Assembly: GCA_020629955.1 (NCBI GenBank)
Contig: JAHDCI010000010.1
Coordinates: 6,954 to 60,101 of the forward strand
Source of the DNA: Myxococcota bacterium
GTDB taxonomy: Bacteria > Myxococcota_A > Polyangia > Polyangiales > Houyiibacteriaceae
Direction: 5' to 3'
DNA: 53,148 nt
Shown: piece by piece, positions 1 through 53,148 of the stretch
Layout of the letters: each line of letters starts with the position of its first letter
How positions within the stretch are numbered: the first letter of the stretch is position 1
Program-made: the position numbers and the translations under genes
The notes under the pieces: model-generated
Databases searched by the model: none
What the model was told of the DNA's origin: nothing
Seen by the model: the letters and a program-made list of their open reading frames with translations, nothing else

Positions 1-107
1 CGGTTGAGCTGGCTCCCGAAACTCGGTTGAGCTGGCTCTCTAAACTCGGTTGAGCTGGCTCTCTAAACTCGGTTGAGCTGGCTCTCTAAACTCGGTTGAG
101 CTGGCTC
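1..107. repeat. 23-bp tandem repeat array, five units, cut by window edge
   Basis: Units of 23 bp starting with cggttgagctggctc begin at 1, 24, 47, 70 and 93. The second to fourth units are identical over 23 bp; the first has ccg for tct near its end, and the fifth keeps only about 15 bases before diverging. The array starts at base 1, so its true length is unknown. There are no unique spacers, so it is a simple minisatellite-type array and not a CRISPR. It lies about 100 bp beyond the 3' end of the polysaccharide operon. Confidence 0.9.
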
Positions 108-200
108 AAACCGCTCTAACGGGTGGCAGTCCCCGGAAAGGGAAGCAGGGCCTCACCGCTACGACGTTCTTCCGGGTGGCTGCTTTGTACAAACGGCCGA

Positions 201-2687
201 TCAGCGTTCCGCGCAGTGCCCCTGTTGACCAAGGTCGCAGAGTGCGCGGCGTGCCCGGGTGACGTCCGCTGAGCGCCCGACGCGCTGTCCGACGCGAATA
301 ATCCCAGCATGAGCCGCGATACTTCGGGAGTCGATCCGACTCGCTCTCTGAAATGCCTCCAATGCGGGCATTTGAGCATCGACCTGTTCCTCGAGTGTTC
401 CTGCGAAGACCCAAGCTGCCGCCAAATCGTGCGCTCTCCCGCCCGCGCGGCCTCGAAGTGCCGTCAGAATCTCGCGCATTTCCTCCGCGCGCTGGAGTTC
501 CGCAAGGTAGCGTGCGCGAGCACGTAAGCTGTCTCGGTCTGAGGGCGCACCTTCGAGTTCCTGAAGCGCGGCCTCGGCGTCCTCAAGTCGACGAACGATC
601 GCCGCAGATTCCACCCATGCGCGGCTTTGCTCTGGCGCCTCCTCGCGAAGCCTACGGAGCGTTCGCAGAGCCTCTTCCGGAGACTCGGAGGACGCTCGTC
701 CTGCCTGTCGCGTCAGCGCTTCCACATTCGCTGGGTCGCGCGCAAGGATCGCGTCATCGATCGCGATCACCAGCTCTTCAGGCTCGCGGATGCAAAGCGA
801 GAGTTGACGAAGGGTGAGATCCCCCGCTTCGTTCGGAGGGACGAGGCGCTCGAGCGTTGAAATCTCGGGTCGTGCTGCGAGGTAAGCGCACGCCTGCGGT
901 GCAACGGACTGAACGTTGCGCGCGAGCGCCTCCCGGACTTCGACGATCGCTTGTGTCGGCGAACGCGCCCACAGAAGGTCTGCTGCCATGCTATGCGGGC
1001 CTGGCCATTTCGGGGCGAGCTGCATCGCGCGGTTCATCCAGCGAAGCGCGCTTGGGTCTCCTTGTTTCGCGGCGCAGGTGCCTGCCGCGAGGGCGATCGC
1101 TGGGTGCATCGGGCGAAGCCGAACGACCTCGGATGCCGCCTCGATACTCTCGCAATCTGCGAGGGAGTCGACGGCGTGGTTCACCTCTGGCTGAGCTCGG
1201 ATACATCCGAGAAGCAGGAGAACTGCGCCAGCTGCAACGCCGCCGGCAAAGAGGCGCGCTCCATAGGGGGAACGCTTTTTCCCAGAGCGTTTCGTTGCAC
1301 GAGGCCCGTCGCCGATCAGAACTCCAAGCGCGCCGGCGGCGACGACGAGCAGGCCCGGCATTTCGAGCGAAAAGTCGACCAGATCGTGAACCCCCCAGGC
1401 GAGCAGCGCGAACGCGAGACCAAATCGTTCCGTTCGTGGGGAGCGAATCGCGAGCAAGAATGTCGTCAAGAGGAGCAGCAAGATGATTGCGGTGGCGGCA
1501 AGCCCCCACTCCGCGCCCCATTGGATGAGGATGTTCTCCGGGTGCGTGAATCGCGTCGGGGACGCCGCGATGCCTGCATGGACAGAATCAAATGCTCCGC
1601 GACCGACGCCCAGGAGAGGAAAGCTCATGGCGACCGCGAGTCCCTCCCCCGCGAGAGCGAACTTGGAAAGGCTGAATCGATCGAGATCCGCGTCGACCGC
1701 GTCGAAAGTGAAGTAAAGGCCAACGCTCAACACCGCGACGAGTGTGAGGAGCCCGCCTGCGGTTCCGACCGACATGCGCTTGCCGCGTTTTCGAAACGCG
1801 CGTGCCCCGCCGATGGCGAGGAACCCGAGCAGGAGCGCGAGCGTCCCGCCTCGACTGACGCAGAGAAGCACGACGAGCGAGCAAGCGCAGACCGCGAGAA
1901 ACGATGCGAGTTGCTGAGATTCGTACTTCGAGGAGAGCGTGAGCACGAGTGCACAATGAGCGCCGAAAGCGCAGAACCCTGCCAATGCATTCGCGTTGAG
2001 AATCGGCGACAGTATTGGAGGGCCCGCGAAGAGTGGCTCGTAGACGCCGTAAACAGAACTCGCTCCGACAAGCTTATGGGCGAGCGCGGAGAGCGCGATC
2101 GCGGTGCCCGAGATCGCGAAAATCGGTAAGAGGCGCGCGCCCTCCTTGCGGAGCGTATTGAGCCTCCCTGAAACGTACGCGAAGAATGCGGCGCCACCGA
2201 TCACCAGGGCGTGATACGTGCCCGCCGGGTCGAGTGAAAGAGGCTGCCAGGCACCTTCTTCCCCGAGCAGAGAGAGACTCGCCTGAACTTCGAGACGCTC
2301 TGGGGAGATGAGCTCCCAAAACCCTGGCGGGAGCGGCAAGAGCTGAACGCCGGTCCATCCAAGCAGGCCGAGGAAAAGTGCATCGACGGGATGTTTGCGT
2401 GGGAGCTTACTCTTTCGGTGCCACACACTCGCGACGCCGGCGAATACGGACAAGCCGGCGATGACAAATGTCGTCGGTAGCAAAACACCGGCGAGAAGAT
2501 GTGGGGAGAGGACAATGAGCAGGGCGAAGGCCGCGAGTGAGAACCGCGCGGACTTCGAATCGGAACTCGGTGCCTTCCGCCGCCGAATCCTTTTCTTTCG
2601 CTTTCGTCGTTCCGCACCGCGCCGCGGGATCGTGACTTCTTCAGCCGCCCCCGTGGTCTTTTGTTCCTCCTCGGCCTCTGCCGTCAC
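201..2687 (-). CDS. O-antigen ligase/polymerase-like membrane protein (Wzy_C type) with C-terminal helical repeat domain
   Basis: 828 residues. A very basic N-terminal cytoplasmic segment (residues 20-40, mostly Arg/Lys) is followed by about a dozen hydrophobic segments between residues 50 and 500. A periplasmic-loop motif around residues 370-400 (GVGRGAFDSVH, then HPENILIQWGAEWG) is typical of the Wzy_C/O-antigen ligase superfamily, which polymerises or transfers undecaprenyl-linked glycans at the periplasmic face. The last 320 residues are soluble and Ala/Leu/Arg-rich, TPR-like, an extension seen in some ligase-family proteins. The GTG start overlaps the stop of the upstream dehydratase gene (GTGA), so the two are translationally coupled. 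Whether it is a ligase, a polymerase or a protein O-glycosyltransferase cannot be told from sequence alone. Confidence 0.8.
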   Translation of the reverse strand: MTAEAEEEQKTTGAAEEVTIPRRGAERRKRKKRIRRRKAPSSDSKSARFSLAAFALLIVLSPHLLAGVLLPTTFVIAGLSVFAGVASVWHRKSKLPRKHPVDALFLGLLGWTGVQLLPLPPGFWELISPERLEVQASLSLLGEEGAWQPLSLDPAGTYHALVIGGAAFFAYVSGRLNTLRKEGARLLPIFAISGTAIALSALAHKLVGASSVYGVYEPLFAGPPILSPILNANALAGFCAFGAHCALVLTLSSKYESQQLASFLAVCACSLVVLLCVSRGGTLALLLGFLAIGGARAFRKRGKRMSVGTAGGLLTLVAVLSVGLYFTFDAVDADLDRFSLSKFALAGEGLAVAMSFPLLGVGRGAFDSVHAGIAASPTRFTHPENILIQWGAEWGLAATAIILLLLLTTFLLAIRSPRTERFGLAFALLAWGVHDLVDFSLEMPGLLVVAAGALGVLIGDGPRATKRSGKKRSPYGARLFAGGVAAGAVLLLLGCIRAQPEVNHAVDSLADCESIEAASEVVRLRPMHPAIALAAGTCAAKQGDPSALRWMNRAMQLAPKWPGPHSMAADLLWARSPTQAIVEVREALARNVQSVAPQACAYLAARPEISTLERLVPPNEAGDLTLRQLSLCIREPEELVIAIDDAILARDPANVEALTRQAGRASSESPEEALRTLRRLREEAPEQSRAWVESAAIVRRLEDAEAALQELEGAPSDRDSLRARARYLAELQRAEEMREILTALRGRAGGRAHDLAAAWVFAGTLEEQVDAQMPALEAFQRASRIDSRSIAAHAGIIRVGQRVGRSADVTRARRALCDLGQQGHCAER

Positions 2688-4606
2688 ACCGATACGCGTC
2701 GCAGCGCACCCGCTGGACGTTCGGATGCTCGCTCAGTAGCTTCTTCGGTCGCGCCGGTATACTCGGGGATGAGGTGGAGGAGGGCGTCTCGTACGGCAGT
2801 TTGGCCGCCGGCCGCGGACTCGAGCAGCTCGGAAACCTTTTGCTTCAGATCCGCGTGATCAAGTTCCATCTGGACGCCCACGAAAATCTTCGGGTGCTTT
2901 GTCTTTGTCGTCTTTTCAGACTCTGCGCTGAGCTCCTCGTAGAGCTTTTCTCCGGGGCGACAGCCCGTAAATTCGATCGGAACCTCTTCCTCGGTCAAAC
3001 CCGAGAGGCGAATGAGATCGCGCGCGAGGTCGACGATCTTTACGGGCTTCCCCATATCGAGAACGAAGATCTCGCCACCTTCGCCCATGGACCCGGCCTG
3101 CAGAACGAGCTGACACGCTTCGGGGATCGTCATGAAATAGCGTTCCATGTCCGGGTGGGTCACGGTGACCGGACCCCCGTTGGCGATTTGCTGCCGGAAA
3201 ATCGGCACAACGCTGCCGGCGGATCCCAGGACGTTGCCAAATCGAACGGTGACAAATCGCGTCTGTGACCTTGCCGCGAGCGTCTGCACGTAGAGCTCCG
3301 CAGCGCGTTTTGTCGCGCCCATGACCGAAGTGGGATTGACGGCTTTGTCGGTGCTCACCATCACGAATGCAGCGCAACCGAACTTGTGACTCGCGTCCGC
3401 GACGCATTTGCTGCCCCCAACGTTGTTCTTTACCGCTTCACCCGGGTTCCATTCCATCAGCGGCACGTGCTTGTGAGCCGCGGCGTGGAAAACTGCGGAG
3501 GGGCGGTAGCGCGCGAAGACACTCTCCATTCGGGCCACGTCCGTGACATCCGCAATGACGGGCTCGATCTGCGTCTTCGGGAACTTTCGCTTGAGTTCGC
3601 GATGGATTTCGAAGAGCCCGAACTCGGCCTGCTCGACGAGGACGATCTGCCGAGGCTTGAAGCTCATGATTTGACGGCAAAGTTCGGAGCCAATGCTCCC
3701 GCCCGCGCCGGTGACCAAAACAACCTTGTCGGTTAGCGCGCCTTCCAGTGCGGCCTGGTCGAGTTTGACGGGATCGCGGCGGAGCAAGTCTTCGATCGCC
3801 ACGTCTCGAATGCGGCTGAGGTTTACCTCTCCACCCACAATCTTGTAGATGCCAGGAATAATCTTCACGGAGATTTTCGCCGTCTCCGCCAGCGCCTGGA
3901 TTCTGCGGACGATCGAACCCGGCACATTCGCCATCGTGATAAGGATCTGCTCCGCCTGCAGGCGCTCCGCGTGGACCGCAAGGTCGTCGGTTTTGCCGAC
4001 AACGCGGATGCCGTGGATTTCGGAGCCCAGTTTCACCGGGTCGTCGTCGAGGAAGCCCACGGCATCAAAGCCGAGTTCGGGACGTGCGACGAGCTCTTTC
4101 GCAACAAGAACGCCCGCTTGCCCAGCGCCGACCAAGATGGTCCGGGTTCGGGTGGATGAGGGCTCAATGCGTTCTCGAATCTCAGCGCGTTCCGCGAGAA
4201 TTCGTCGCAGAACACGGACGCCCACAATCCCGGCGACCGATCCAACGGCGTTTCCAAGGGTAACGCCGAGCGGTACGATGCCGTGGCGGAAGACCGGGTG
4301 CAGGTCCTGGAGCTCCACGAATAGGAAGCGGGAGATAACGAGGATCCCCGAATAGACAACGCAAGCTTTCACGACCTGCGTAGCTTCGCGAAGGCCGATA
4401 TAGCGCCACGAGAAGCGGGGAACGTTAAAGAGCCAGAGCGTTCCGTACTCAAGGATCACGACGTAGGGCGCGACGAGCAGCGCACGTCCAATCAAGTCGA
4501 GCGGGGGGAGGGCGCCAAAACGAAGCCAAAACGCCACAAAGAAGGCGGCGGCGAGAACCAACAGATCGATGAGGACCTGCGATGCGCGTAACATATTGCG
4601 CTTCAC
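2684..4606 (-). CDS. Membrane-anchored nucleotide-sugar 4,6-dehydratase/epimerase (CapD/WbpM family)
   Basis: 640 residues from a GTG at 4606, chosen because GAGGGGG lies six bases upstream; a longer frame runs back to 4702 without such a site. Four hydrophobic helices fill residues 5-130. A first Rossmann-like domain begins at VGAGQAG (about residue 158) and a second SDR domain at TGAGGSIG (about 299). The active-site stretch STDKAVNPTS then MGATK (about 418-433) has Met where ordinary SDRs have Tyr, as in the long WbpM/FlmA-type UDP-GlcNAc C6-dehydratases. The family makes UDP-4-keto-6-deoxy-hexoses that begin synthesis of rare surface sugars. It is first in a two-gene unit with the ligase-like gene and is transcribed away from a lipoprotein gene. 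Confidence 0.88.
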   Translation of the reverse strand: MKRNMLRASQVLIDLLVLAAAFFVAFWLRFGALPPLDLIGRALLVAPYVVILEYGTLWLFNVPRFSWRYIGLREATQVVKACVVYSGILVISRFLFVELQDLHPVFRHGIVPLGVTLGNAVGSVAGIVGVRVLRRILAERAEIRERIEPSSTRTRTILVGAGQAGVLVAKELVARPELGFDAVGFLDDDPVKLGSEIHGIRVVGKTDDLAVHAERLQAEQILITMANVPGSIVRRIQALAETAKISVKIIPGIYKIVGGEVNLSRIRDVAIEDLLRRDPVKLDQAALEGALTDKVVLVTGAGGSIGSELCRQIMSFKPRQIVLVEQAEFGLFEIHRELKRKFPKTQIEPVIADVTDVARMESVFARYRPSAVFHAAAHKHVPLMEWNPGEAVKNNVGGSKCVADASHKFGCAAFVMVSTDKAVNPTSVMGATKRAAELYVQTLAARSQTRFVTVRFGNVLGSAGSVVPIFRQQIANGGPVTVTHPDMERYFMTIPEACQLVLQAGSMGEGGEIFVLDMGKPVKIVDLARDLIRLSGLTEEEVPIEFTGCRPGEKLYEELSAESEKTTKTKHPKIFVGVQMELDHADLKQKVSELLESAAGGQTAVRDALLHLIPEYTGATEEATERASERPAGALRRVSV

Positions 4607-4795
4607 GAGAGCCCCCTCGTCGGGTTCAGTCTTGTTGTTGGTTCCTGGTTCCACAGGTGAAAATAGTTGTGCAGCACGTTCGCAATCCTGTGCCGACCCC
4701 ACTCGACACTAGCGTTCATTGACGCGAACTGCCAGCCGAGTTTTCTGACGGAGGCGAGGAAAGGCTGGAGGCGGAAATTGGAACGTAGGAGCGCC

Positions 4796-5998
4796 ATGGA
4801 AAGCTTAGTGGTCGGTTGCGGCAATGTCCCTCTCCGTTCATGCCTCACCATGGGATTCTTTCGAATTTGGGTGGCGGGCTGCTTTGTGTTCGCGGGTTGC
4901 GGAGATGATGACGGAGCATGCCCCTCGGGATTCACTGCGGAGGGCGATATCTGCGTGCCGGTGGTCGACTCCGGGGTGGATGCTGCCGAGGATTCCGGCG
5001 GAGAAGACGTTGGCGTTGACGCCGAGTCGGTGGACTCCGGAGTAGACGCCGCGCTCGACGCATCGGACGACGCGACGCTTGATGCCGCGTCCGATAGCGG
5101 GGCGGATGCTCAAGCTGACGTCGCGATCGATAGTGCTGGCGATGCCGGGGAGTGCGCAGCCGAAGAAACCCTGTGCAATGGCCTCGACGACGATTGTGAT
5201 GATCGCATCGACGAAGGAAATCCGGAGGGCGGAGCTCGATGTGGCACCGGCGTTGGCGCTTGTGAACAAGGCACCGAAACGTGCGTCGCGGGCGATATTG
5301 TCTGCCAAGGTGGCGTTGAGCCCACGGACGAGACCTGCAACGGCGCGGATGATGATTGCGATACGCGCACGGACGAAGGTGTTCTCAATACCTTCTACCG
5401 GGACATGGATGGGGATTCCTATGGGACGAGTTCCACCTGCGAGGCTTGCACTGCCGCTGGGTGCTCTGGAGGAGCGAGCCTTTGGGCGACTCGACCCGGA
5501 GATTGCGACGACAGTTGTGCGGTCTGCTTTCCCGGGAACCCCGAAGTCTGCGACGAAGAGAACAACGATTGCGATGCGATGACCGATGAAGGTGTCACGA
5601 CCACCTACTACCCTGATACGGACCGAGATACGTATGGACAGAGTTCGAGCCCCATGCAGCGTTGCTCCGGCGGATCCGGTCTCGTCACTCGCGGTGGCGA
5701 TTGTGCCGATTCGGACAACCGAGCCTTTCCTGGACAGGGCGAACAATTCGGCACTCCGATTCTCGGGGCGCGAACCGCCGGAACGGGGCCTTACGATTTT
5801 AACTGCGATGGCGTTGAAACCCAGGCGTATCGACGAACAAACGGTTGCCCCACAGTGAACAATTCGAGCTGCAACGGGCTGCGATGGAGCGCAGCGACGG
5901 CTCCTGCATGTGGATTTTCTGCGGCCGCCGAAAGTTGTCTCGGGTTTGGTGGGTCGTGCACTTCGACGTCCAGATCATTGACGCAGCTTTGCAACTAG
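4796..5998 (+). CDS. MopE-like Asp/Cys-repeat lipoprotein
   Basis: 400 residues from the ATG at 4796, preferred because TAGGAG sits just upstream; an inner ATG at 4850 gives a more compact signal peptide. Both starts lead to a hydrophobic stretch and the lipobox FAGC followed by GDDDG, so the product is probably a lipoprotein. An Asp/Ala/Ser-rich linker (nt 4966-5150) precedes three MopE-type repeats of the form C-N-G-x-D-D-D-C-D-x-x-x-D-E-G (near 5172, 5334 and 5550). Between them lie D-x-D-x-D-x-Y-G calcium-loop-like motifs. MopE of Methylococcus binds copper, but in this group the repeats are widespread and their function is mostly unknown. The gene stands alone, divergent from the polysaccharide unit. 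Confidence 0.82.
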   Translation: MESLVVGCGNVPLRSCLTMGFFRIWVAGCFVFAGCGDDDGACPSGFTAEGDICVPVVDSGVDAAEDSGGEDVGVDAESVDSGVDAALDASDDATLDAASDSGADAQADVAIDSAGDAGECAAEETLCNGLDDDCDDRIDEGNPEGGARCGTGVGACEQGTETCVAGDIVCQGGVEPTDETCNGADDDCDTRTDEGVLNTFYRDMDGDSYGTSSTCEACTAAGCSGGASLWATRPGDCDDSCAVCFPGNPEVCDEENNDCDAMTDEGVTTTYYPDTDRDTYGQSSSPMQRCSGGSGLVTRGGDCADSDNRAFPGQGEQFGTPILGARTAGTGPYDFNCDGVETQAYRRTNGCPTVNNSSCNGLRWSAATAPACGFSAAAESCLGFGGSCTSTSRSLTQLCN

Positions 5999-6300
5999 GG
6001 CTGCTTCGCATTCGCACGAGCTACTGGTTTCTTCCATCCACTCCGTTTTCACCCAAGGATTTCTGGAAAAGGGAGTCCCAATTTTGAAAACGAGCCCGCG
6101 ATCCAGCTGCTTGACCGAACATCCCAAATGCGGCTACATTGCGCCGTCTGTGCGTCTATCTACGAGATTCGCGCACCAGCCTAAGACTCCGTTCTGACTC
6201 TATTTTCTAGCGATATGACTTCCCTCCCCACACCCCTTTTCCTCGCACCGCCTACGACTCGGCGTGGACCAGGGGCTGTGCTCTTCTCGGGAGGAAACGC
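5999..6300. other. Intergenic region upstream of the kinase gene
   Basis: 302 bp with no credible reading frame on the plus strand. The only items seen are a possible promoter near 6111-6140 and a strong ribosome site (GGGAGG, ending about seven bases before the GTG at 6301). No hairpin followed by a T-run was found after the lipoprotein gene that ends at 5998. Confidence 0.6.
6111..6140 (+). promoter_or_regulatory. Possible sigma-70-type promoter for the kinase gene
   Basis: TTGACC at 6111-6116 matches the -35 consensus at five of six bases. TACATT at 6135-6140 matches the -10 consensus at four of six, with an 18-base spacer. It would give a leader of about 155 nt. Such matches occur by chance, so this is only a candidate. 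Confidence 0.3.
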
Positions 6301-8886
6301 GTGAAGAAGCCCATTCCGTTTGGAAAATACCTGCTCCTTGAGCGTGTCAACGTCGGGGGGATGGCCGAAGTCTTTAAGGCAAAAGCCTTTGGAGTGGAGG
6401 GGTTTGAGCGCCTCGTCGCCGTGAAGCGAATCCTCCCGAGCATCGCTGAGGACCAAGAATTCATCACGATGTTCATCGATGAGGCGAAGATCGCGGTCCA
6501 GCTCACCCATGCGAACGTCGCCCAGATCTTCGACCTTGGTAAGGTTCAAGACAGCTACTTCATTGCGATGGAGTTTGTGCGCGGGAAAGACCTTCGGGCG
6601 ATCTTTGATCGAGCCCGAAATAACGGCGATTCCGTACCCATTCCGATGGCGTGCTTCGTCATTATGAAGGTCTGCGAGGGCCTCGATTACGCGCACAACA
6701 AAAAGGATTCGTCGGGACGCGACCTCAACCTTGTGCATCGGGACGTGAGCCCTCAGAACGTCCTGCTTTCCTATGACGGCGACATCAAGCTGATCGACTT
6801 CGGGATTGCGAAGGCCGCGAACAAGGCCGGACAGACCCAAGCGGGCATTCTGAAGGGCAAGTTCGGCTATATGTCGCCGGAACAGGTTCGGGGCTTGCCG
6901 CTCGACCGCCGCAGCGATGTTTTCTCCGTTGGAATCGTACTTTACGAGATTTTGACGGGCGAGCGCCTCTTCGTGGGCGAAAGTGATTTTTCGACGCTCG
7001 AGAAGGTTCGTAACGTCGAGATTATGCCGCCGAGTACGTACAACCGGCGGATCCCGCAGGAGCTTGAAAAGATCGTTCTCAAGGCCCTCGCGAAGGACGT
7101 GGACGATCGCTATCAGACCGCGATGGACCTTCATGACGACCTTCAGTCGTTCATGTACACGAGCGGTAACTTCTTCGCTCGAAAAGACCTTGGCGGTTAC
7201 ATGGGCTCCTCGTTCCAGGAGGAGATCGCACGCGAAGAGGCGCGGGATGAGCACTATCGCTCCATCAAGGCTCCCGCGGAGCCGGTAAGCTCAGCGCCGC
7301 CACCGCCACCCAAGCCCGCACCGCCCAAACCCCCTCGTCCGCCCAAGTCCACCCTTCTTGGCATGGGCGCAGTACCGCCAAGCGGTCCCCCGTCGCTCTC
7401 CGGCCCGGAACTCTCGATGGACTGGGACGACGACGAGCTGGCGACCCAGATTTTCGACAAACAAAGCGACAATCCCCCTCCGGGAATGCCAGCCTCCGTG
7501 CCCGTTCCGCCGGCCGCGCCCCCGCCCGCAGCACCGCCTCCAGCGGCGCCTCCGCCCGCAGCGCCGCCACCGTCGGCCCCAATCGCCACGGCACCGCCAG
7601 TTGCCCCCTCACTTTCCCCATCGCTCGGTTCGTCAAACCCGCTTGGGGGCCCGGTTGCCTCCCTCAATTCGCCGCCCGTTGGCGAACCATCGCCCTTTAG
7701 CGGAGGACCTGAGCCAACCGCAGTTACGCGAACAGAGAATGAATCCGGAGGCAACGGAAAATGGATTCCGCTCGCCTTGCTCCTGCTTACCGCTTTGGTG
7801 GGCTTGGCGGTTTGGTTCTTCTTCCTCCGAACACCCGATCCCGGCACGATTCAGTTCTCTACAGCGCCGAGCGACCCGGTGGTTCTGTTCGACGAACGGC
7901 CGGTTCTCGGGACCGCTAGCCCGTTTGTGATCGCAAACGTCGAGCCGGATACGACCCATCTGATCGAAGTTCGAAAGCGTGGATTCCGTACTTGGTCCAC
8001 CCAGGTCACCCTCACGCCCGGGCAAACGCTCCAACTTCCCGAAGTGAGGCTTGAAGAGGAAGAGGTGCCTGTCGCGCAGACCGCAGGCTTTGCTCTGAGC
8101 ACAACCCCACCCGGCGCACGAGTCATGCTCGACGGGGAGGCGCTTGAACACGTCACGCCGATTCGCGTGGAAGGGTTAACGGTGGGCGAGCATACACTTC
8201 GCGTGGAGGCGGAAGGTCGTGAGCCGTGGGAGCAGACCGTCAACCTCGCAGCCGATCAGGTGACCGAACTACCCCCGGTGACGCTGGCGGGTGGCACCTT
8301 GAACCTCCGAGTTGAATCGGATCCATCGGACGCCCGTGTCACTCTCGTGCGCGGTGACGAGACCCTTGCTCTTGGGACGACCCCGGCGGAACGCGAGATC
8401 GAAATCTCGTCGCAGCCGTGGACCGTCGAGGTTACGAGCCGAGGATACGAGGCGTGGAGTCAGGAGCTTTCGCCACCCCCCGGTGCGACAACACATCGTG
8501 TGATGGCGACACTGGAGCGATCTGGCGGCCAGGCTGGAACGACTCGCGTTCGGCCCAATCGAACCCGGGACGACACGATCGGAACGAACGAGCCGCGACC
8601 GGATCCCCGTCCGGATCCGCGCCCAGACCCTCGTCCGGACCCCGACCCGCCTACGATGATGCGACCCGCAGGTGGCGGAACCGGTACGTTGATGATCGGC
8701 TCGCGTCCGTCGGCGGAAGTGTTCGTGGACGGTCGCCGCTACGGATATACACCTCAGCGGAACATTTCGCTCCCTGCGGGTAGTCACCGCGTGACGCTTG
8801 TGAACCAGGAGTTCGGGATCCGTCGAAACCTGATGGTCAACATCGTTGCGGGAGAGACTGTCCGGCGCGTCGAGACTCTGCAATAG
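6301..8886 (+). CDS. Transmembrane Ser/Thr protein kinase with PEGA-like repeats
   Basis: 861 residues from a GTG with a strong ribosome site (GGGAGG). The N-terminal Hanks kinase domain (about 8-280) is complete: Gly-rich loop, VAVKR with Lys42, HRDVSPQN with Asp148 and Asn153, DFG at 166-168 and GYMSPEQ in the activation segment. A Pro/Ala-rich linker (nt 7280-7640, including runs of PAAPPP) leads to a single membrane helix near residues 488-509. The outer part holds several PEGA-like modules (GTIQFSTAPSDP, FALSTTPPGARVMLDGE, LNLRVESDPSDARV, LMIGSRPSAEVFVDG), with an RPDP repeat (nt about 8596-8650) before the last. PEGA modules are thought to bind envelope components, so this is likely a receptor kinase. 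Substrates are unknown. It is monocistronic, closed by the terminator at 8929. Confidence 0.93.
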   Translation: MKKPIPFGKYLLLERVNVGGMAEVFKAKAFGVEGFERLVAVKRILPSIAEDQEFITMFIDEAKIAVQLTHANVAQIFDLGKVQDSYFIAMEFVRGKDLRAIFDRARNNGDSVPIPMACFVIMKVCEGLDYAHNKKDSSGRDLNLVHRDVSPQNVLLSYDGDIKLIDFGIAKAANKAGQTQAGILKGKFGYMSPEQVRGLPLDRRSDVFSVGIVLYEILTGERLFVGESDFSTLEKVRNVEIMPPSTYNRRIPQELEKIVLKALAKDVDDRYQTAMDLHDDLQSFMYTSGNFFARKDLGGYMGSSFQEEIAREEARDEHYRSIKAPAEPVSSAPPPPPKPAPPKPPRPPKSTLLGMGAVPPSGPPSLSGPELSMDWDDDELATQIFDKQSDNPPPGMPASVPVPPAAPPPAAPPPAAPPPAAPPPSAPIATAPPVAPSLSPSLGSSNPLGGPVASLNSPPVGEPSPFSGGPEPTAVTRTENESGGNGKWIPLALLLLTALVGLAVWFFFLRTPDPGTIQFSTAPSDPVVLFDERPVLGTASPFVIANVEPDTTHLIEVRKRGFRTWSTQVTLTPGQTLQLPEVRLEEEEVPVAQTAGFALSTTPPGARVMLDGEALEHVTPIRVEGLTVGEHTLRVEAEGREPWEQTVNLAADQVTELPPVTLAGGTLNLRVESDPSDARVTLVRGDETLALGTTPAEREIEISSQPWTVEVTSRGYEAWSQELSPPPGATTHRVMATLERSGGQAGTTRVRPNRTRDDTIGTNEPRPDPRPDPRPDPRPDPDPPTMMRPAGGGTGTLMIGSRPSAEVFVDGRRYGYTPQRNISLPAGSHRVTLVNQEFGIRRNLMVNIVAGETVRRVETLQ

Positions 8887-8928
8887 CCGGAACCTCCGGC
8901 GCTCCGAGCGTCCGCTTTAGAGGCGCAT

Positions 8929-8975
8929 AAAACTCACCTCGGCCACCCGGCCACGGTGAGTTTTTCGTTCTTTTT
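8929..8975 (+). terminator. Rho-independent terminator after the kinase gene
   Basis: Arms aaaactcacc (8929-8938) and ggtgagtttt (8955-8964) pair perfectly. The loop itself contains a GGCC/GGCC inner stem, and T-rich sequence follows (8961-8975). The A-rich left flank means it could also work on the other strand. Confidence 0.85.
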
Positions 8976-9009
8976 GCGCCATTTGGAAGCTCTCCGCGAT
9001 GAGGGACGC

Positions 9010-10842
9010 GTGGATCACTCTTTGCAAATCCGGCCGTTCATGACTCGCATTCACCTCTCGGTCTTCCTGTTTCTCCTCGCCGCGTGCGCTCCCGAAAGCC
9101 CGGTGAACGAGATACTTCGGATCGAAAATAGCGCTGGGAAAGCCGATCGCATTTCGCTCATTCTCCAGCAATCAGAGGCTTCTCCCAACTCTCAACTCGG
9201 CATCTTTTGCGAAGGCGAGTTTGGCTGTGATGGCACCCTGAGCGTGAGGGTTCTTGCGGACGCTTGCGGGCTCCTCGCTCAGCCCGATTGCGGCACTGGT
9301 TTGATGGACGCGGCGGCTCTCGACATCGCGAGCGTTGTCGTTAGTGCCCCGAGCGGCGATCGCGTCCTTCCGCTTCGGGTCGCGACAGAAGACGGTTCCT
9401 ATTTTGCGCAAGAGGTGTCGATCGAGTTCGAGGCCGACCTCGGAGAGATGCTCGGTGTTCGAATTCAGCGTGCCGATGGTGCTCCGGATGTCCAGCTCGC
9501 GGTGGAAGCCGTGTGGGAAGACCGTGTCGGAGCTCCGCCGACCGCACTCGAGAGCTTTCTCGATGGTTTGCCGAACGCGCGCTACTACGAGGGGCCAACG
9601 ACATACGAGGGCTATCGCGTCTACGTGATCGATATCGAACAACCTCTCGACCACGACAACCCCTCCGCGGGCACTTTCGAGCAGCGCGTATTTCTGCATC
9701 ACCGGGATGAAATGGCGCCCATGACGCTCTTCTCGACCGGCTATCAGCTGCGAAGAGAGTTCCTCGCGGAGCTGACCGAATCAATGACTGGCAACCAGCT
9801 CTCGGTCGAGCACCGGTTCTTTGGTGATTCGATGCCCAACGACGCCACCGGAGAGGTTTGGGAACATCTAAATGTACGCTCCGCGGCAGCCGACCTGCAC
9901 CGTATCGTCGAGCTCTTTAAGCCCTTCTACGCCGCGCCCTGGCTCTCCACGGGACACAGCAAAGGGGGCATGACTTCTCTTTTTCACATGTATTTCCATC
10001 CCGACGATGTTGCGATGACGGTGCCCTACGTCGCGCCCTACAGCACGCAGCCTCGGGACCCTCGCTATATCGAGCATCTCGATTCCATCGGCGAAACCGA
10101 GTGCCGCGAACGTCTGCGCGGTCTCGCTCGCGGTATGCTCGAGCGCCTCGATGAGATTCTCCCGATGCTTGAGGCGGAGGCTCTCGAGAACGGCGCCCGG
10201 TACGACCTTTCCGGCGGTATTCGCGCCGCCGCGGAGGACCGGATCGAGACTCACGAGTGGGAGTTCTGGCAGGTCGGAGAGAACCTCGACGCGTGCTGGA
10301 TCTACCCGAGCTACGAAGACGTTATGGCGCTCCATCCTGAAGAGGCGCTAGGACAGTTTCAGAGCTGGATCGGTGCGCCGCGAGAGGATAGGTCGCTCCA
10401 AAACGGCTCGTCCTACGAGTACCAGGTGCTGGCCGAGTTGGGTTCTCAGGCCTTCGCCAATCACTACCTCGGCGACGCCCTGCAAAGTCCCAACGTCCCC
10501 CTTTTCGTACCCAGTGGAGCCCCAGAGCCAACCTTCGATGGGACGCTTCTCGCGGAAATCCAAGAGTGGGTCCTTCGTGACGAGGCTCCGATCGTGTTTG
10601 TCTATGGCGAGTACGATCCGTGGACTGGAGGTCGCTACGAAGTGCCAGAATCCGGCGTTCTCGTTCGTTCCTTCACGGCGCCAGCCGCGTTCCATGGAGC
10701 GGATATACGCTCCCTGAGTGAAAGTGACCGGGAAGAAGTCCTCACTATCATCGAAGGGAGTATGGGCACTCGCCCCGACCTCGGTTTCGCAGCGGGCGGG
10801 CCTGCCATTCAACCGCGCCTTCTTCACGAGGGGCTCCGATAG
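9010..10842 (+). CDS. Lipoprotein peptidase, S37 (tripeptidyl aminopeptidase) type
   Basis: 610 residues from the GTG at 9010, which follows GAGGG by four bases; an ATG at 9040 lacking such a site is the alternative. Both give a signal peptide ending in lipobox LAAC. After an N-terminal beta-rich region of about 190 residues comes an alpha/beta-hydrolase core with the S37 hallmarks: VIDIEQPLDHDNP, LSVEHRFFG and the nucleophile elbow GHSKGGMT (Ser near residue 317). A later VYGEYDPWTGG probably carries the catalytic Asp, and AAFHGADI a candidate His. S37 enzymes remove tripeptides from protein N-termini, so an exported scavenging role is likely. An apparent earlier start at 8956 lies inside the terminator and was not used. 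Confidence 0.8.
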   Translation: MDHSLQIRPFMTRIHLSVFLFLLAACAPESPVNEILRIENSAGKADRISLILQQSEASPNSQLGIFCEGEFGCDGTLSVRVLADACGLLAQPDCGTGLMDAAALDIASVVVSAPSGDRVLPLRVATEDGSYFAQEVSIEFEADLGEMLGVRIQRADGAPDVQLAVEAVWEDRVGAPPTALESFLDGLPNARYYEGPTTYEGYRVYVIDIEQPLDHDNPSAGTFEQRVFLHHRDEMAPMTLFSTGYQLRREFLAELTESMTGNQLSVEHRFFGDSMPNDATGEVWEHLNVRSAAADLHRIVELFKPFYAAPWLSTGHSKGGMTSLFHMYFHPDDVAMTVPYVAPYSTQPRDPRYIEHLDSIGETECRERLRGLARGMLERLDEILPMLEAEALENGARYDLSGGIRAAAEDRIETHEWEFWQVGENLDACWIYPSYEDVMALHPEEALGQFQSWIGAPREDRSLQNGSSYEYQVLAELGSQAFANHYLGDALQSPNVPLFVPSGAPEPTFDGTLLAEIQEWVLRDEAPIVFVYGEYDPWTGGRYEVPESGVLVRSFTAPAAFHGADIRSLSESDREEVLTIIEGSMGTRPDLGFAAGGPAIQPRLLHEGLR

Positions 10843-10859
10843 AGAGTTCACGAAACTCT
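10843..10859. terminator. Small hairpin between convergent genes
   Basis: agagtt (10843-10848) and aactct (10854-10859) can pair around a five-base loop in the 15-bp gap between two convergent genes. There is no clear T-run on either strand, so its role as a bidirectional terminator is doubtful. Confidence 0.3.
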
Positions 10860-13545
10860 ACGGGTGAACGATTTCGACTCGAAAACAGAGCGAAGGCGAT
10901 TGGTTTTGAGTGCACCCGCGTAGAGGGTCTTCCGTGAGGGGACGGTCCTGCCAGCCGGGAAGTGGGTGGTGACCATCGCCGAAAACACTGACCGTGCCGG
11001 CAGACCAGTCGATCACGAAGTGTGGATGGTGCGACTCGATTGTGGGAATTGGATCGTTTACGGCCACCCCATCATCATCCCAAAGTTCCATGCGGACCTC
11101 GGGCGAGCTTTCCGAAGAGAACGTGTGTGTCCAATCGTCCATGCAGCCGTGTAGTCCGCGCATTAGTACTCCAGGATGGTCTTCTTGGTGGCATGACTCG
11201 CGGCACCGTCTTCGTCCGTGTTCCGATGTTACGCGAACGAGGTACGGGTCCTGGTATCCACAAGACGAGAGCGCACAATCGGACTCTCCGCTGACGTCCG
11301 CGCTGGTGATGACGACTCGAACTTCGTCCCCCTCGCTGAGTCTTGGCTCGCGGGGAAAGCGAAAGGGGACCAGTTCGAGGTGCGATACGATCGGTCGATG
11401 GTCGCTCAATCGTTTCGTACCGATTTCCCCCTGGGTGTTGATGCCCCAAGCGTTTGCGCACACATGCGTCTCGGGAGCGGTCGCCGCAGGCCAAAGCGGC
11501 TCCCAAGCCGGTAGCGTTTCGCTCTGCATGAGTAGATACGGAGGCGAAGTTGGCGAGAGGGCGTCGAGCGGCGATTGCTCGGCAAAGATATAGTCGAGCC
11601 TTCGGTCTCGGACTCCATCTTCCCCGGCCTGGTCGCAACTCCAAGCAGGACATTCCAAAGCGAGCATCGAGGGCTCACCGTCCGCGTGAGGAAGGCGTGA
11701 GAGCTCGCGAGAACCTGGAGAGTCTGCGGGTAGGGCGCCGCTGCCGACAAGTGTCCCGTGCCCGCAACGTTTCCAATCATAGCGCTCTGTTGCGAGCGCG
11801 ACGTCGGGGTGATGAATGAGCCCTTCTAGCTGTTCGGGAAGGTCCCGAAGGCCCATTCGATCGAGCAGCCATCGGTAGTCGCGCGCTTCGTCGCCTTCGA
11901 CGATCCGGCCATCGACGTTGAAATCCCCAAGATAGACAATGGGCTGCATCCACGCGTCCTGTCGCGCCGCTTCTGCGAGCTCCATCATTTCGCTTAGCTG
12001 TGATTCGCGCACTTCTTCGTGACTCTTCGTGCATGAGGTCGTCAGTTCTTCGGTCGCCGCGCGGAGAGGCAAACAAAAGGGAGCGAGCTCAGGCCTGGAG
12101 TGGCACCAGGCCAATATTCCTTCTCGCGCCACGACGAGCGAGTCGGGGTCGCTGCACAGCGAAGGGTTCGCCGCTTGGAGGTGAGTGTTAAACACGTCCA
12201 GGAACATCTCGCCGGTGTCGCGAATTGGACAAGCGCTTTCGGGCTTGCGCTCGTTTCCTTCGCAGCCTGGCTGCTCCTCCGCGGAAATTTGGAGACGAAC
12301 CCATTGCACGCCCTTGGGTTTGAGACAGTCCTCGCCGCGACATTCGGAGAAGATGGTTTGTCCCCGCTCAACCGCAGGAAAGCGGCTCAACACGAAAAGG
12401 CCCGCGTGAGGCTCGCCGAAGGCGCCCGCGGTATCGAGGTGTTCGATGATCGAGTTTGGACCGTGAACCGGGCCGAGCAGCTCCATCGGAGCGGCGCCCT
12501 CCACCGCCCGGCGTGCGTTCACCTCGTCGCGAAGGCGATGCGCATCTTCTTCGCTCCACATCTCTTGCAGGGCAACAATATCGTGAGGGGCGATAAGTGC
12601 GGCGAGGTCGCTGAGGCGATGCTCGGAAAAGGGACTCCCCGTTAAGCTCCACTCAATTTCGGAGCCCCAGTGGGCAACATTCCACGACATGATCGAGAGC
12701 GGAATACCTTGCGCGCGGCCCACAAGAACCGTGCTGAGCAGCGTGCGATCGAATTCACCATCCGTATCGGCGCCACGCAACGCTGCGGGCTGTGCGTACC
12801 CGTGCGCATCTCCCGCGACAACACCGAATCCAAACCCGGGGAGACTCCCGTCGGTCGGCGAAACCAGGGAAGGGAGTGGAACGTTCATCTCAATGAAGCA
12901 GCGATCGCTTGCGCATGCACTCTCCACCTCAAGTTCTTCTGCGGAAAATTGCGGCGTTGCGGAAGAAGGTGCCGCCATCCAGGCTCGACCTTCCGCTCGG
13001 GAAACGTAGATGACGCGATCTTCGGCGGAAAGCGCACCTGGACCGTCTGCGAAGCGATCGAAATCGAGAAGGATCCGAAAGGTTTCTTGGTGATCGAGTG
13101 AATCCTGGACCGGGAGAAGATCGCGAATCGCAATGAAAAGCTCTTCTCGATTGGGGTCCACCGCGAGGGCGATACGCGCATCTGTGGCCTGTGCAGCGGA
13201 GAGAGGTAGTTCCGTGGCGCCCCAATATTCTCGCTGTGACTGAAGCCCGTCGATCTCGGGGGGCTCTTGCTGAAGCGGCTGCACGGTGACGCATTCGAGT
13301 GGCAAGCGCGCACCGACGTTGCAGGTATCCGAACGCGGAATTCGAACGCTCGATGGTTCGCCACCGGTCGGCGGGAAAAGGGTGTCCGCAGAGCTTGCAG
13401 ACGGGACGCTTCCGCCCGCAAATACGGAAACGGGGTCTGCCGGGTCGGATACTTCTTCCGCTGTAGCCCATTCAAACGATAGCGAAGGCTCGCATCCGAT
13501 GGCCCAAATGAAAGTTGCGAAAAGAGAAAGCTGCCGCGCGGTCAC
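10858..13545 (-). CDS. Large exported endonuclease/exonuclease/phosphatase-family protein with accessory domains
   Basis: 895 residues, GTG start. The N-terminus (hydrophobic to AIGC at residue 18) suggests a lipoprotein. Residues about 95-275 look like a family-9 carbohydrate-binding or DOMON-like beta sandwich (PPEIDG at its start, ALAVDPNREELFIAIR, FRILLDFD). The EEP catalytic domain spans about 283-725 with the metal and active-site residues in place: SWNVAHWG (Asn288), LQEMW (Glu328), NTHLQA (His455), GDFNVDG (Asp541, Asn543), DRRLDYIF and SDHRP (Asp716, His717). Residues about 738-870 resemble a C2-like domain (DPYLVRV, ELWDDDG). The closest architecture I know is secreted sphingomyelinase- or DNase-like EEP proteins; the substrate (lipid or nucleic acid) is open. 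It is last in the M19/DUF1801 unit, 56 bp downstream. Confidence 0.78.
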   Translation of the reverse strand: MTARQLSLFATFIWAIGCEPSLSFEWATAEEVSDPADPVSVFAGGSVPSASSADTLFPPTGGEPSSVRIPRSDTCNVGARLPLECVTVQPLQQEPPEIDGLQSQREYWGATELPLSAAQATDARIALAVDPNREELFIAIRDLLPVQDSLDHQETFRILLDFDRFADGPGALSAEDRVIYVSRAEGRAWMAAPSSATPQFSAEELEVESACASDRCFIEMNVPLPSLVSPTDGSLPGFGFGVVAGDAHGYAQPAALRGADTDGEFDRTLLSTVLVGRAQGIPLSIMSWNVAHWGSEIEWSLTGSPFSEHRLSDLAALIAPHDIVALQEMWSEEDAHRLRDEVNARRAVEGAAPMELLGPVHGPNSIIEHLDTAGAFGEPHAGLFVLSRFPAVERGQTIFSECRGEDCLKPKGVQWVRLQISAEEQPGCEGNERKPESACPIRDTGEMFLDVFNTHLQAANPSLCSDPDSLVVAREGILAWCHSRPELAPFCLPLRAATEELTTSCTKSHEEVRESQLSEMMELAEAARQDAWMQPIVYLGDFNVDGRIVEGDEARDYRWLLDRMGLRDLPEQLEGLIHHPDVALATERYDWKRCGHGTLVGSGALPADSPGSRELSRLPHADGEPSMLALECPAWSCDQAGEDGVRDRRLDYIFAEQSPLDALSPTSPPYLLMQSETLPAWEPLWPAATAPETHVCANAWGINTQGEIGTKRLSDHRPIVSHLELVPFRFPREPRLSEGDEVRVVITSADVSGESDCALSSCGYQDPYLVRVTSEHGRRRCRESCHQEDHPGVLMRGLHGCMDDWTHTFSSESSPEVRMELWDDDGVAVNDPIPTIESHHPHFVIDWSAGTVSVFGDGHHPLPGWQDRPLTEDPLRGCTQNQSPSLCFRVEIVHP

Positions 13546-13601
13546 ATGAGTGTGTGTCTCGTGCGCGTCTCGCCTGAGTCAGAATTTCGCAGGGCCGCTA
13601 T

Positions 13602-14000
13602 CTAGTCGCGATTCGAGTGGTAGCGCAGCGCCGCGCGGATGCACTCTCGAACGATCGCACGGTTGAAATGAGTGTCACGCTCCCAATAAATCGCGCGGCT
13701 TTTTTCGTATCTCAGGGCGTCACCATAGGTCTGCCGATAGCCTTCAATAAGGGTGGTGCTACAAGGCACGAAGAGCGCATATCCGGTTCGAAATGGCGCT
13801 AGACGAATCGTAGTTCCGGTCTTTGGGCGCTCGGTTAAATACGCTGGCTGTCCCCATCGGAGCGCTTCAATAGGTGTTCCGATGCCGGGCTCGGCGGCCG
13901 TTTCGAAAATGAGTTCGCGAATCGCCAAAAGTTCACGCTTGATGCTCGAATCGAATGCATCAAACGCTCGCTCGACTTCTTTGTTTTGAAATGGCTTCAT
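13602..14000 (-). CDS. DUF1801 (YdhG-like) domain protein
   Basis: 132 residues, cytoplasmic, no signal peptide. It fits the DUF1801 fold throughout: ALRWGQPAY in the centre, TTIRLAPF, YALFVPC and a C-terminal Arg-rich helix with IREC-type residues. Members are sometimes called iron-chaperone-like, but a biochemical role is not established. The start overlaps the stop of the M19 dipeptidase gene by ATGA, so the two are co-translated, with no obvious functional link to the exported neighbours. Confidence 0.75.
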   Translation of the reverse strand: MKPFQNKEVERAFDAFDSSIKRELLAIRELIFETAAEPGIGTPIEALRWGQPAYLTERPKTGTTIRLAPFRTGYALFVPCSTTLIEGYRQTYGDALRYEKSRAIYWERDTHFNRAIVRECIRAALRYHSNRD

Positions 14001-15361
14001 GGTCCGTCCGCATCCGAGTCTGCTTGGGGGCTGATGCGCTCCGCATCCGAGTCTGCCTCGGCGTCGATGCGCTGCGCGTCGAGCACTCGGAGCACGTTCT
14101 CTCCGAAGATCGCTCGAACGTTGAGTTCCCTCGATTCGAGTTCCTCACGCAGAACTCCGAGATCCGATACGTCTTCCATTCCGATCGGGAGTTCCGGGAC
14201 GCCGTCAAAATCGGAGCCGAGGCACGCCGCTCCCGGTCCGCCGACCTCAATGATGTGGGCGATATGATCGGCGAGGGTCGCCACGCTCGGCGGATTGAGA
14301 TCTGGATCGAGCTCGAGCGCGAGCCGGAACTTCGCCGCGCCCCGATCGACCCAGTTCTCATATTGGTCCTCGAGCGGCCGAAAGAGCGCGCGTCGCTGAA
14401 ACTCGATTCTCCGCCGTCTACCGCGATACGAGGCGTCGATGTACTGCGTATAGAAGTTCGCGCAGATTGCACCACCGTTTGCGCCAACCCGGCGAATCAT
14501 CGCGTCCGTCATATTGCGTGGATGGTTGCTGAGCGCGCGAGCCGACGAGTGGCTCGCGAGCACCGGGCGTTCCGCGATTTCCATGATATCCCAGAAGGTT
14601 TGATCGCTGACGTGGCTGATATCGACGATCATGCCGAGATCGTTCATTTCTCGGATAATGCGGCGTCCGAGCCGGGTAAGGCCTTCCTCGGGTGCATCTC
14701 CCGAGGACGAATGGCCGAAGGGATTGTCGATCGACCACGTGATGGTCATGTACCGGTTTCCGAGCTCGTAAAGGCGCCTTAGCCTCTGAATCGCAAGACG
14801 AGGATCGTCTGTTCCCAGCGCATGACCACCTTCAACTCCCATGAGGACCGCGATTTTCCCATCTCTTGCCGCGGCGCGAATTTCTTCTCCCGTAGTGCAG
14901 AGAGCCAGGGTTTCAGGATGGGCCTCGACAGCTCCGCGAATGTGCTCCGTTAGTGCGAGCGCGCGGGGCCACCAAGTTTCCGGATCTCGAAAGCGGGTCG
15001 GGCTGACATATACCGAGAAAAAAGCTCCCGTCAGGCCACCCTCACGCATCCGCGGAACGTCCACGTGTCCTCCCTCGAGCGGCCCGGTGATGTCGTCCCC
15101 ATCATCCAGCATTCGTTGCGGCGTATCGATATGGGTATCGATGGCGATGAATGGAAGCGGCTCCTCCTCCGCCGGTTGAGGCTCGGCCGCTCGAGCGGCT
15201 TCCGTTCGATGCGGCGTCTCTTCGGCCGCTGGCGTCTCTTCCGATGGCGTTTCGGGAGGTGCTTGAGACACTTCTGCGCTCGCGTTTGAATCGTCGCCGC
15301 AGCGGAAGAGCAGCATGCAAAGAACGAGAGAGACGAGCGTTTTGCAAGTTTTGGAGAACAT
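13997..15361 (-). CDS. Exported M19-family (renal-type) dipeptidase
   Basis: 454 residues. A hydrophobic N-terminus reaches LFRC at residues 18-21. Cys21 followed by GDDS looks like a lipoprotein end, although Arg at -1 is atypical for a lipobox. A Glu/Pro/Ala linker (25-70) leads to the M19 core, a TIM barrel that hydrolyses dipeptides. Zinc-site motifs are present: DTHIDTP (His77, Asp79), GVEGGHALG (bridging Glu), DISHVSD, LASHSSA and LGSDFDGV near the end. The C-terminus carries a duplicated DA-x-RI-acidic segment encoded by a 33-bp direct repeat. It is first gene of a three-gene unit. A cell-wall-peptide or nutrient-peptide role is plausible. Confidence 0.88.
   Translation of the reverse strand: MFSKTCKTLVSLVLCMLLFRCGDDSNASAEVSQAPPETPSEETPAAEETPHRTEAARAAEPQPAEEEPLPFIAIDTHIDTPQRMLDDGDDITGPLEGGHVDVPRMREGGLTGAFFSVYVSPTRFRDPETWWPRALALTEHIRGAVEAHPETLALCTTGEEIRAAARDGKIAVLMGVEGGHALGTDDPRLAIQRLRRLYELGNRYMTITWSIDNPFGHSSSGDAPEEGLTRLGRRIIREMNDLGMIVDISHVSDQTFWDIMEIAERPVLASHSSARALSNHPRNMTDAMIRRVGANGGAICANFYTQYIDASYRGRRRRIEFQRRALFRPLEDQYENWVDRGAAKFRLALELDPDLNPPSVATLADHIAHIIEVGGPGAACLGSDFDGVPELPIGMEDVSDLGVLREELESRELNVRAIFGENVLRVLDAQRIDAEADSDAERISPQADSDADGP
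14008..14073. repeat. 33-bp direct repeat, two copies, inside the dipeptidase C-terminus
   Basis: Units at 14008-14040 and 14041-14073 both begin ccgcatccgagtctgc and end gatgcgct. They encode two copies of an acidic tail segment in frame (33 bp = 11 codons), so copy-number change would not break the gene. Confidence 0.8.
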
Positions 15362-15746
15362 AGTTCGGTGAGCAGTCTGTTGTTCGTTTCCGGCGATATG
15401 TCGCGAACATTTTGGGCGCGCAGAGGCGTCCGATTTAGAGTCGGGTGTCTTCCTTGCTCGGCGTCAAGCGTCCGAGCGGGTGAAAATTTCGCAAAGCGAG
15501 ATTCGAACAGGTCGACGGACCGAGAGAGAACTCTACGTCGGTTTTCTGTCCACCGGTCCACATTTTGGAAAATCGCAACTCGATTCGTTTTTGGATTGCC
15601 TCCACGATTTTTTAGACCCACGATCGCGGCTCTCAAACGTCTCCCAGCACCGCCTCTCGCAGCTCCCGTCAGGTTGAGCGCGATCGAACCAAGAAGGCCT
15701 GTTTTTCTTTTCTGAGTTTGGCGCTTGCGTCAGAAACGGAGTGAGC
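15362..15746. other. Divergent intergenic region
   Basis: About 385 bp between the divergent dipeptidase and ATP-grasp-like genes. Apparent frames within it have poor starts and no recognisable product. It holds a candidate operator at 15381-15409 and the ribosome site GGAG (15738-15741) of the plus-strand gene. Confidence 0.6.
15381..15409. promoter_or_regulatory. Possible operator: nested inverted repeat
   Basis: TGTTCG (15381-15386) and CGAACA (15404-15409) are perfect inverted repeats 17 bases apart. Inside lies a second palindrome, GCGA-TATG-TCGC (15393-15404). The site is 20-48 bp upstream of the dipeptidase start, a usual place for repressor binding. No regulator gene lies beside it. 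Confidence 0.3.
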
Positions 15747-17219
15747 GTGTCGAACGCACGTTGTGAACGGATTGTCCCCGGCAGTTTTGAGCCGGAACAT
15801 CACTATTACCCACGAGTCCTTAACGCTCATAGGCATCCCTTGGTGCGTTTCTTTCTTTCGTTGAGCAATGACCAACTCGCAGAGAGATACATTCATCTCC
15901 ATCCCGAGGCGGATCGGGATCGCGTGCATTCGCTCTTGGCCCACCGACCAACGCACTTTCGTTGGGCCGGTGCGGACGTCTTCCATGTCGCGACCGATCG
16001 CGGCGTGCGCCGGAACGTGGTGATTGAGACCAACTCCTCTCCGTCTGGTCAGAAGTCGATGCCCTACGACGATGAAGAAATGGGAATGGGAGGCTATCGC
16101 GAGCTGATGGAACGGACCTTTCTTCCGATGACTCGGCGCCGCGGCCTTCCGGCCGGAGAACTTGCGGTGATCTGCGACAAGAACCCGATGGAGACCCGCG
16201 CTTACGCCGCAGTGCTCGCAGAGCTTTCCGGCGAACCGGTTTGGTGGGTTCACTGGCCGCAAGGCGAGGAAAACATTGCGTTCGTCGACTCGCGGGGAGT
16301 CCTGAACCTTCGAACGGACAATGGACAAGTTCCGATTCGCGCAGCGTTCAAATACCTAACGCAGCGTCCTTGGAATCGCCTGCCTCCACTGACTCGCACG
16401 GTCGTTCTTAACCCTGTGCTGGTCTGTTTGGCAGGGGGCCGAAACAAGCTGATGGCATCAAAGGCGTACGACTTGATGAACGCGGACTTAGATGGAACCG
16501 GCATTCGGTTGCGGACGCCAGAGACCATCTGGGATGTCGCGAAACAAGAGGTCCCTCTTTGGGTAGAGCGAATGGGCGGAGTCGCGGTTGTGAAGGTCCC
16601 TTACGCGAACGCGGGACAGGGCGTCTACACGATTACCAGCAAGTCGGAGCTTGATGCCTTTATGGCGATGGAGCATCGCTACGACCTATTCATCGTCCAG
16701 AGCCTGATCGGGAACGCTGCGTGGAGCTCGCGTACGCGCGAGGGCACTCTCTATCATGTCGGCACGATCCCGAATAAGAAGGGCGAGATATTCGCGGCCG
16801 ATCTTCGGTTCATGGTCGGCGCGGACCCCAGCGGGTTCTATCCGCTCGCCATCTACGCGAGACGTGCGCGAAAACCACTGGCGCCCACACTCGAAAGCGG
16901 CGTCTCCTCCTGGGATATGCTCGGCACGAACCTCTCCAAGCAAAACGAAGATGGAAGCTGGACGACCGAGCCCGAGCGGCTCCTGCTCATGGACAGTCGA
17001 GATTTTAACCGGCTCGGGATCGGGCTCGACGACCTGACCGAGGCCTACATCCAGACGGTGCTATCCGTCACTGCGATCGACGAAATGGCGAAGCGGCTGA
17101 CAACGAAAAAGGGGCTCTTTCGACGAAAGTTCTTTGGAACTCTGAACAGCGACGCGGGCTTGCTCCGCGAAATTTGCCGCATCCCAGGAGAGAAGGGAGG
17201 AACGCATGCGACGAGCTAG
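15747..17219 (+). CDS. Circularly permuted ATP-grasp-like protein (putative amide-bond ligase)
   Basis: 490 residues from the GTG at 15747, which lies five bases after GGAG; another GTG six bases earlier is in frame. No signal peptide or membrane segment. The order of motifs recalls circularly permuted ATP-grasp proteins (DUF404/407 and glutathionylspermidine-synthase-like): an early VVIETNSSPSGQ, then NPVLVCLAGGRNK, then VVKVPYANAGQGVY as the ATP-binding strand and loop, and later AADLRFMVG and NLSKQN as candidate Mg2+ ligands. It probably forms an amide bond between an amino acid or amine and an unknown acceptor. It is first of a three-gene overlapping set and overlaps the M14 gene by 14 bp. 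Assignment is by eye, and I do not know a characterised close relative. Confidence 0.6.
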   Translation: MSNARCERIVPGSFEPEHHYYPRVLNAHRHPLVRFFLSLSNDQLAERYIHLHPEADRDRVHSLLAHRPTHFRWAGADVFHVATDRGVRRNVVIETNSSPSGQKSMPYDDEEMGMGGYRELMERTFLPMTRRRGLPAGELAVICDKNPMETRAYAAVLAELSGEPVWWVHWPQGEENIAFVDSRGVLNLRTDNGQVPIRAAFKYLTQRPWNRLPPLTRTVVLNPVLVCLAGGRNKLMASKAYDLMNADLDGTGIRLRTPETIWDVAKQEVPLWVERMGGVAVVKVPYANAGQGVYTITSKSELDAFMAMEHRYDLFIVQSLIGNAAWSSRTREGTLYHVGTIPNKKGEIFAADLRFMVGADPSGFYPLAIYARRARKPLAPTLESGVSSWDMLGTNLSKQNEDGSWTTEPERLLLMDSRDFNRLGIGLDDLTEAYIQTVLSVTAIDEMAKRLTTKKGLFRRKFFGTLNSDAGLLREICRIPGEKGGTHATS

Positions 17220-18255
17220 TTCGGCCTATCAGGATGGTCGGATCCCTATCGTTAAAGAAATCTGTCTTGAAGATTTTCCTGTGGGGCGGTCACGCGCGCT
17301 CTTGGAGGTCTCGCGAGACGGTCTCGGCCGGACTGTCTGTCTGCCGCTATTGATTCTTCGTGGGTCAAAACCGGGGCCGACGTTCGGACTCACCGCAGCG
17401 CTACACGGAAACGAGCTCAACGGCATTCCGGTGATTCGACGGCTCTTGGCATCTCTGGATGGCGTACCCCTTCGGGGCACGATCCTCGCGGCGCCGGTCT
17501 TGAATATCCCAGGATTTCTCGCGAACCAACGACGTTACCGAGACGGCGTCGACCTCAACCACATCATGCCCGGTGATCCCCGCGGAAATGAGTCGGAAGT
17601 GTACGCACACTCGATCGTCGAGCGGCTTATCCATCACTTCGATCTCATGATGGATCTCCACACTGCCTCGTTTGGACGAATCAACTCCCTCTACGTTCGG
17701 GCCGATATGAGTGACCCGGATACCGCAACGATGGCGCGTCTTCAGCGCCCGCAAATCATCCTGCACAATCCGCCTGCGGACCATACGCTCCGCGGCGCGG
17801 CGGCGGAGCTGGGGATCCCCGCCGTCACCGTGGAGATTGGGGACCCGCAGGTGTTTCAGCAAAAGCATATTCGGCCAACGCTCGCCGGGATTCGCGCCGT
17901 TCTCAGCGAAAGAAAGATGATCGCCGGAAAGAAACGCGTCGAGCGTCCACCCGCCGTTCTATGCTCACGGTCCGAGTGGCTCTTTACCTCCAGCGGCGGG
18001 CTTCTCGAGGTTCAACCTGAGCTTGCGTCGATCGTTGAAACGGGAGACCAGGTCGCGCGTCAGGTCGACATCTTTGGGGATGTCATCGCGACGTACACAG
18101 CGCCGCAGCGCGGCGTCGTGATTGGGAAAGCGGTCAATCCTGTTGCCCCGACCGGGTCTCGGATCCTGCACGTGGGGCATATCGCGACGGATGAAGAACG
18201 CGCGGCGCTTCTAGGATCTCATCGTTATTCGGATGTCCCGGAGGCTCCTGAATGA
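17206..18255 (+). CDS. Succinylglutamate desuccinylase/aspartoacylase-type zinc hydrolase (M14 superfamily)
   Basis: 349 residues. Zinc-site residues of the AstE/ASPA group are visible: LHGNELNG (His67, Glu70), VDLNHIMPG, MMDLHTA (His152) and the catalytic Glu210 in VTVEIGD. The C-terminal 90 residues form the usual beta-rich cap (GGLLEVQPELASIVETGDQVARQVDIFGD). Enzymes of this group cleave an N-acyl or amide group from a small amino-acid substrate. Lying between two ATP-grasp genes, it is more likely to process their product than to act in arginine catabolism, since no other ast genes are present. It overlaps the upstream gene by 14 bp and the next by 4 bp. Confidence 0.87.
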   Translation: MRRASSAYQDGRIPIVKEICLEDFPVGRSRALLEVSRDGLGRTVCLPLLILRGSKPGPTFGLTAALHGNELNGIPVIRRLLASLDGVPLRGTILAAPVLNIPGFLANQRRYRDGVDLNHIMPGDPRGNESEVYAHSIVERLIHHFDLMMDLHTASFGRINSLYVRADMSDPDTATMARLQRPQIILHNPPADHTLRGAAAELGIPAVTVEIGDPQVFQQKHIRPTLAGIRAVLSERKMIAGKKRVERPPAVLCSRSEWLFTSSGGLLEVQPELASIVETGDQVARQVDIFGDVIATYTAPQRGVVIGKAVNPVAPTGSRILHVGHIATDEERAALLGSHRYSDVPEAPE

Positions 18256-19220
18256 GACTGCTATTTCTGGTGAACGAGCTCGGCTCGCTTAAGCCAAGCC
18301 AGTCGACGTTTCTCCTGCTTCAGGAGGCGCGGCGGCAAGGACACGAGGTGTTCGTGTGTGGCGTTCGGGATGTGAGCAGCAGGAGTGCGGGCGTTTCGGT
18401 TCGCGTTTGGCGGGCTGGGGAACATCCGCCTCCGTCTAGCGACTGCCCCGGAGAGGTCTTGCGCGTCGACGCGTTTGATAGAGTCTTGATCCGTACCAAC
18501 CCCGGTCGCTATCACGATGCCCCGCTCCACACCGCGATGCTCCACCAGCTCGCTCGCGCGGAGCGAGCGGGCGTCAAGATCTTCAACTCTCCGGCAGGCT
18601 TGCTCTCTGCTGGGTCGAAGCTCTTTCTCACCGAACTTCCGGAAGAGACCATTCCTACGACGATCGCGAGCGGCGACCGAGCGGAACTACGAAGTTTCGT
18701 GAACGCACAGGGACGCACCACCGTTTTGAAACCGGCGCTCGGAACGCGGGGGAACGGTGTCTTTTTTTTGGAACCGCAGGACCGAAACCTCGATGTCGTG
18801 CTGGATGCTCTCCTGGCGCAAGGGCTCGTCATTGGACAAGGATTCGTCCCGGACGCTCGGGCCGGAGATACTCGTGTCGTTTTACTGGATGGTGAGGTTC
18901 TCGAGCTGGGTGGAAGAGCGCTCGCCGTTCGCCGCGTACCCGCGAAAGGAAGCCTACGCAGCAATGTTCATGTGGGTGGCGTTCCCACGCCAGGAGTGGT
19001 GACCTCCGAGATGCGAGCCTGCGTACGGGCCATTGCCCCGATCCTCCAAGCGCGTGGGCTGCGTCTTGTTGGCCTCGACTTTTTCGGCGACCTCATTGGC
19101 GAGGTCAACGTATTTTCGACGGGTGGTTTCGGAGATGCGCAGGACTTCTTTGAACGAAATTTCGTGGAGCATACCGTCGCGCGACTCTGCGCGGGCACTT
19201 CCACGCCTTCGTCGAATTAG
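18252..19220 (+). CDS. GshB/RimK-like ATP-grasp ligase
   Basis: 322 residues. N-terminal Rossmann-like pre-ATP-grasp domain (LLFLVNELGSLKPSQST), then the ATP-grasp core: VLKPALGTRGNGVFFL (phosphate-binding loop), VIGQGFVPDARAGDTRVVLLDGEVLE, KGSLRSNVHVGG and the Mg2+ ligand strand EVNVFSTGGF, which closely matches the end of glutathione synthetase GshB. No gshA is nearby, so glutathione itself is not implied; related ligases add glutamate or other amino acids to peptides or proteins. ATGA overlap with the M14 gene. A 96-bp gap without a terminator-like hairpin separates it from the AAA+ gene, so read-through is possible. Confidence 0.8.
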   Translation: MRLLFLVNELGSLKPSQSTFLLLQEARRQGHEVFVCGVRDVSSRSAGVSVRVWRAGEHPPPSSDCPGEVLRVDAFDRVLIRTNPGRYHDAPLHTAMLHQLARAERAGVKIFNSPAGLLSAGSKLFLTELPEETIPTTIASGDRAELRSFVNAQGRTTVLKPALGTRGNGVFFLEPQDRNLDVVLDALLAQGLVIGQGFVPDARAGDTRVVLLDGEVLELGGRALAVRRVPAKGSLRSNVHVGGVPTPGVVTSEMRACVRAIAPILQARGLRLVGLDFFGDLIGEVNVFSTGGFGDAQDFFERNFVEHTVARLCAGTSTPSSN

Positions 19221-19316
19221 AGGGCGGGCGTGTTCTCTCGCGGGGGGGCACGAAATTCCTGTTGAAACCTCACGCCGTCAATATTCGGAGATCCATCATG
19301 ACGTAGGCGATCCGCG

Positions 19317-22300
19317 TTGTTACCCTCAGCCCCGGTGACTTCCTTTTCTCTCGAAACCTACGTTGCGCTAGAGGAGCTGAGGACTGGTCTAGTGGTGGGG
19401 TATCCGCTGGTTCAGCCCCAGCTCGCTGTTGCGGGCACGCGTGAGCGTGTGCTGCTGGACTTGCGCCTCTATCTTAGTGAAACCCTCTCGACCGAAACCG
19501 ATGCGCGGGTGATCGCTGCCTACCAGCTGCCGAGCGTCCCGCGCGCTGGGGTCGTGCGAGTCGAGCTCCCGCAGACGGAACTACCGAAGCGTTCCCGGCG
19601 TGCCCAGGCGCTGGAGCTGACCTACGCGCATGCGGCAGGGGATGACGCCCGATGGGTGTTTGTGCCGCGACTTCAGCAGACGTTTTTTGTCGCAAATGAC
19701 GAGCCACTCGAAGAAACAATTCGTCACGAGTGTGAACGTATCTTGCGAGCGAAGGAGCCGACACCCCGAGAGCGCACGCATCTATTGCCGCCGGTCGCGT
19801 TTGAACTGTTGCCTGTCTCACTGAAGCTCGACGAAACGGCGGTTCGAGGAGAATCGGCGAAGCAGCTTCGAAAGCAGCTGCGAGAAGCTGCGACGGCGCG
19901 CCAGTCCTTGATGGTTTTGAAGGCGATCGGTCATCCACTTCACGGAGACCCGGACGTGCTCGATGGTCCTGAGATTGTCGCCCGCGATGCCGAGTTTGAA
20001 ACCCTCGCTGCGCTCCTCGACGCTCCGGAGAAGCGCTCGGTTTTGTTGGTCGGTCCGAGTCGATCTGGCAAGACCTCCGTCCTTCATCGATGGCTTCGAG
20101 AGCGGGAAAAGGTGCGCCTTTACGAAACTTCCGGGGCGCGCCTCGTTGCGGGAATGAGCGGACTCGGGCAGTGGCAGGAGCGCGTAAAGCGAACGATCGA
20201 GGCTTCCGAAAAGCTCGATGCGACACTGTATTTTTCGGATATCCGCGACCTCTTCGACCAAGGCAAAGGCAAGGGGAGCGTCGATATTCCAAGCGTCCTC
20301 AAACCCGCCCTGGAAGACCGCCGAATCCGAATCGTCGCGGAAGTTGACTCCTTGGCACTCGACGCATTGCGAAAGCGCAACGAAGGGTTCTTTGCGTGTT
20401 TTCACACCGTGCCCGTACCTCCCCTCGGCAGAGAAGAAGGGCGCCTCGCGCTCGAGGCGCGTCGTGAATTCTTGCGTGAGCGTCCAAGCGTGCCCGAGCC
20501 CGAAGATGAGGCGCTCTCGGCGATGCTTAGCCTCTCCGAGCGCTACCTGCCTTACCAGCCGCATCCCGCGAAAGCGACCGATCTTTTCGACGCCATCGCG
20601 GCGACGGCGGAGCGTCCCGGAGTCGTTGTCGGCAACTCGGAAACCATCGATGCGAGCGATGTTTATCGTCACTTCGGCGAACATAGCGGTATTCCGCAGT
20701 TTCTGCTCCGCGAGGAATTGACCCTCGATCCTGAACACCTGAAGGCTCGCGTTCGCGCGAAGATCGTCGGTCAGGACGAAGCGGTGAACGCGATTGTTGA
20801 CACGCTCTGCGTCGTCAAAGCGGGACTGCAAGCGGAGGAAAAGCCGCTCTCAACGCTTCTCTTCGTCGGGCCGACCGGCGTCGGGAAGACAGAGCTCGCG
20901 AGAGTTCTGGCAGAGCTGCTTTTCGGATCGCGGGACCGTTTGATTCGGCTCGATATGAGCGAGTATTCAAGTCCCGGGGCGGCGACACGTCTCATCGGAA
21001 GTCGACAAAAGGACGGCGCGCTCACGCAGCCGGTTCGGGAGCAACCGTTCTCGATTGTGCTCCTCGATGAGATTGAGAAGGCGCACCCGGAAGTATTCGA
21101 CTTGCTGCTCCAAGTGCTCGGGGAGGCGCGTCTTACCGATGCCCGTGGCCGCACCGCAAACTTTCAGAACTGCGTTGTGATTATGACGAGTAACCTCGGG
21201 GCAACGCATCAAGAGCACGGGCCGGGTTTCGGCGCACCTTCGAAGATCGCAGATACATCTCGTTACCTCCATGCGGTTCAGCAGGCGTTTCGTCCGGAGC
21301 TCGTGGGGCGCCTCGACCGAATCGTTCCTTTCGACAATCTCCGCGCCGACCAAGTCCAAGCGATTACCGAGCTTGCGGTTCGCAGCATCGCGAAGCGGCG
21401 CGGTTTGTGGGACTTCGGAACCGCCCTGGAGTGTTCCGAGGATGCGATGCGTGAACTCTCCCGGCGAGGGTATGATCGTGCGTACGGCGCGCGCGCACTC
21501 CGCCGAACAATGGAGGAGTTGGTCGCGACTCCGATTGCCGAGATGCTCAGTGATGCCGAGCACCGACCCCGCAACGGCACTGTGCACATCCGAACTGAAA
21601 ACGAGACGAAGGCTCCCGGGGCGACGCTCACGCTCGAGCGGCATGGTCTTCGTTTCGAGTTCGTTCGCAACAAAGCAAGCCTCCACGGTGCAGATTCACC
21701 ACTTCTGCCGGAGCTCGAACGAGCGCGGGAACTCCGCGGGTTTATGAATCGTGTGTTTGCGGCGCCGACGTTCGAAGGTCTTTTTCCAAAGTACAAAGCG
21801 CTTCTCGCGGAGCTTCACGCCTCATGGTCGTCGCGAAAGAAAGCGCAAGGACAACGCGCCGAACTTCAACTCGAGCTCGAATATCTCGCGAAGTACGTCC
21901 GCCAGTTGCAGGAGACCAAAGCGAACGCCTTGGCCGTCGAAGAGGTTCTCTTCGTGGCGCACCTCCAGGGGCAGAGCTTTGAGAACGCGAAGGCCGAAGT
22001 CGACGCCGCAGAGCAAGCCTTCCACGATGCTGCGCTCGCGTACCTGCTCGACGTCGACAAGATTCACGCGGCGTCCATCCTCTGCACGGAATACGACAAA
22101 GGTCGCTCACTACGTCATTGGCTGCCCGCCCTCTTTGGCGATCTAGAGCGCCGAGGATGGAGCGCGGTGCTTCACATCTTTGGCGACGAAACGGTGCAGA
22201 CCGGTTGGCCGCCTTCCGGCGTTTCGACGAAGTGGGGGCCTCCGCTCTCTCCCGAAGAGGCGGAGAAGCGCGTCATGGACCCCGGCCGTGACCCGATGCA

Positions 22301-22715
22301 CGCAATGCTTCGTGTGAAGGGCCGCCACGCAGGTACGTTGCTCGCTCAGGAGTGTGGCCTCCATCGATACCTCGGTGTGGATAAGCGCATGCCCGTGATG
22401 CATCACCGCTTGGTGTTCGCAGCGCCGCGTTTTGAGCTCACCGACAAGGACTGGGGCATCGAGGCGATTCGGCCGCCGGCTCGCCCGACGCAGGAGACCG
22501 CACTCAAGATGGCCTATCAGCGCATGACCGACGAACGACCCAATGCGAATCGGCCCGCGACGTATATCGACTGTCCGCTTTCCGAGTACTTCGCAGACTA
22601 CCATTTTCACGCGCTCGCACTCGCCACGCTATTGCAATGGGATGAAACCGAGGACGTGCGCAGACAGTCGACGCGAGGAATCCTCCCGGTCGCGACCAAG
22701 GAGAACTCCGCATGA
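19317..22715 (+). CDS. ClpB-like double AAA+ protein with release-factor-like C-terminus (subunit A)
   Basis: 1132 residues from TTG 19317 (AGG upstream); GTG 19335 is the alternative and the start is uncertain. Residues 1-200 are a domain shared with the next two genes, not a Clp N-domain. AAA-1 (about 215-440) has Walker A GPSRSGKT (246) but FSDI instead of hhDE at Walker B, and the pore-loop aromatic is lost (MSGLGQW). AAA-2 (about 490-790) is intact: GPTGVGKT (518), LLDEIEKAH, sensor-1 MTSNLG, Arg finger in FRPELVGR and sensor-2 GAR. Its pore loop 2 is shortened to GSRQKDG. Residues 792-1132 begin with helices, then resemble the PCRF domain of class I release factors: GWSAVLHIFGDE and LLAQECGLHRY, matching the canonical E-x-G-x-H-R. 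No GGQ loop. ATGA overlap with the next gene. Substrate unknown. Confidence 0.82.
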   Translation: MLPSAPVTSFSLETYVALEELRTGLVVGYPLVQPQLAVAGTRERVLLDLRLYLSETLSTETDARVIAAYQLPSVPRAGVVRVELPQTELPKRSRRAQALELTYAHAAGDDARWVFVPRLQQTFFVANDEPLEETIRHECERILRAKEPTPRERTHLLPPVAFELLPVSLKLDETAVRGESAKQLRKQLREAATARQSLMVLKAIGHPLHGDPDVLDGPEIVARDAEFETLAALLDAPEKRSVLLVGPSRSGKTSVLHRWLREREKVRLYETSGARLVAGMSGLGQWQERVKRTIEASEKLDATLYFSDIRDLFDQGKGKGSVDIPSVLKPALEDRRIRIVAEVDSLALDALRKRNEGFFACFHTVPVPPLGREEGRLALEARREFLRERPSVPEPEDEALSAMLSLSERYLPYQPHPAKATDLFDAIAATAERPGVVVGNSETIDASDVYRHFGEHSGIPQFLLREELTLDPEHLKARVRAKIVGQDEAVNAIVDTLCVVKAGLQAEEKPLSTLLFVGPTGVGKTELARVLAELLFGSRDRLIRLDMSEYSSPGAATRLIGSRQKDGALTQPVREQPFSIVLLDEIEKAHPEVFDLLLQVLGEARLTDARGRTANFQNCVVIMTSNLGATHQEHGPGFGAPSKIADTSRYLHAVQQAFRPELVGRLDRIVPFDNLRADQVQAITELAVRSIAKRRGLWDFGTALECSEDAMRELSRRGYDRAYGARALRRTMEELVATPIAEMLSDAEHRPRNGTVHIRTENETKAPGATLTLERHGLRFEFVRNKASLHGADSPLLPELERARELRGFMNRVFAAPTFEGLFPKYKALLAELHASWSSRKKAQGQRAELQLELEYLAKYVRQLQETKANALAVEEVLFVAHLQGQSFENAKAEVDAAEQAFHDAALAYLLDVDKIHAASILCTEYDKGRSLRHWLPALFGDLERRGWSAVLHIFGDETVQTGWPPSGVSTKWGPPLSPEEAEKRVMDPGRDPMHAMLRVKGRHAGTLLAQECGLHRYLGVDKRMPVMHHRLVFAAPRFELTDKDWGIEAIRPPARPTQETALKMAYQRMTDERPNANRPATYIDCPLSEYFADYHFHALALATLLQWDETEDVRRQSTRGILPVATKENSA

Positions 22716-25700
22716 GGGTTGCGGTCCCGATATTTCGACGGTCGACGAATGGCGATATCACCCTTCGTACGCTTGGGCTGCCCGAGGACCTCATTCTCCG
22801 CGGACGCTCTGATGCGAAGTGCGAACGCCAGCTTCGCCGACGAATCCCCAAACTCGCGGGAGATGCGCCGGTGCCCTTCGCGCGGCGGATCGCCGATCTG
22901 CGCGGGGCACGACTGCTCTCGATGCGGCTTGAACTTTCGCTTCGGAATGAGGCGGGTCGTCGTACGAAGATCACGGGGGCGTTTCCCATCGTGCTTGTGC
23001 CATACCCTCGAGGCGCAGAGGTTGAAGATACGTGGGAGGAAGAGCTGGCAGAGGGCGCGGTCGAAGTAATCGATGTCGTAGAGCATGGCGTTCGTCCCTC
23101 ATCGCTTCGGCCAGATGCCGTCCGGGGCGCTCGCGGCAGCGGGTCCGTTTACCCGTCAGCGCCTCCGCCCTCGATAGAGTCGGATCGCACCCGAGAAGAC
23201 CAGTGGGCGTTCCATCCGCTTCACCCAAATCACGTGGTCTACGTTCCCGAAGGAGAGAACCTTGAGAACATCGTGAGTAAGTCGTTGAGTCAGCTGCTCG
23301 TTGACCTTGACGAGCAAGACGTCGAAGCGCTCACGTGGAAAAAGCACGACCGCCTGAAAGTTCTTGGGCTCTCGCTCCGGATGAAATCGCTTGTCGACGA
23401 CCTACCGAAGCGAGATGACCCCTGGGCCGGGCTTCGTATCGAGGACGACCGTCGCGAGGGGGCGAAGCGAAACAAAAAGAAGAGCGGTAAGCCGCCCATC
23501 TTGCAGCAGCTCGGCGTGGATCTCTCGGAGCTGAGTTCGCAAGGAGAACTCGATGCTGGACTTCCTCGCCCGCGCCATCTTTCGCTTCTGGAGCACACTC
23601 TCTGCACGTCGCGTCCTCGCTCAACGGTCCTTATCGGCGCGCCCGGCGTGGGGAAAAGAACGCTGATCCGGCAGTTTGTAAAATCGCGCCTCGTGCACGA
23701 TGGTTTCGAAGGGCATCAGAACCTCGATGAAGTTAGCCGCGTGATCGAGCTGCAAGCGAGCCGAGTGCTCGCCGGTATGTCCTATATGGGCCAGTGGGAA
23801 GAGCGCTGCGTCAAGATCATGAATAGCGCGTTTCGTACGCGGTCGATTCTCTATTTTTCCGACCTCTATACCCTCGGCCGGATGGGGCGCTCTCAGCAGA
23901 GCGAGCGCTGCATGGCCGACGTTTTTCAGAGCGCCATGAGCCGCGGCGAGCTGTGTCTCGTGGGAACCTGCACCGCCTCGCAGTGGAACTCGCTCCTCGA
24001 GGACGCGCCAGGTTTTGCATCGCTCTTTCACGAGGTGCGTGTTCCGGAGGCGGAGCTTCCGGAGACACTTGCGATGCTTCTTCATCGAGGACGAGAGCTC
24101 GCAAACGGTAAGCCGCCGCAGGTGGACCTCGCGGCCTACCACGCGATTCTTTCGCAAGCGGTCCCGATCCTCACCGGGTCTCTTCCCGGCAAGGCGGTCG
24201 ATTTTCTGGACCGCTGTCATCGCAGCGCCGGCGGTCAAGTCTACGTCGATACCGTCGAGAACGTTCTCATCGAAAGCACGGGGCTTCCCTTTGAGATTAT
24301 TGATCCCGAGGAAAGCTTCCGCGTGCAAGAGATCCGGGAAAACTTGGGCGAGCAGGTCTTCGGGCAGAATGACGCGGTCTCTCAAGTGGCAGATGCGATT
24401 TTGCGCGTTCAGACCGGACTCTCTGAGGAAGGACGGCCGCTCGCGACGATGCTCTTCACCGGCCCGACCGGGACCGGCAAGACGCAGCTCGCGAAAGCCC
24501 TCGCTCGAGAGATGTATGGAGGTTCGACCGATCGGGATCCACGCCTCGTTCGTCTCGATATGGGAGAGTTTTCCGGTCCCGATGCTGTCAGTCGATTGAT
24601 TGGCTATCCCGGGAATGAACGGGGGCTGCTGACCGAGCCCGTTCGCCAACAACCTTTCTGCGTATTGTTGCTCGATGAGATCGAGAAGGCGCATTCAAGC
24701 GTGCTCTACCTGCTGCTCCAGATGTTGGATGATGGTCGATTGACGGATGCTTCAGGGGAGACCGTCGGCTTTTCACGTTCCATGATCGTGATGACGTCCA
24801 ATCTTGGCGCTCGATCTCGAGCGGCGATCGGGTTCGAAGACGAAGCGAGACATCATGAAGCGCAGCGACTCGATACGCTGAAGGCGATCAAAGAGTTCTT
24901 TCCGCCGGAACTATTTAATCGCATCGGCCGCATCATCTCGTTCGATTCACTCTCTCGCGAAACGGCTCGACGGATCGCGTCGCGAGAGCTTGGGCTCTTG
25001 CTCGCTCGGCGGGGCCTGACCGAACGGAACGTATTCGTTTTTGCTCATGAATCGGCTGTCGATCGGATGACGGATGCCGCGTTTGATTCTCGGGCTGGTG
25101 CCCGAAGCGTGAAGCGCTACCTCGAGACAACCATCGGCTCGCGCCTGAGTGAACATCTCGCCTCAACGGTACGCCCTGAGCTGGAAATTATTCGACTGCA
25201 CGCAGATGCCGATGGCTATCGACTGACCAACTCGGAGCTTCGGGAGACTCCCCCGCTCGAAGGACCGTTCCCATTCTTTCAACTCCGAGACGAGTCCACC
25301 GAATCGATCGAATCGCATCTTCGAATGCTCTTTTCGGACTTGCGCTCGCTGCTCGATGAGTCGGTTCTCTCGGAGCTTGACCAAGGGATTTCGGAAGCCC
25401 TTTCGTCTGGGGAAACATTTCGGGTCGCCGAACTCGATTCTCTTCGAGAGAGAGCGGTCTCCTACGCGGAGCAGCTCGAGCGTTTGGTTCACGCGGACCA
25501 ACACGCGCTCGAGGATGACCTCGAACATGAGCATGAGGGCTATATGCAAATTCAGCATAGCCGCGTAAAGCTACGAGATCGGCGTCAGACGAAGGCGGGG
25601 CAAGTGGAGCAATCGAAGGAGGCGTTGATTACGGAGCTCTCCAACGGACAGATGCTGCTTCGCGCTTTGCGCGATTTGGACCCTCGGGACGAAGTCTTTG

Positions 25701-26311
25701 TTTCGCTTTTGCGCGTCGGTGGTGCCGGGCAAGGGGCTGGGCTCGTGGAGGCCCTTGCGGCGAGATATGCGGAGCTTCCGGGAGTGGAGCTCGTGTCTTG
25801 CGCGGGTCGAATCGCGGATCGGGATCCCTTTCATACAACGATCGACGCGCTGACTGCGCTCTCCGGGGTAACGCAGGTGGAGCTGCGTTTACGCGGTTTT
25901 GGTATCGGATGGTGGCTTGATGGAGAGCGGGGCTGCCACGTCTTGGATTCGGCATCGGCGGACGGTGAAGTGGTTCGCGTCGGTGTCTCGCCGGTACTCC
26001 TCACGGTCGGAGAGAAGGAGCCAACGCCTCTCGATCGCATTCGAGACCATCTTCGTTCGGTAGAAGAATACGAGCGGCTTGTCGACGCAGGAGAGCAGCC
26101 CGAATTCTCAGACCCGGCGGGCCTTGAAAATGCGATTCGCCGCTACCACGTGGATGGCGAACTTCGGAATGATCAGCGAACTCGGGCGATTCGAATCGAG
26201 GACTATGCGCTCAGTCATGTCATCGAGACGCATTCCAAAGATGTCACAGAGCCGGTCTTCGACTTGATTCGAGCTAGGCTCTCTCGCCGGGTGGAAGAGG
26301 AAGGGCGATGA
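22712..26311 (+). CDS. ClpB-like double AAA+ protein with release-factor-like C-terminus (subunit B)
   Basis: 1199 residues, ATG with AGGAG eight bases upstream. The N-terminal region (1-260) is related to those of the flanking genes but has a longer linker. AAA-1 has a disturbed Walker A (GAPGVGKRT, about 309), FSDL at Walker B and keeps the pore-loop Tyr (MSYMGQW). AAA-2 is intact: GPTGTGKT (584), LLLDEIEKAH, MTSNLG, FPPELFNR, sensor-2 GAR. The canonical GYVG pore loop 2 is replaced by GYPGNERG. Residues 853-1199 start with a long Glu-rich coiled-coil-like stretch (nt 25300-25640), then DEVFVSLLRVGGAGQG and a GWWLDGERGCHV segment that align by eye with the PCRF domain. The last 30 residues (HVIETHSKDV then FDLIRARL) resemble the C-terminal helix of RF2. 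The catalytic GGQ segment is absent between them. Overlaps both neighbours by 4 bp. Confidence 0.8.
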   Translation: MRVAVPIFRRSTNGDITLRTLGLPEDLILRGRSDAKCERQLRRRIPKLAGDAPVPFARRIADLRGARLLSMRLELSLRNEAGRRTKITGAFPIVLVPYPRGAEVEDTWEEELAEGAVEVIDVVEHGVRPSSLRPDAVRGARGSGSVYPSAPPPSIESDRTREDQWAFHPLHPNHVVYVPEGENLENIVSKSLSQLLVDLDEQDVEALTWKKHDRLKVLGLSLRMKSLVDDLPKRDDPWAGLRIEDDRREGAKRNKKKSGKPPILQQLGVDLSELSSQGELDAGLPRPRHLSLLEHTLCTSRPRSTVLIGAPGVGKRTLIRQFVKSRLVHDGFEGHQNLDEVSRVIELQASRVLAGMSYMGQWEERCVKIMNSAFRTRSILYFSDLYTLGRMGRSQQSERCMADVFQSAMSRGELCLVGTCTASQWNSLLEDAPGFASLFHEVRVPEAELPETLAMLLHRGRELANGKPPQVDLAAYHAILSQAVPILTGSLPGKAVDFLDRCHRSAGGQVYVDTVENVLIESTGLPFEIIDPEESFRVQEIRENLGEQVFGQNDAVSQVADAILRVQTGLSEEGRPLATMLFTGPTGTGKTQLAKALAREMYGGSTDRDPRLVRLDMGEFSGPDAVSRLIGYPGNERGLLTEPVRQQPFCVLLLDEIEKAHSSVLYLLLQMLDDGRLTDASGETVGFSRSMIVMTSNLGARSRAAIGFEDEARHHEAQRLDTLKAIKEFFPPELFNRIGRIISFDSLSRETARRIASRELGLLLARRGLTERNVFVFAHESAVDRMTDAAFDSRAGARSVKRYLETTIGSRLSEHLASTVRPELEIIRLHADADGYRLTNSELRETPPLEGPFPFFQLRDESTESIESHLRMLFSDLRSLLDESVLSELDQGISEALSSGETFRVAELDSLRERAVSYAEQLERLVHADQHALEDDLEHEHEGYMQIQHSRVKLRDRRQTKAGQVEQSKEALITELSNGQMLLRALRDLDPRDEVFVSLLRVGGAGQGAGLVEALAARYAELPGVELVSCAGRIADRDPFHTTIDALTALSGVTQVELRLRGFGIGWWLDGERGCHVLDSASADGEVVRVGVSPVLLTVGEKEPTPLDRIRDHLRSVEEYERLVDAGEQPEFSDPAGLENAIRRYHVDGELRNDQRTRAIRIEDYALSHVIETHSKDVTEPVFDLIRARLSRRVEEEGR

Positions 26312-28581
26312 GCGAAAAGGCTTCCACTCGGGTCTACCTTGTTGAGTTCGACGACGGCGCTCTTGTCGGCTTCCTCATGCGGCGATGGTCCTCGTTTTTC
26401 GACGAAGCGCCGCCGAGTGCATTCGGCCCCGACCGAGAGAGTGTGCTCGCGCAGCTCGACGCAAAGCTTCAACAGCGCCTGGCGAATTCGGGGGAGACCC
26501 CGGAGATGTATCTTTGGAAAGAGACCTTTCATACGCGGACCGTGCGCGTGCTAAGCCGGCCTGCCACGACCATCGATCGACAGCCCGTCATCGGAAAGCG
26601 CGAACTTGCGCTGAAGCTCACGTACGCATGGTGCAAAACGGAGAGCGGCGCGTGTCGCGTGATGCTCCCTCGTTTTGGTTGGTGGATCATGCTCGAGGAT
26701 CTCGAGACCGCTCCAAAAGCGCTTGAAACCGCGCTCTCGTCCGCACTCCTCGGCGCGCAAAGTGAGGACCTGTACTCGTTTCGGGCGAGCGTCTCAGAGA
26801 CCGTTGTCGAGCACCGCTCAGAGGTGGTTTCCGCGACTCGTCGCTCCGATCGAGGGCCTCAGATTACTCGGAGCGTCGATGACCCAGGGCGTTTTCCAAC
26901 GCTTGTCAGCGTGGCGGATGATTGGATCGAACGCTCGGCGCGAAATCGATTGCCCAAGCCGGTGGGCGAGCGCCGCTCGCATCGAGCTGCGCATCTGGCA
27001 AAACAGCCGCGTTCCTTCCTTCTACTCGGCGAAAGTGGGGTCGGAAAGACCACCGAACTTCATTTTCTCGCACGCCAGCTCATGCGCGAGCGTCGCGCCA
27101 AGCAACGGGTACCTGGGCTTTGGAGCACGAGCGCGGACCGCTTGCTCGCAGGGATGGTCTATCTCGGGATGTGGCAAGAGCGGATATTGAATCTCGTTGC
27201 GGAGCTGGAGGATGAGGACCAGCTATTGAACGTTGGCCGTCTTGCCCCGATGGTCCGCCCGCAATCGGACGGCGCGTCGATCGCTTCTCTCCTGCAACCC
27301 GCGATGGCTCGAGGTTCGATCTCGATCGTTGCGGAGTGTACACCTCGTGAACTTTTGGCCGCGCGACGTGCGAATGCTTCCTTTGTGGATCTCTTCGAAA
27401 TCGTCGAGGTGCCGGAATCAAAAGGCGCAGACGTTTTAGAATGGGTCCGTGCTTATGCTGCTCGCGGAGAAGGGCGAAAAACGATTAGCGCACAGGCTGC
27501 GAAATCTGCCATGCGGCTCCTCGCGACCTATCGTCGCGACGCGCGGTTTCCCGGAAAGGCCTTCCGGTTCTTTGATGCGCTGCGACTCGATGCGAAGGTC
27601 CCCGAATCCCCGAGTGTCGCCGACATCGAAGAGAGCTTTTCTCGGCAGACTGGGATTCCGATCGAACTTATCTCAGACCGTCATACTTCCGGATTCTCGG
27701 AGGTACGGGCGAAGCTTGAGCGCGGAGTCATCGGTCAGCCGGTCGCGTGTGAGGCCGCGGCAAGAGCGATCGTTCCATTTAAGGCGGGCATGAATCCACC
27801 CGACCGTCCTCTTGGAACGATGCTCTTCGTGGGACCGACCGGTGTTGGAAAAACCGAATTGGCGAAGCAGATAACGCGCACTCTCTTTTCGGATTCGAAG
27901 CGTTTGATTCGAGTCGATATGAGCGAGTATTCGAGCCCCTATTCGCTTTCACGTTTGCTCGAGAGTGGCGACGGAGTCCGATCTCTGGCGGAGGCTGTTC
28001 GGCGGGAGCCATTGAGCGTCGTGCTTTTTGATGAAATCGAAAAGGCCCACCCGGATGTATTCGACCTGCTGCTCGCGATTCTCGGGGAAGGGCGCCTGAC
28101 GGATGTCGAAGGGCGGCTCGTGGACTTCCGGATGACTTTGATTCTGATGACGTCGAACCTCGGTGTTCGTGACGCATCGGCGCTCGGGTTTGATGCCTCG
28201 ATTGACGCCAACGACTTTCGGCGTGCGGTTCGAGACCACTTCCGTCCGGAGTTTCTTGGACGTGTCGACCAGCTTGTTCCCTTTGCGGCCCTGACCCCAG
28301 CGGCGCTGAGAGGCATCGTTGACCTTCAGCTCGCTCTCGTCGAACGGCGAGAGGGCATTCGTTCGAAGGGGCTTCGTCTACGAGTCTCGGATAGCGCGAA
28401 GGACGCGCTGGCTTCCCTCGGATATTCCCCTCGGTATGGCGCGCGACCTCTAAAGCGCGTTATCGAAAGTCATGTCGTCACGCCCATCGCGCATCGCATC
28501 GCATCGCATCCTTCGTGGAGAGACGTGGACGTGCGCATTGGGGTGCCGGGTGAGGCTGCGGAGATATTTGTTTCGGGATAG
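26308..28581 (+). CDS. ClpB-like double AAA+ protein without C-terminal extension (subunit C)
   Basis: 757 residues, ATGA overlap with subunit B. Residues 1-190 share the N-terminal domain of subunit A (LALKLTYAW and LPRFGWWIML against LELTYAH and VPRLQQTFFV). AAA-1 keeps a good Walker A (GESGVGKTT, 241) and pore-loop Tyr (VYLGMW), but the Walker B acidic pair is gone (LNVGRLAP). AAA-2 is complete: GPTGVGKT (509), LFDEIEKAHPDV, LMTSNLG, FRPEFLGR, sensor-2 GAR. Its pore loop 2 is ESGDGVRS, again without GYVG. The protein ends right after the AAA-2 small domain, so it is the only one of the three lacking the release-factor-like tail. It may complete a mixed ring with A and B. No classic terminator follows; a short GATGG/CCATC hairpin lies near 28600. 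Confidence 0.85.
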   Translation: MSEKASTRVYLVEFDDGALVGFLMRRWSSFFDEAPPSAFGPDRESVLAQLDAKLQQRLANSGETPEMYLWKETFHTRTVRVLSRPATTIDRQPVIGKRELALKLTYAWCKTESGACRVMLPRFGWWIMLEDLETAPKALETALSSALLGAQSEDLYSFRASVSETVVEHRSEVVSATRRSDRGPQITRSVDDPGRFPTLVSVADDWIERSARNRLPKPVGERRSHRAAHLAKQPRSFLLLGESGVGKTTELHFLARQLMRERRAKQRVPGLWSTSADRLLAGMVYLGMWQERILNLVAELEDEDQLLNVGRLAPMVRPQSDGASIASLLQPAMARGSISIVAECTPRELLAARRANASFVDLFEIVEVPESKGADVLEWVRAYAARGEGRKTISAQAAKSAMRLLATYRRDARFPGKAFRFFDALRLDAKVPESPSVADIEESFSRQTGIPIELISDRHTSGFSEVRAKLERGVIGQPVACEAAARAIVPFKAGMNPPDRPLGTMLFVGPTGVGKTELAKQITRTLFSDSKRLIRVDMSEYSSPYSLSRLLESGDGVRSLAEAVRREPLSVVLFDEIEKAHPDVFDLLLAILGEGRLTDVEGRLVDFRMTLILMTSNLGVRDASALGFDASIDANDFRRAVRDHFRPEFLGRVDQLVPFAALTPAALRGIVDLQLALVERREGIRSKGLRLRVSDSAKDALASLGYSPRYGARPLKRVIESHVVTPIAHRIASHPSWRDVDVRIGVPGEAAEIFVSG

Positions 28582-28688
28582 TCCGCGAAGCGACTGATGG
28601 GCGGCCATCGCTCCAGCTACATGACTTCGCGTCAAAGACAGCTGCGGCAAACTTCCACGATGCAGAGTTCGAGTAGATCAACCGGCTG

Positions 28689-29588
28689 CTAGGGCGTTGT
28701 ACCCGTGGGTGCGGCGCTGGGATCCGGGGCGGGCGCGGGCGCAACCGGGGTGGCCGGCTGTGGGGTTCCTGGGGGCGCAACCGGGGTGGCGGGCTGTGGG
28801 GTTCCGGTAGGCGCGCCGTTATTCGGCGCGGCGTTCGAACCAACCGCCGCCGCGTTTTCCAGGTGAGCAATCTGGTACCGGCCGCCGGTGTTGCAGCCGA
28901 TGAGTTTGGCCTGGCCTGAGGTAAACACGGTGCACTGCGCGGCGATAATCCCAGCGTCTGAGAGAAGCTGCGCGTCGGGCGTTCCAATCGCGAGGCGTGA
29001 AGCGTTCGAGCACGGTCCTGCCGCTGGGCACTCTTGCCGGATCGCGATGGCTGTCTGCTCCGTGACGGAACACGCCTCGGCTTGAATGGTGGCCGCGCGT
29101 CGAGGTAGGTAGAACGCGACAGTCGCCGCGCCGGTCGGATCGGCCTGACAACCCACCCGAATTTGATCGATCATGGATGCGAACTCGAGCCGCGAAGCTC
29201 GCATACGGGCCTGTTGTTGCTGCTGCATTTGCTGCTCGAACTGCTGCCCTGCTTGTTGCAGGTCGCGCTGGAGCTGAGGCAGCTGCTGTCCGGTTTGATG
29301 CGCGGCGGTTGTTGCGCAGGCATTGCAGAGCCCGCAGGTGAGCGCGACGACCAGGCCGAGCAAAAAGCTCACGATCGAAATGATCAATCCGGCAGTCGCG
29401 GCGCCGCTCGACTCGCCGACTTCTTTTGCTCGGCTCATTGCGATTCCAGCGGTAATGATTCCCGCGAGCGCCAGCACGGGTGAACCGAAGCTAAAGACCG
29501 ACCCTACGACCGGTATTCCGGTCGTGAGGAATCCGAGGACCATAAAGATAAACGCGACGATTCCAAGGACGATAGAAGCGGGAGCCAT
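28689..29588 (-). CDS. DUF4190-like membrane protein with coiled coil and Pro-rich tail
   Basis: 299 residues from ATG 29588 (GAGG upstream); an in-frame TTG at 29624 is less likely. Two or three hydrophobic segments in residues 1-90 with Gly/Ser-rich turns (GIITAGIAMSRAKEVGESSGAATAGLIISI spans nt about 29360-29470) resemble the DUF4190 double-helix module. A Cys-rich turn (CGLCNAC) follows, then a Gln-rich coiled coil (nt 29200-29290), a globular region with several Cys, and a Pro/Ala/Thr tail carrying two copies of a PQPATPVAP unit. Function unknown; probably an envelope protein. Last gene of the minus-strand set that begins at 34112, with a 104-bp gap upstream. Confidence 0.65.
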   Translation of the reverse strand: MAPASIVLGIVAFIFMVLGFLTTGIPVVGSVFSFGSPVLALAGIITAGIAMSRAKEVGESSGAATAGLIISIVSFLLGLVVALTCGLCNACATTAAHQTGQQLPQLQRDLQQAGQQFEQQMQQQQQARMRASRLEFASMIDQIRVGCQADPTGAATVAFYLPRRAATIQAEACSVTEQTAIAIRQECPAAGPCSNASRLAIGTPDAQLLSDAGIIAAQCTVFTSGQAKLIGCNTGGRYQIAHLENAAAVGSNAAPNNGAPTGTPQPATPVAPPGTPQPATPVAPAPAPDPSAAPTGTTP

Positions 29589-29692
29589 GAGCGAAGAGTC
29601 CTCTGCTTTGGGGCAAAACGTCAAGCTCGGTCACGGAGTCAATGCTCTCGATCAATGACTCTTTGGTCAGTCGTTTTGTGGATTGACCGTCA

Positions 29693-31504
29693 CTACTCAC
29701 GAGTGCTTCTTGTGCCTCTTGCTGGCACGAAGTGCGCGCCGTCGCTGCTCTCGACCGCGCGAAAATCGGCGACCTCTCTCGCCCCGATGATGACGCGGGA
29801 TTCGCCATTCTCTTCGAGCACGCTCATCCACGGCGGGCCGCAGAGACCTTCCTGCTGATTGGTTGCGGCATCGACGTCCATGCACGTGCCGGGACGCTCC
29901 GCGGTTGACCACTCCGAATCGAATCGTCGAAGTACGATCGGTGCCTGCGCTCCGGCGGCGCTTGCAAGTAGGGCGGTCTCCCCGAGCCATGCGCCCGCGA
30001 TATATTCACTGTCTTGAAATTCGGTTGTCGTGCAGGAATCCTCTGCACAGACGACGACATGCGTCGTGTCCCCGTCTCGTCCGGCCAGGAGCGCTCGAGA
30101 ACGAACGCCCGATTCGACTTCGAAGATATTGGTGCTCCAATTGCTCTCGAAGACCGTACTACTGTCGTGAAGCAAGCGGGTTCGGTGCGTGATGGAGTTC
30201 GAGAGGAGCGTCCAGGATCCTCGTCCCTGCACGCGGTCTTCCTCCACGTTTTCTGCGATGGCTTCTCCTTCGCAGGCGATATCACCCTCTGACTGGCGCA
30301 GAACGCAGCGGCGAACGTTTCCGCTGACCTCGATCCATCGCAAGGTACCCTCCGAAAACGCGGCGTCTCGTACTTCGCCGAGCCGAAATTCGGACGATGC
30401 CTCGGTGAGTCGTGGCGTCTCTTCTTCGGAGCCTGATTCATCCGAAAGTGGAGGCTCATCGCTCGGCCAGGTAAACCTCCGAAGCGCTGCTCCCATCGGA
30501 CCGTCTGGCGTTCCGGAGGTGCGGGCGAGTGTGAAAACGGAGTCACCTTCGACCCAGACCGTGTCGTCGCGGCAGCTTGTGGCGTTTCCGTAGCGTAGCG
30601 GGTGCGAGCGAAACCATGTTGGAGTGGGGATTTGAACGACGTTGTTGTCGAGCCGAGTGATGCCCATCGAGCGGGTGCTGCATTCGGCGCCACAGCGTTC
30701 ATCTCGCGTGAACCACACGAGGTGCGGGGTGGCGCTTTGGCCGCATCCGCGGACGGCGCCAGGACGTCTTAAACGGCGTGCGTCAACCCGCCCCTCTCCG
30801 GTCCGAACCCAGCCGATGCCGACGTCGTCGATGACCAGGGTTTCCATTCCTGCCGAGGTGGGTCGCATCCACCCGCGTGTCGCTCCGACCGCATTGAGAG
30901 GAACGCGAGTTGGAATCGGCGTCACCTCGCGTAGTCGGATGGCGCTGCGTTCGACGATATCGCCGGCGGCAACTTCGCGAGCCAGTTCCCCGAGTGCGGC
31001 GGCCAGACGCAGGATGGCCAGCCGCGGACGAGCCGGTATTCGAGTCGCGAGGGTGAGCGGGCTTTCAACCGCTTCGAGTTCTTCGCGCACTTGGGTCACG
31101 GCTCTTCTGACCTCTGCTTCGCGGATTCGAGTGTCGGGCCACAACCAAAACGTCTCTTCGGAAACGAGCCCGTCGAGCACGGGGATGCAGTCTCGAGGCC
31201 AGGAATCGGAGGTGGCTGCGCGCGCGTAGGCGCCGAGATCATCCGCCGGCAGGGTCAATCCACCTGGGCTCGCTTCAGCGTCCCATAGACACGCGCAAAG
31301 CTCGCTGAACCGGTGCCGAGATTCTTCCTCCCGAAGCTTTCCGCGGTAATACGGGCCACCCAATATCACCGCAGCCACGAGGGCATTTCCCAATACGAGC
31401 GCCAACTTCAGTTTGAGACTGCGTTTGGAGCCTTCTCGAAAGTCGATCTTCGGGACTTCGCTCTCACGCGCGCGGCGAAGTGGAGGGTCGCTTGGGGGAC
31501 GCAT
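29693..31504 (-). CDS. Single-pass membrane protein with large extracytoplasmic domain, unknown function
   Basis: 603 residues. A basic N-terminus (FREGSKRSLKLK) precedes one hydrophobic helix at about 31-52. The remaining 550 residues are beta-rich with repeated W-x-x-x/DG-type strands (GIGWVRTGEG, HLVWFTRDERCG, TLRWIEVSGNVRRC, SWTLLSNS), suggesting a beta-propeller-like fold, and about a dozen Cys in spaced pairs consistent with an exported, disulfide-bonded domain. I do not recognise a family. It follows the quinone oxidoreductase gene by four bases, so it is co-transcribed. Confidence 0.65.
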   Translation of the reverse strand: MRPPSDPPLRRARESEVPKIDFREGSKRSLKLKLALVLGNALVAAVILGGPYYRGKLREEESRHRFSELCACLWDAEASPGGLTLPADDLGAYARAATSDSWPRDCIPVLDGLVSEETFWLWPDTRIREAEVRRAVTQVREELEAVESPLTLATRIPARPRLAILRLAAALGELAREVAAGDIVERSAIRLREVTPIPTRVPLNAVGATRGWMRPTSAGMETLVIDDVGIGWVRTGEGRVDARRLRRPGAVRGCGQSATPHLVWFTRDERCGAECSTRSMGITRLDNNVVQIPTPTWFRSHPLRYGNATSCRDDTVWVEGDSVFTLARTSGTPDGPMGAALRRFTWPSDEPPLSDESGSEEETPRLTEASSEFRLGEVRDAAFSEGTLRWIEVSGNVRRCVLRQSEGDIACEGEAIAENVEEDRVQGRGSWTLLSNSITHRTRLLHDSSTVFESNWSTNIFEVESGVRSRALLAGRDGDTTHVVVCAEDSCTTTEFQDSEYIAGAWLGETALLASAAGAQAPIVLRRFDSEWSTAERPGTCMDVDAATNQQEGLCGPPWMSVLEENGESRVIIGAREVADFRAVESSDGAHFVPARGTRSTRE

Positions 31505-31508
31505 TGTC

Positions 31509-32495
31509 CTACCAGCTCAGTACAAGCTTCCCGTACGCCTCGTTGGCTTCGAGCATTTCGTGCGCGCGCTGGGCTTCCGACATCGGCATGACGCGCTCGA
31601 TCGTGGGGCGAAGCGTGCCGTCCTGAAAGAGGGGGAGGGCGATTTTTCGGAATGACTGAACGAGCGATGCACGCTCTTCGAGCTTTCGCGCCCGAAGCAC
31701 CGAGCCGGTCCACGATACGCGTTTGGCGAGCAGCTTGCCGAGGTTCAACTCGCCTTTCACGCCCCCGAGAAGACCAATCGTAACGATACGCCCTTTGGTC
31801 TGAATGGCGCTGAGGTTTTCCGAAATGTACTTCGCGCCGATCGTATCCAGGATGACATCTGCGCCACGTCCGAATTCGTCTTTGAGTGCGGCCGCGAAGC
31901 CTCCCTCGCTCGTGTCGATCCCAAGGTCGAGCCCAGCCTCTTTCGCACGCGTGATCTTGGAGGCGCTGCGCGTTGTCCCTGCCACTCGCGCGCCGAAAGC
32001 GTGCCCGAGCTGCAGCGCCGCGGTGCCGATCCCGCTTCCAATCGCGTGAACGAGCAGAATCTCGGAAGGTTGCAGCTTCGCCTGCGCATAGATGGCGTCA
32101 AAGACGGTCAAAAAGACTTCTGGGATCGCCGCGGCTTCCTCGAGCGAGAGAACGGTCGGCACCGGCATGAGTTCTCGTTCGTTTGCCACGATCGCCTCGG
32201 CCATGCCGCCACCTGGGCAAATGCCCATGACCCGCGCCCCCGGAGCGAAGTCTTGCACCCCCGGACCGACCGCTCTTACTTTGCCGGCGAACTCAAGGCC
32301 CAACGCTCGCTCCGGAGCCCCTGGGGGAGCGGGGTAATAGCCCTTTCGCTGCAGGCAGTCCGCGCGATTGACGCCCGCTGCTGCGATGTCGATGAGAACT
32401 TCACCGAAGCCAGGTTCCCGGATGCGGAGCGCTTCGATCTGAAGAACCTCCGGACCCCCGTGCTGTAGGTATTGGAGCGCGCGAACTTCTGCCAT
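31509..32495 (-). CDS. NAD(P)H quinone oxidoreductase, PIG3/zinc-independent MDR type
   Basis: 328 residues, the usual length. GroES-like N-terminal domain with AAGVNRADCLQRKGYY and PPGAP, typical of the PIG3 subgroup, then a Rossmann domain with GSGIGTAALQLGHAFGA binding NADPH. LDTIGAKYI and GRIVTIGLLGG follow in the usual order. The catalytic-zinc Cys/His set of alcohol dehydrogenases is absent, as expected for quinone reductases. A soluble enzyme, probably reducing quinones or reactive enones. It sits nine bases after the heparanase-like lipoprotein gene, but no biochemical connection with that product is obvious. Confidence 0.9.
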   Translation of the reverse strand: MAEVRALQYLQHGGPEVLQIEALRIREPGFGEVLIDIAAAGVNRADCLQRKGYYPAPPGAPERALGLEFAGKVRAVGPGVQDFAPGARVMGICPGGGMAEAIVANERELMPVPTVLSLEEAAAIPEVFLTVFDAIYAQAKLQPSEILLVHAIGSGIGTAALQLGHAFGARVAGTTRSASKITRAKEAGLDLGIDTSEGGFAAALKDEFGRGADVILDTIGAKYISENLSAIQTKGRIVTIGLLGGVKGELNLGKLLAKRVSWTGSVLRARKLEERASLVQSFRKIALPLFQDGTLRPTIERVMPMSEAQRAHEMLEANEAYGKLVLSW

Positions 32496-32504
32496 TCCGC
32501 GAGC

Positions 32505-34112
32505 CTACTCGCACGCAGCGGAGGGTGCGACCAAGAACGCGATGCTGCGTGGCGCGAGGACCACTTCTTGTTGGCCCGGCATCGGCGTAATCGCCGGAAG
32601 CACTCCCTCGTCGTCCTCGAGCGTGACGCCATTGACTTCGACTTCGCGGGAGCGGAGGTTCTCCGCCTCCATCCGAAACAGATCGGCCGTGGCATCGAGT
32701 TCGATGGTCGTCTCGGATTCTCCGATGTTGAGCAATAGAATCGTTGCCTCTCCCGTTCGGTCTGGGTGGCAGTGTGCGAAGGCCCGTAGCTCTTCATCCT
32801 CGTCCGAGCGTTCAAGTTCCAAGACGTCGGCGCCCATGAGCTGTCGCCACATCCAAGTGCCCCAATAGTCGGGGTTGGGGTTGAGCGTGGTTTCGTCGAT
32901 GATTCCGTAGTCGCCGCCCGATAGCGTTTGACGCACAACGACCTCCTGCCCTCGATGTGCGAGGGTCCCGAGCTGGTCGAGCCACCAAAGGGTGCTCGCG
33001 TATGCGTTGGAGAGACCGGGCTCACCTCCGCATTGGGCATGCCCGGTTTCGCCGAGCCAGATCGGCTTGCCCTCCGAGAAACGTTCGATCTCCTCGGACC
33101 ACCGAAGAACTTCATCGAGCGCGCTCGCATTCAATAGGGTTTCCTCTTCTGCGCGAAGCGAAGCCCCTGGGCATCGGAGCGATTGCTGCGGGTAGTAGTG
33201 CCAGGTCACGATATCGAGTGCGTCGACTCCTCCTGCGATGGAGAAACGTCGCAAAAAGCCGCTCGGTTCGCCGACGAGCGGCCAGTACGCGGGGGAGACC
33301 CCTCCGATTCGGGCGTCCGGAAAACGCTCGCGAACGGTCTCTCGGAAGCGTGCGACATCCGCGGCGAATGTGTCGTGATCGACACTGAATCCGTCGATGA
33401 ATCCGAATGCATTGGGTTCGTTTCCAAGCTCCCAGAGTGTCACCTCATGGCCTTCTGCGGCGGCGTGATCGAGCAGGACTTCGGCCTGGTCACTCTGCCA
33501 TTCGTTCGCTTCGTTTCGAACCCCACGGCCGGCGCTAATCGTGAACATCACCTCCATGCCCGTCGCTTCTGCGAACTCGAAGACGGCATCGAAGCGGTCA
33601 CGTGTTAGCACCCATTCAAATCCCTCGGGAGCCTCTTCAAGCGGCTCGTCGCTAAAGTCGTAATACACTCGATCTGCGTCTGAACCGCCAATACGGAAGA
33701 TCGCCGGAGCGAGTGCGGACGCAAGTGCTCGAAGGCGCGGGCGGTCAAAATCGTAGGGGGGGACGCGCATGCCGCCGACGGTCGTCATCGTTCCATCGTC
33801 TGCCCAAAACTCACCGCCCACGAGTTGAGCCATATCCACCGCGACGGAGAGGAAGGCTTCGTTTTGGGTCCGAAGGCGGGTCAGGGAGCCGAAGGCGATC
33901 GCTGCCTCTCGAGGCCCCTGTGGCTGGGCATCGGCCGTGTCGTTACGGGTATCGACCGCAACGTCTGTGAGCGCGTCTCCTGTCCCTACATCTTCTATCC
34001 CCGCATCTCCCACGGGACCATCGTCATCTCCGCAACCTGCGAGCAGAACGGCGGAAAGGAAAAGCCAACGTTTTGCGGAAATAGAGCAGCTTCGACCGAG
34101 GAGCGATGTCAT
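32505..34112 (-). CDS. Lipoprotein glycoside hydrolase-like protein (GH79/heparanase-like)
   Basis: 535 residues from ATG 34112. Signal peptide with lipobox LAGC followed by GDDDG and an Asp-rich linker (nt 33890-34020). The catalytic part is a TIM-barrel-like domain: FRIGGSDADRVYYD (compare the GG-T/S-D turn of heparanases), LWELGNEPNAFGF with the expected acid/base Glu, DIVTWHYYPQQ and IWLGETGHAQCGG with the expected nucleophile Glu, then a C-terminal beta domain (LLLNIGESETTIEL). Both catalytic Glu are in place, so it should be active. GH79 enzymes cleave glucuronides such as heparan-type chains; the true substrate here is unknown. Divergent from mutL, first of a four-gene minus-strand set. 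Confidence 0.75.
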   Translation of the reverse strand: MTSLLGRSCSISAKRWLFLSAVLLAGCGDDDGPVGDAGIEDVGTGDALTDVAVDTRNDTADAQPQGPREAAIAFGSLTRLRTQNEAFLSVAVDMAQLVGGEFWADDGTMTTVGGMRVPPYDFDRPRLRALASALAPAIFRIGGSDADRVYYDFSDEPLEEAPEGFEWVLTRDRFDAVFEFAEATGMEVMFTISAGRGVRNEANEWQSDQAEVLLDHAAAEGHEVTLWELGNEPNAFGFIDGFSVDHDTFAADVARFRETVRERFPDARIGGVSPAYWPLVGEPSGFLRRFSIAGGVDALDIVTWHYYPQQSLRCPGASLRAEEETLLNASALDEVLRWSEEIERFSEGKPIWLGETGHAQCGGEPGLSNAYASTLWWLDQLGTLAHRGQEVVVRQTLSGGDYGIIDETTLNPNPDYWGTWMWRQLMGADVLELERSDEDEELRAFAHCHPDRTGEATILLLNIGESETTIELDATADLFRMEAENLRSREVEVNGVTLEDDEGVLPAITPMPGQQEVVLAPRSIAFLVAPSAACE

Positions 34113-34252
34113 TTCGCAAGGGTAGCAGGACGCCGGATTTGCATCCCGGCATTTTCGGTCCCTCGAACGACACTTGAGGTTGCGCGCGGGAGCGGTCCAA
34201 GGGGGGAGGGATGAATGCTTGCAGCCGAGAGTTCGCCTTGGCATAGCAAGGT

Positions 34253-36151
34253 GTGGCGAAGATCAAGCTCCTCGATGAAGGCCTGATCGACCGAATCGCA
34301 GCAGGCGAGGTGGTCGAGCGGCCCGCGGCGATCGTGAAGGAGTTGCTCGACAACGCGAAGGATTCGGGCGCCGATGAGGTGACGGTCGAGCTGGTTGAAG
34401 GCGGGATCGAGCGCGTGCGGGTGAGCGATAACGGCGAGGGGATGAGCGAAGAAGATGCGCGCCTTTCCATCGTTCGTCATGCAACGAGCAAGCTTCGGGC
34501 CTTTGAAGACCTTAGTTCGCTAGCGACGCTGGGCTTTCGCGGAGAGGCTCTCGCGACGATCGCATCGGTGAGCAAGTTTACGCTCAAGACGCGTCGAAAC
34601 GATGATGTCGCGGGCACGCAGCTGCGCGTGGATGGCGGAAGTGATCCGACGGTTTCGCCGGTTGCGTGTGCTGTGGGAACGAGCGTCGAAGCCTCCGAGC
34701 TCTTTTACAATGTTCCCGCCCGTCGAAAATTCCTAAGCGCCGCACATACGGAAGCGTCACATGCAACCGACAAGGTCGTCGACTTTGCACTCGCCAACCC
34801 GTTCGTTCAGGTCACGCTCTTCAGCAACGCCCGGCGCGTTCGTTCCTACGTCACAGCCATGTCTCGCTTCGCACGCGCGCAGGAAGTCTTTTCGGACGAG
34901 ACTCTAACGCACGTTCGGAAAACGCACGCGGGGATTCAAATCGAGGCCGCGCTGACTTCGGCGAGACGCGCCCGCCGCGGGATGCGGCGTCTCTATCTCA
35001 TCGTAAACGGGCGCCGAGTTCGGGCACCTGCGGTCGCCCAAGCCGTCGCGTTTGCGTACGGAGACGTGCTCGAACGCGGGAAATATCCGACGGGAGCCTT
35101 GTGGATCGATCTTGATCCTGCGGACCTCGACGTGAACGCGCATCCTCAGAAGACGGAGGTTCGGTTCGCAGACCTTCCGCTGGTGAAGGAGGCTGTCACG
35201 CGTGCGCTTTCCGAGCTGGGAACGTCCGCGTGGACCACGGAAGGGGGAGGGCGCGTTGTCGGGAGCTCCTCTCGTGCGGAGGTTTCGGAGGACGGTGCCG
35301 CTTCGCTGACCGTTCAAATGTCGGCTCCCGACGAAGCGAGAGCCCTCGGTCCGGCGACCCGCCGAGGTTTTTGGGAAGACCGCCTGGGGTTCTCGAAGGG
35401 CCTTTCGAAAGAACCCCGAAAGGTAGTCTCGAACTCACCCGATGGCACGGAGAGGCCCGGTTCAGGTGAGCCCCCCGCGGCCGCCGCACCGGACCCGGAA
35501 GCGAGAAGCACTCGCCGAAACGCGTCTCGCGAAACGCGAGCGAGCCGCGGTGTTGCGGACGCGCTTGCGGGTCGTGAACCGGCGAAGAGTCGCTCGGTCT
35601 CGATCAAGACCGCGGATTCTGTCCGTGACGCGGCATCGCAATATCAGCCCGAACGTGGCGATACGGATTCCCGCTTTCTCGGCCGGGTGGGAGCGCTTCA
35701 CGTCGTCACCTCCCGAGGGATGGTGTGGGTGGTTCATCCCCTCAAATATGCGTGGCAGCGGGCGCTGCGTGGAGAGACCGTCGCGCGTCTGGTGATCCCG
35801 ATGCGACTGAAGCTCAAAGAGTCGACCATCGATTTGCTTCTGGCCTCGGGCCTGCTCGAACGAGCGCATGTGAAGGTACGAAAACTCGGTGAGGAGTCCC
35901 TGGCTGTGCTCGAATTGCCGCATGCGGATTCCTCTCGGGAAGTCGTGGAAGAGACGCTCGAATGGCTTGCATTGTCGCTTCACGAAGGCACCTCCCCGAC
36001 TGCGGAAGAGATGATTCGACGCTTGATCCCCAATCCTCCGCCGGTTGAGATCGATTCGCTGGCCGATGCGTCGCGAAGTTCTTGCGCGAGACCCCTGGAA
36101 GAAAAGGCACTGCTCATGTGGCTTGAGGGTTCCGAAACGACTGGGGACTGA
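34253..36151 (+). CDS. mutL: DNA mismatch repair protein MutL
   Basis: 632 residues, GTG start. The N-terminal GHKL ATPase is textbook: RIAAGEVVERPAAIVKELLDN (split over residues 14-34, catalytic Glu30, Mg Asn34), VSDNGEGM, RHATSKL, LGFRGEAL and LFYNVPARRKFL. The linker (about 335-480) is Arg/Ser/Ala-rich and poorly structured. The C-terminal domain (about 485-632) is short and diverged: where most bacterial MutL have the endonuclease motif D-Q-H-A-x-x-E this one reads VVHPLKYAWQRAL, and the late C-P-H-G-R-P type motif is lacking. It couples MutS recognition to downstream repair. miaA follows two bases later; mutL-miaA adjacency is common in bacteria. Confidence 0.95.
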   Translation: MAKIKLLDEGLIDRIAAGEVVERPAAIVKELLDNAKDSGADEVTVELVEGGIERVRVSDNGEGMSEEDARLSIVRHATSKLRAFEDLSSLATLGFRGEALATIASVSKFTLKTRRNDDVAGTQLRVDGGSDPTVSPVACAVGTSVEASELFYNVPARRKFLSAAHTEASHATDKVVDFALANPFVQVTLFSNARRVRSYVTAMSRFARAQEVFSDETLTHVRKTHAGIQIEAALTSARRARRGMRRLYLIVNGRRVRAPAVAQAVAFAYGDVLERGKYPTGALWIDLDPADLDVNAHPQKTEVRFADLPLVKEAVTRALSELGTSAWTTEGGGRVVGSSSRAEVSEDGAASLTVQMSAPDEARALGPATRRGFWEDRLGFSKGLSKEPRKVVSNSPDGTERPGSGEPPAAAAPDPEARSTRRNASRETRASRGVADALAGREPAKSRSVSIKTADSVRDAASQYQPERGDTDSRFLGRVGALHVVTSRGMVWVVHPLKYAWQRALRGETVARLVIPMRLKLKESTIDLLLASGLLERAHVKVRKLGEESLAVLELPHADSSREVVEETLEWLALSLHEGTSPTAEEMIRRLIPNPPPVEIDSLADASRSSCARPLEEKALLMWLEGSETTGD

Positions 36152-36153
36152 GG

Positions 36154-37086
36154 ATGCTCGGGAAAATTCTCGTCATCGCCGGGCCGACGGCCTCGGGAAA
36201 AACCGCGTTTGGGCTGCATCTCGCCGGAGCCTCTGACGTAGAGGTAGAGCTCGTCGGCGCCGATAGCGTGCAAGTTTATAGAGGGTTCGATATTGGTAGC
36301 GCGAAGCCCGACGCCTCGGAACTTCAGGGAACGCCGCATCATCTGATCGATGTCCTCGACCCGACGGAGTTTATTGACGCGATGGACTACGCGCAGCTCG
36401 CAGATGCCGCGATACGCGGAATTCGATCTCGGGGTGCGCTTCCGATCGTCGTCGGAGGAACGGGGCTCTGGATTCGCGCCCTGATTCGCGGCTTGGTGCA
36501 GCTGCCCAAACCCGACCTGGAGATCCGGGCTCGTCTCGAAACCGAAGCGAAGCGTGACCGCCAGGCGCTTCATCGCCGTCTTCAGAGGGTGGATCCCGCT
36601 GTCGCGAAGCGGGTCCACGAAAACGACATCTTGCGTGTGACCCGAGCGCTCGAAGTCTGGGAGCAAACGGGCGTGCCGCTTGGTGAACATCAACGTCAGC
36701 ATCAACTTGGTGAACCCCGATATGACGCGAGGCTATGGGTGCTCGATCCCGAACGGGAGATGCTGAAAAAGCGGATTCGAGCCCGAACCGAAGCGATGAT
36801 CACGGCAGGGTTTCAAGGCGAGGTGGAGAGCCTGCTTGAGCGCTGGCCGCGAGAAGCGCGGGCGTTTGGAAGCGTTGGCTACAAGGAGATGGTTTCGCAT
36901 ATCACCGGCGAGCTCCCACTTGCCGATGCGATCGATTCCATTGTGAGTTCAACATCGGTGTACGCACGTCGCCAGCGCACATGGTTTCGAAAGGAACCTG
37001 GGGTCGACCGTCGGGCGGCTTCCGCGCACGACTGGATGAGCGAGCCGGATGTTTCGGAGGTTCTGCAGTGGTTAAAAGCGCCGTGA
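36154..37086 (+). CDS. miaA: tRNA dimethylallyltransferase MiaA
   Basis: 310 residues, usual length. P-loop AGPTASGKTAFG at the N-terminus, then VGADSVQVYRGFDIGSAKP (the D-S-x-Q substrate-binding motif), HHLIDVLDP, VVGGTGLWIRALIRGL and, near the C-terminus, GSVGYKEM and YARRQRTWFRKE, all signatures of MiaA. It transfers the dimethylallyl group to N6 of A37 in tRNAs reading UNN codons. It lies two bases after mutL and is surely co-transcribed with it. The gap that follows holds the interspersed repeat. Confidence 0.97.
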   Translation: MLGKILVIAGPTASGKTAFGLHLAGASDVEVELVGADSVQVYRGFDIGSAKPDASELQGTPHHLIDVLDPTEFIDAMDYAQLADAAIRGIRSRGALPIVVGGTGLWIRALIRGLVQLPKPDLEIRARLETEAKRDRQALHRRLQRVDPAVAKRVHENDILRVTRALEVWEQTGVPLGEHQRQHQLGEPRYDARLWVLDPEREMLKKRIRARTEAMITAGFQGEVESLLERWPREARAFGSVGYKEMVSHITGELPLADAIDSIVSSTSVYARRQRTWFRKEPGVDRRAASAHDWMSEPDVSEVLQWLKAP

Positions 37087-37495
37087 CCCGCATCTGATTC
37101 GTTGCAGATGCCCACGAAGGCCGTCTTTCCGGCGCTAGTGCGGGGAGCAAATGGATAGAAGGATGATCTTTCGTCAGGGGCGCCGAGGGGAGCTTCGACA
37201 GGCGAACGACATGCCGAGTAGTTCGAAGGAAGAACGAAGGTCGGATTGGCGTTCCTGCGGGAGAGGGCCCTTCTAGCGATTTGAACCGCGCGCTAGCTAG
37301 GACCCTGCGTAGAAACGGGAGCTACGATTCGAGCCGGGAAGATCTTCTCTCCGTCTGCTGATTTCGTCGCGCATTCGAGCAGGCAAAAGCCCAGCAAATT
37401 CGAGAGTTCGAGAACGGAGGCTTTTCACCGCCTCTGTGGGGGAAGGGCCGAGATCTACTGGAAAGAAGGTCCTACCTCCTGATATCCTATGGGGG
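37087..37495. other. Intergenic region with interspersed repeat
   Basis: About 410 bp between miaA and the Asp-rich protein gene. 37134-37297 is repeat copy 1. The rest (37298-37495) holds no convincing gene; a short run of GGGGG lies directly before the ATG at 37496. A 41-codon frame at 37151-37276 inside the repeat is not conserved in the second copy. Confidence 0.7.
37134..37297. repeat. Interspersed repeat, copy 1 (MITE-like)
   Basis: 164 bp, about 80% identical by eye to 44619-44783 in the same orientation. The best-kept blocks are tcaggggcgccgagg, catgcc, gagggcccttct and gcgatttgaacc. The outer 12 bases form an imperfect terminal inverted repeat: gctagtgcgggg at 37134 against the reverse complement of ccgcgcgctagc at 37286-37297 (10 of 12). 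Differences include single-base indels that break any shared reading frame, so it is probably non-coding. No target-site duplication is clear. Confidence 0.75.
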
Positions 37496-39001
<1,506 letters not shown>

Positions 39002-39009
39002 CGAGGCGC

Positions 39010-39495
39010 ATGACCATGCAGACCGAAAGCGAGCTCGGGTCCGGCGAGATCACGGCTCTCCTCGGACGCGATACGGAATACCGCGGAAAACTGACCTTCC
39101 GCGGGCGTGCCCGGCTCGACGGTCGCTTCGATGGTGAAGTCTTTTCGGAAGGAACACTCATCGTGGGGGAGGGCGCCGAAGTTCGCGGAAGAATCGAGAT
39201 CGGCACACTGATCGTTCTCGGTGGCCTTGTCGACGCAGAGGTCGCGGCGCAGCTTGTGGAAGTTCACGCAGCCGCGCACGTACGAGGAAGCATCGAGACG
39301 GACCAGATTTTCGTTCAGCGGGGAGCGACCTTCGAGGGGCGATGCGAAATGCGCAATATGCAGAGCTTTGAACCTGAGACGGTGGAAACACCGGTCGCCC
39401 CGATCTCGGAAGAGCTGGATGTTGTCGCTGAAGCGTTCGAGGGTGGCCCAACGGAGCGACTCCTCTCCAGCGAGCTGCTTTCCGAGCAGGAATGA
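39010..39495 (+). CDS. Bactofilin (polymer-forming cytoskeletal protein)
   Basis: 161 residues. The central ~100 residues are the bactofilin beta-helix with its six-residue hydrophobic periodicity: YRGKLTFRGRARLDGRFDGEV, TLIVGEGAEVRGRI, LIVLGGLVDAEV, VEVHAAAHVRGSI, IFVQRGATFEG. Short disordered N- and C-terminal tails flank it. Bactofilins polymerise into membrane-associated filaments without nucleotide and help set cell shape or place envelope enzymes. It lies eight bases after the Asp-rich outer-membrane-type gene, so the pair may form an envelope module. Confidence 0.92.
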   Translation: MTMQTESELGSGEITALLGRDTEYRGKLTFRGRARLDGRFDGEVFSEGTLIVGEGAEVRGRIEIGTLIVLGGLVDAEVAAQLVEVHAAAHVRGSIETDQIFVQRGATFEGRCEMRNMQSFEPETVETPVAPISEELDVVAEAFEGGPTERLLSSELLSEQE

Positions 39496-39544
39496 AGGCG
39501 GTTTCGCTGCGATCCTAACGACTGTCCCTCGACACCTCAGGAAG

Positions 39545-40420
39545 TCAAAGTTCCGCGAGGAACTTATCAACCCGCAACTGAACCATCATCGGCTGTTCGA
39601 CCGGTGCCGCGTGAGACCCCCCACGGATCATGGAGAGTTCTGCCGTTGGGATCGCTTCCGCGAGGGCCTCGGCGAGCTCGGGCGGCGTGAAGGTGTCCTT
39701 TTCGGCCGCGATGACAAGCGCTGGGCATTCGATCGAAGGGAGCAGGTCCTCTGCGCTGTGGTCACCGGCCGATTCGAGCATTTCGAGAAATACCGCGGGG
39801 TCCATATAAGAGATATGCTGCCAGTACGGGGCAAAATCCTCTTCCCGCATTGCCGAGCCGTCGAGCTCTCCCGTTGCGGAAGCGAGGCGGAACGCGACCG
39901 AACTCGGCAATCTCCCCCAAAGTGCCCGCGCGACACCGGTGTACCGATTTGCGATCTTACGGACCTGCGGAAGGATCTGGCTCAGGACATCCGAGCCATG
40001 AAATGTATGAGTCACGCGACCATGGCTGCCGCAGAGTAAGACGAGGCTCGCGACGCGATCGGGGCAACGTCGATAAAGTTCGAGGGAAACCTGCGCACCC
40101 ATGGAATGTCCGAAAATATGCGCGCGCGCGACGTCACGGGAATCCATCAGCCGTTCGAGGTCGTCTGCGAGTTGGCGGACCTTCATCGTTCCCGCGACCG
40201 CGGGCGGGCCACTTCGACCATGTCCGCGATAGTGCCAGTGAAGGACGCGGCGCTTTTCTGCGAGGTGTGGCTGTAGGTAACGCCACACAAACCCATCGCA
40301 GCCCACGCCATCGTTGAGAATTGCGGGGATCGCGCCCTGCTCATCGGATGCGTTGCGATCTCCGTAGAAGAGTCGCGTGCCATCGGGAGTCTCGAAAAAG
40401 CCCTGTTCGTCGTATTCCAA
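39545..40420 (-). CDS. Alpha/beta-hydrolase-fold protein
   Basis: 291 residues, no signal peptide. Typical fold motifs: HWHYRGHGRSG before the oxyanion region, nucleophile elbow FGHSMGAQVS with Ser in G-H-S-M-G, Asp in VIAAEKDTFTP and His in RGGSHAAPVEQP, giving a complete Ser-Asp-His triad. The N-terminal GTRLFYGD strand is also typical. Likely an esterase, lactonase or haloperoxidase-like enzyme; substrate not predictable. Last gene of the minus-strand set, 59 bp after the methyltransferase gene, and convergent with the bactofilin gene. Confidence 0.87.
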   Translation of the reverse strand: MEYDEQGFFETPDGTRLFYGDRNASDEQGAIPAILNDGVGCDGFVWRYLQPHLAEKRRVLHWHYRGHGRSGPPAVAGTMKVRQLADDLERLMDSRDVARAHIFGHSMGAQVSLELYRRCPDRVASLVLLCGSHGRVTHTFHGSDVLSQILPQVRKIANRYTGVARALWGRLPSSVAFRLASATGELDGSAMREEDFAPYWQHISYMDPAVFLEMLESAGDHSAEDLLPSIECPALVIAAEKDTFTPPELAEALAEAIPTAELSMIRGGSHAAPVEQPMMVQLRVDKFLAEL

Positions 40421-40479
40421 GGCTTAGGCATTCGCACGCGCGACGAAGGGAGGCAAATCGGTTCGTTTTGAAACGAGTC

Positions 40480-41475
40480 CTACGTCGCTCGATAAACGCG
40501 AAAGCGTTTGTCTTCCGCTGCCACTTCGACGTGGTCGAACTCCGCGTCGAGCGTTTCTCTCCAGGGGAGAAACCTGTTGGCGACAAGCCATAGCTCGCCG
40601 CCCTTGCGAAGCTTGGAGCGTGCATCTCGGATGAGCTTGCGTGTGACTTCGTACTCGGTTTCGATGCCCTGATGAAAAGGGGGGTTGGTGACAATCATGT
40701 CAAAGGCTCCCTCAAACCCTTTGGCGCCGTCCTGCCAGCGAATATCGCCCGGCTTCTCTAGCCGCTCGAATGCCATTCGGGTGGATTCGACGGCCAGGCG
40801 GTCGACATCCGATGCAGATACGAGTGCTCCGCGGCGTGCGAGGGCGATGGAGAGAGGCCCCGCGCCGCAGCCTAGATCAAGCGCCCTCTTCTTTGCGTAC
40901 GAGTCGTCGAGTTGGGCGATGAGCATGGCGCTCGCATCATCGAGCCGACCATCCGAAAATACTCCGGGCAGCGAATACGCGGGTTGGTCCTCGACAGGGA
41001 ATTCGCGAGCCCAACTGGCGAGGCTTTCATAGGGCAGTGGATCCGGACGCCAATGGAAGCATTGCGCGTGATTCCCGGACGAAGATTGCACGACCGTGCC
41101 CCGCTTTGAGAGCCTCTTTTTAGCGCTTTTGATGCCCTCGCGAACCAATCCAGCGACAACGATTTCATCGGCGCTGACTGCTGCCGCTGTGAGAATCAGC
41201 TCCTGACGTCGTTTTCCTTTGGGGAGGAGAACAACGATTCGCTCGTGCCGCGAGGCCGCCGGATCGGTGAGAAATGCAACCAGGTCACCATCCGTGGCGA
41301 CATGATGGCGAGCGTCCCAATGAAGTCCCTTTCCGTAGTGTTTGCGAAGCTCAGGGGATGCGCCGACGATGAGCGGGGCGTCTATCCCCAGCTTCTCAAC
41401 AAGCTCATCTGCTCCCGTCCTCTTCACTTTGGATCGCTCGCGTGAATCGCGTAGGCGGGCACGCATGCCACCCAC
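40480..41475 (-). CDS. RsmC/RlmG-like class I methyltransferase
   Basis: 331 residues, GTG start with an in-frame ATG three codons later. A diverged N-terminal methyltransferase-like half without SAM motif (about 1-160) precedes the catalytic half: LDLGCGAGPLSIALARRGA (SAM loop), VSASDVDRLAVEST and the adenine/guanine N-methyltransferase motif IVTNPPFHQG. The duplicated layout and NPPFHQG are typical of RsmC (16S rRNA m2G1207) and RlmG (23S rRNA m2G1835). Which base is modified cannot be decided here. It starts six bases after the hybrid sensor gene ends. Confidence 0.82.
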   Translation of the reverse strand: MGGMRARLRDSRERSKVKRTGADELVEKLGIDAPLIVGASPELRKHYGKGLHWDARHHVATDGDLVAFLTDPAASRHERIVVLLPKGKRRQELILTAAAVSADEIVVAGLVREGIKSAKKRLSKRGTVVQSSSGNHAQCFHWRPDPLPYESLASWAREFPVEDQPAYSLPGVFSDGRLDDASAMLIAQLDDSYAKKRALDLGCGAGPLSIALARRGALVSASDVDRLAVESTRMAFERLEKPGDIRWQDGAKGFEGAFDMIVTNPPFHQGIETEYEVTRKLIRDARSKLRKGGELWLVANRFLPWRETLDAEFDHVEVAAEDKRFRVYRAT

Positions 41476-41481
41476 TTCGGC

Positions 41482-43326
41482 CTAACTGTCCCGGCGCTCA
41501 TGACTCGGATTTGCGCCGAATGAAAGTGCGATCGCGCGGCGAAGTTCATTGATGGCGAAAGGCTTTTCGACGAGGGGCGCTCCCGTATTCGCGAGGGCCG
41601 AGAGGTTTCTATTCGTGAGCGCGTTGTCGACGAGAAAGACAAAAGGCGGCAAGGGATCCAGTTCTACTTCGGCGCTTGGGATGAACTGTTTCGCGCGCAT
41701 TTCGCAGTCGGTATCGTAGAGAATCAAATCAAAGTTTGACTCTCTGAGAGCGAGCAGCCCCTCACGTGGCGAAAGCGTTGTCACAAACCAAGGCGCCAAA
41801 GAACGCTCGATCGCGCTTCCGGTAAGTTCATTATCGCAAATCGACAAGATGCGGAACGGTTTCTCCACCGGGGGAAGAGTCTTCCGAAGGGGCGTTTTGG
41901 CGACTCCCTCGGCCCGAGGGACTTCGACAACAAACCGGGTTTCTTCATTGGCCACACTCTCAACGGAGATCTGTCCCCCAACCTGAATCGCAATATTTCG
42001 CGAGAGAGCTAGGTTAAACCCAGGGTTCCCACTCAATCGGTTCGACGGGTGGAATGGATCGAAGAGGTGCGCGATGTCCTCGGGCGAAAAGCCTTGGCCC
42101 GGAACGAGCACCGTCGTTCGAATCGAGCGTTCATCGATGTCGACCACGATTCGAATCACGGTTTCATCCTCCGAAACCGTTTCGCGTTCGCGTTTGCATA
42201 GTTTGGCGGACGCAATCAAGACGCTGAGACACACCTGAGCAAGCAGCGATGGCTCCATGCTTGCGACTCCAACCTCCTCCGGGACCTCGACGGCGAATCG
42301 TCCGACGTCCCGAATTTCTTCTCTCGCCATCCGCACGCACGAACGCAGGACTTGTTCGAAAGGGGCGGGACCCTGATTGGAGTCAAAGTCGCGGTCGTGC
42401 AGGGCAAACGCGGAGATCCCACGAAGGGCCTCCGCGATTCGGCGAGAACCCTCCATCGCATCTTGGAGTGAGCTGCGAATCTCAGGGTCCTGAACCTCCG
42501 GAATCAGCGATTCGAGGTTCGCGCTGAGGTAAGCGAGCGGAGAGCGCAATTCGTGAGAGATTCCGGCCGTCAGCATGCTTACATGGGACAGTCGATCCGC
42601 GAGAATCATTTGCTGTTGTAGGGCGCGCTGTTCGGCATTGTCGCGCACCGTTACGACGAGACGTTGAGCGCCAGGTCTCGGGACGATACCGACTCGCATT
42701 TCGACCGACACCATCGTGCCATCAAGTCGAATCAGCTGTTCCTCATGCAGATCCCAGTCGCCGTCGACCCGAGGCTCCGAGGTGAGGTAGTTCGATGCGG
42801 GCTGGCCAGCGAGAGCGCGCGGAGTATCCGGCGCACCAACCATTCGTCGAAACGCGGCATTGGCCGCGACCACTCTGCCGTCCTCTACGAGAATGCAGCC
42901 ATCGGGTAGATGGTCGAATACACGTTCCTCTGAATTCGGGCCGGGGGTAGGTTGTTTCCTTGAGTTCGCCAGAGCGACGCGAACGCGCGTTTGCAGTCCG
43001 GCCGCGTCAAAGGGCTTTTGAACATAATCCGATGCTCCAGCGGCTAGGATTGCATCAAGGTCTTCGGGACGGCTTCGCGCAGTGATCATCACGACCGTCG
43101 GGGCGGGGTCCGCGGATTTCGAGCGAACGTGGGAGCACAATTCCAGCCCACTCATCCCTGGGAGCGTCCAATCGATAAGCAAAAGTGGAAACTCCTGCTT
43201 CGTTAGTTCGACGCAAGCGGCTTCTCCGGAACCTACCGTTCGCACGTCGAATCCCATGTCCTCGAGGATGAGTCGCAGCATCTTCTGCATGGTCGGCGAG
43301 TCGTCGACCACCAGCGCCTTACTCAT
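41482..43326 (-). CDS. Receiver-PAS-histidine-kinase-like-receiver hybrid with degenerate ATPase domain
   Basis: 614 residues from ATG 43326, preferred over the ATG at 43347 because GGAGGAGG lies between them. Order: receiver (1-115; acidic pair Asp8/Asp9, phospho-Asp52, Lys104), PAS (about 130-235), dimerisation helix with GISHELRSPL (His258), Bergerat-like ATPase (about 325-470), second receiver-like domain (492-605; Asp538 and Lys588 kept). The ATPase looks dead: the N-box reads VCLSVLIASA without its Mg-binding Asn, and the G1 box reads VPGQGF where D-x-G-x-G is expected. The F box (LFDPF) and G2 region (GNPGFNLAL) are recognisable. It may act as a phospho-acceptor or scaffold rather than a kinase. 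Upstream of the RsmC-like gene. Confidence 0.85.
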   Translation of the reverse strand: MSKALVVDDSPTMQKMLRLILEDMGFDVRTVGSGEAACVELTKQEFPLLLIDWTLPGMSGLELCSHVRSKSADPAPTVVMITARSRPEDLDAILAAGASDYVQKPFDAAGLQTRVRVALANSRKQPTPGPNSEERVFDHLPDGCILVEDGRVVAANAAFRRMVGAPDTPRALAGQPASNYLTSEPRVDGDWDLHEEQLIRLDGTMVSVEMRVGIVPRPGAQRLVVTVRDNAEQRALQQQMILADRLSHVSMLTAGISHELRSPLAYLSANLESLIPEVQDPEIRSSLQDAMEGSRRIAEALRGISAFALHDRDFDSNQGPAPFEQVLRSCVRMAREEIRDVGRFAVEVPEEVGVASMEPSLLAQVCLSVLIASAKLCKRERETVSEDETVIRIVVDIDERSIRTTVLVPGQGFSPEDIAHLFDPFHPSNRLSGNPGFNLALSRNIAIQVGGQISVESVANEETRFVVEVPRAEGVAKTPLRKTLPPVEKPFRILSICDNELTGSAIERSLAPWFVTTLSPREGLLALRESNFDLILYDTDCEMRAKQFIPSAEVELDPLPPFVFLVDNALTNRNLSALANTGAPLVEKPFAINELRRAIALSFGANPSHERRDS

Positions 43327-43483
43327 CGAAACGCGAACCTCCTCCATCCCCAGATTCTTTCACGAAATGCTGCCGTTGGTAAATCGGCTCATCGCTTTTC
43401 TGAGCCCGCGTTCGACCGTTTTACGGTAGCTCTTCTTCGGGGCTGTCGAGGCTTGAAGCCCAAAGAGCTGGGCGCGTGACATA

Positions 43484-43514
43484 GAAAAAGGCCCAAGCCG
43501 CCGCGGCTTGGGCC
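43484..43514 (-). terminator. Rho-independent terminator of the aldolase gene
   Basis: Arms ggcccaagccg and cggcttgggcc (43490-43514) form a near-perfect GC stem with a tiny loop. Read on the minus strand, it is followed by TTTTT (43485-43489). It lies 20 bp after the aldolase stop codon. Confidence 0.88.
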
Positions 43515-43534
43515 CAATTCGTCGATAGAGAGGC

Positions 43535-44443
43535 TTACGCGTTCGCGTATACGTCCATGATATCCTCGAGGAGTTTCTTGCCCTCCTCGGGGGAGCGCTG
43601 GAATGCGTTTCGCCCCACGATTGACCCGAAGCCGCCGCCCGCAGCGATTGCCCGGATCTCCTCCATAACGGCATCCGTTCCCTTCGCGGGACCGCCCGAG
43701 AAGATCACGATGCGCTTGCCGTTGAAGCAGCTCTGAACGACGTGGCGGATGCGTTCCTCGAGGGTCGCGATCGGGATCGATTCGTAATGTGGCTTTGCCG
43801 CCTCCTGGAACACAACATCCGTCGGGGGCTTCACCTTCACGATATGAGCACCGAGCTGGCATGCGATCTGCGCGGCGTAGGCGATGACGTCGATACCCGT
43901 CTCCGCCTGCTTCGGCATCTTGCCTCGAGCATAGGACCAGACGATTGTCGGAAGTCCGACCGAACGCGCTTCTCGGATGAGCTCCCGGAGGTCTTCGTAC
44001 ATCACATTGCGATGCTCACTTCCGGGGTAGATCGTGTAGCCGATCGCGGAGCAACCGAGGCGTAGCGCATCTTCCACGGAGGACGTGACGGCAGAACAAG
44101 GCATGTCCGGACCGCCAAGACCGTCGCTATTGTTCACCTTCAGAATAAGGGGCAACTTGCCCGCATACTCGTGCGCGATGGCCTCGATAAATCCGAGCGG
44201 CGCCGCGTAGCCCGAGCAGCCCGATTCGACGGCGAGCTTCGCATGGAATCCGGGATCGTAGCCCACGGGGTTCGGCTGGTACGTCCGGGCAGGGCCGTGT
44301 TCGAACCCCTGGTCGACCGGAAGAATCACCATTTTGCCGGTTCCGCCGAGGCGACCATGTTCAAGGAGGCGTCGGAGGTTTCCGATGACTCCGGGGTTTT
44401 CCCCGGCGTAGTTGGCCAGAATCGCTTCTACTGCGTTGCTCAT
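43535..44443 (-). CDS. fbaB: Fructose-bisphosphate aldolase class I (DhnA/FbaB type)
   Basis: 302 residues. Archaeal/DhnA-type class I aldolase: LPVDQGFEHGP near residue 41, LKVNNSDG, GCSAIGYTIYPGS, IVWSYARG, and the Schiff-base Lys in HIVKVKPPTD (Lys203 or Lys205). Phosphate-binding IFSGGPAKG and GSIVGRNAFQR follow at the end. It splits fructose 1,6-bisphosphate, or makes it in gluconeogenesis, without metal. ATG with GAGGG just upstream. It is closed by its own strong terminator and is therefore probably monocistronic; the next gene downstream starts 208 bp away. Confidence 0.95.
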   Translation of the reverse strand: MSNAVEAILANYAGENPGVIGNLRRLLEHGRLGGTGKMVILPVDQGFEHGPARTYQPNPVGYDPGFHAKLAVESGCSGYAAPLGFIEAIAHEYAGKLPLILKVNNSDGLGGPDMPCSAVTSSVEDALRLGCSAIGYTIYPGSEHRNVMYEDLRELIREARSVGLPTIVWSYARGKMPKQAETGIDVIAYAAQIACQLGAHIVKVKPPTDVVFQEAAKPHYESIPIATLEERIRHVVQSCFNGKRIVIFSGGPAKGTDAVMEEIRAIAAGGGFGSIVGRNAFQRSPEEGKKLLEDIMDVYANA

Positions 44444-44790
44444 ATTCCCTCTTGTGGTGGAAAGGGGAGGGGGCGAGCCCTCCCGTATGCTGCGGTGTTC
44501 ATAGCACGCGATGCCGATAGCGACGCAAGCCCGTCCCGCGTGAGGTCAGTTCTTTTTTATCCCTGAGCCGACCGAAGGTTGCCGGCGGGACCGCCGATGT
44601 TCACGAATCTCTCGAAACGCTAGTGCGGGATCAGACCGATGGAAGGGATGACCTTTCATCAGGGGCGCCGAGGTGAGCTTCGACGGGCGCACAACATGCC
44701 AAGTATATCGCAGGAAGAGCGAAGCTCGGATTGCCGTTCCTACCGGAAGAGGGCCCTTCTCGCGATTTGAACCACGCCCGAGCGGTGACT
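44444..44790. other. Intergenic region with interspersed repeat
   Basis: 347 bp between the aldolase start and the end of the second kinase gene (both minus strand). 44619-44783 is repeat copy 2. The remaining 175 bp should contain the aldolase promoter, but no strong match was seen. Confidence 0.65.
44619..44783. repeat. Interspersed repeat, copy 2 (MITE-like)
   Basis: 165 bp, in the same orientation as copy 1 at 37134-37297. Terminal inverted repeats are weaker here (gctagtgcggga against the reverse complement of ccacgcccgagc, 8 of 12). A 43-codon frame (44639-44770) exists, but small indels put its ends out of step with copy 1. It stops seven bases before the kinase stop codon. Confidence 0.75.
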
Positions 44791-46212
44791 TCAGTTGAAG
44801 CGACGGTAGGGGTCCTCTGAGGACATGGAACTCGACTGCATCGGGGTGCGACGGACCCGGAGGCGGTCCATTTCAACCGAGAGGTTCTCACCGCGCAACG
44901 TCACTGTCGTCGGTCGGAAACCCCGCTTCCGAAGCATTGCGACCTGGTCAGACGAGTGCTCCACGGTGAACGGCGTCATGCCAACCACTTCGTTGTCGAT
45001 GACGATCTCCACGCCCTCTGGGACGGTCTCGACCAAGGTCGAAACCGGTTCGGGAATGGAGTTTTCGTTGGATTCTGGCTCCTCCGTCGGAGCGATCGGG
45101 ACCGGGACGATGGGAGTTGTCTGCCGGGGAACGGGCTCCTGGAGAGCCACGGATTCGTCGCCGCGCATCAAGAAGCGTATTCCGAACGCCAGGAGCAAAA
45201 TCAAAATGCTCGCCGCGATCACACTCGGAATTAACCAGGGGCGCTTTCGATGTTCAACGCCGACTTTCCAGAACACCCCAGTTTTCGCTGGCTCATCGGA
45301 GTGGTCTTCCGGAACCGCCGTTTTGAGGGCGGCGATAAAGGCCTCCGCGTCCTTAAAGCGGTCGTCGGGATTCTTTTCCAGAGCGCGGAGAATGGCTCGG
45401 TTCAGGGCGTTTGGGATGAGTCGCGTCGGAGCTGCCCGAATGGGGGGTTCCGGCTTCTCTTGGATATGCTTTGACATCACCACGACCGCGTCCTGGTCCT
45501 CGAAAGGAGGCCGGCCGGTGACGAGCTGATAGAGAAGAACCCCAACGGAATAGAGATCGGAGCGAGCGTCTAACGCTTTTCCGCGGGCCTGCTCGGGCGA
45601 CATGTAGCGCGGCGTACCGAATACCGTGCCGGCTTGCGTCTCGAGCTGGTCAAAATCGTTCTCGCCTTCGAAGACCTTCGCAATGCCGAAATCGAGCACT
45701 TTGACGATGGGGGTGGCCTGACCATCCACGTTCGATAGAGAGATATTGTCCGGTTTGAGATCCCGGTGAATGATGCCTTTGGTGTGGGCTTCGTGGAGAG
45801 ACCCGAGAATCTGCGACCCGATCGCGACCACATCCTTCGAAGCGATGGCGCCCTCGCGCTTCAGCCGGTCCGTGACCAGCTCTCCTTCGAGAAGCTCCAT
45901 CGCGAGGTAAAGGACTCCTGAATCGGTCTGCCCGAAATCGAAAACGCGAACTGTATTGGGGTGAGCGAGTAGGCTCATCGCCTTCGCTTCACGGTGGAAG
46001 CGCGTGATCGTCTCCGGGTCCCAGCTGACTTCGTCCTTCAGGAGTTTGAGCGCAACCTTCCGTGCGAGTCCCTTCTGCTCCGCGCGATAGACAGTTCCCA
46101 TACCGCCGCTCGCGATCTTGCTTTCGATCACGTAGCGATCCGCAATCGTTTCACCGATCATCGGGTCGAGCACCTCAATGCTCTCCAGCTGCTCTGTTGC
46201 CGCCGAACTCAT
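44791..46212 (-). CDS. Transmembrane Ser/Thr protein kinase with short PEGA-like tail
   Basis: 473 residues from ATG 46212, preceded by GGGGA; earlier in-frame ATGs at 46233 and 46272 lack a site. Complete Hanks kinase domain (about 27-290): IASGGMGTVY, Lys56, IIHRDLKPDN (Asp151, Lys153, Asn156), DFG (174-176) and GTPRYMSPEQ. A single membrane helix lies at about 325-348. The outer part is short (about 125 residues): a Pro/Glu-rich stem, then one PEGA-like module (VETVPEGVEIVIDNEVVGMTP). It resembles the PknB-like kinases abundant in Myxococcota. It follows the MopE-like and TPR genes on the same strand after a 219-bp gap. Confidence 0.93.
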   Translation of the reverse strand: MSSAATEQLESIEVLDPMIGETIADRYVIESKIASGGMGTVYRAEQKGLARKVALKLLKDEVSWDPETITRFHREAKAMSLLAHPNTVRVFDFGQTDSGVLYLAMELLEGELVTDRLKREGAIASKDVVAIGSQILGSLHEAHTKGIIHRDLKPDNISLSNVDGQATPIVKVLDFGIAKVFEGENDFDQLETQAGTVFGTPRYMSPEQARGKALDARSDLYSVGVLLYQLVTGRPPFEDQDAVVVMSKHIQEKPEPPIRAAPTRLIPNALNRAILRALEKNPDDRFKDAEAFIAALKTAVPEDHSDEPAKTGVFWKVGVEHRKRPWLIPSVIAASILILLLAFGIRFLMRGDESVALQEPVPRQTTPIVPVPIAPTEEPESNENSIPEPVSTLVETVPEGVEIVIDNEVVGMTPFTVEHSSDQVAMLRKRGFRPTTVTLRGENLSVEMDRLRVRRTPMQSSSMSSEDPYRRFN

Positions 46213-46431
46213 CCGATCCCCATGTTTGAACATTGATGGCCCCGGCACAAGTCGACGGGACAATGGGATCAACGAAGAGACACGATTCGAAGGTTCTTAT
46301 CGCGTCGTGACGTTGGTCAATGTCTCGTAAAGATTATGCTTTTGTCGCTTTGAGGGTTCGAGAATGCTCTCGGCGAACGCGTGTTTTTTGCGCTTCGATA
46401 AGGATCGTAGACGCGCCCTTTTCGAAAGCCC

Positions 46432-48081
46432 CTAGCGCGAAACGGTTTCGCAATAGTTGATGAAGCGTCCAGTTCCTGCCGGCGTCGGTACGCACTCTTG
46501 GCTGCCCGGGCAATCTGCGGTGTTGCAGCAGAGCCGGTCGCAGTTTCCTGTGGTGCATCGGCCGCTCGCGCAGCTTTCTCCGCGCGAACACGCCTCCCCG
46601 CCACGTCGGTTTGACGTCTCGCGAGGCCGGCAGACGGATCCATAGCGGCCGCCGTCTCCGTAGAACCAGGACTGGCACGCTTCGGTCGAGGCGCAGTCGG
46701 CGTCGCTTCCGCAGCGTTCGAGACACTGTCCGGTCGGGCCACCGACGGCATCGCATAGGAAGTTGTCGCATTCTGAGAAACGCGTACACGGGGCCCCCGG
46801 CTCCTCGCCATCTGCGCTCGCCGAGTCACAGAGGGTAACAGCCACCCACCCATCGCTCGGGAGACCGGTGCACAGTTCTGAACCGCACGCGCTATCACGC
46901 GCACAGGGAGAACTACTGCATTCCATATCGCCCCTGGAGTTCACGATTAGACACAAACCCGAGCGGCAGTCTGCGTTGCTTTCGCAATCCCCTCCCTCAG
47001 CCGCGAGACCTGCGTTCGGTCGGCAAATCCGGTGATCGCTCTCTGGACGGCTCGGGTCGAGCGAGCAGGTCTCGCCGGAGCCGCAATCATCGGCCGAACA
47101 GCAGGCCGATGTGCACCATTTTGCATCGGCGAAGCCATCGCAGATCGACCCCTCGTCGCAGTTGAAGTGCTCGGAGCAGCTCTCGCCGCGTGCGCTCCGT
47201 GGAACACAAACCCGGCCGAGCTGAATGCTGCAACGGCGCCCGTCCGTGCAATCATCATCATCGTCGCAGCGACTATCGTTGATCTCACACTCACCGGTGT
47301 CGGGATTGCACGCTTGGTTGTCGGCGCACTCGACTGCCCCGTTTGTGCAACTCGGATCCTCGCAGGTGCCCCCGTTGCAAAGCTGCGCTCCCGGGCAGAG
47401 ATTGCCCTCGTCGATCTCGCCGTTGCAGTCGTTGTCGACGTTATCGCAGACCTCGGGCATGCCCTCGTCGACGGTGCCGTCGCAATCGTTATCAAAGCGG
47501 TCCCCACAAGTATCGCTCACGCCGGAGAGGCCTTCGTCGATCATGCCATCGCAATCGTCGTCGATTTCGTTACAGGCCTCTGCGCGGTCAATCCCGTTTT
47601 CATCGATTCGCCCGTCGCAATCGTCGTCCCGTCCGTTGCAGGTCTCCGGGATGTCGCCGGTCTCTTCGTCGACCCTACCGTCGCAGTCGTTGTCGAATTC
47701 GTCGCATTGCTCATCGAAGGTTCGAACGTCCTCGTCGATCTCGCCGTCGCAGTCGTTATCGCGGTCGTCGCAGCTCTCGAGAAGCGTGTCCAACCCTTCG
47801 TCAATGAAGGAATCGCAGTCGTCATCCACGCCATTGCATAGCTCGACGGCGTCCGGAAATTCGTCGACGTTTTTGTCGCAGTCGTCGTCGACACCGTTGC
47901 AGGTCTCCGCAGCGTTGGGGCACGCCTGACAGAGGGAATCGATGCACGAGAGCATCGGACCGCATGGGTCTCCTTCGTTGAGTTCCACGCTGGGGCCAAC
48001 ACAGCGAACGCGCTCGTTCGGGTCGGTAAGCGCGGAGCATCCGAAGACGAAAAACGCGAACAGCGTTGCGATGACCCTCAT
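46432..48081 (-). CDS. MopE-like multi-repeat Cys-rich lipoprotein
   Basis: 549 residues, ATG with GGAG upstream, overlapping the TPR gene stop (ATGA). Lipobox VFGC at residues 12-15. Residues about 55-230 carry eight tandem MopE-type repeats (C-x-x-x-D-D/N-D-C-D-x-x-x-D-E), each with two Cys and many Asp. The C-terminal half is Cys-rich with spaced CSxxFNCDEGSxC-like knots (GESCSEHFNCDEGSIC and GAPCTRFSECDNFLC), reminiscent of Cys-rich repeats of myxobacterial surface proteins. Probably a metal- or calcium-binding surface lipoprotein; actual ligand unknown. It has more repeats than the lipoprotein at 4796 and a different C-terminal domain. Confidence 0.85.
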   Translation of the reverse strand: MRVIATLFAFFVFGCSALTDPNERVRCVGPSVELNEGDPCGPMLSCIDSLCQACPNAAETCNGVDDDCDKNVDEFPDAVELCNGVDDDCDSFIDEGLDTLLESCDDRDNDCDGEIDEDVRTFDEQCDEFDNDCDGRVDEETGDIPETCNGRDDDCDGRIDENGIDRAEACNEIDDDCDGMIDEGLSGVSDTCGDRFDNDCDGTVDEGMPEVCDNVDNDCNGEIDEGNLCPGAQLCNGGTCEDPSCTNGAVECADNQACNPDTGECEINDSRCDDDDDCTDGRRCSIQLGRVCVPRSARGESCSEHFNCDEGSICDGFADAKWCTSACCSADDCGSGETCSLDPSRPESDHRICRPNAGLAAEGGDCESNADCRSGLCLIVNSRGDMECSSSPCARDSACGSELCTGLPSDGWVAVTLCDSASADGEEPGAPCTRFSECDNFLCDAVGGPTGQCLERCGSDADCASTEACQSWFYGDGGRYGSVCRPRETSNRRGGEACSRGESCASGRCTTGNCDRLCCNTADCPGSQECVPTPAGTGRFINYCETVSR

Positions 48082-49106
48082 AGCGAAACTCCGAAGTTTA
48101 GACCAAACGCGCTCGCGTTTCGCGAAGGGTTGATAAAGGGGGCAAGCGTGAACTCGCGTCTTTGCTCCGTTTCGTGAACCGTCGTTCGGAATCGAAGAAG
48201 GTAGAGGAGAAGCGCGCCAACGGCGGCGGTGGCGCCAAGTGAAAGGAAGATGTCCGAGAGCAGTGCTCGCCGGTTGGTCTGGTTTACGAGCGCTTCTTGA
48301 TTTTCAGCGGCGGAGGTGAAGGCGGCGTCGCACTCGGCGGGGGTCGCGTTCCAGTTGCATCGAAGGAGGGCCGGCGTGTTGCGGGTCTCCGAATCTGAGC
48401 TGAGCGCCAGGGCGCCCGCGATTCCGCCCGAGATCAGAAGCGCGGCGCTCGCGCCCGCGGTGATCCAGAAGGGCAAGTCGGCGACTCCACGTTCGCGAGT
48501 GATCACGCGCTCCGTGAGAATTTCGAGCGGAGGCGCGCTTCGGCGTTCCGCCTGAGCTCGAAGGTTCAAATACGCGCGCGCGCCGTTGAGCCGGCTAAGG
48601 GTGGCTTCGGCCTCCGCTCGCTGCTCTCGGTCCTCTTGCGGAATACTATTTCGGTACAGCGTCCCGTACTCGATCGCGCGATCGAGTTCTCCCATGAGTT
48701 CGTAAACACGGGCGAGATTAAAGAGCAGCGTTGGCGACTGTGGGTCCAGTTGATGGGCTCTCTCGAGTGCTTCGGCCGCATGCTCGTACGAACCATTTGA
48801 GTAGTGCTCCGCTGCTTGGTCGAAGAGACGAACCGCTTCTTGGCGTTCCTCGTCCGTAGGCTCAGCGTCGGAGTCGACCACTGCAGGACGCATGGGTTCG
48901 GCGGGCAGTGGAGCCTCCTCCGCGGTCGTCGCCGGAGCCTCTTCAACCTCGCTCTCGATTGGAGCGGGATCTGCGGGTGGGCTCGATTCGGGGAGGGGGT
49001 CCGGAGCGGTTTCGGCCGCAATCTCCGATTCCTGAGCCGCCGCAAGATTGGCGCTTACGAACACGCAAAGCGCGACGATTCGGCAGAGCTGGGCAGTAGA
49101 GCGCAT
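48078..49106 (-). CDS. TPR protein with signal peptide and two C-terminal membrane helices
   Basis: 342 residues. Signal peptide (cleavage near ANLAAAQ-ES), then a Pro/Glu/Ala linker (25-85) and two or three TPR units (about 88-165: AVRLFDQAAEHYSNGSYEHAAEALERA and LLFNLARVYELMGELDRAIEY as shorter pieces). Two hydrophobic helices follow (near 215-235 and 285-305), with a Cys-bearing loop between them. This layout recurs beside PEGA kinases and MopE-like genes in myxobacteria, where its job is unclear. First gene of the set, coupled to the MopE-like gene by ATGA. Confidence 0.75.
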   Translation of the reverse strand: MRSTAQLCRIVALCVFVSANLAAAQESEIAAETAPDPLPESSPPADPAPIESEVEEAPATTAEEAPLPAEPMRPAVVDSDAEPTDEERQEAVRLFDQAAEHYSNGSYEHAAEALERAHQLDPQSPTLLFNLARVYELMGELDRAIEYGTLYRNSIPQEDREQRAEAEATLSRLNGARAYLNLRAQAERRSAPPLEILTERVITRERGVADLPFWITAGASAALLISGGIAGALALSSDSETRNTPALLRCNWNATPAECDAAFTSAAENQEALVNQTNRRALLSDIFLSLGATAAVGALLLYLLRFRTTVHETEQRREFTLAPFINPSRNASAFGLNFGVSL

Positions 49107-49277
49107 AGGCTTGATTCTCAGAGTAACAGAGTGGCGGGCGGTTGAGGCGATGCGAACGACTGGCGAAGTTTTTCGGCGATCGTATGGCCAAGAAGTGAAT
49201 AGCCCGGGACCGATAACGGATCTGCGCGCCGTGTGCCAATCGGGACACGTGGTTTTTTGCGTCTTACGAGGGCTACG

Positions 49278-50243
49278 ATGAGCCGGAGGAGCCTCGGCCT
49301 GAGCGTGGGATTTGGTCTTGCCCTGGCGCTCTTGCTCGGAATTTCCGTCGCTACGGGGCAGGCCGAGAGCCGCGTAGAGATCGTGGAACTGCGTGCGATT
49401 CGTGCGATTGCAGCGGCGCTATCCGGAGCCAGCCTCGCGGTTGGCGGGGTGTTGGCGCAGGGACTGTTCCGAAATCCGCTCGCGAGCCCTTCGATCCTGG
49501 GAACGACCGCCGGTGCGACTCTGGGCGCGCAGCTCGCGATCTGGGCGACGGGTCTCGGGGTGTTGCAGCTGGCAGAACCTGAGCTCGCTTCCACCTTTGG
49601 GGCACTGGCGGGAGCCGCGGCGTCGCTCGCGGTCCTGCTCGCGCTCTTTGGGCTCGGCGGAGACCTTATCGCCCTGCTTCTGACAGGATTTGTCCTCTCG
49701 GCGTTTTTTCTAAGCTTCGGCGGTTTGCTGATCGCGACGCATCACGACCGATGGGAGATGGGACGCGCCATCGCCGCCTTTTCCTTAGGGAGTGTCGGCG
49801 GCGCAGGTCGAAATCACCTTTGGATGGCGATCCCCTGGGCGCTCGCGGGCACGGCGGGAGCGGCATGGCTCTCGAAGCCACTCGACGTCATGCTCAGCGG
49901 GGAAGCGGAAGCTCGCTCGCTCGGAGTGGATGTTCGGCGGGTTCGACGATGGAGTGTCGTGTGGATCAGCGCGCTCGTCGCTTCCGCCGTGACGCTCGGC
50001 GGCAATATCGCGTTTGTCGGCTTGGTCGTGCCGCACATCGTTCGGCGTATTCTCGGGCCCTCGCATGGAAGTCTCTGGTTTCCCTCCGCCGCCCTCGGTG
50101 CGACCTTCGTTGTTGGCTGCGACCTCCTTGCGCGATCTTTGCCGAGCACGGGCGAGGTTCCCCTGGGCGTGATCACCGGACTCATCGGCGCTCCCGTGTT
50201 TCTCATGCTTCTCCACAAGGAGAGAGGAGGCTTCGATGTCTGA
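49278..50243 (+). CDS. FecCD/BtuC-type ABC transporter permease
   Basis: 321 residues from ATG 49278 (GAGGG seven bases upstream). About ten hydrophobic helices, with family signatures LRAIRAIAAALSGASLAVGGVLAQ, the turn NPLASPSILGTTAGA, and VAFVGLVVPHIVRRILG-like residues in the coupling region (FVGLVVPHIVRR). The family imports iron-siderophores, haem or vitamin B12 across the inner membrane. First gene of a three-gene transporter unit, with an 8-bp overlap into the ATPase gene. The ligand cannot be told from the permease. Confidence 0.9.
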   Translation: MSRRSLGLSVGFGLALALLLGISVATGQAESRVEIVELRAIRAIAAALSGASLAVGGVLAQGLFRNPLASPSILGTTAGATLGAQLAIWATGLGVLQLAEPELASTFGALAGAAASLAVLLALFGLGGDLIALLLTGFVLSAFFLSFGGLLIATHHDRWEMGRAIAAFSLGSVGGAGRNHLWMAIPWALAGTAGAAWLSKPLDVMLSGEAEARSLGVDVRRVRRWSVVWISALVASAVTLGGNIAFVGLVVPHIVRRILGPSHGSLWFPSAALGATFVVGCDLLARSLPSTGEVPLGVITGLIGAPVFLMLLHKERGGFDV

Positions 50244-50988
50244 GCTTCTCGAGATCGAAGCGCTGAGCGTGCGGACGAAGGCACACGGCATCCTCCAGGA
50301 CTTTTCGCTTCGGATGAAACCGGGCGAAGTCCATGCGCTGCTTGGACCGAACGGTGCGGGGAAGAGCACCGCGATTCGCGCAGCGCTCGCCATCGTCCCG
50401 AGTCATCTGCGCGTCGATGGACAAATGGTCATCGGCAACAAGCAGTATCTCGACCTCGCTCCGAGAGCACGGGCTCAGACGGTGGCGTACGTACCGCAGC
50501 GATCCGCTCTCCGGGCGCCGCTTCTCGTTCGAGAAGTCGTGGGGCATGGGGCGGAACTTAATCCCGCGCCGAACAAAGCGCTCGATGCGCTTCGAAAAGT
50601 GGATGCATTCGAGCTTGCGGACCGACGCTTCACGGAGCTGTCGCTTGGACAACAGCAGCGTGTTCTTGTCGCTCGCGCGCTTGCGACCGGAGCGAAATGG
50701 TTATTCCTCGATGAGCCGACCGCCTCCTTGGATATCGCGCACGCGCTTCGCATTCACGCGTTGGTTACAGAACTCTCCCGCGACGGTTTTGGTGTTTTGA
50801 TGGCGATGCATGACCTCGCTGCGGTCGGAAGCGTTGCGACCCACGCGAGCCTATTGCGGGAGGGCAGACTTGTCGCCCAGGGTGATGTCGACACGGTCCT
50901 GAGCGACACGCAGATTCGAGACGTGTTTCGCGTTCAACGCGTGGGTCCTCTTTCGCCGGCCTTCCGACTGGTCGAGGAGAGCGAATGA
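50236..50988 (+). CDS. ABC transporter ATP-binding protein, FepC/BtuD type
   Basis: 250 residues, normal length. Walker A LLGPNGAGKST (37-44), Q-loop in VAYVPQRS, signature LSLGQQQRV, Walker B WLFLDEPTASLD and switch His in MAMHDLAAVG. It energises uptake by the permease encoded just upstream. Overlaps of 8 bp with the permease gene and 4 bp with the binding-protein gene show tight co-translation. Confidence 0.94.
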   Translation: MSELLEIEALSVRTKAHGILQDFSLRMKPGEVHALLGPNGAGKSTAIRAALAIVPSHLRVDGQMVIGNKQYLDLAPRARAQTVAYVPQRSALRAPLLVREVVGHGAELNPAPNKALDALRKVDAFELADRRFTELSLGQQQRVLVARALATGAKWLFLDEPTASLDIAHALRIHALVTELSRDGFGVLMAMHDLAAVGSVATHASLLREGRLVAQGDVDTVLSDTQIRDVFRVQRVGPLSPAFRLVEESE

Positions 50989-51893
50989 ACTCGCTCGACG
51001 TTCGACACGGCGGGCTATTGACCCTGGCCGTCCTGGTTGCGTCGGGGGTCGCGATGAATTTGCCGAGCCGCGCAGAAGAGAGCTTCGAAGACCTCGGCTC
51101 TGCAGCCGAGCGGCGATCGAATGTCGATGACGACCATCCTTCGCGAATCGTGAGTACCTCGCCCGTGATCGACGGGTTGTTGCTGGAGCTCTGTGAACCG
51201 AGTCGGATCGCGGCCGTGACCACGTACTCTCAAAGCGCGGGTTTTGCTTCGCACCGCTTCGCTGGGTTTCCTGGACTCGCCTCCCTCGACGATGTTGAGG
51301 CGGTTGCGGCGCTTCGCCCGGATCTCGTTTTGGTCTCGAACGTTTCCGATATTCGGCGGGTCGAACGTCTTCGAGATGCCGGCCTTCGCGTCGCGGACGT
51401 GGGAGCACCCGCCGGCATCGAGGCGCTCTATCGCACCCTCGAGCGAGTGGGGGCCGCGGTAGGCGAAGAAGAGCGCGCGGCGACGCTGCAGAACTTCCTG
51501 CGCGCGCGCGAGCAAAGCTGGACCCCGCGATTGCATGGGGGAAGGGCGCTTTTTGTCGCCCGCTTTGGTGGCAACTATTTCGGGGGAGGCATCGGCTCGT
51601 CACAACACGATGTTCTCGTCGGTGCCGGGTTCATCGATATCGCCGCGGAGGCGCGAATCGAGGGATATCCGTCCTACCCCCTCGAGCGAATCATCGCCCT
51701 TTCGCCGGAGTGGCTTCTCACCGAGGCTGGCGCAGAAAGGCGCCTGTGTGAGTCATTGCAATCCACCCCCGCGTGTCAGACCGGCCAGGTTCTCGGGATC
51801 TCTCAAGAAATGCTCGGTGACGCAGGCCTAGGAATCTTCGACGCCGCGGACGATTTGTATCGGAAATTTCTGGAGCGGCAGGATTCGGAGTAA
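50985..51893 (+). CDS. Periplasmic substrate-binding protein, BtuF/FepB-like
   Basis: 302 residues. The N-terminus (about 1-30) has a hydrophobic stretch that fits a signal peptide, though without a lipobox. RIVSTSPVIDGLLLELCEPSRIAAVTTYS at residues about 45-75 is the usual opening of this fold; LDDVEAVAALRPDLVLVS is the second hallmark. A long helix joins the two lobes (TLERVGAAVGEEERAATL). The family binds cobalamin or ferric chelates. The nearby absence of a cobalamin riboswitch leaves the ligand undecided. Third gene of the transporter unit. Confidence 0.85.
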   Translation: MNSLDVRHGGLLTLAVLVASGVAMNLPSRAEESFEDLGSAAERRSNVDDDHPSRIVSTSPVIDGLLLELCEPSRIAAVTTYSQSAGFASHRFAGFPGLASLDDVEAVAALRPDLVLVSNVSDIRRVERLRDAGLRVADVGAPAGIEALYRTLERVGAAVGEEERAATLQNFLRAREQSWTPRLHGGRALFVARFGGNYFGGGIGSSQHDVLVGAGFIDIAAEARIEGYPSYPLERIIALSPEWLLTEAGAERRLCESLQSTPACQTGQVLGISQEMLGDAGLGIFDAADDLYRKFLERQDSE

Positions 51894-51934
51894 TTTCGCG
51901 GGCGAATGGCCGATAACGACGCTATACGCCGTTT

Positions 51935-53131
51935 GTGCCTGAACGAACTCAGCTGAACGACGAAGCCCTTGTGGAGCGTGGCCAAGCCCGCGCAGAACTC
52001 CACCGGCTTTTGCGAGAGAAGCGCGTCGTGGTGACTGCCGGAAGTGGCGGCGTCGGGAAAACAACGACCGCTGCCGCTCTCGCGATGCAGGCCGCGATGG
52101 AGGGCAAGAAAGTCCTCTGCATGACGATCGACCCCGCGCGCCGACTCGCGAACAGCCTCGGTCTTTCCGAGATGACGCTCGACAAGCAGACCGTGCCCGC
52201 GGAGCTTTTCGCAGCCCAAGGGCTCGAGCTGAAAGGCGAACTCTGCGCGATGATGGTCGATACGAAACGAACGTTTGACGAACTTGTCGAGCAGCACGCG
52301 AGCACCCCGGAGCGCCGCGACCAAATTCTCGAAAACCCGATCTACAAGTTCATGGCGGAATCGATGGCCGGTACGCAGGAGTACATGGCCATGGAGAAAC
52401 TCCACGCTGTTCGGCAGGATTCGTACTGGGACCTAATCCTCCTCGACACGCCACCGACCGCGAACGCGCTCGATTTCCTCGAAGCGCCCGAGCGAATGGT
52501 TGGGGCGGTAGATTCCCCTGCGATGCGTTGGTTTATCGAGGCGTTCCAGGGCGCGGGCAAGTTCTCGCTGGGAATGCTTGGCAAAGGAGCCGGCATGCTT
52601 CTTCGCGCTGTTGGGAAATTTACTGGCAAGCAGTTGCTCGAGGAGATTGCCGCGTTTTTGGTTGGCATTCAGGACCTTTTCGGCGGCTTTCGGGAGCGCG
52701 CCAGCGAAGTTTCGGGAGCGCTTCGAAGCGATGATGTCGCGTTCGTGCTCGTCACCAGCCCGGCGCCCGCCGCGGTGGATGAAGCCCTCTTTTTCTCCGA
52801 GAAGCTGAGCGAAGCCGACATGAAGCTTGGGGCCGTTGTGATCAACGGCGTTCATGAGGCGCCGGCGGCGATTCGACCCACCGATGCCCTCGCGGCTGAG
52901 CTGGGTCCTCATTTCCCAGGACATGACGCGAAGAAACTCTTACAGGCGATGCACCAGTCGCTCGAAGATGAACGCGTGCGCGGCCTCTCGGATCGAAACG
53001 AAGCAAGCCGGCTCCATGGCGCGGTCGGTTCAAGCACTCCAGTGGTTGAGGTCCCAGAACTCGAGACCGACGTTCATGACCTTCGAACGCTTTCGATGAT
53101 TGCGAGCCATTTGGTGAACGCGTCGGTCTAG
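51935..53131 (+). CDS. ArsA/GET3-family ATPase
   Basis: 398 residues, GTG start. Deviant Walker A TAGSGGVGKTTTAAALA (36-43), then TIDPARRLANSLG (the A-loop of ArsA), ILLDTPPTANALDFLEAP as the switch II region and FVLVTSPAPAAVDEALFF near the end. It is a single ArsA unit, not the duplicated form of arsenite pumps, and lacks ArsB or ArsR neighbours, so arsenite export is unlikely. Single ArsA-like proteins in Deltaproteobacteria and Actinobacteria are of unclear role; relatives in eukaryotes target tail-anchored proteins. It lies 41 bp after the transporter unit on the same strand and ends 17 bp before the window edge. Confidence 0.88.
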   Translation: MPERTQLNDEALVERGQARAELHRLLREKRVVVTAGSGGVGKTTTAAALAMQAAMEGKKVLCMTIDPARRLANSLGLSEMTLDKQTVPAELFAAQGLELKGELCAMMVDTKRTFDELVEQHASTPERRDQILENPIYKFMAESMAGTQEYMAMEKLHAVRQDSYWDLILLDTPPTANALDFLEAPERMVGAVDSPAMRWFIEAFQGAGKFSLGMLGKGAGMLLRAVGKFTGKQLLEEIAAFLVGIQDLFGGFRERASEVSGALRSDDVAFVLVTSPAPAAVDEALFFSEKLSEADMKLGAVVINGVHEAPAAIRPTDALAAELGPHFPGHDAKKLLQAMHQSLEDERVRGLSDRNEASRLHGAVGSSTPVVEVPELETDVHDLRTLSMIASHLVNASV

Positions 53132-53148
53132 TGCGTGGTTCACATCGC

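What the first reader, a model, noticed from the sequence alone, without database searches (positions are those of the whole stretch)
19317..28581. Three overlapping ClpB-like AAA+ genes that look like a single three-subunit machine
Three consecutive genes joined by ATGA overlaps each encode an N-domain, a degenerate AAA-1 and an intact AAA-2. Ordinary ClpB, ClpA or ClpV is encoded by one gene and forms homohexamers. Three diverged paralogs co-translated in fixed order suggest a mixed ring with division of labour. No protease, T6SS or IscB-like neighbour is present, so none of the standard Clp roles fits. I know of no characterised system of this form.
Basis: partly seen in the sequence, partly recalled or inferred. 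Interest (0 to 1): 0.85.

Follow-up and report, generated by a model that had tools for sequence, protein, structure and literature searches.

The report
Three-part Clp motor with release-factor tails
Three neighbouring genes encode three different, mutually dependent versions of a protein-remodelling motor (Clp/Hsp100), at least one of which ends in a disabled translation release factor, so this looks like an uncharacterised multi-subunit machine, possibly tied to protein synthesis, found in several bacterial phyla.

Summary
A (19317-22715), B (22712-26311) and C (26308-28581) overlap by ATGA and are 31-37% identical in the AAA core. In 191 Myxococcota genomes A, B and C occur in 43, 35 and 40; all three are in 33, adjacent in order A-B-C in 27 (co-occurrence p down to 7e-35). 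Homologues that look single belong to dispersed sets: 8 genomes, including complete Sorangium So ce26, carry exactly one A, one B and one C at separate loci. The system reaches four other phyla. The N-domain is not Clp_N. D1 is dead; D2 ATPase motifs are intact but its GYVG pore loop is gone. Best reading: an obligate hetero-oligomeric Clp-type motor docked to the translation machinery by dead release factors. The trio is shown by genomics; ring composition and docking are inferred. No description was found in the held literature.

The parts
19317..22715 (+). gene A, 1132 aa: N-domain, D1, D2, release-factor-like tail
   Evidence: start codon uncertain
19317..19961 (+). A N-domain (residues 1-215), homologous to the N-domain of C; not Clp_N
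   Evidence: hhalign 3.7e-18 C vs A; no Pfam hit
19962..21572 (+). A D1-D2 AAA core; D1 without Walker-B Glu and Arg finger, D2 intact but pore loop shortened
21573..22712 (+). A tail: release factor 2 domain 1 + domain 2 (PCRF) homologue, no GGQ, no SPF/PxT
22712..26311 (+). gene B, 1199 aa: N-domain, D1, D2, tail
22712..23560 (+). B N-domain (residues 1-283)
   Evidence: hhalign 1.1e-8 vs C N-domain
23561..25177 (+). B D1-D2 AAA core
25178..26308 (+). B tail, homologous to the A tail (divergent release-factor-like)
   Evidence: hhalign E 4.8e-7, probability 92.5; no direct RF hit
26308..28581 (+). gene C, 757 aa: N-domain, D1, D2, no tail
26308..26946 (+). C N-domain, AlphaFold pLDDT 88.9, no known fold match
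26947..28521 (+). C D1-D2 AAA core
22712..22715 (+). ATGA overlap A/B
26308..26311 (+). ATGA overlap B/C

Best explanation
A, B and C are the three obligate subunits of one Clp/Hsp100-type complex. SHOWN by genomics: three paralogous types that are kept together, in fixed order when linked and one of each when scattered, in at least five phyla; a catalytically dead D1 that keeps its nucleotide-binding loop; an intact D2 ATPase; a release-factor-2-like tail on A and a related tail on B. INFERRED: the three assemble into a mixed double ring (simplest: 2A:2B:2C), with D1 as scaffold and substrate contact and D2 as motor; because all three D2 pore loops have lost GYVG, the machine probably remodels or pulls short segments rather than threading like ClpA or ClpB. 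The tails keep the release-factor body but neither the peptide-releasing GGQ nor the stop-codon tripeptide; I think they act as docking arms to the translation machinery (factor site, stalk, or a release-factor partner), so that ATP is spent on a ribosome-bound target such as a stalled or terminating complex or a nascent chain. My estimates: one obligate three-part system 0.9; physical hetero-oligomer 0.7; translation-linked docking by the tails 0.45; the whole statement 0.4.
For: Trio: co-occurrence in 191 genomes (A and C: 39 both, 4 A only, 1 C only, 147 neither, p 7e-35; A-B p 3e-28; B-C p 2e-30), 27 of 33 complete sets contiguous in order A-B-C; in a Planctomycetota sample 5 of 6 positive genomes have both A and C, same strand, 4.4-5.5 kb apart. 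Dispersed sets: profile search of 20 genomes, sequences fetched and placed by tree: 8 genomes with exactly one A, one B and one C, not all linked. Trios read long tail, long tail, no tail. The family is one clade apart from canonical Clps (SH-aLRT 100) and each lineage-by-position group has 98-100 support; single A, B and C clades across phyla are not rejected. Dead D1, intact D2, lost GYVG. Tail of A: PDB profile hits RF2/RF1, best E 1.6e-7; PCRF Pfam hits in 11/42 members and L7/L12 C-terminal domain in 7/42; the same profile re-finds ORFs of prfB size (373-402 aa) as its only other genomic hits; AlphaFold pLDDT 91.5 with the leading matches all release factors, probability 1.00. B tail related.
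Against: No complex was modelled or isolated, so separate homohexamers are not excluded. The release-factor homology is remote (single members score near or below the PCRF cut-off; TM-scores 0.24-0.39) and the functional residues are lost, so the fold may have been reused for something unrelated to ribosomes. No conserved neighbour ties the system to translation. The distribution is patchy (44/191 Myxococcota, about 3% of a Planctomycetota sample), odd for a core translation factor. Deep support for single A, B and C clades is weak.
Confidence: 0.4

Rival explanations
1. The trio is one complex, but the release-factor fold in the tails was recruited as a plain assembly or protein-binding module; the machine has nothing to do with ribosomes.
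For: No SPF/PxT in any A or B tail and no GGQ at the expected place; the B tail has diverged beyond direct recognition; no translation genes are conserved next to it.
Against: Some A tails add a second translation-derived module, an L7/L12 C-terminal-type domain (7/42), though such domains also occur in non-ribosomal proteins. Domain 1 of the release factor is retained as well as domain 2.
Confidence: 0.3
2. A hetero-oligomeric unfoldase that feeds ClpP: a further kind of Clp protease whose B and C subunits dock ClpP through [LIV]GF loops.
For: [LIVMT]G[FLYW] in the D2 loop after sensor 1 in 25/30 B and 25/28 C, 11/23 A; the same spot carries VGF in the genomes' ClpA. ClpP is in every genome.
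Against: The loop is a few residues shorter than in ClpA; the threading GYVG loop is absent from all three D2s; no dedicated ClpP copy goes with the trio (18 of 44 positive genomes have a single ClpP); no linked protease.
Confidence: 0.2
3. Three separate homohexamers that act in one pathway and are therefore co-inherited.
For: Each subunit keeps a complete D2 with its own arginine finger, so homohexamers are possible in principle; unlinked sets exist, so co-translation is not essential.
Against: Three paralogues of one ring-forming fold, with a shared N-domain, the same D1 degeneration and fixed translational overlap, are most simply explained by one ring, as in proteasomal Rpt1-6 (established knowledge).
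Confidence: 0.2
4. Ordinary lineage-specific ClpB/ClpA duplicates without joint function.
For: All three are recognisably Clp/Hsp100.
Against: Position-specific clades shared across phyla, strict co-occurrence and the one-of-each rule.
Confidence: 0.02

Closest known systems
ClpA (NCBIfam TIGR02639)
   Same: Double AAA+ without M-domain, D2 motifs, GF-type loop at the ClpP-docking position
   Different: Score about 290-314 bits against a cut-off of 993; no Clp_N; D1 Walker-B Glu and Arg finger lost; GYVG lost; A and B have long tails; three obligate paralogues
ClpB / ClpG / ClpK / ClpV (TIGR03346, NF033607, NF033606, TIGR03345)
   Same: Class I Hsp100 architecture, good D2 matches
   Different: Far below all curated cut-offs; no M-domain; no T6SS context; a set of three
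ClpI of Actinomycetota (PMC10149685)
   Same: A recently described extra class of double-ring Clp, some with and some without LGF loops
   Different: ClpI has intact ATPase modules and translocation motifs (its abstract); the trio has dead D1, lost GYVG and RF-like tails
Bacterial release factors RF1/RF2 (PCRF)
   Same: A tail matches domains 1 and 2 of RF2 in sequence and fold
   Different: No GGQ, no SPF/PxT, an insertion of about 30 residues, fused to a Clp motor
Heteromeric AAA+ rings (proteasome Rpt1-6, m-AAA Yta10/12; established knowledge)
   Same: Diverged paralogues sharing one ring with division of labour
   Different: Different AAA+ clades; in bacteria I know of no Clp ring of three obligatory different subunits

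Membership tests
Clp/Hsp100 (class I) superfamily | Two AAA+ modules with Clp-type D2 and D2-small domain | tested here: met
   AAA_2 and ClpB_D2-small over cut-off in A, B and C
Clp/Hsp100 (class I) superfamily | Hydrolysis-competent D1 and D2 | tested here: not met
   D1 Walker-B Glu absent in 87/87, D1 Arg finger in only 2/154; D2 intact
ClpB disaggregase | NCBIfam equivalog cut-off (1232 bits) and M-domain | tested here: not met
   297-331 bits; ClpA model (no M-domain) aligns D1-D2 as one stretch
ClpA/ClpC unfoldase of ClpP | [LIV]G[FL] docking loop | tested here: inconclusive
   Present in most B and C, less in A, but in a shorter loop; binding untested
ClpA/ClpC unfoldase of ClpP | Clp_N domain and GYVG D2 pore loop | tested here: not met
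   No Clp_N hit; GYVG 0/87 against 16/17 canonical
ClpV (T6SS) | TIGR03345 cut-off and T6SS neighbours | tested here: not met
   224-258 bits against 885; no T6SS genes among the window genes scanned
Class I release factors | PCRF / domain 1-2 homology | tested here: met
   A tail; B tail only indirectly
Class I release factors | GGQ motif in domain 3 | tested here: not met
   Not in 41 of 42 A tails or 34 of 36 B tails; the three strings found lie at unrelated places
Class I release factors | SPF/PxT stop-codon tripeptide | tested here: not met
   0/42 and 0/36
Heteromeric AAA+ ring | Different subunits in one ring | not testable with these tools
   No complex prediction available; supported only by co-occurrence
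Known anti-phage defence systems (PADLOC) | Match to a system-specific model beyond the AAA core | tested here: not met
   Only AAA-core matches such as DolB and PDC-M37B

The most novel reading that the evidence does not exclude
A ribosome-docked heteromeric Hsp100: dead release factors on two of three obligate subunits place an ATP-driven Clp ring at the ribosome, where it remodels stalled or terminating complexes, a rescue or quality-control route not known in bacteria.
Probability: 0.25. Interest if true: 0.95.

Novelty: new variant of a known kind. Interest (0 to 1): 0.8.

Why it matters
Bacterial Clp rings are taught as homohexamers. A genetically obligate three-subunit Clp system, kept in at least five phyla, would make subunit specialisation in a Clp motor directly testable. 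Release-factor-like tails would link an unfoldase-type motor to the ribosome in bacteria, comparable in idea to Cdc48 in eukaryotic ribosome quality control but of different ancestry. It can be tested in culturable hosts (Sorangium cellulosum, Minicystis rosea, Myxococcus, Corallococcus and Pyxidicoccus strains).

Tried and rejected
Conserved neighbours as a functional clue: clustering of 412 neighbouring ORFs gave no partner gene, only small clusters such as protein kinases; the ATP-grasp/AstE cluster upstream in the window is not shared. Defence: PADLOC hits fall on the AAA core only. Dedicated ClpP: none. HicB-like N-domain: a weak profile hit (E 0.008) was not backed by fold search. Direct RF homology of the B tail: no hit, only via A. 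A D2 pore aromatic is kept in most Polyangia-type B sequences (F/W/Y in the shortened loop) but not clearly elsewhere. Two rows of the first family alignments (L040_C, L055_B) were misassigned and were removed before later work. Literature: no paper found on a Clp-release-factor fusion or such a trio; PMC6514570 on release-factor evolution does not mention Clp; subscription papers are not held.

Full report
OBSERVATION. Three consecutive + strand ORFs of 1132 (A), 1199 (B) and 757 aa (C) lie at the stated coordinates. Both junctions are ATGA overlaps with AGGAG/GAGG-like sequence upstream. Each carries two AAA+ modules: D2 passes the Pfam cut-offs for AAA_2 and ClpB_D2-small, and the ClpA model aligns as one stretch over D1-D2, but all NCBIfam Clp equivalog cut-offs are missed by far. 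Over the AAA core A, B and C are only 31-37% identical to each other, hardly closer than to canonical Clps of the same genome (28-35%).

IS IT ONE SYSTEM? I tested that three ways. First, a search of 58 relatives and inspection of the loci showed the order A-B-C, mostly overlapping, in a dozen genomes with otherwise different neighbours. Second, a scan of 84,980 species genomes for an A-specific D1 motif gave 58 loci, in Myxococcota (Sorangium, Minicystis, Corallococcus, Myxococcus, Pyxidicoccus and many MAGs) and also Planctomycetota, Verrucomicrobiota, Acidobacteriota and Eremiobacterota. Where a full trio is present it reads long tail - long tail - no tail. Some loci held one or two genes only. 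I therefore searched 20 of these genomes with a family profile, fetched the extra copies and placed them on a tree. Eight genomes in which the genes are partly or wholly unlinked have exactly one A, one B and one C: G056, G058, G059, G060, G061, G062, G065 and G073. The last is the complete Sorangium cellulosum So ce26 chromosome, where C is recorded at 11.60 Mb and A-B at 0.76 Mb. (A ninth, G067, also has three copies, but its A was not put on the tree; G066 and G068 showed two and one copies in fragmented assemblies; G064 has a fourth.) Third, with subunit-specific profiles (A tail, B tail, C N-domain) in 191 Myxococcota genomes (at least 95% complete, besides the window's own), A is found in 43 (five further genomes show only the prfB hit), B in 35, C in 40 and all three in 33. 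In 27 of the 33 they are close together on one strand in order A-B-C; no genome shows another adjacent order; Fisher p = 3e-28 to 7e-35. Missing B calls in distant genomes are probably a matter of profile sensitivity. In a Planctomycetota sample the system is rare (about 3%), yet A and C go together in five of six positives, 4.4-5.5 kb apart. Positive genomes are large (median 9.1 against 5.8 Mb).

PHYLOGENY. The family is a single clade apart from the canonical Clps sampled (SH-aLRT 100), and within each of three lineages (Polyangia type, Myxococcus type, Planctomycetota-Verrucomicrobiota-Acidobacteriota-Eremiobacterota type) the A, B and C genes form separate clades with 98-100 support. One A, one B and one C clade across all lineages is the best or an equally good tree, with weak support at depth. 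The three types thus probably predate the spread of the system.

MOTOR ANATOMY. D1 Walker A is kept, but the Walker-B glutamate is absent in all 87 sampled members (16/17 canonical have it), and the D1 arginine-finger motif is gone (2/154 against 15/17). D2 keeps Walker A, Walker B, sensor 1, arginine finger and sensor 2, but the GYVG pore loop is missing in 87/87 (16/17 canonical have it). A D1 signature AGM-x-x-x-G-x-W-[QE]-x-R replaces the canonical AG-x-K-[YF]-R-G-x-F-E-E-R loop. So D2 is the likely motor, D1 a nucleotide-binding scaffold, and classical two-ring threading is unlikely. A [LIV]GF-like loop where ClpA and ClpC dock ClpP is present in most B and C and about half of A, in a shorter loop than in ClpA: suggestive only.

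END DOMAINS. The ~210-280 aa N-domains of A, B and C are homologous (hhalign 3.7e-18 for C-A, 1.1e-8 for C-B) but match neither Clp_N nor any solved fold (AlphaFold pLDDT 88.9). The ~380 aa tail of A is a homologue of release factor 2, domains 1 and 2. A 42-sequence profile hits RF2 chains in the PDB at 1.6e-7, and every hit down to E = 0.0031 is a release factor. Pfam PCRF is found in 11 of 42 tails on their own, best 3.2e-6, though weakly in several. In whole genomes the profile's only other hits are ORFs of prfB size (I infer prfB from length and match region). The AlphaFold model (pLDDT 91.5) finds release factors as its first 41 matches, the best at probability 1.00, with modest TM-scores. 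Neither SPF/PxT nor a GGQ at the expected place is present, so A cannot be a working release factor. Seven of 42 A tails also match the L7/L12 C-terminal domain. The B tail is homologous to the A tail (E 4.8e-7) but shows no direct release-factor hit.

MECHANISM. Shown: three obligate partners; dead D1; intact D2; release-factor-like tail on A and a related tail on B. Inferred from established Clp knowledge: a mixed hexameric double ring. Inferred from the tails: docking to the ribosome or a release-factor partner, with ATP used to remodel a translation-linked target. Unknown: the substrate. The main rivals are a tail used only for assembly, a ClpP-linked unfoldase, and three separate rings.

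NOVELTY. No description was found in the held open literature. The nearest recent addition, ClpI of Actinomycetota (PMC10149685), is a class with intact motors. I rate this a new variant of the Clp/Hsp100 kind at system level.

Noticed in passing
window 15741-19220: Overlapping three-gene cluster: 492-aa protein without Pfam match, AstE/AspA-type deacylase (17206-18255) and glutathione-synthetase/RimK-like ATP-grasp (18252-19220); looks like a peptide- or amino-acid-ligating operon. It sits just upstream of A here but is not shared by the other trios.
   Followed up: partly
window 13997-15361; L042:11978-13255; L047:9458-10900: An M19 dipeptidase gene lies near the trio, divergent from A, in the window and two relatives; probably family-level synteny.
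   Followed up: no
L154 (G064) and L159 (G069): A fourth paralogue with a long tail, inside the family tree but outside the A, B and C clades, in two Planctomycetota genomes that also have the trio.
   Followed up: partly
L160 (G070), L161 (G075): A 907-937 aa double AAA+ protein that branches outside the trio family and apart from the canonical Clps sampled; possibly another unnamed Clp class.
   Followed up: no
L063 and L073, ends of the A tails (others counted): L7/L12 C-terminal-type domain fused at the end of 7 of 42 A proteins.
   Followed up: partly
L072:2330-5572 (same spacing in G154): A and B appear shortened or merged: A tail and B tail hits are only 1.4 kb apart and B lacks most of D1, in a genome of 4.8 Mb that still has C.
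   Followed up: no
G085; L075 and L101 (both from MAG Prado144): Some genomes seem to hold members of two lineages of the system at once.
   Followed up: no
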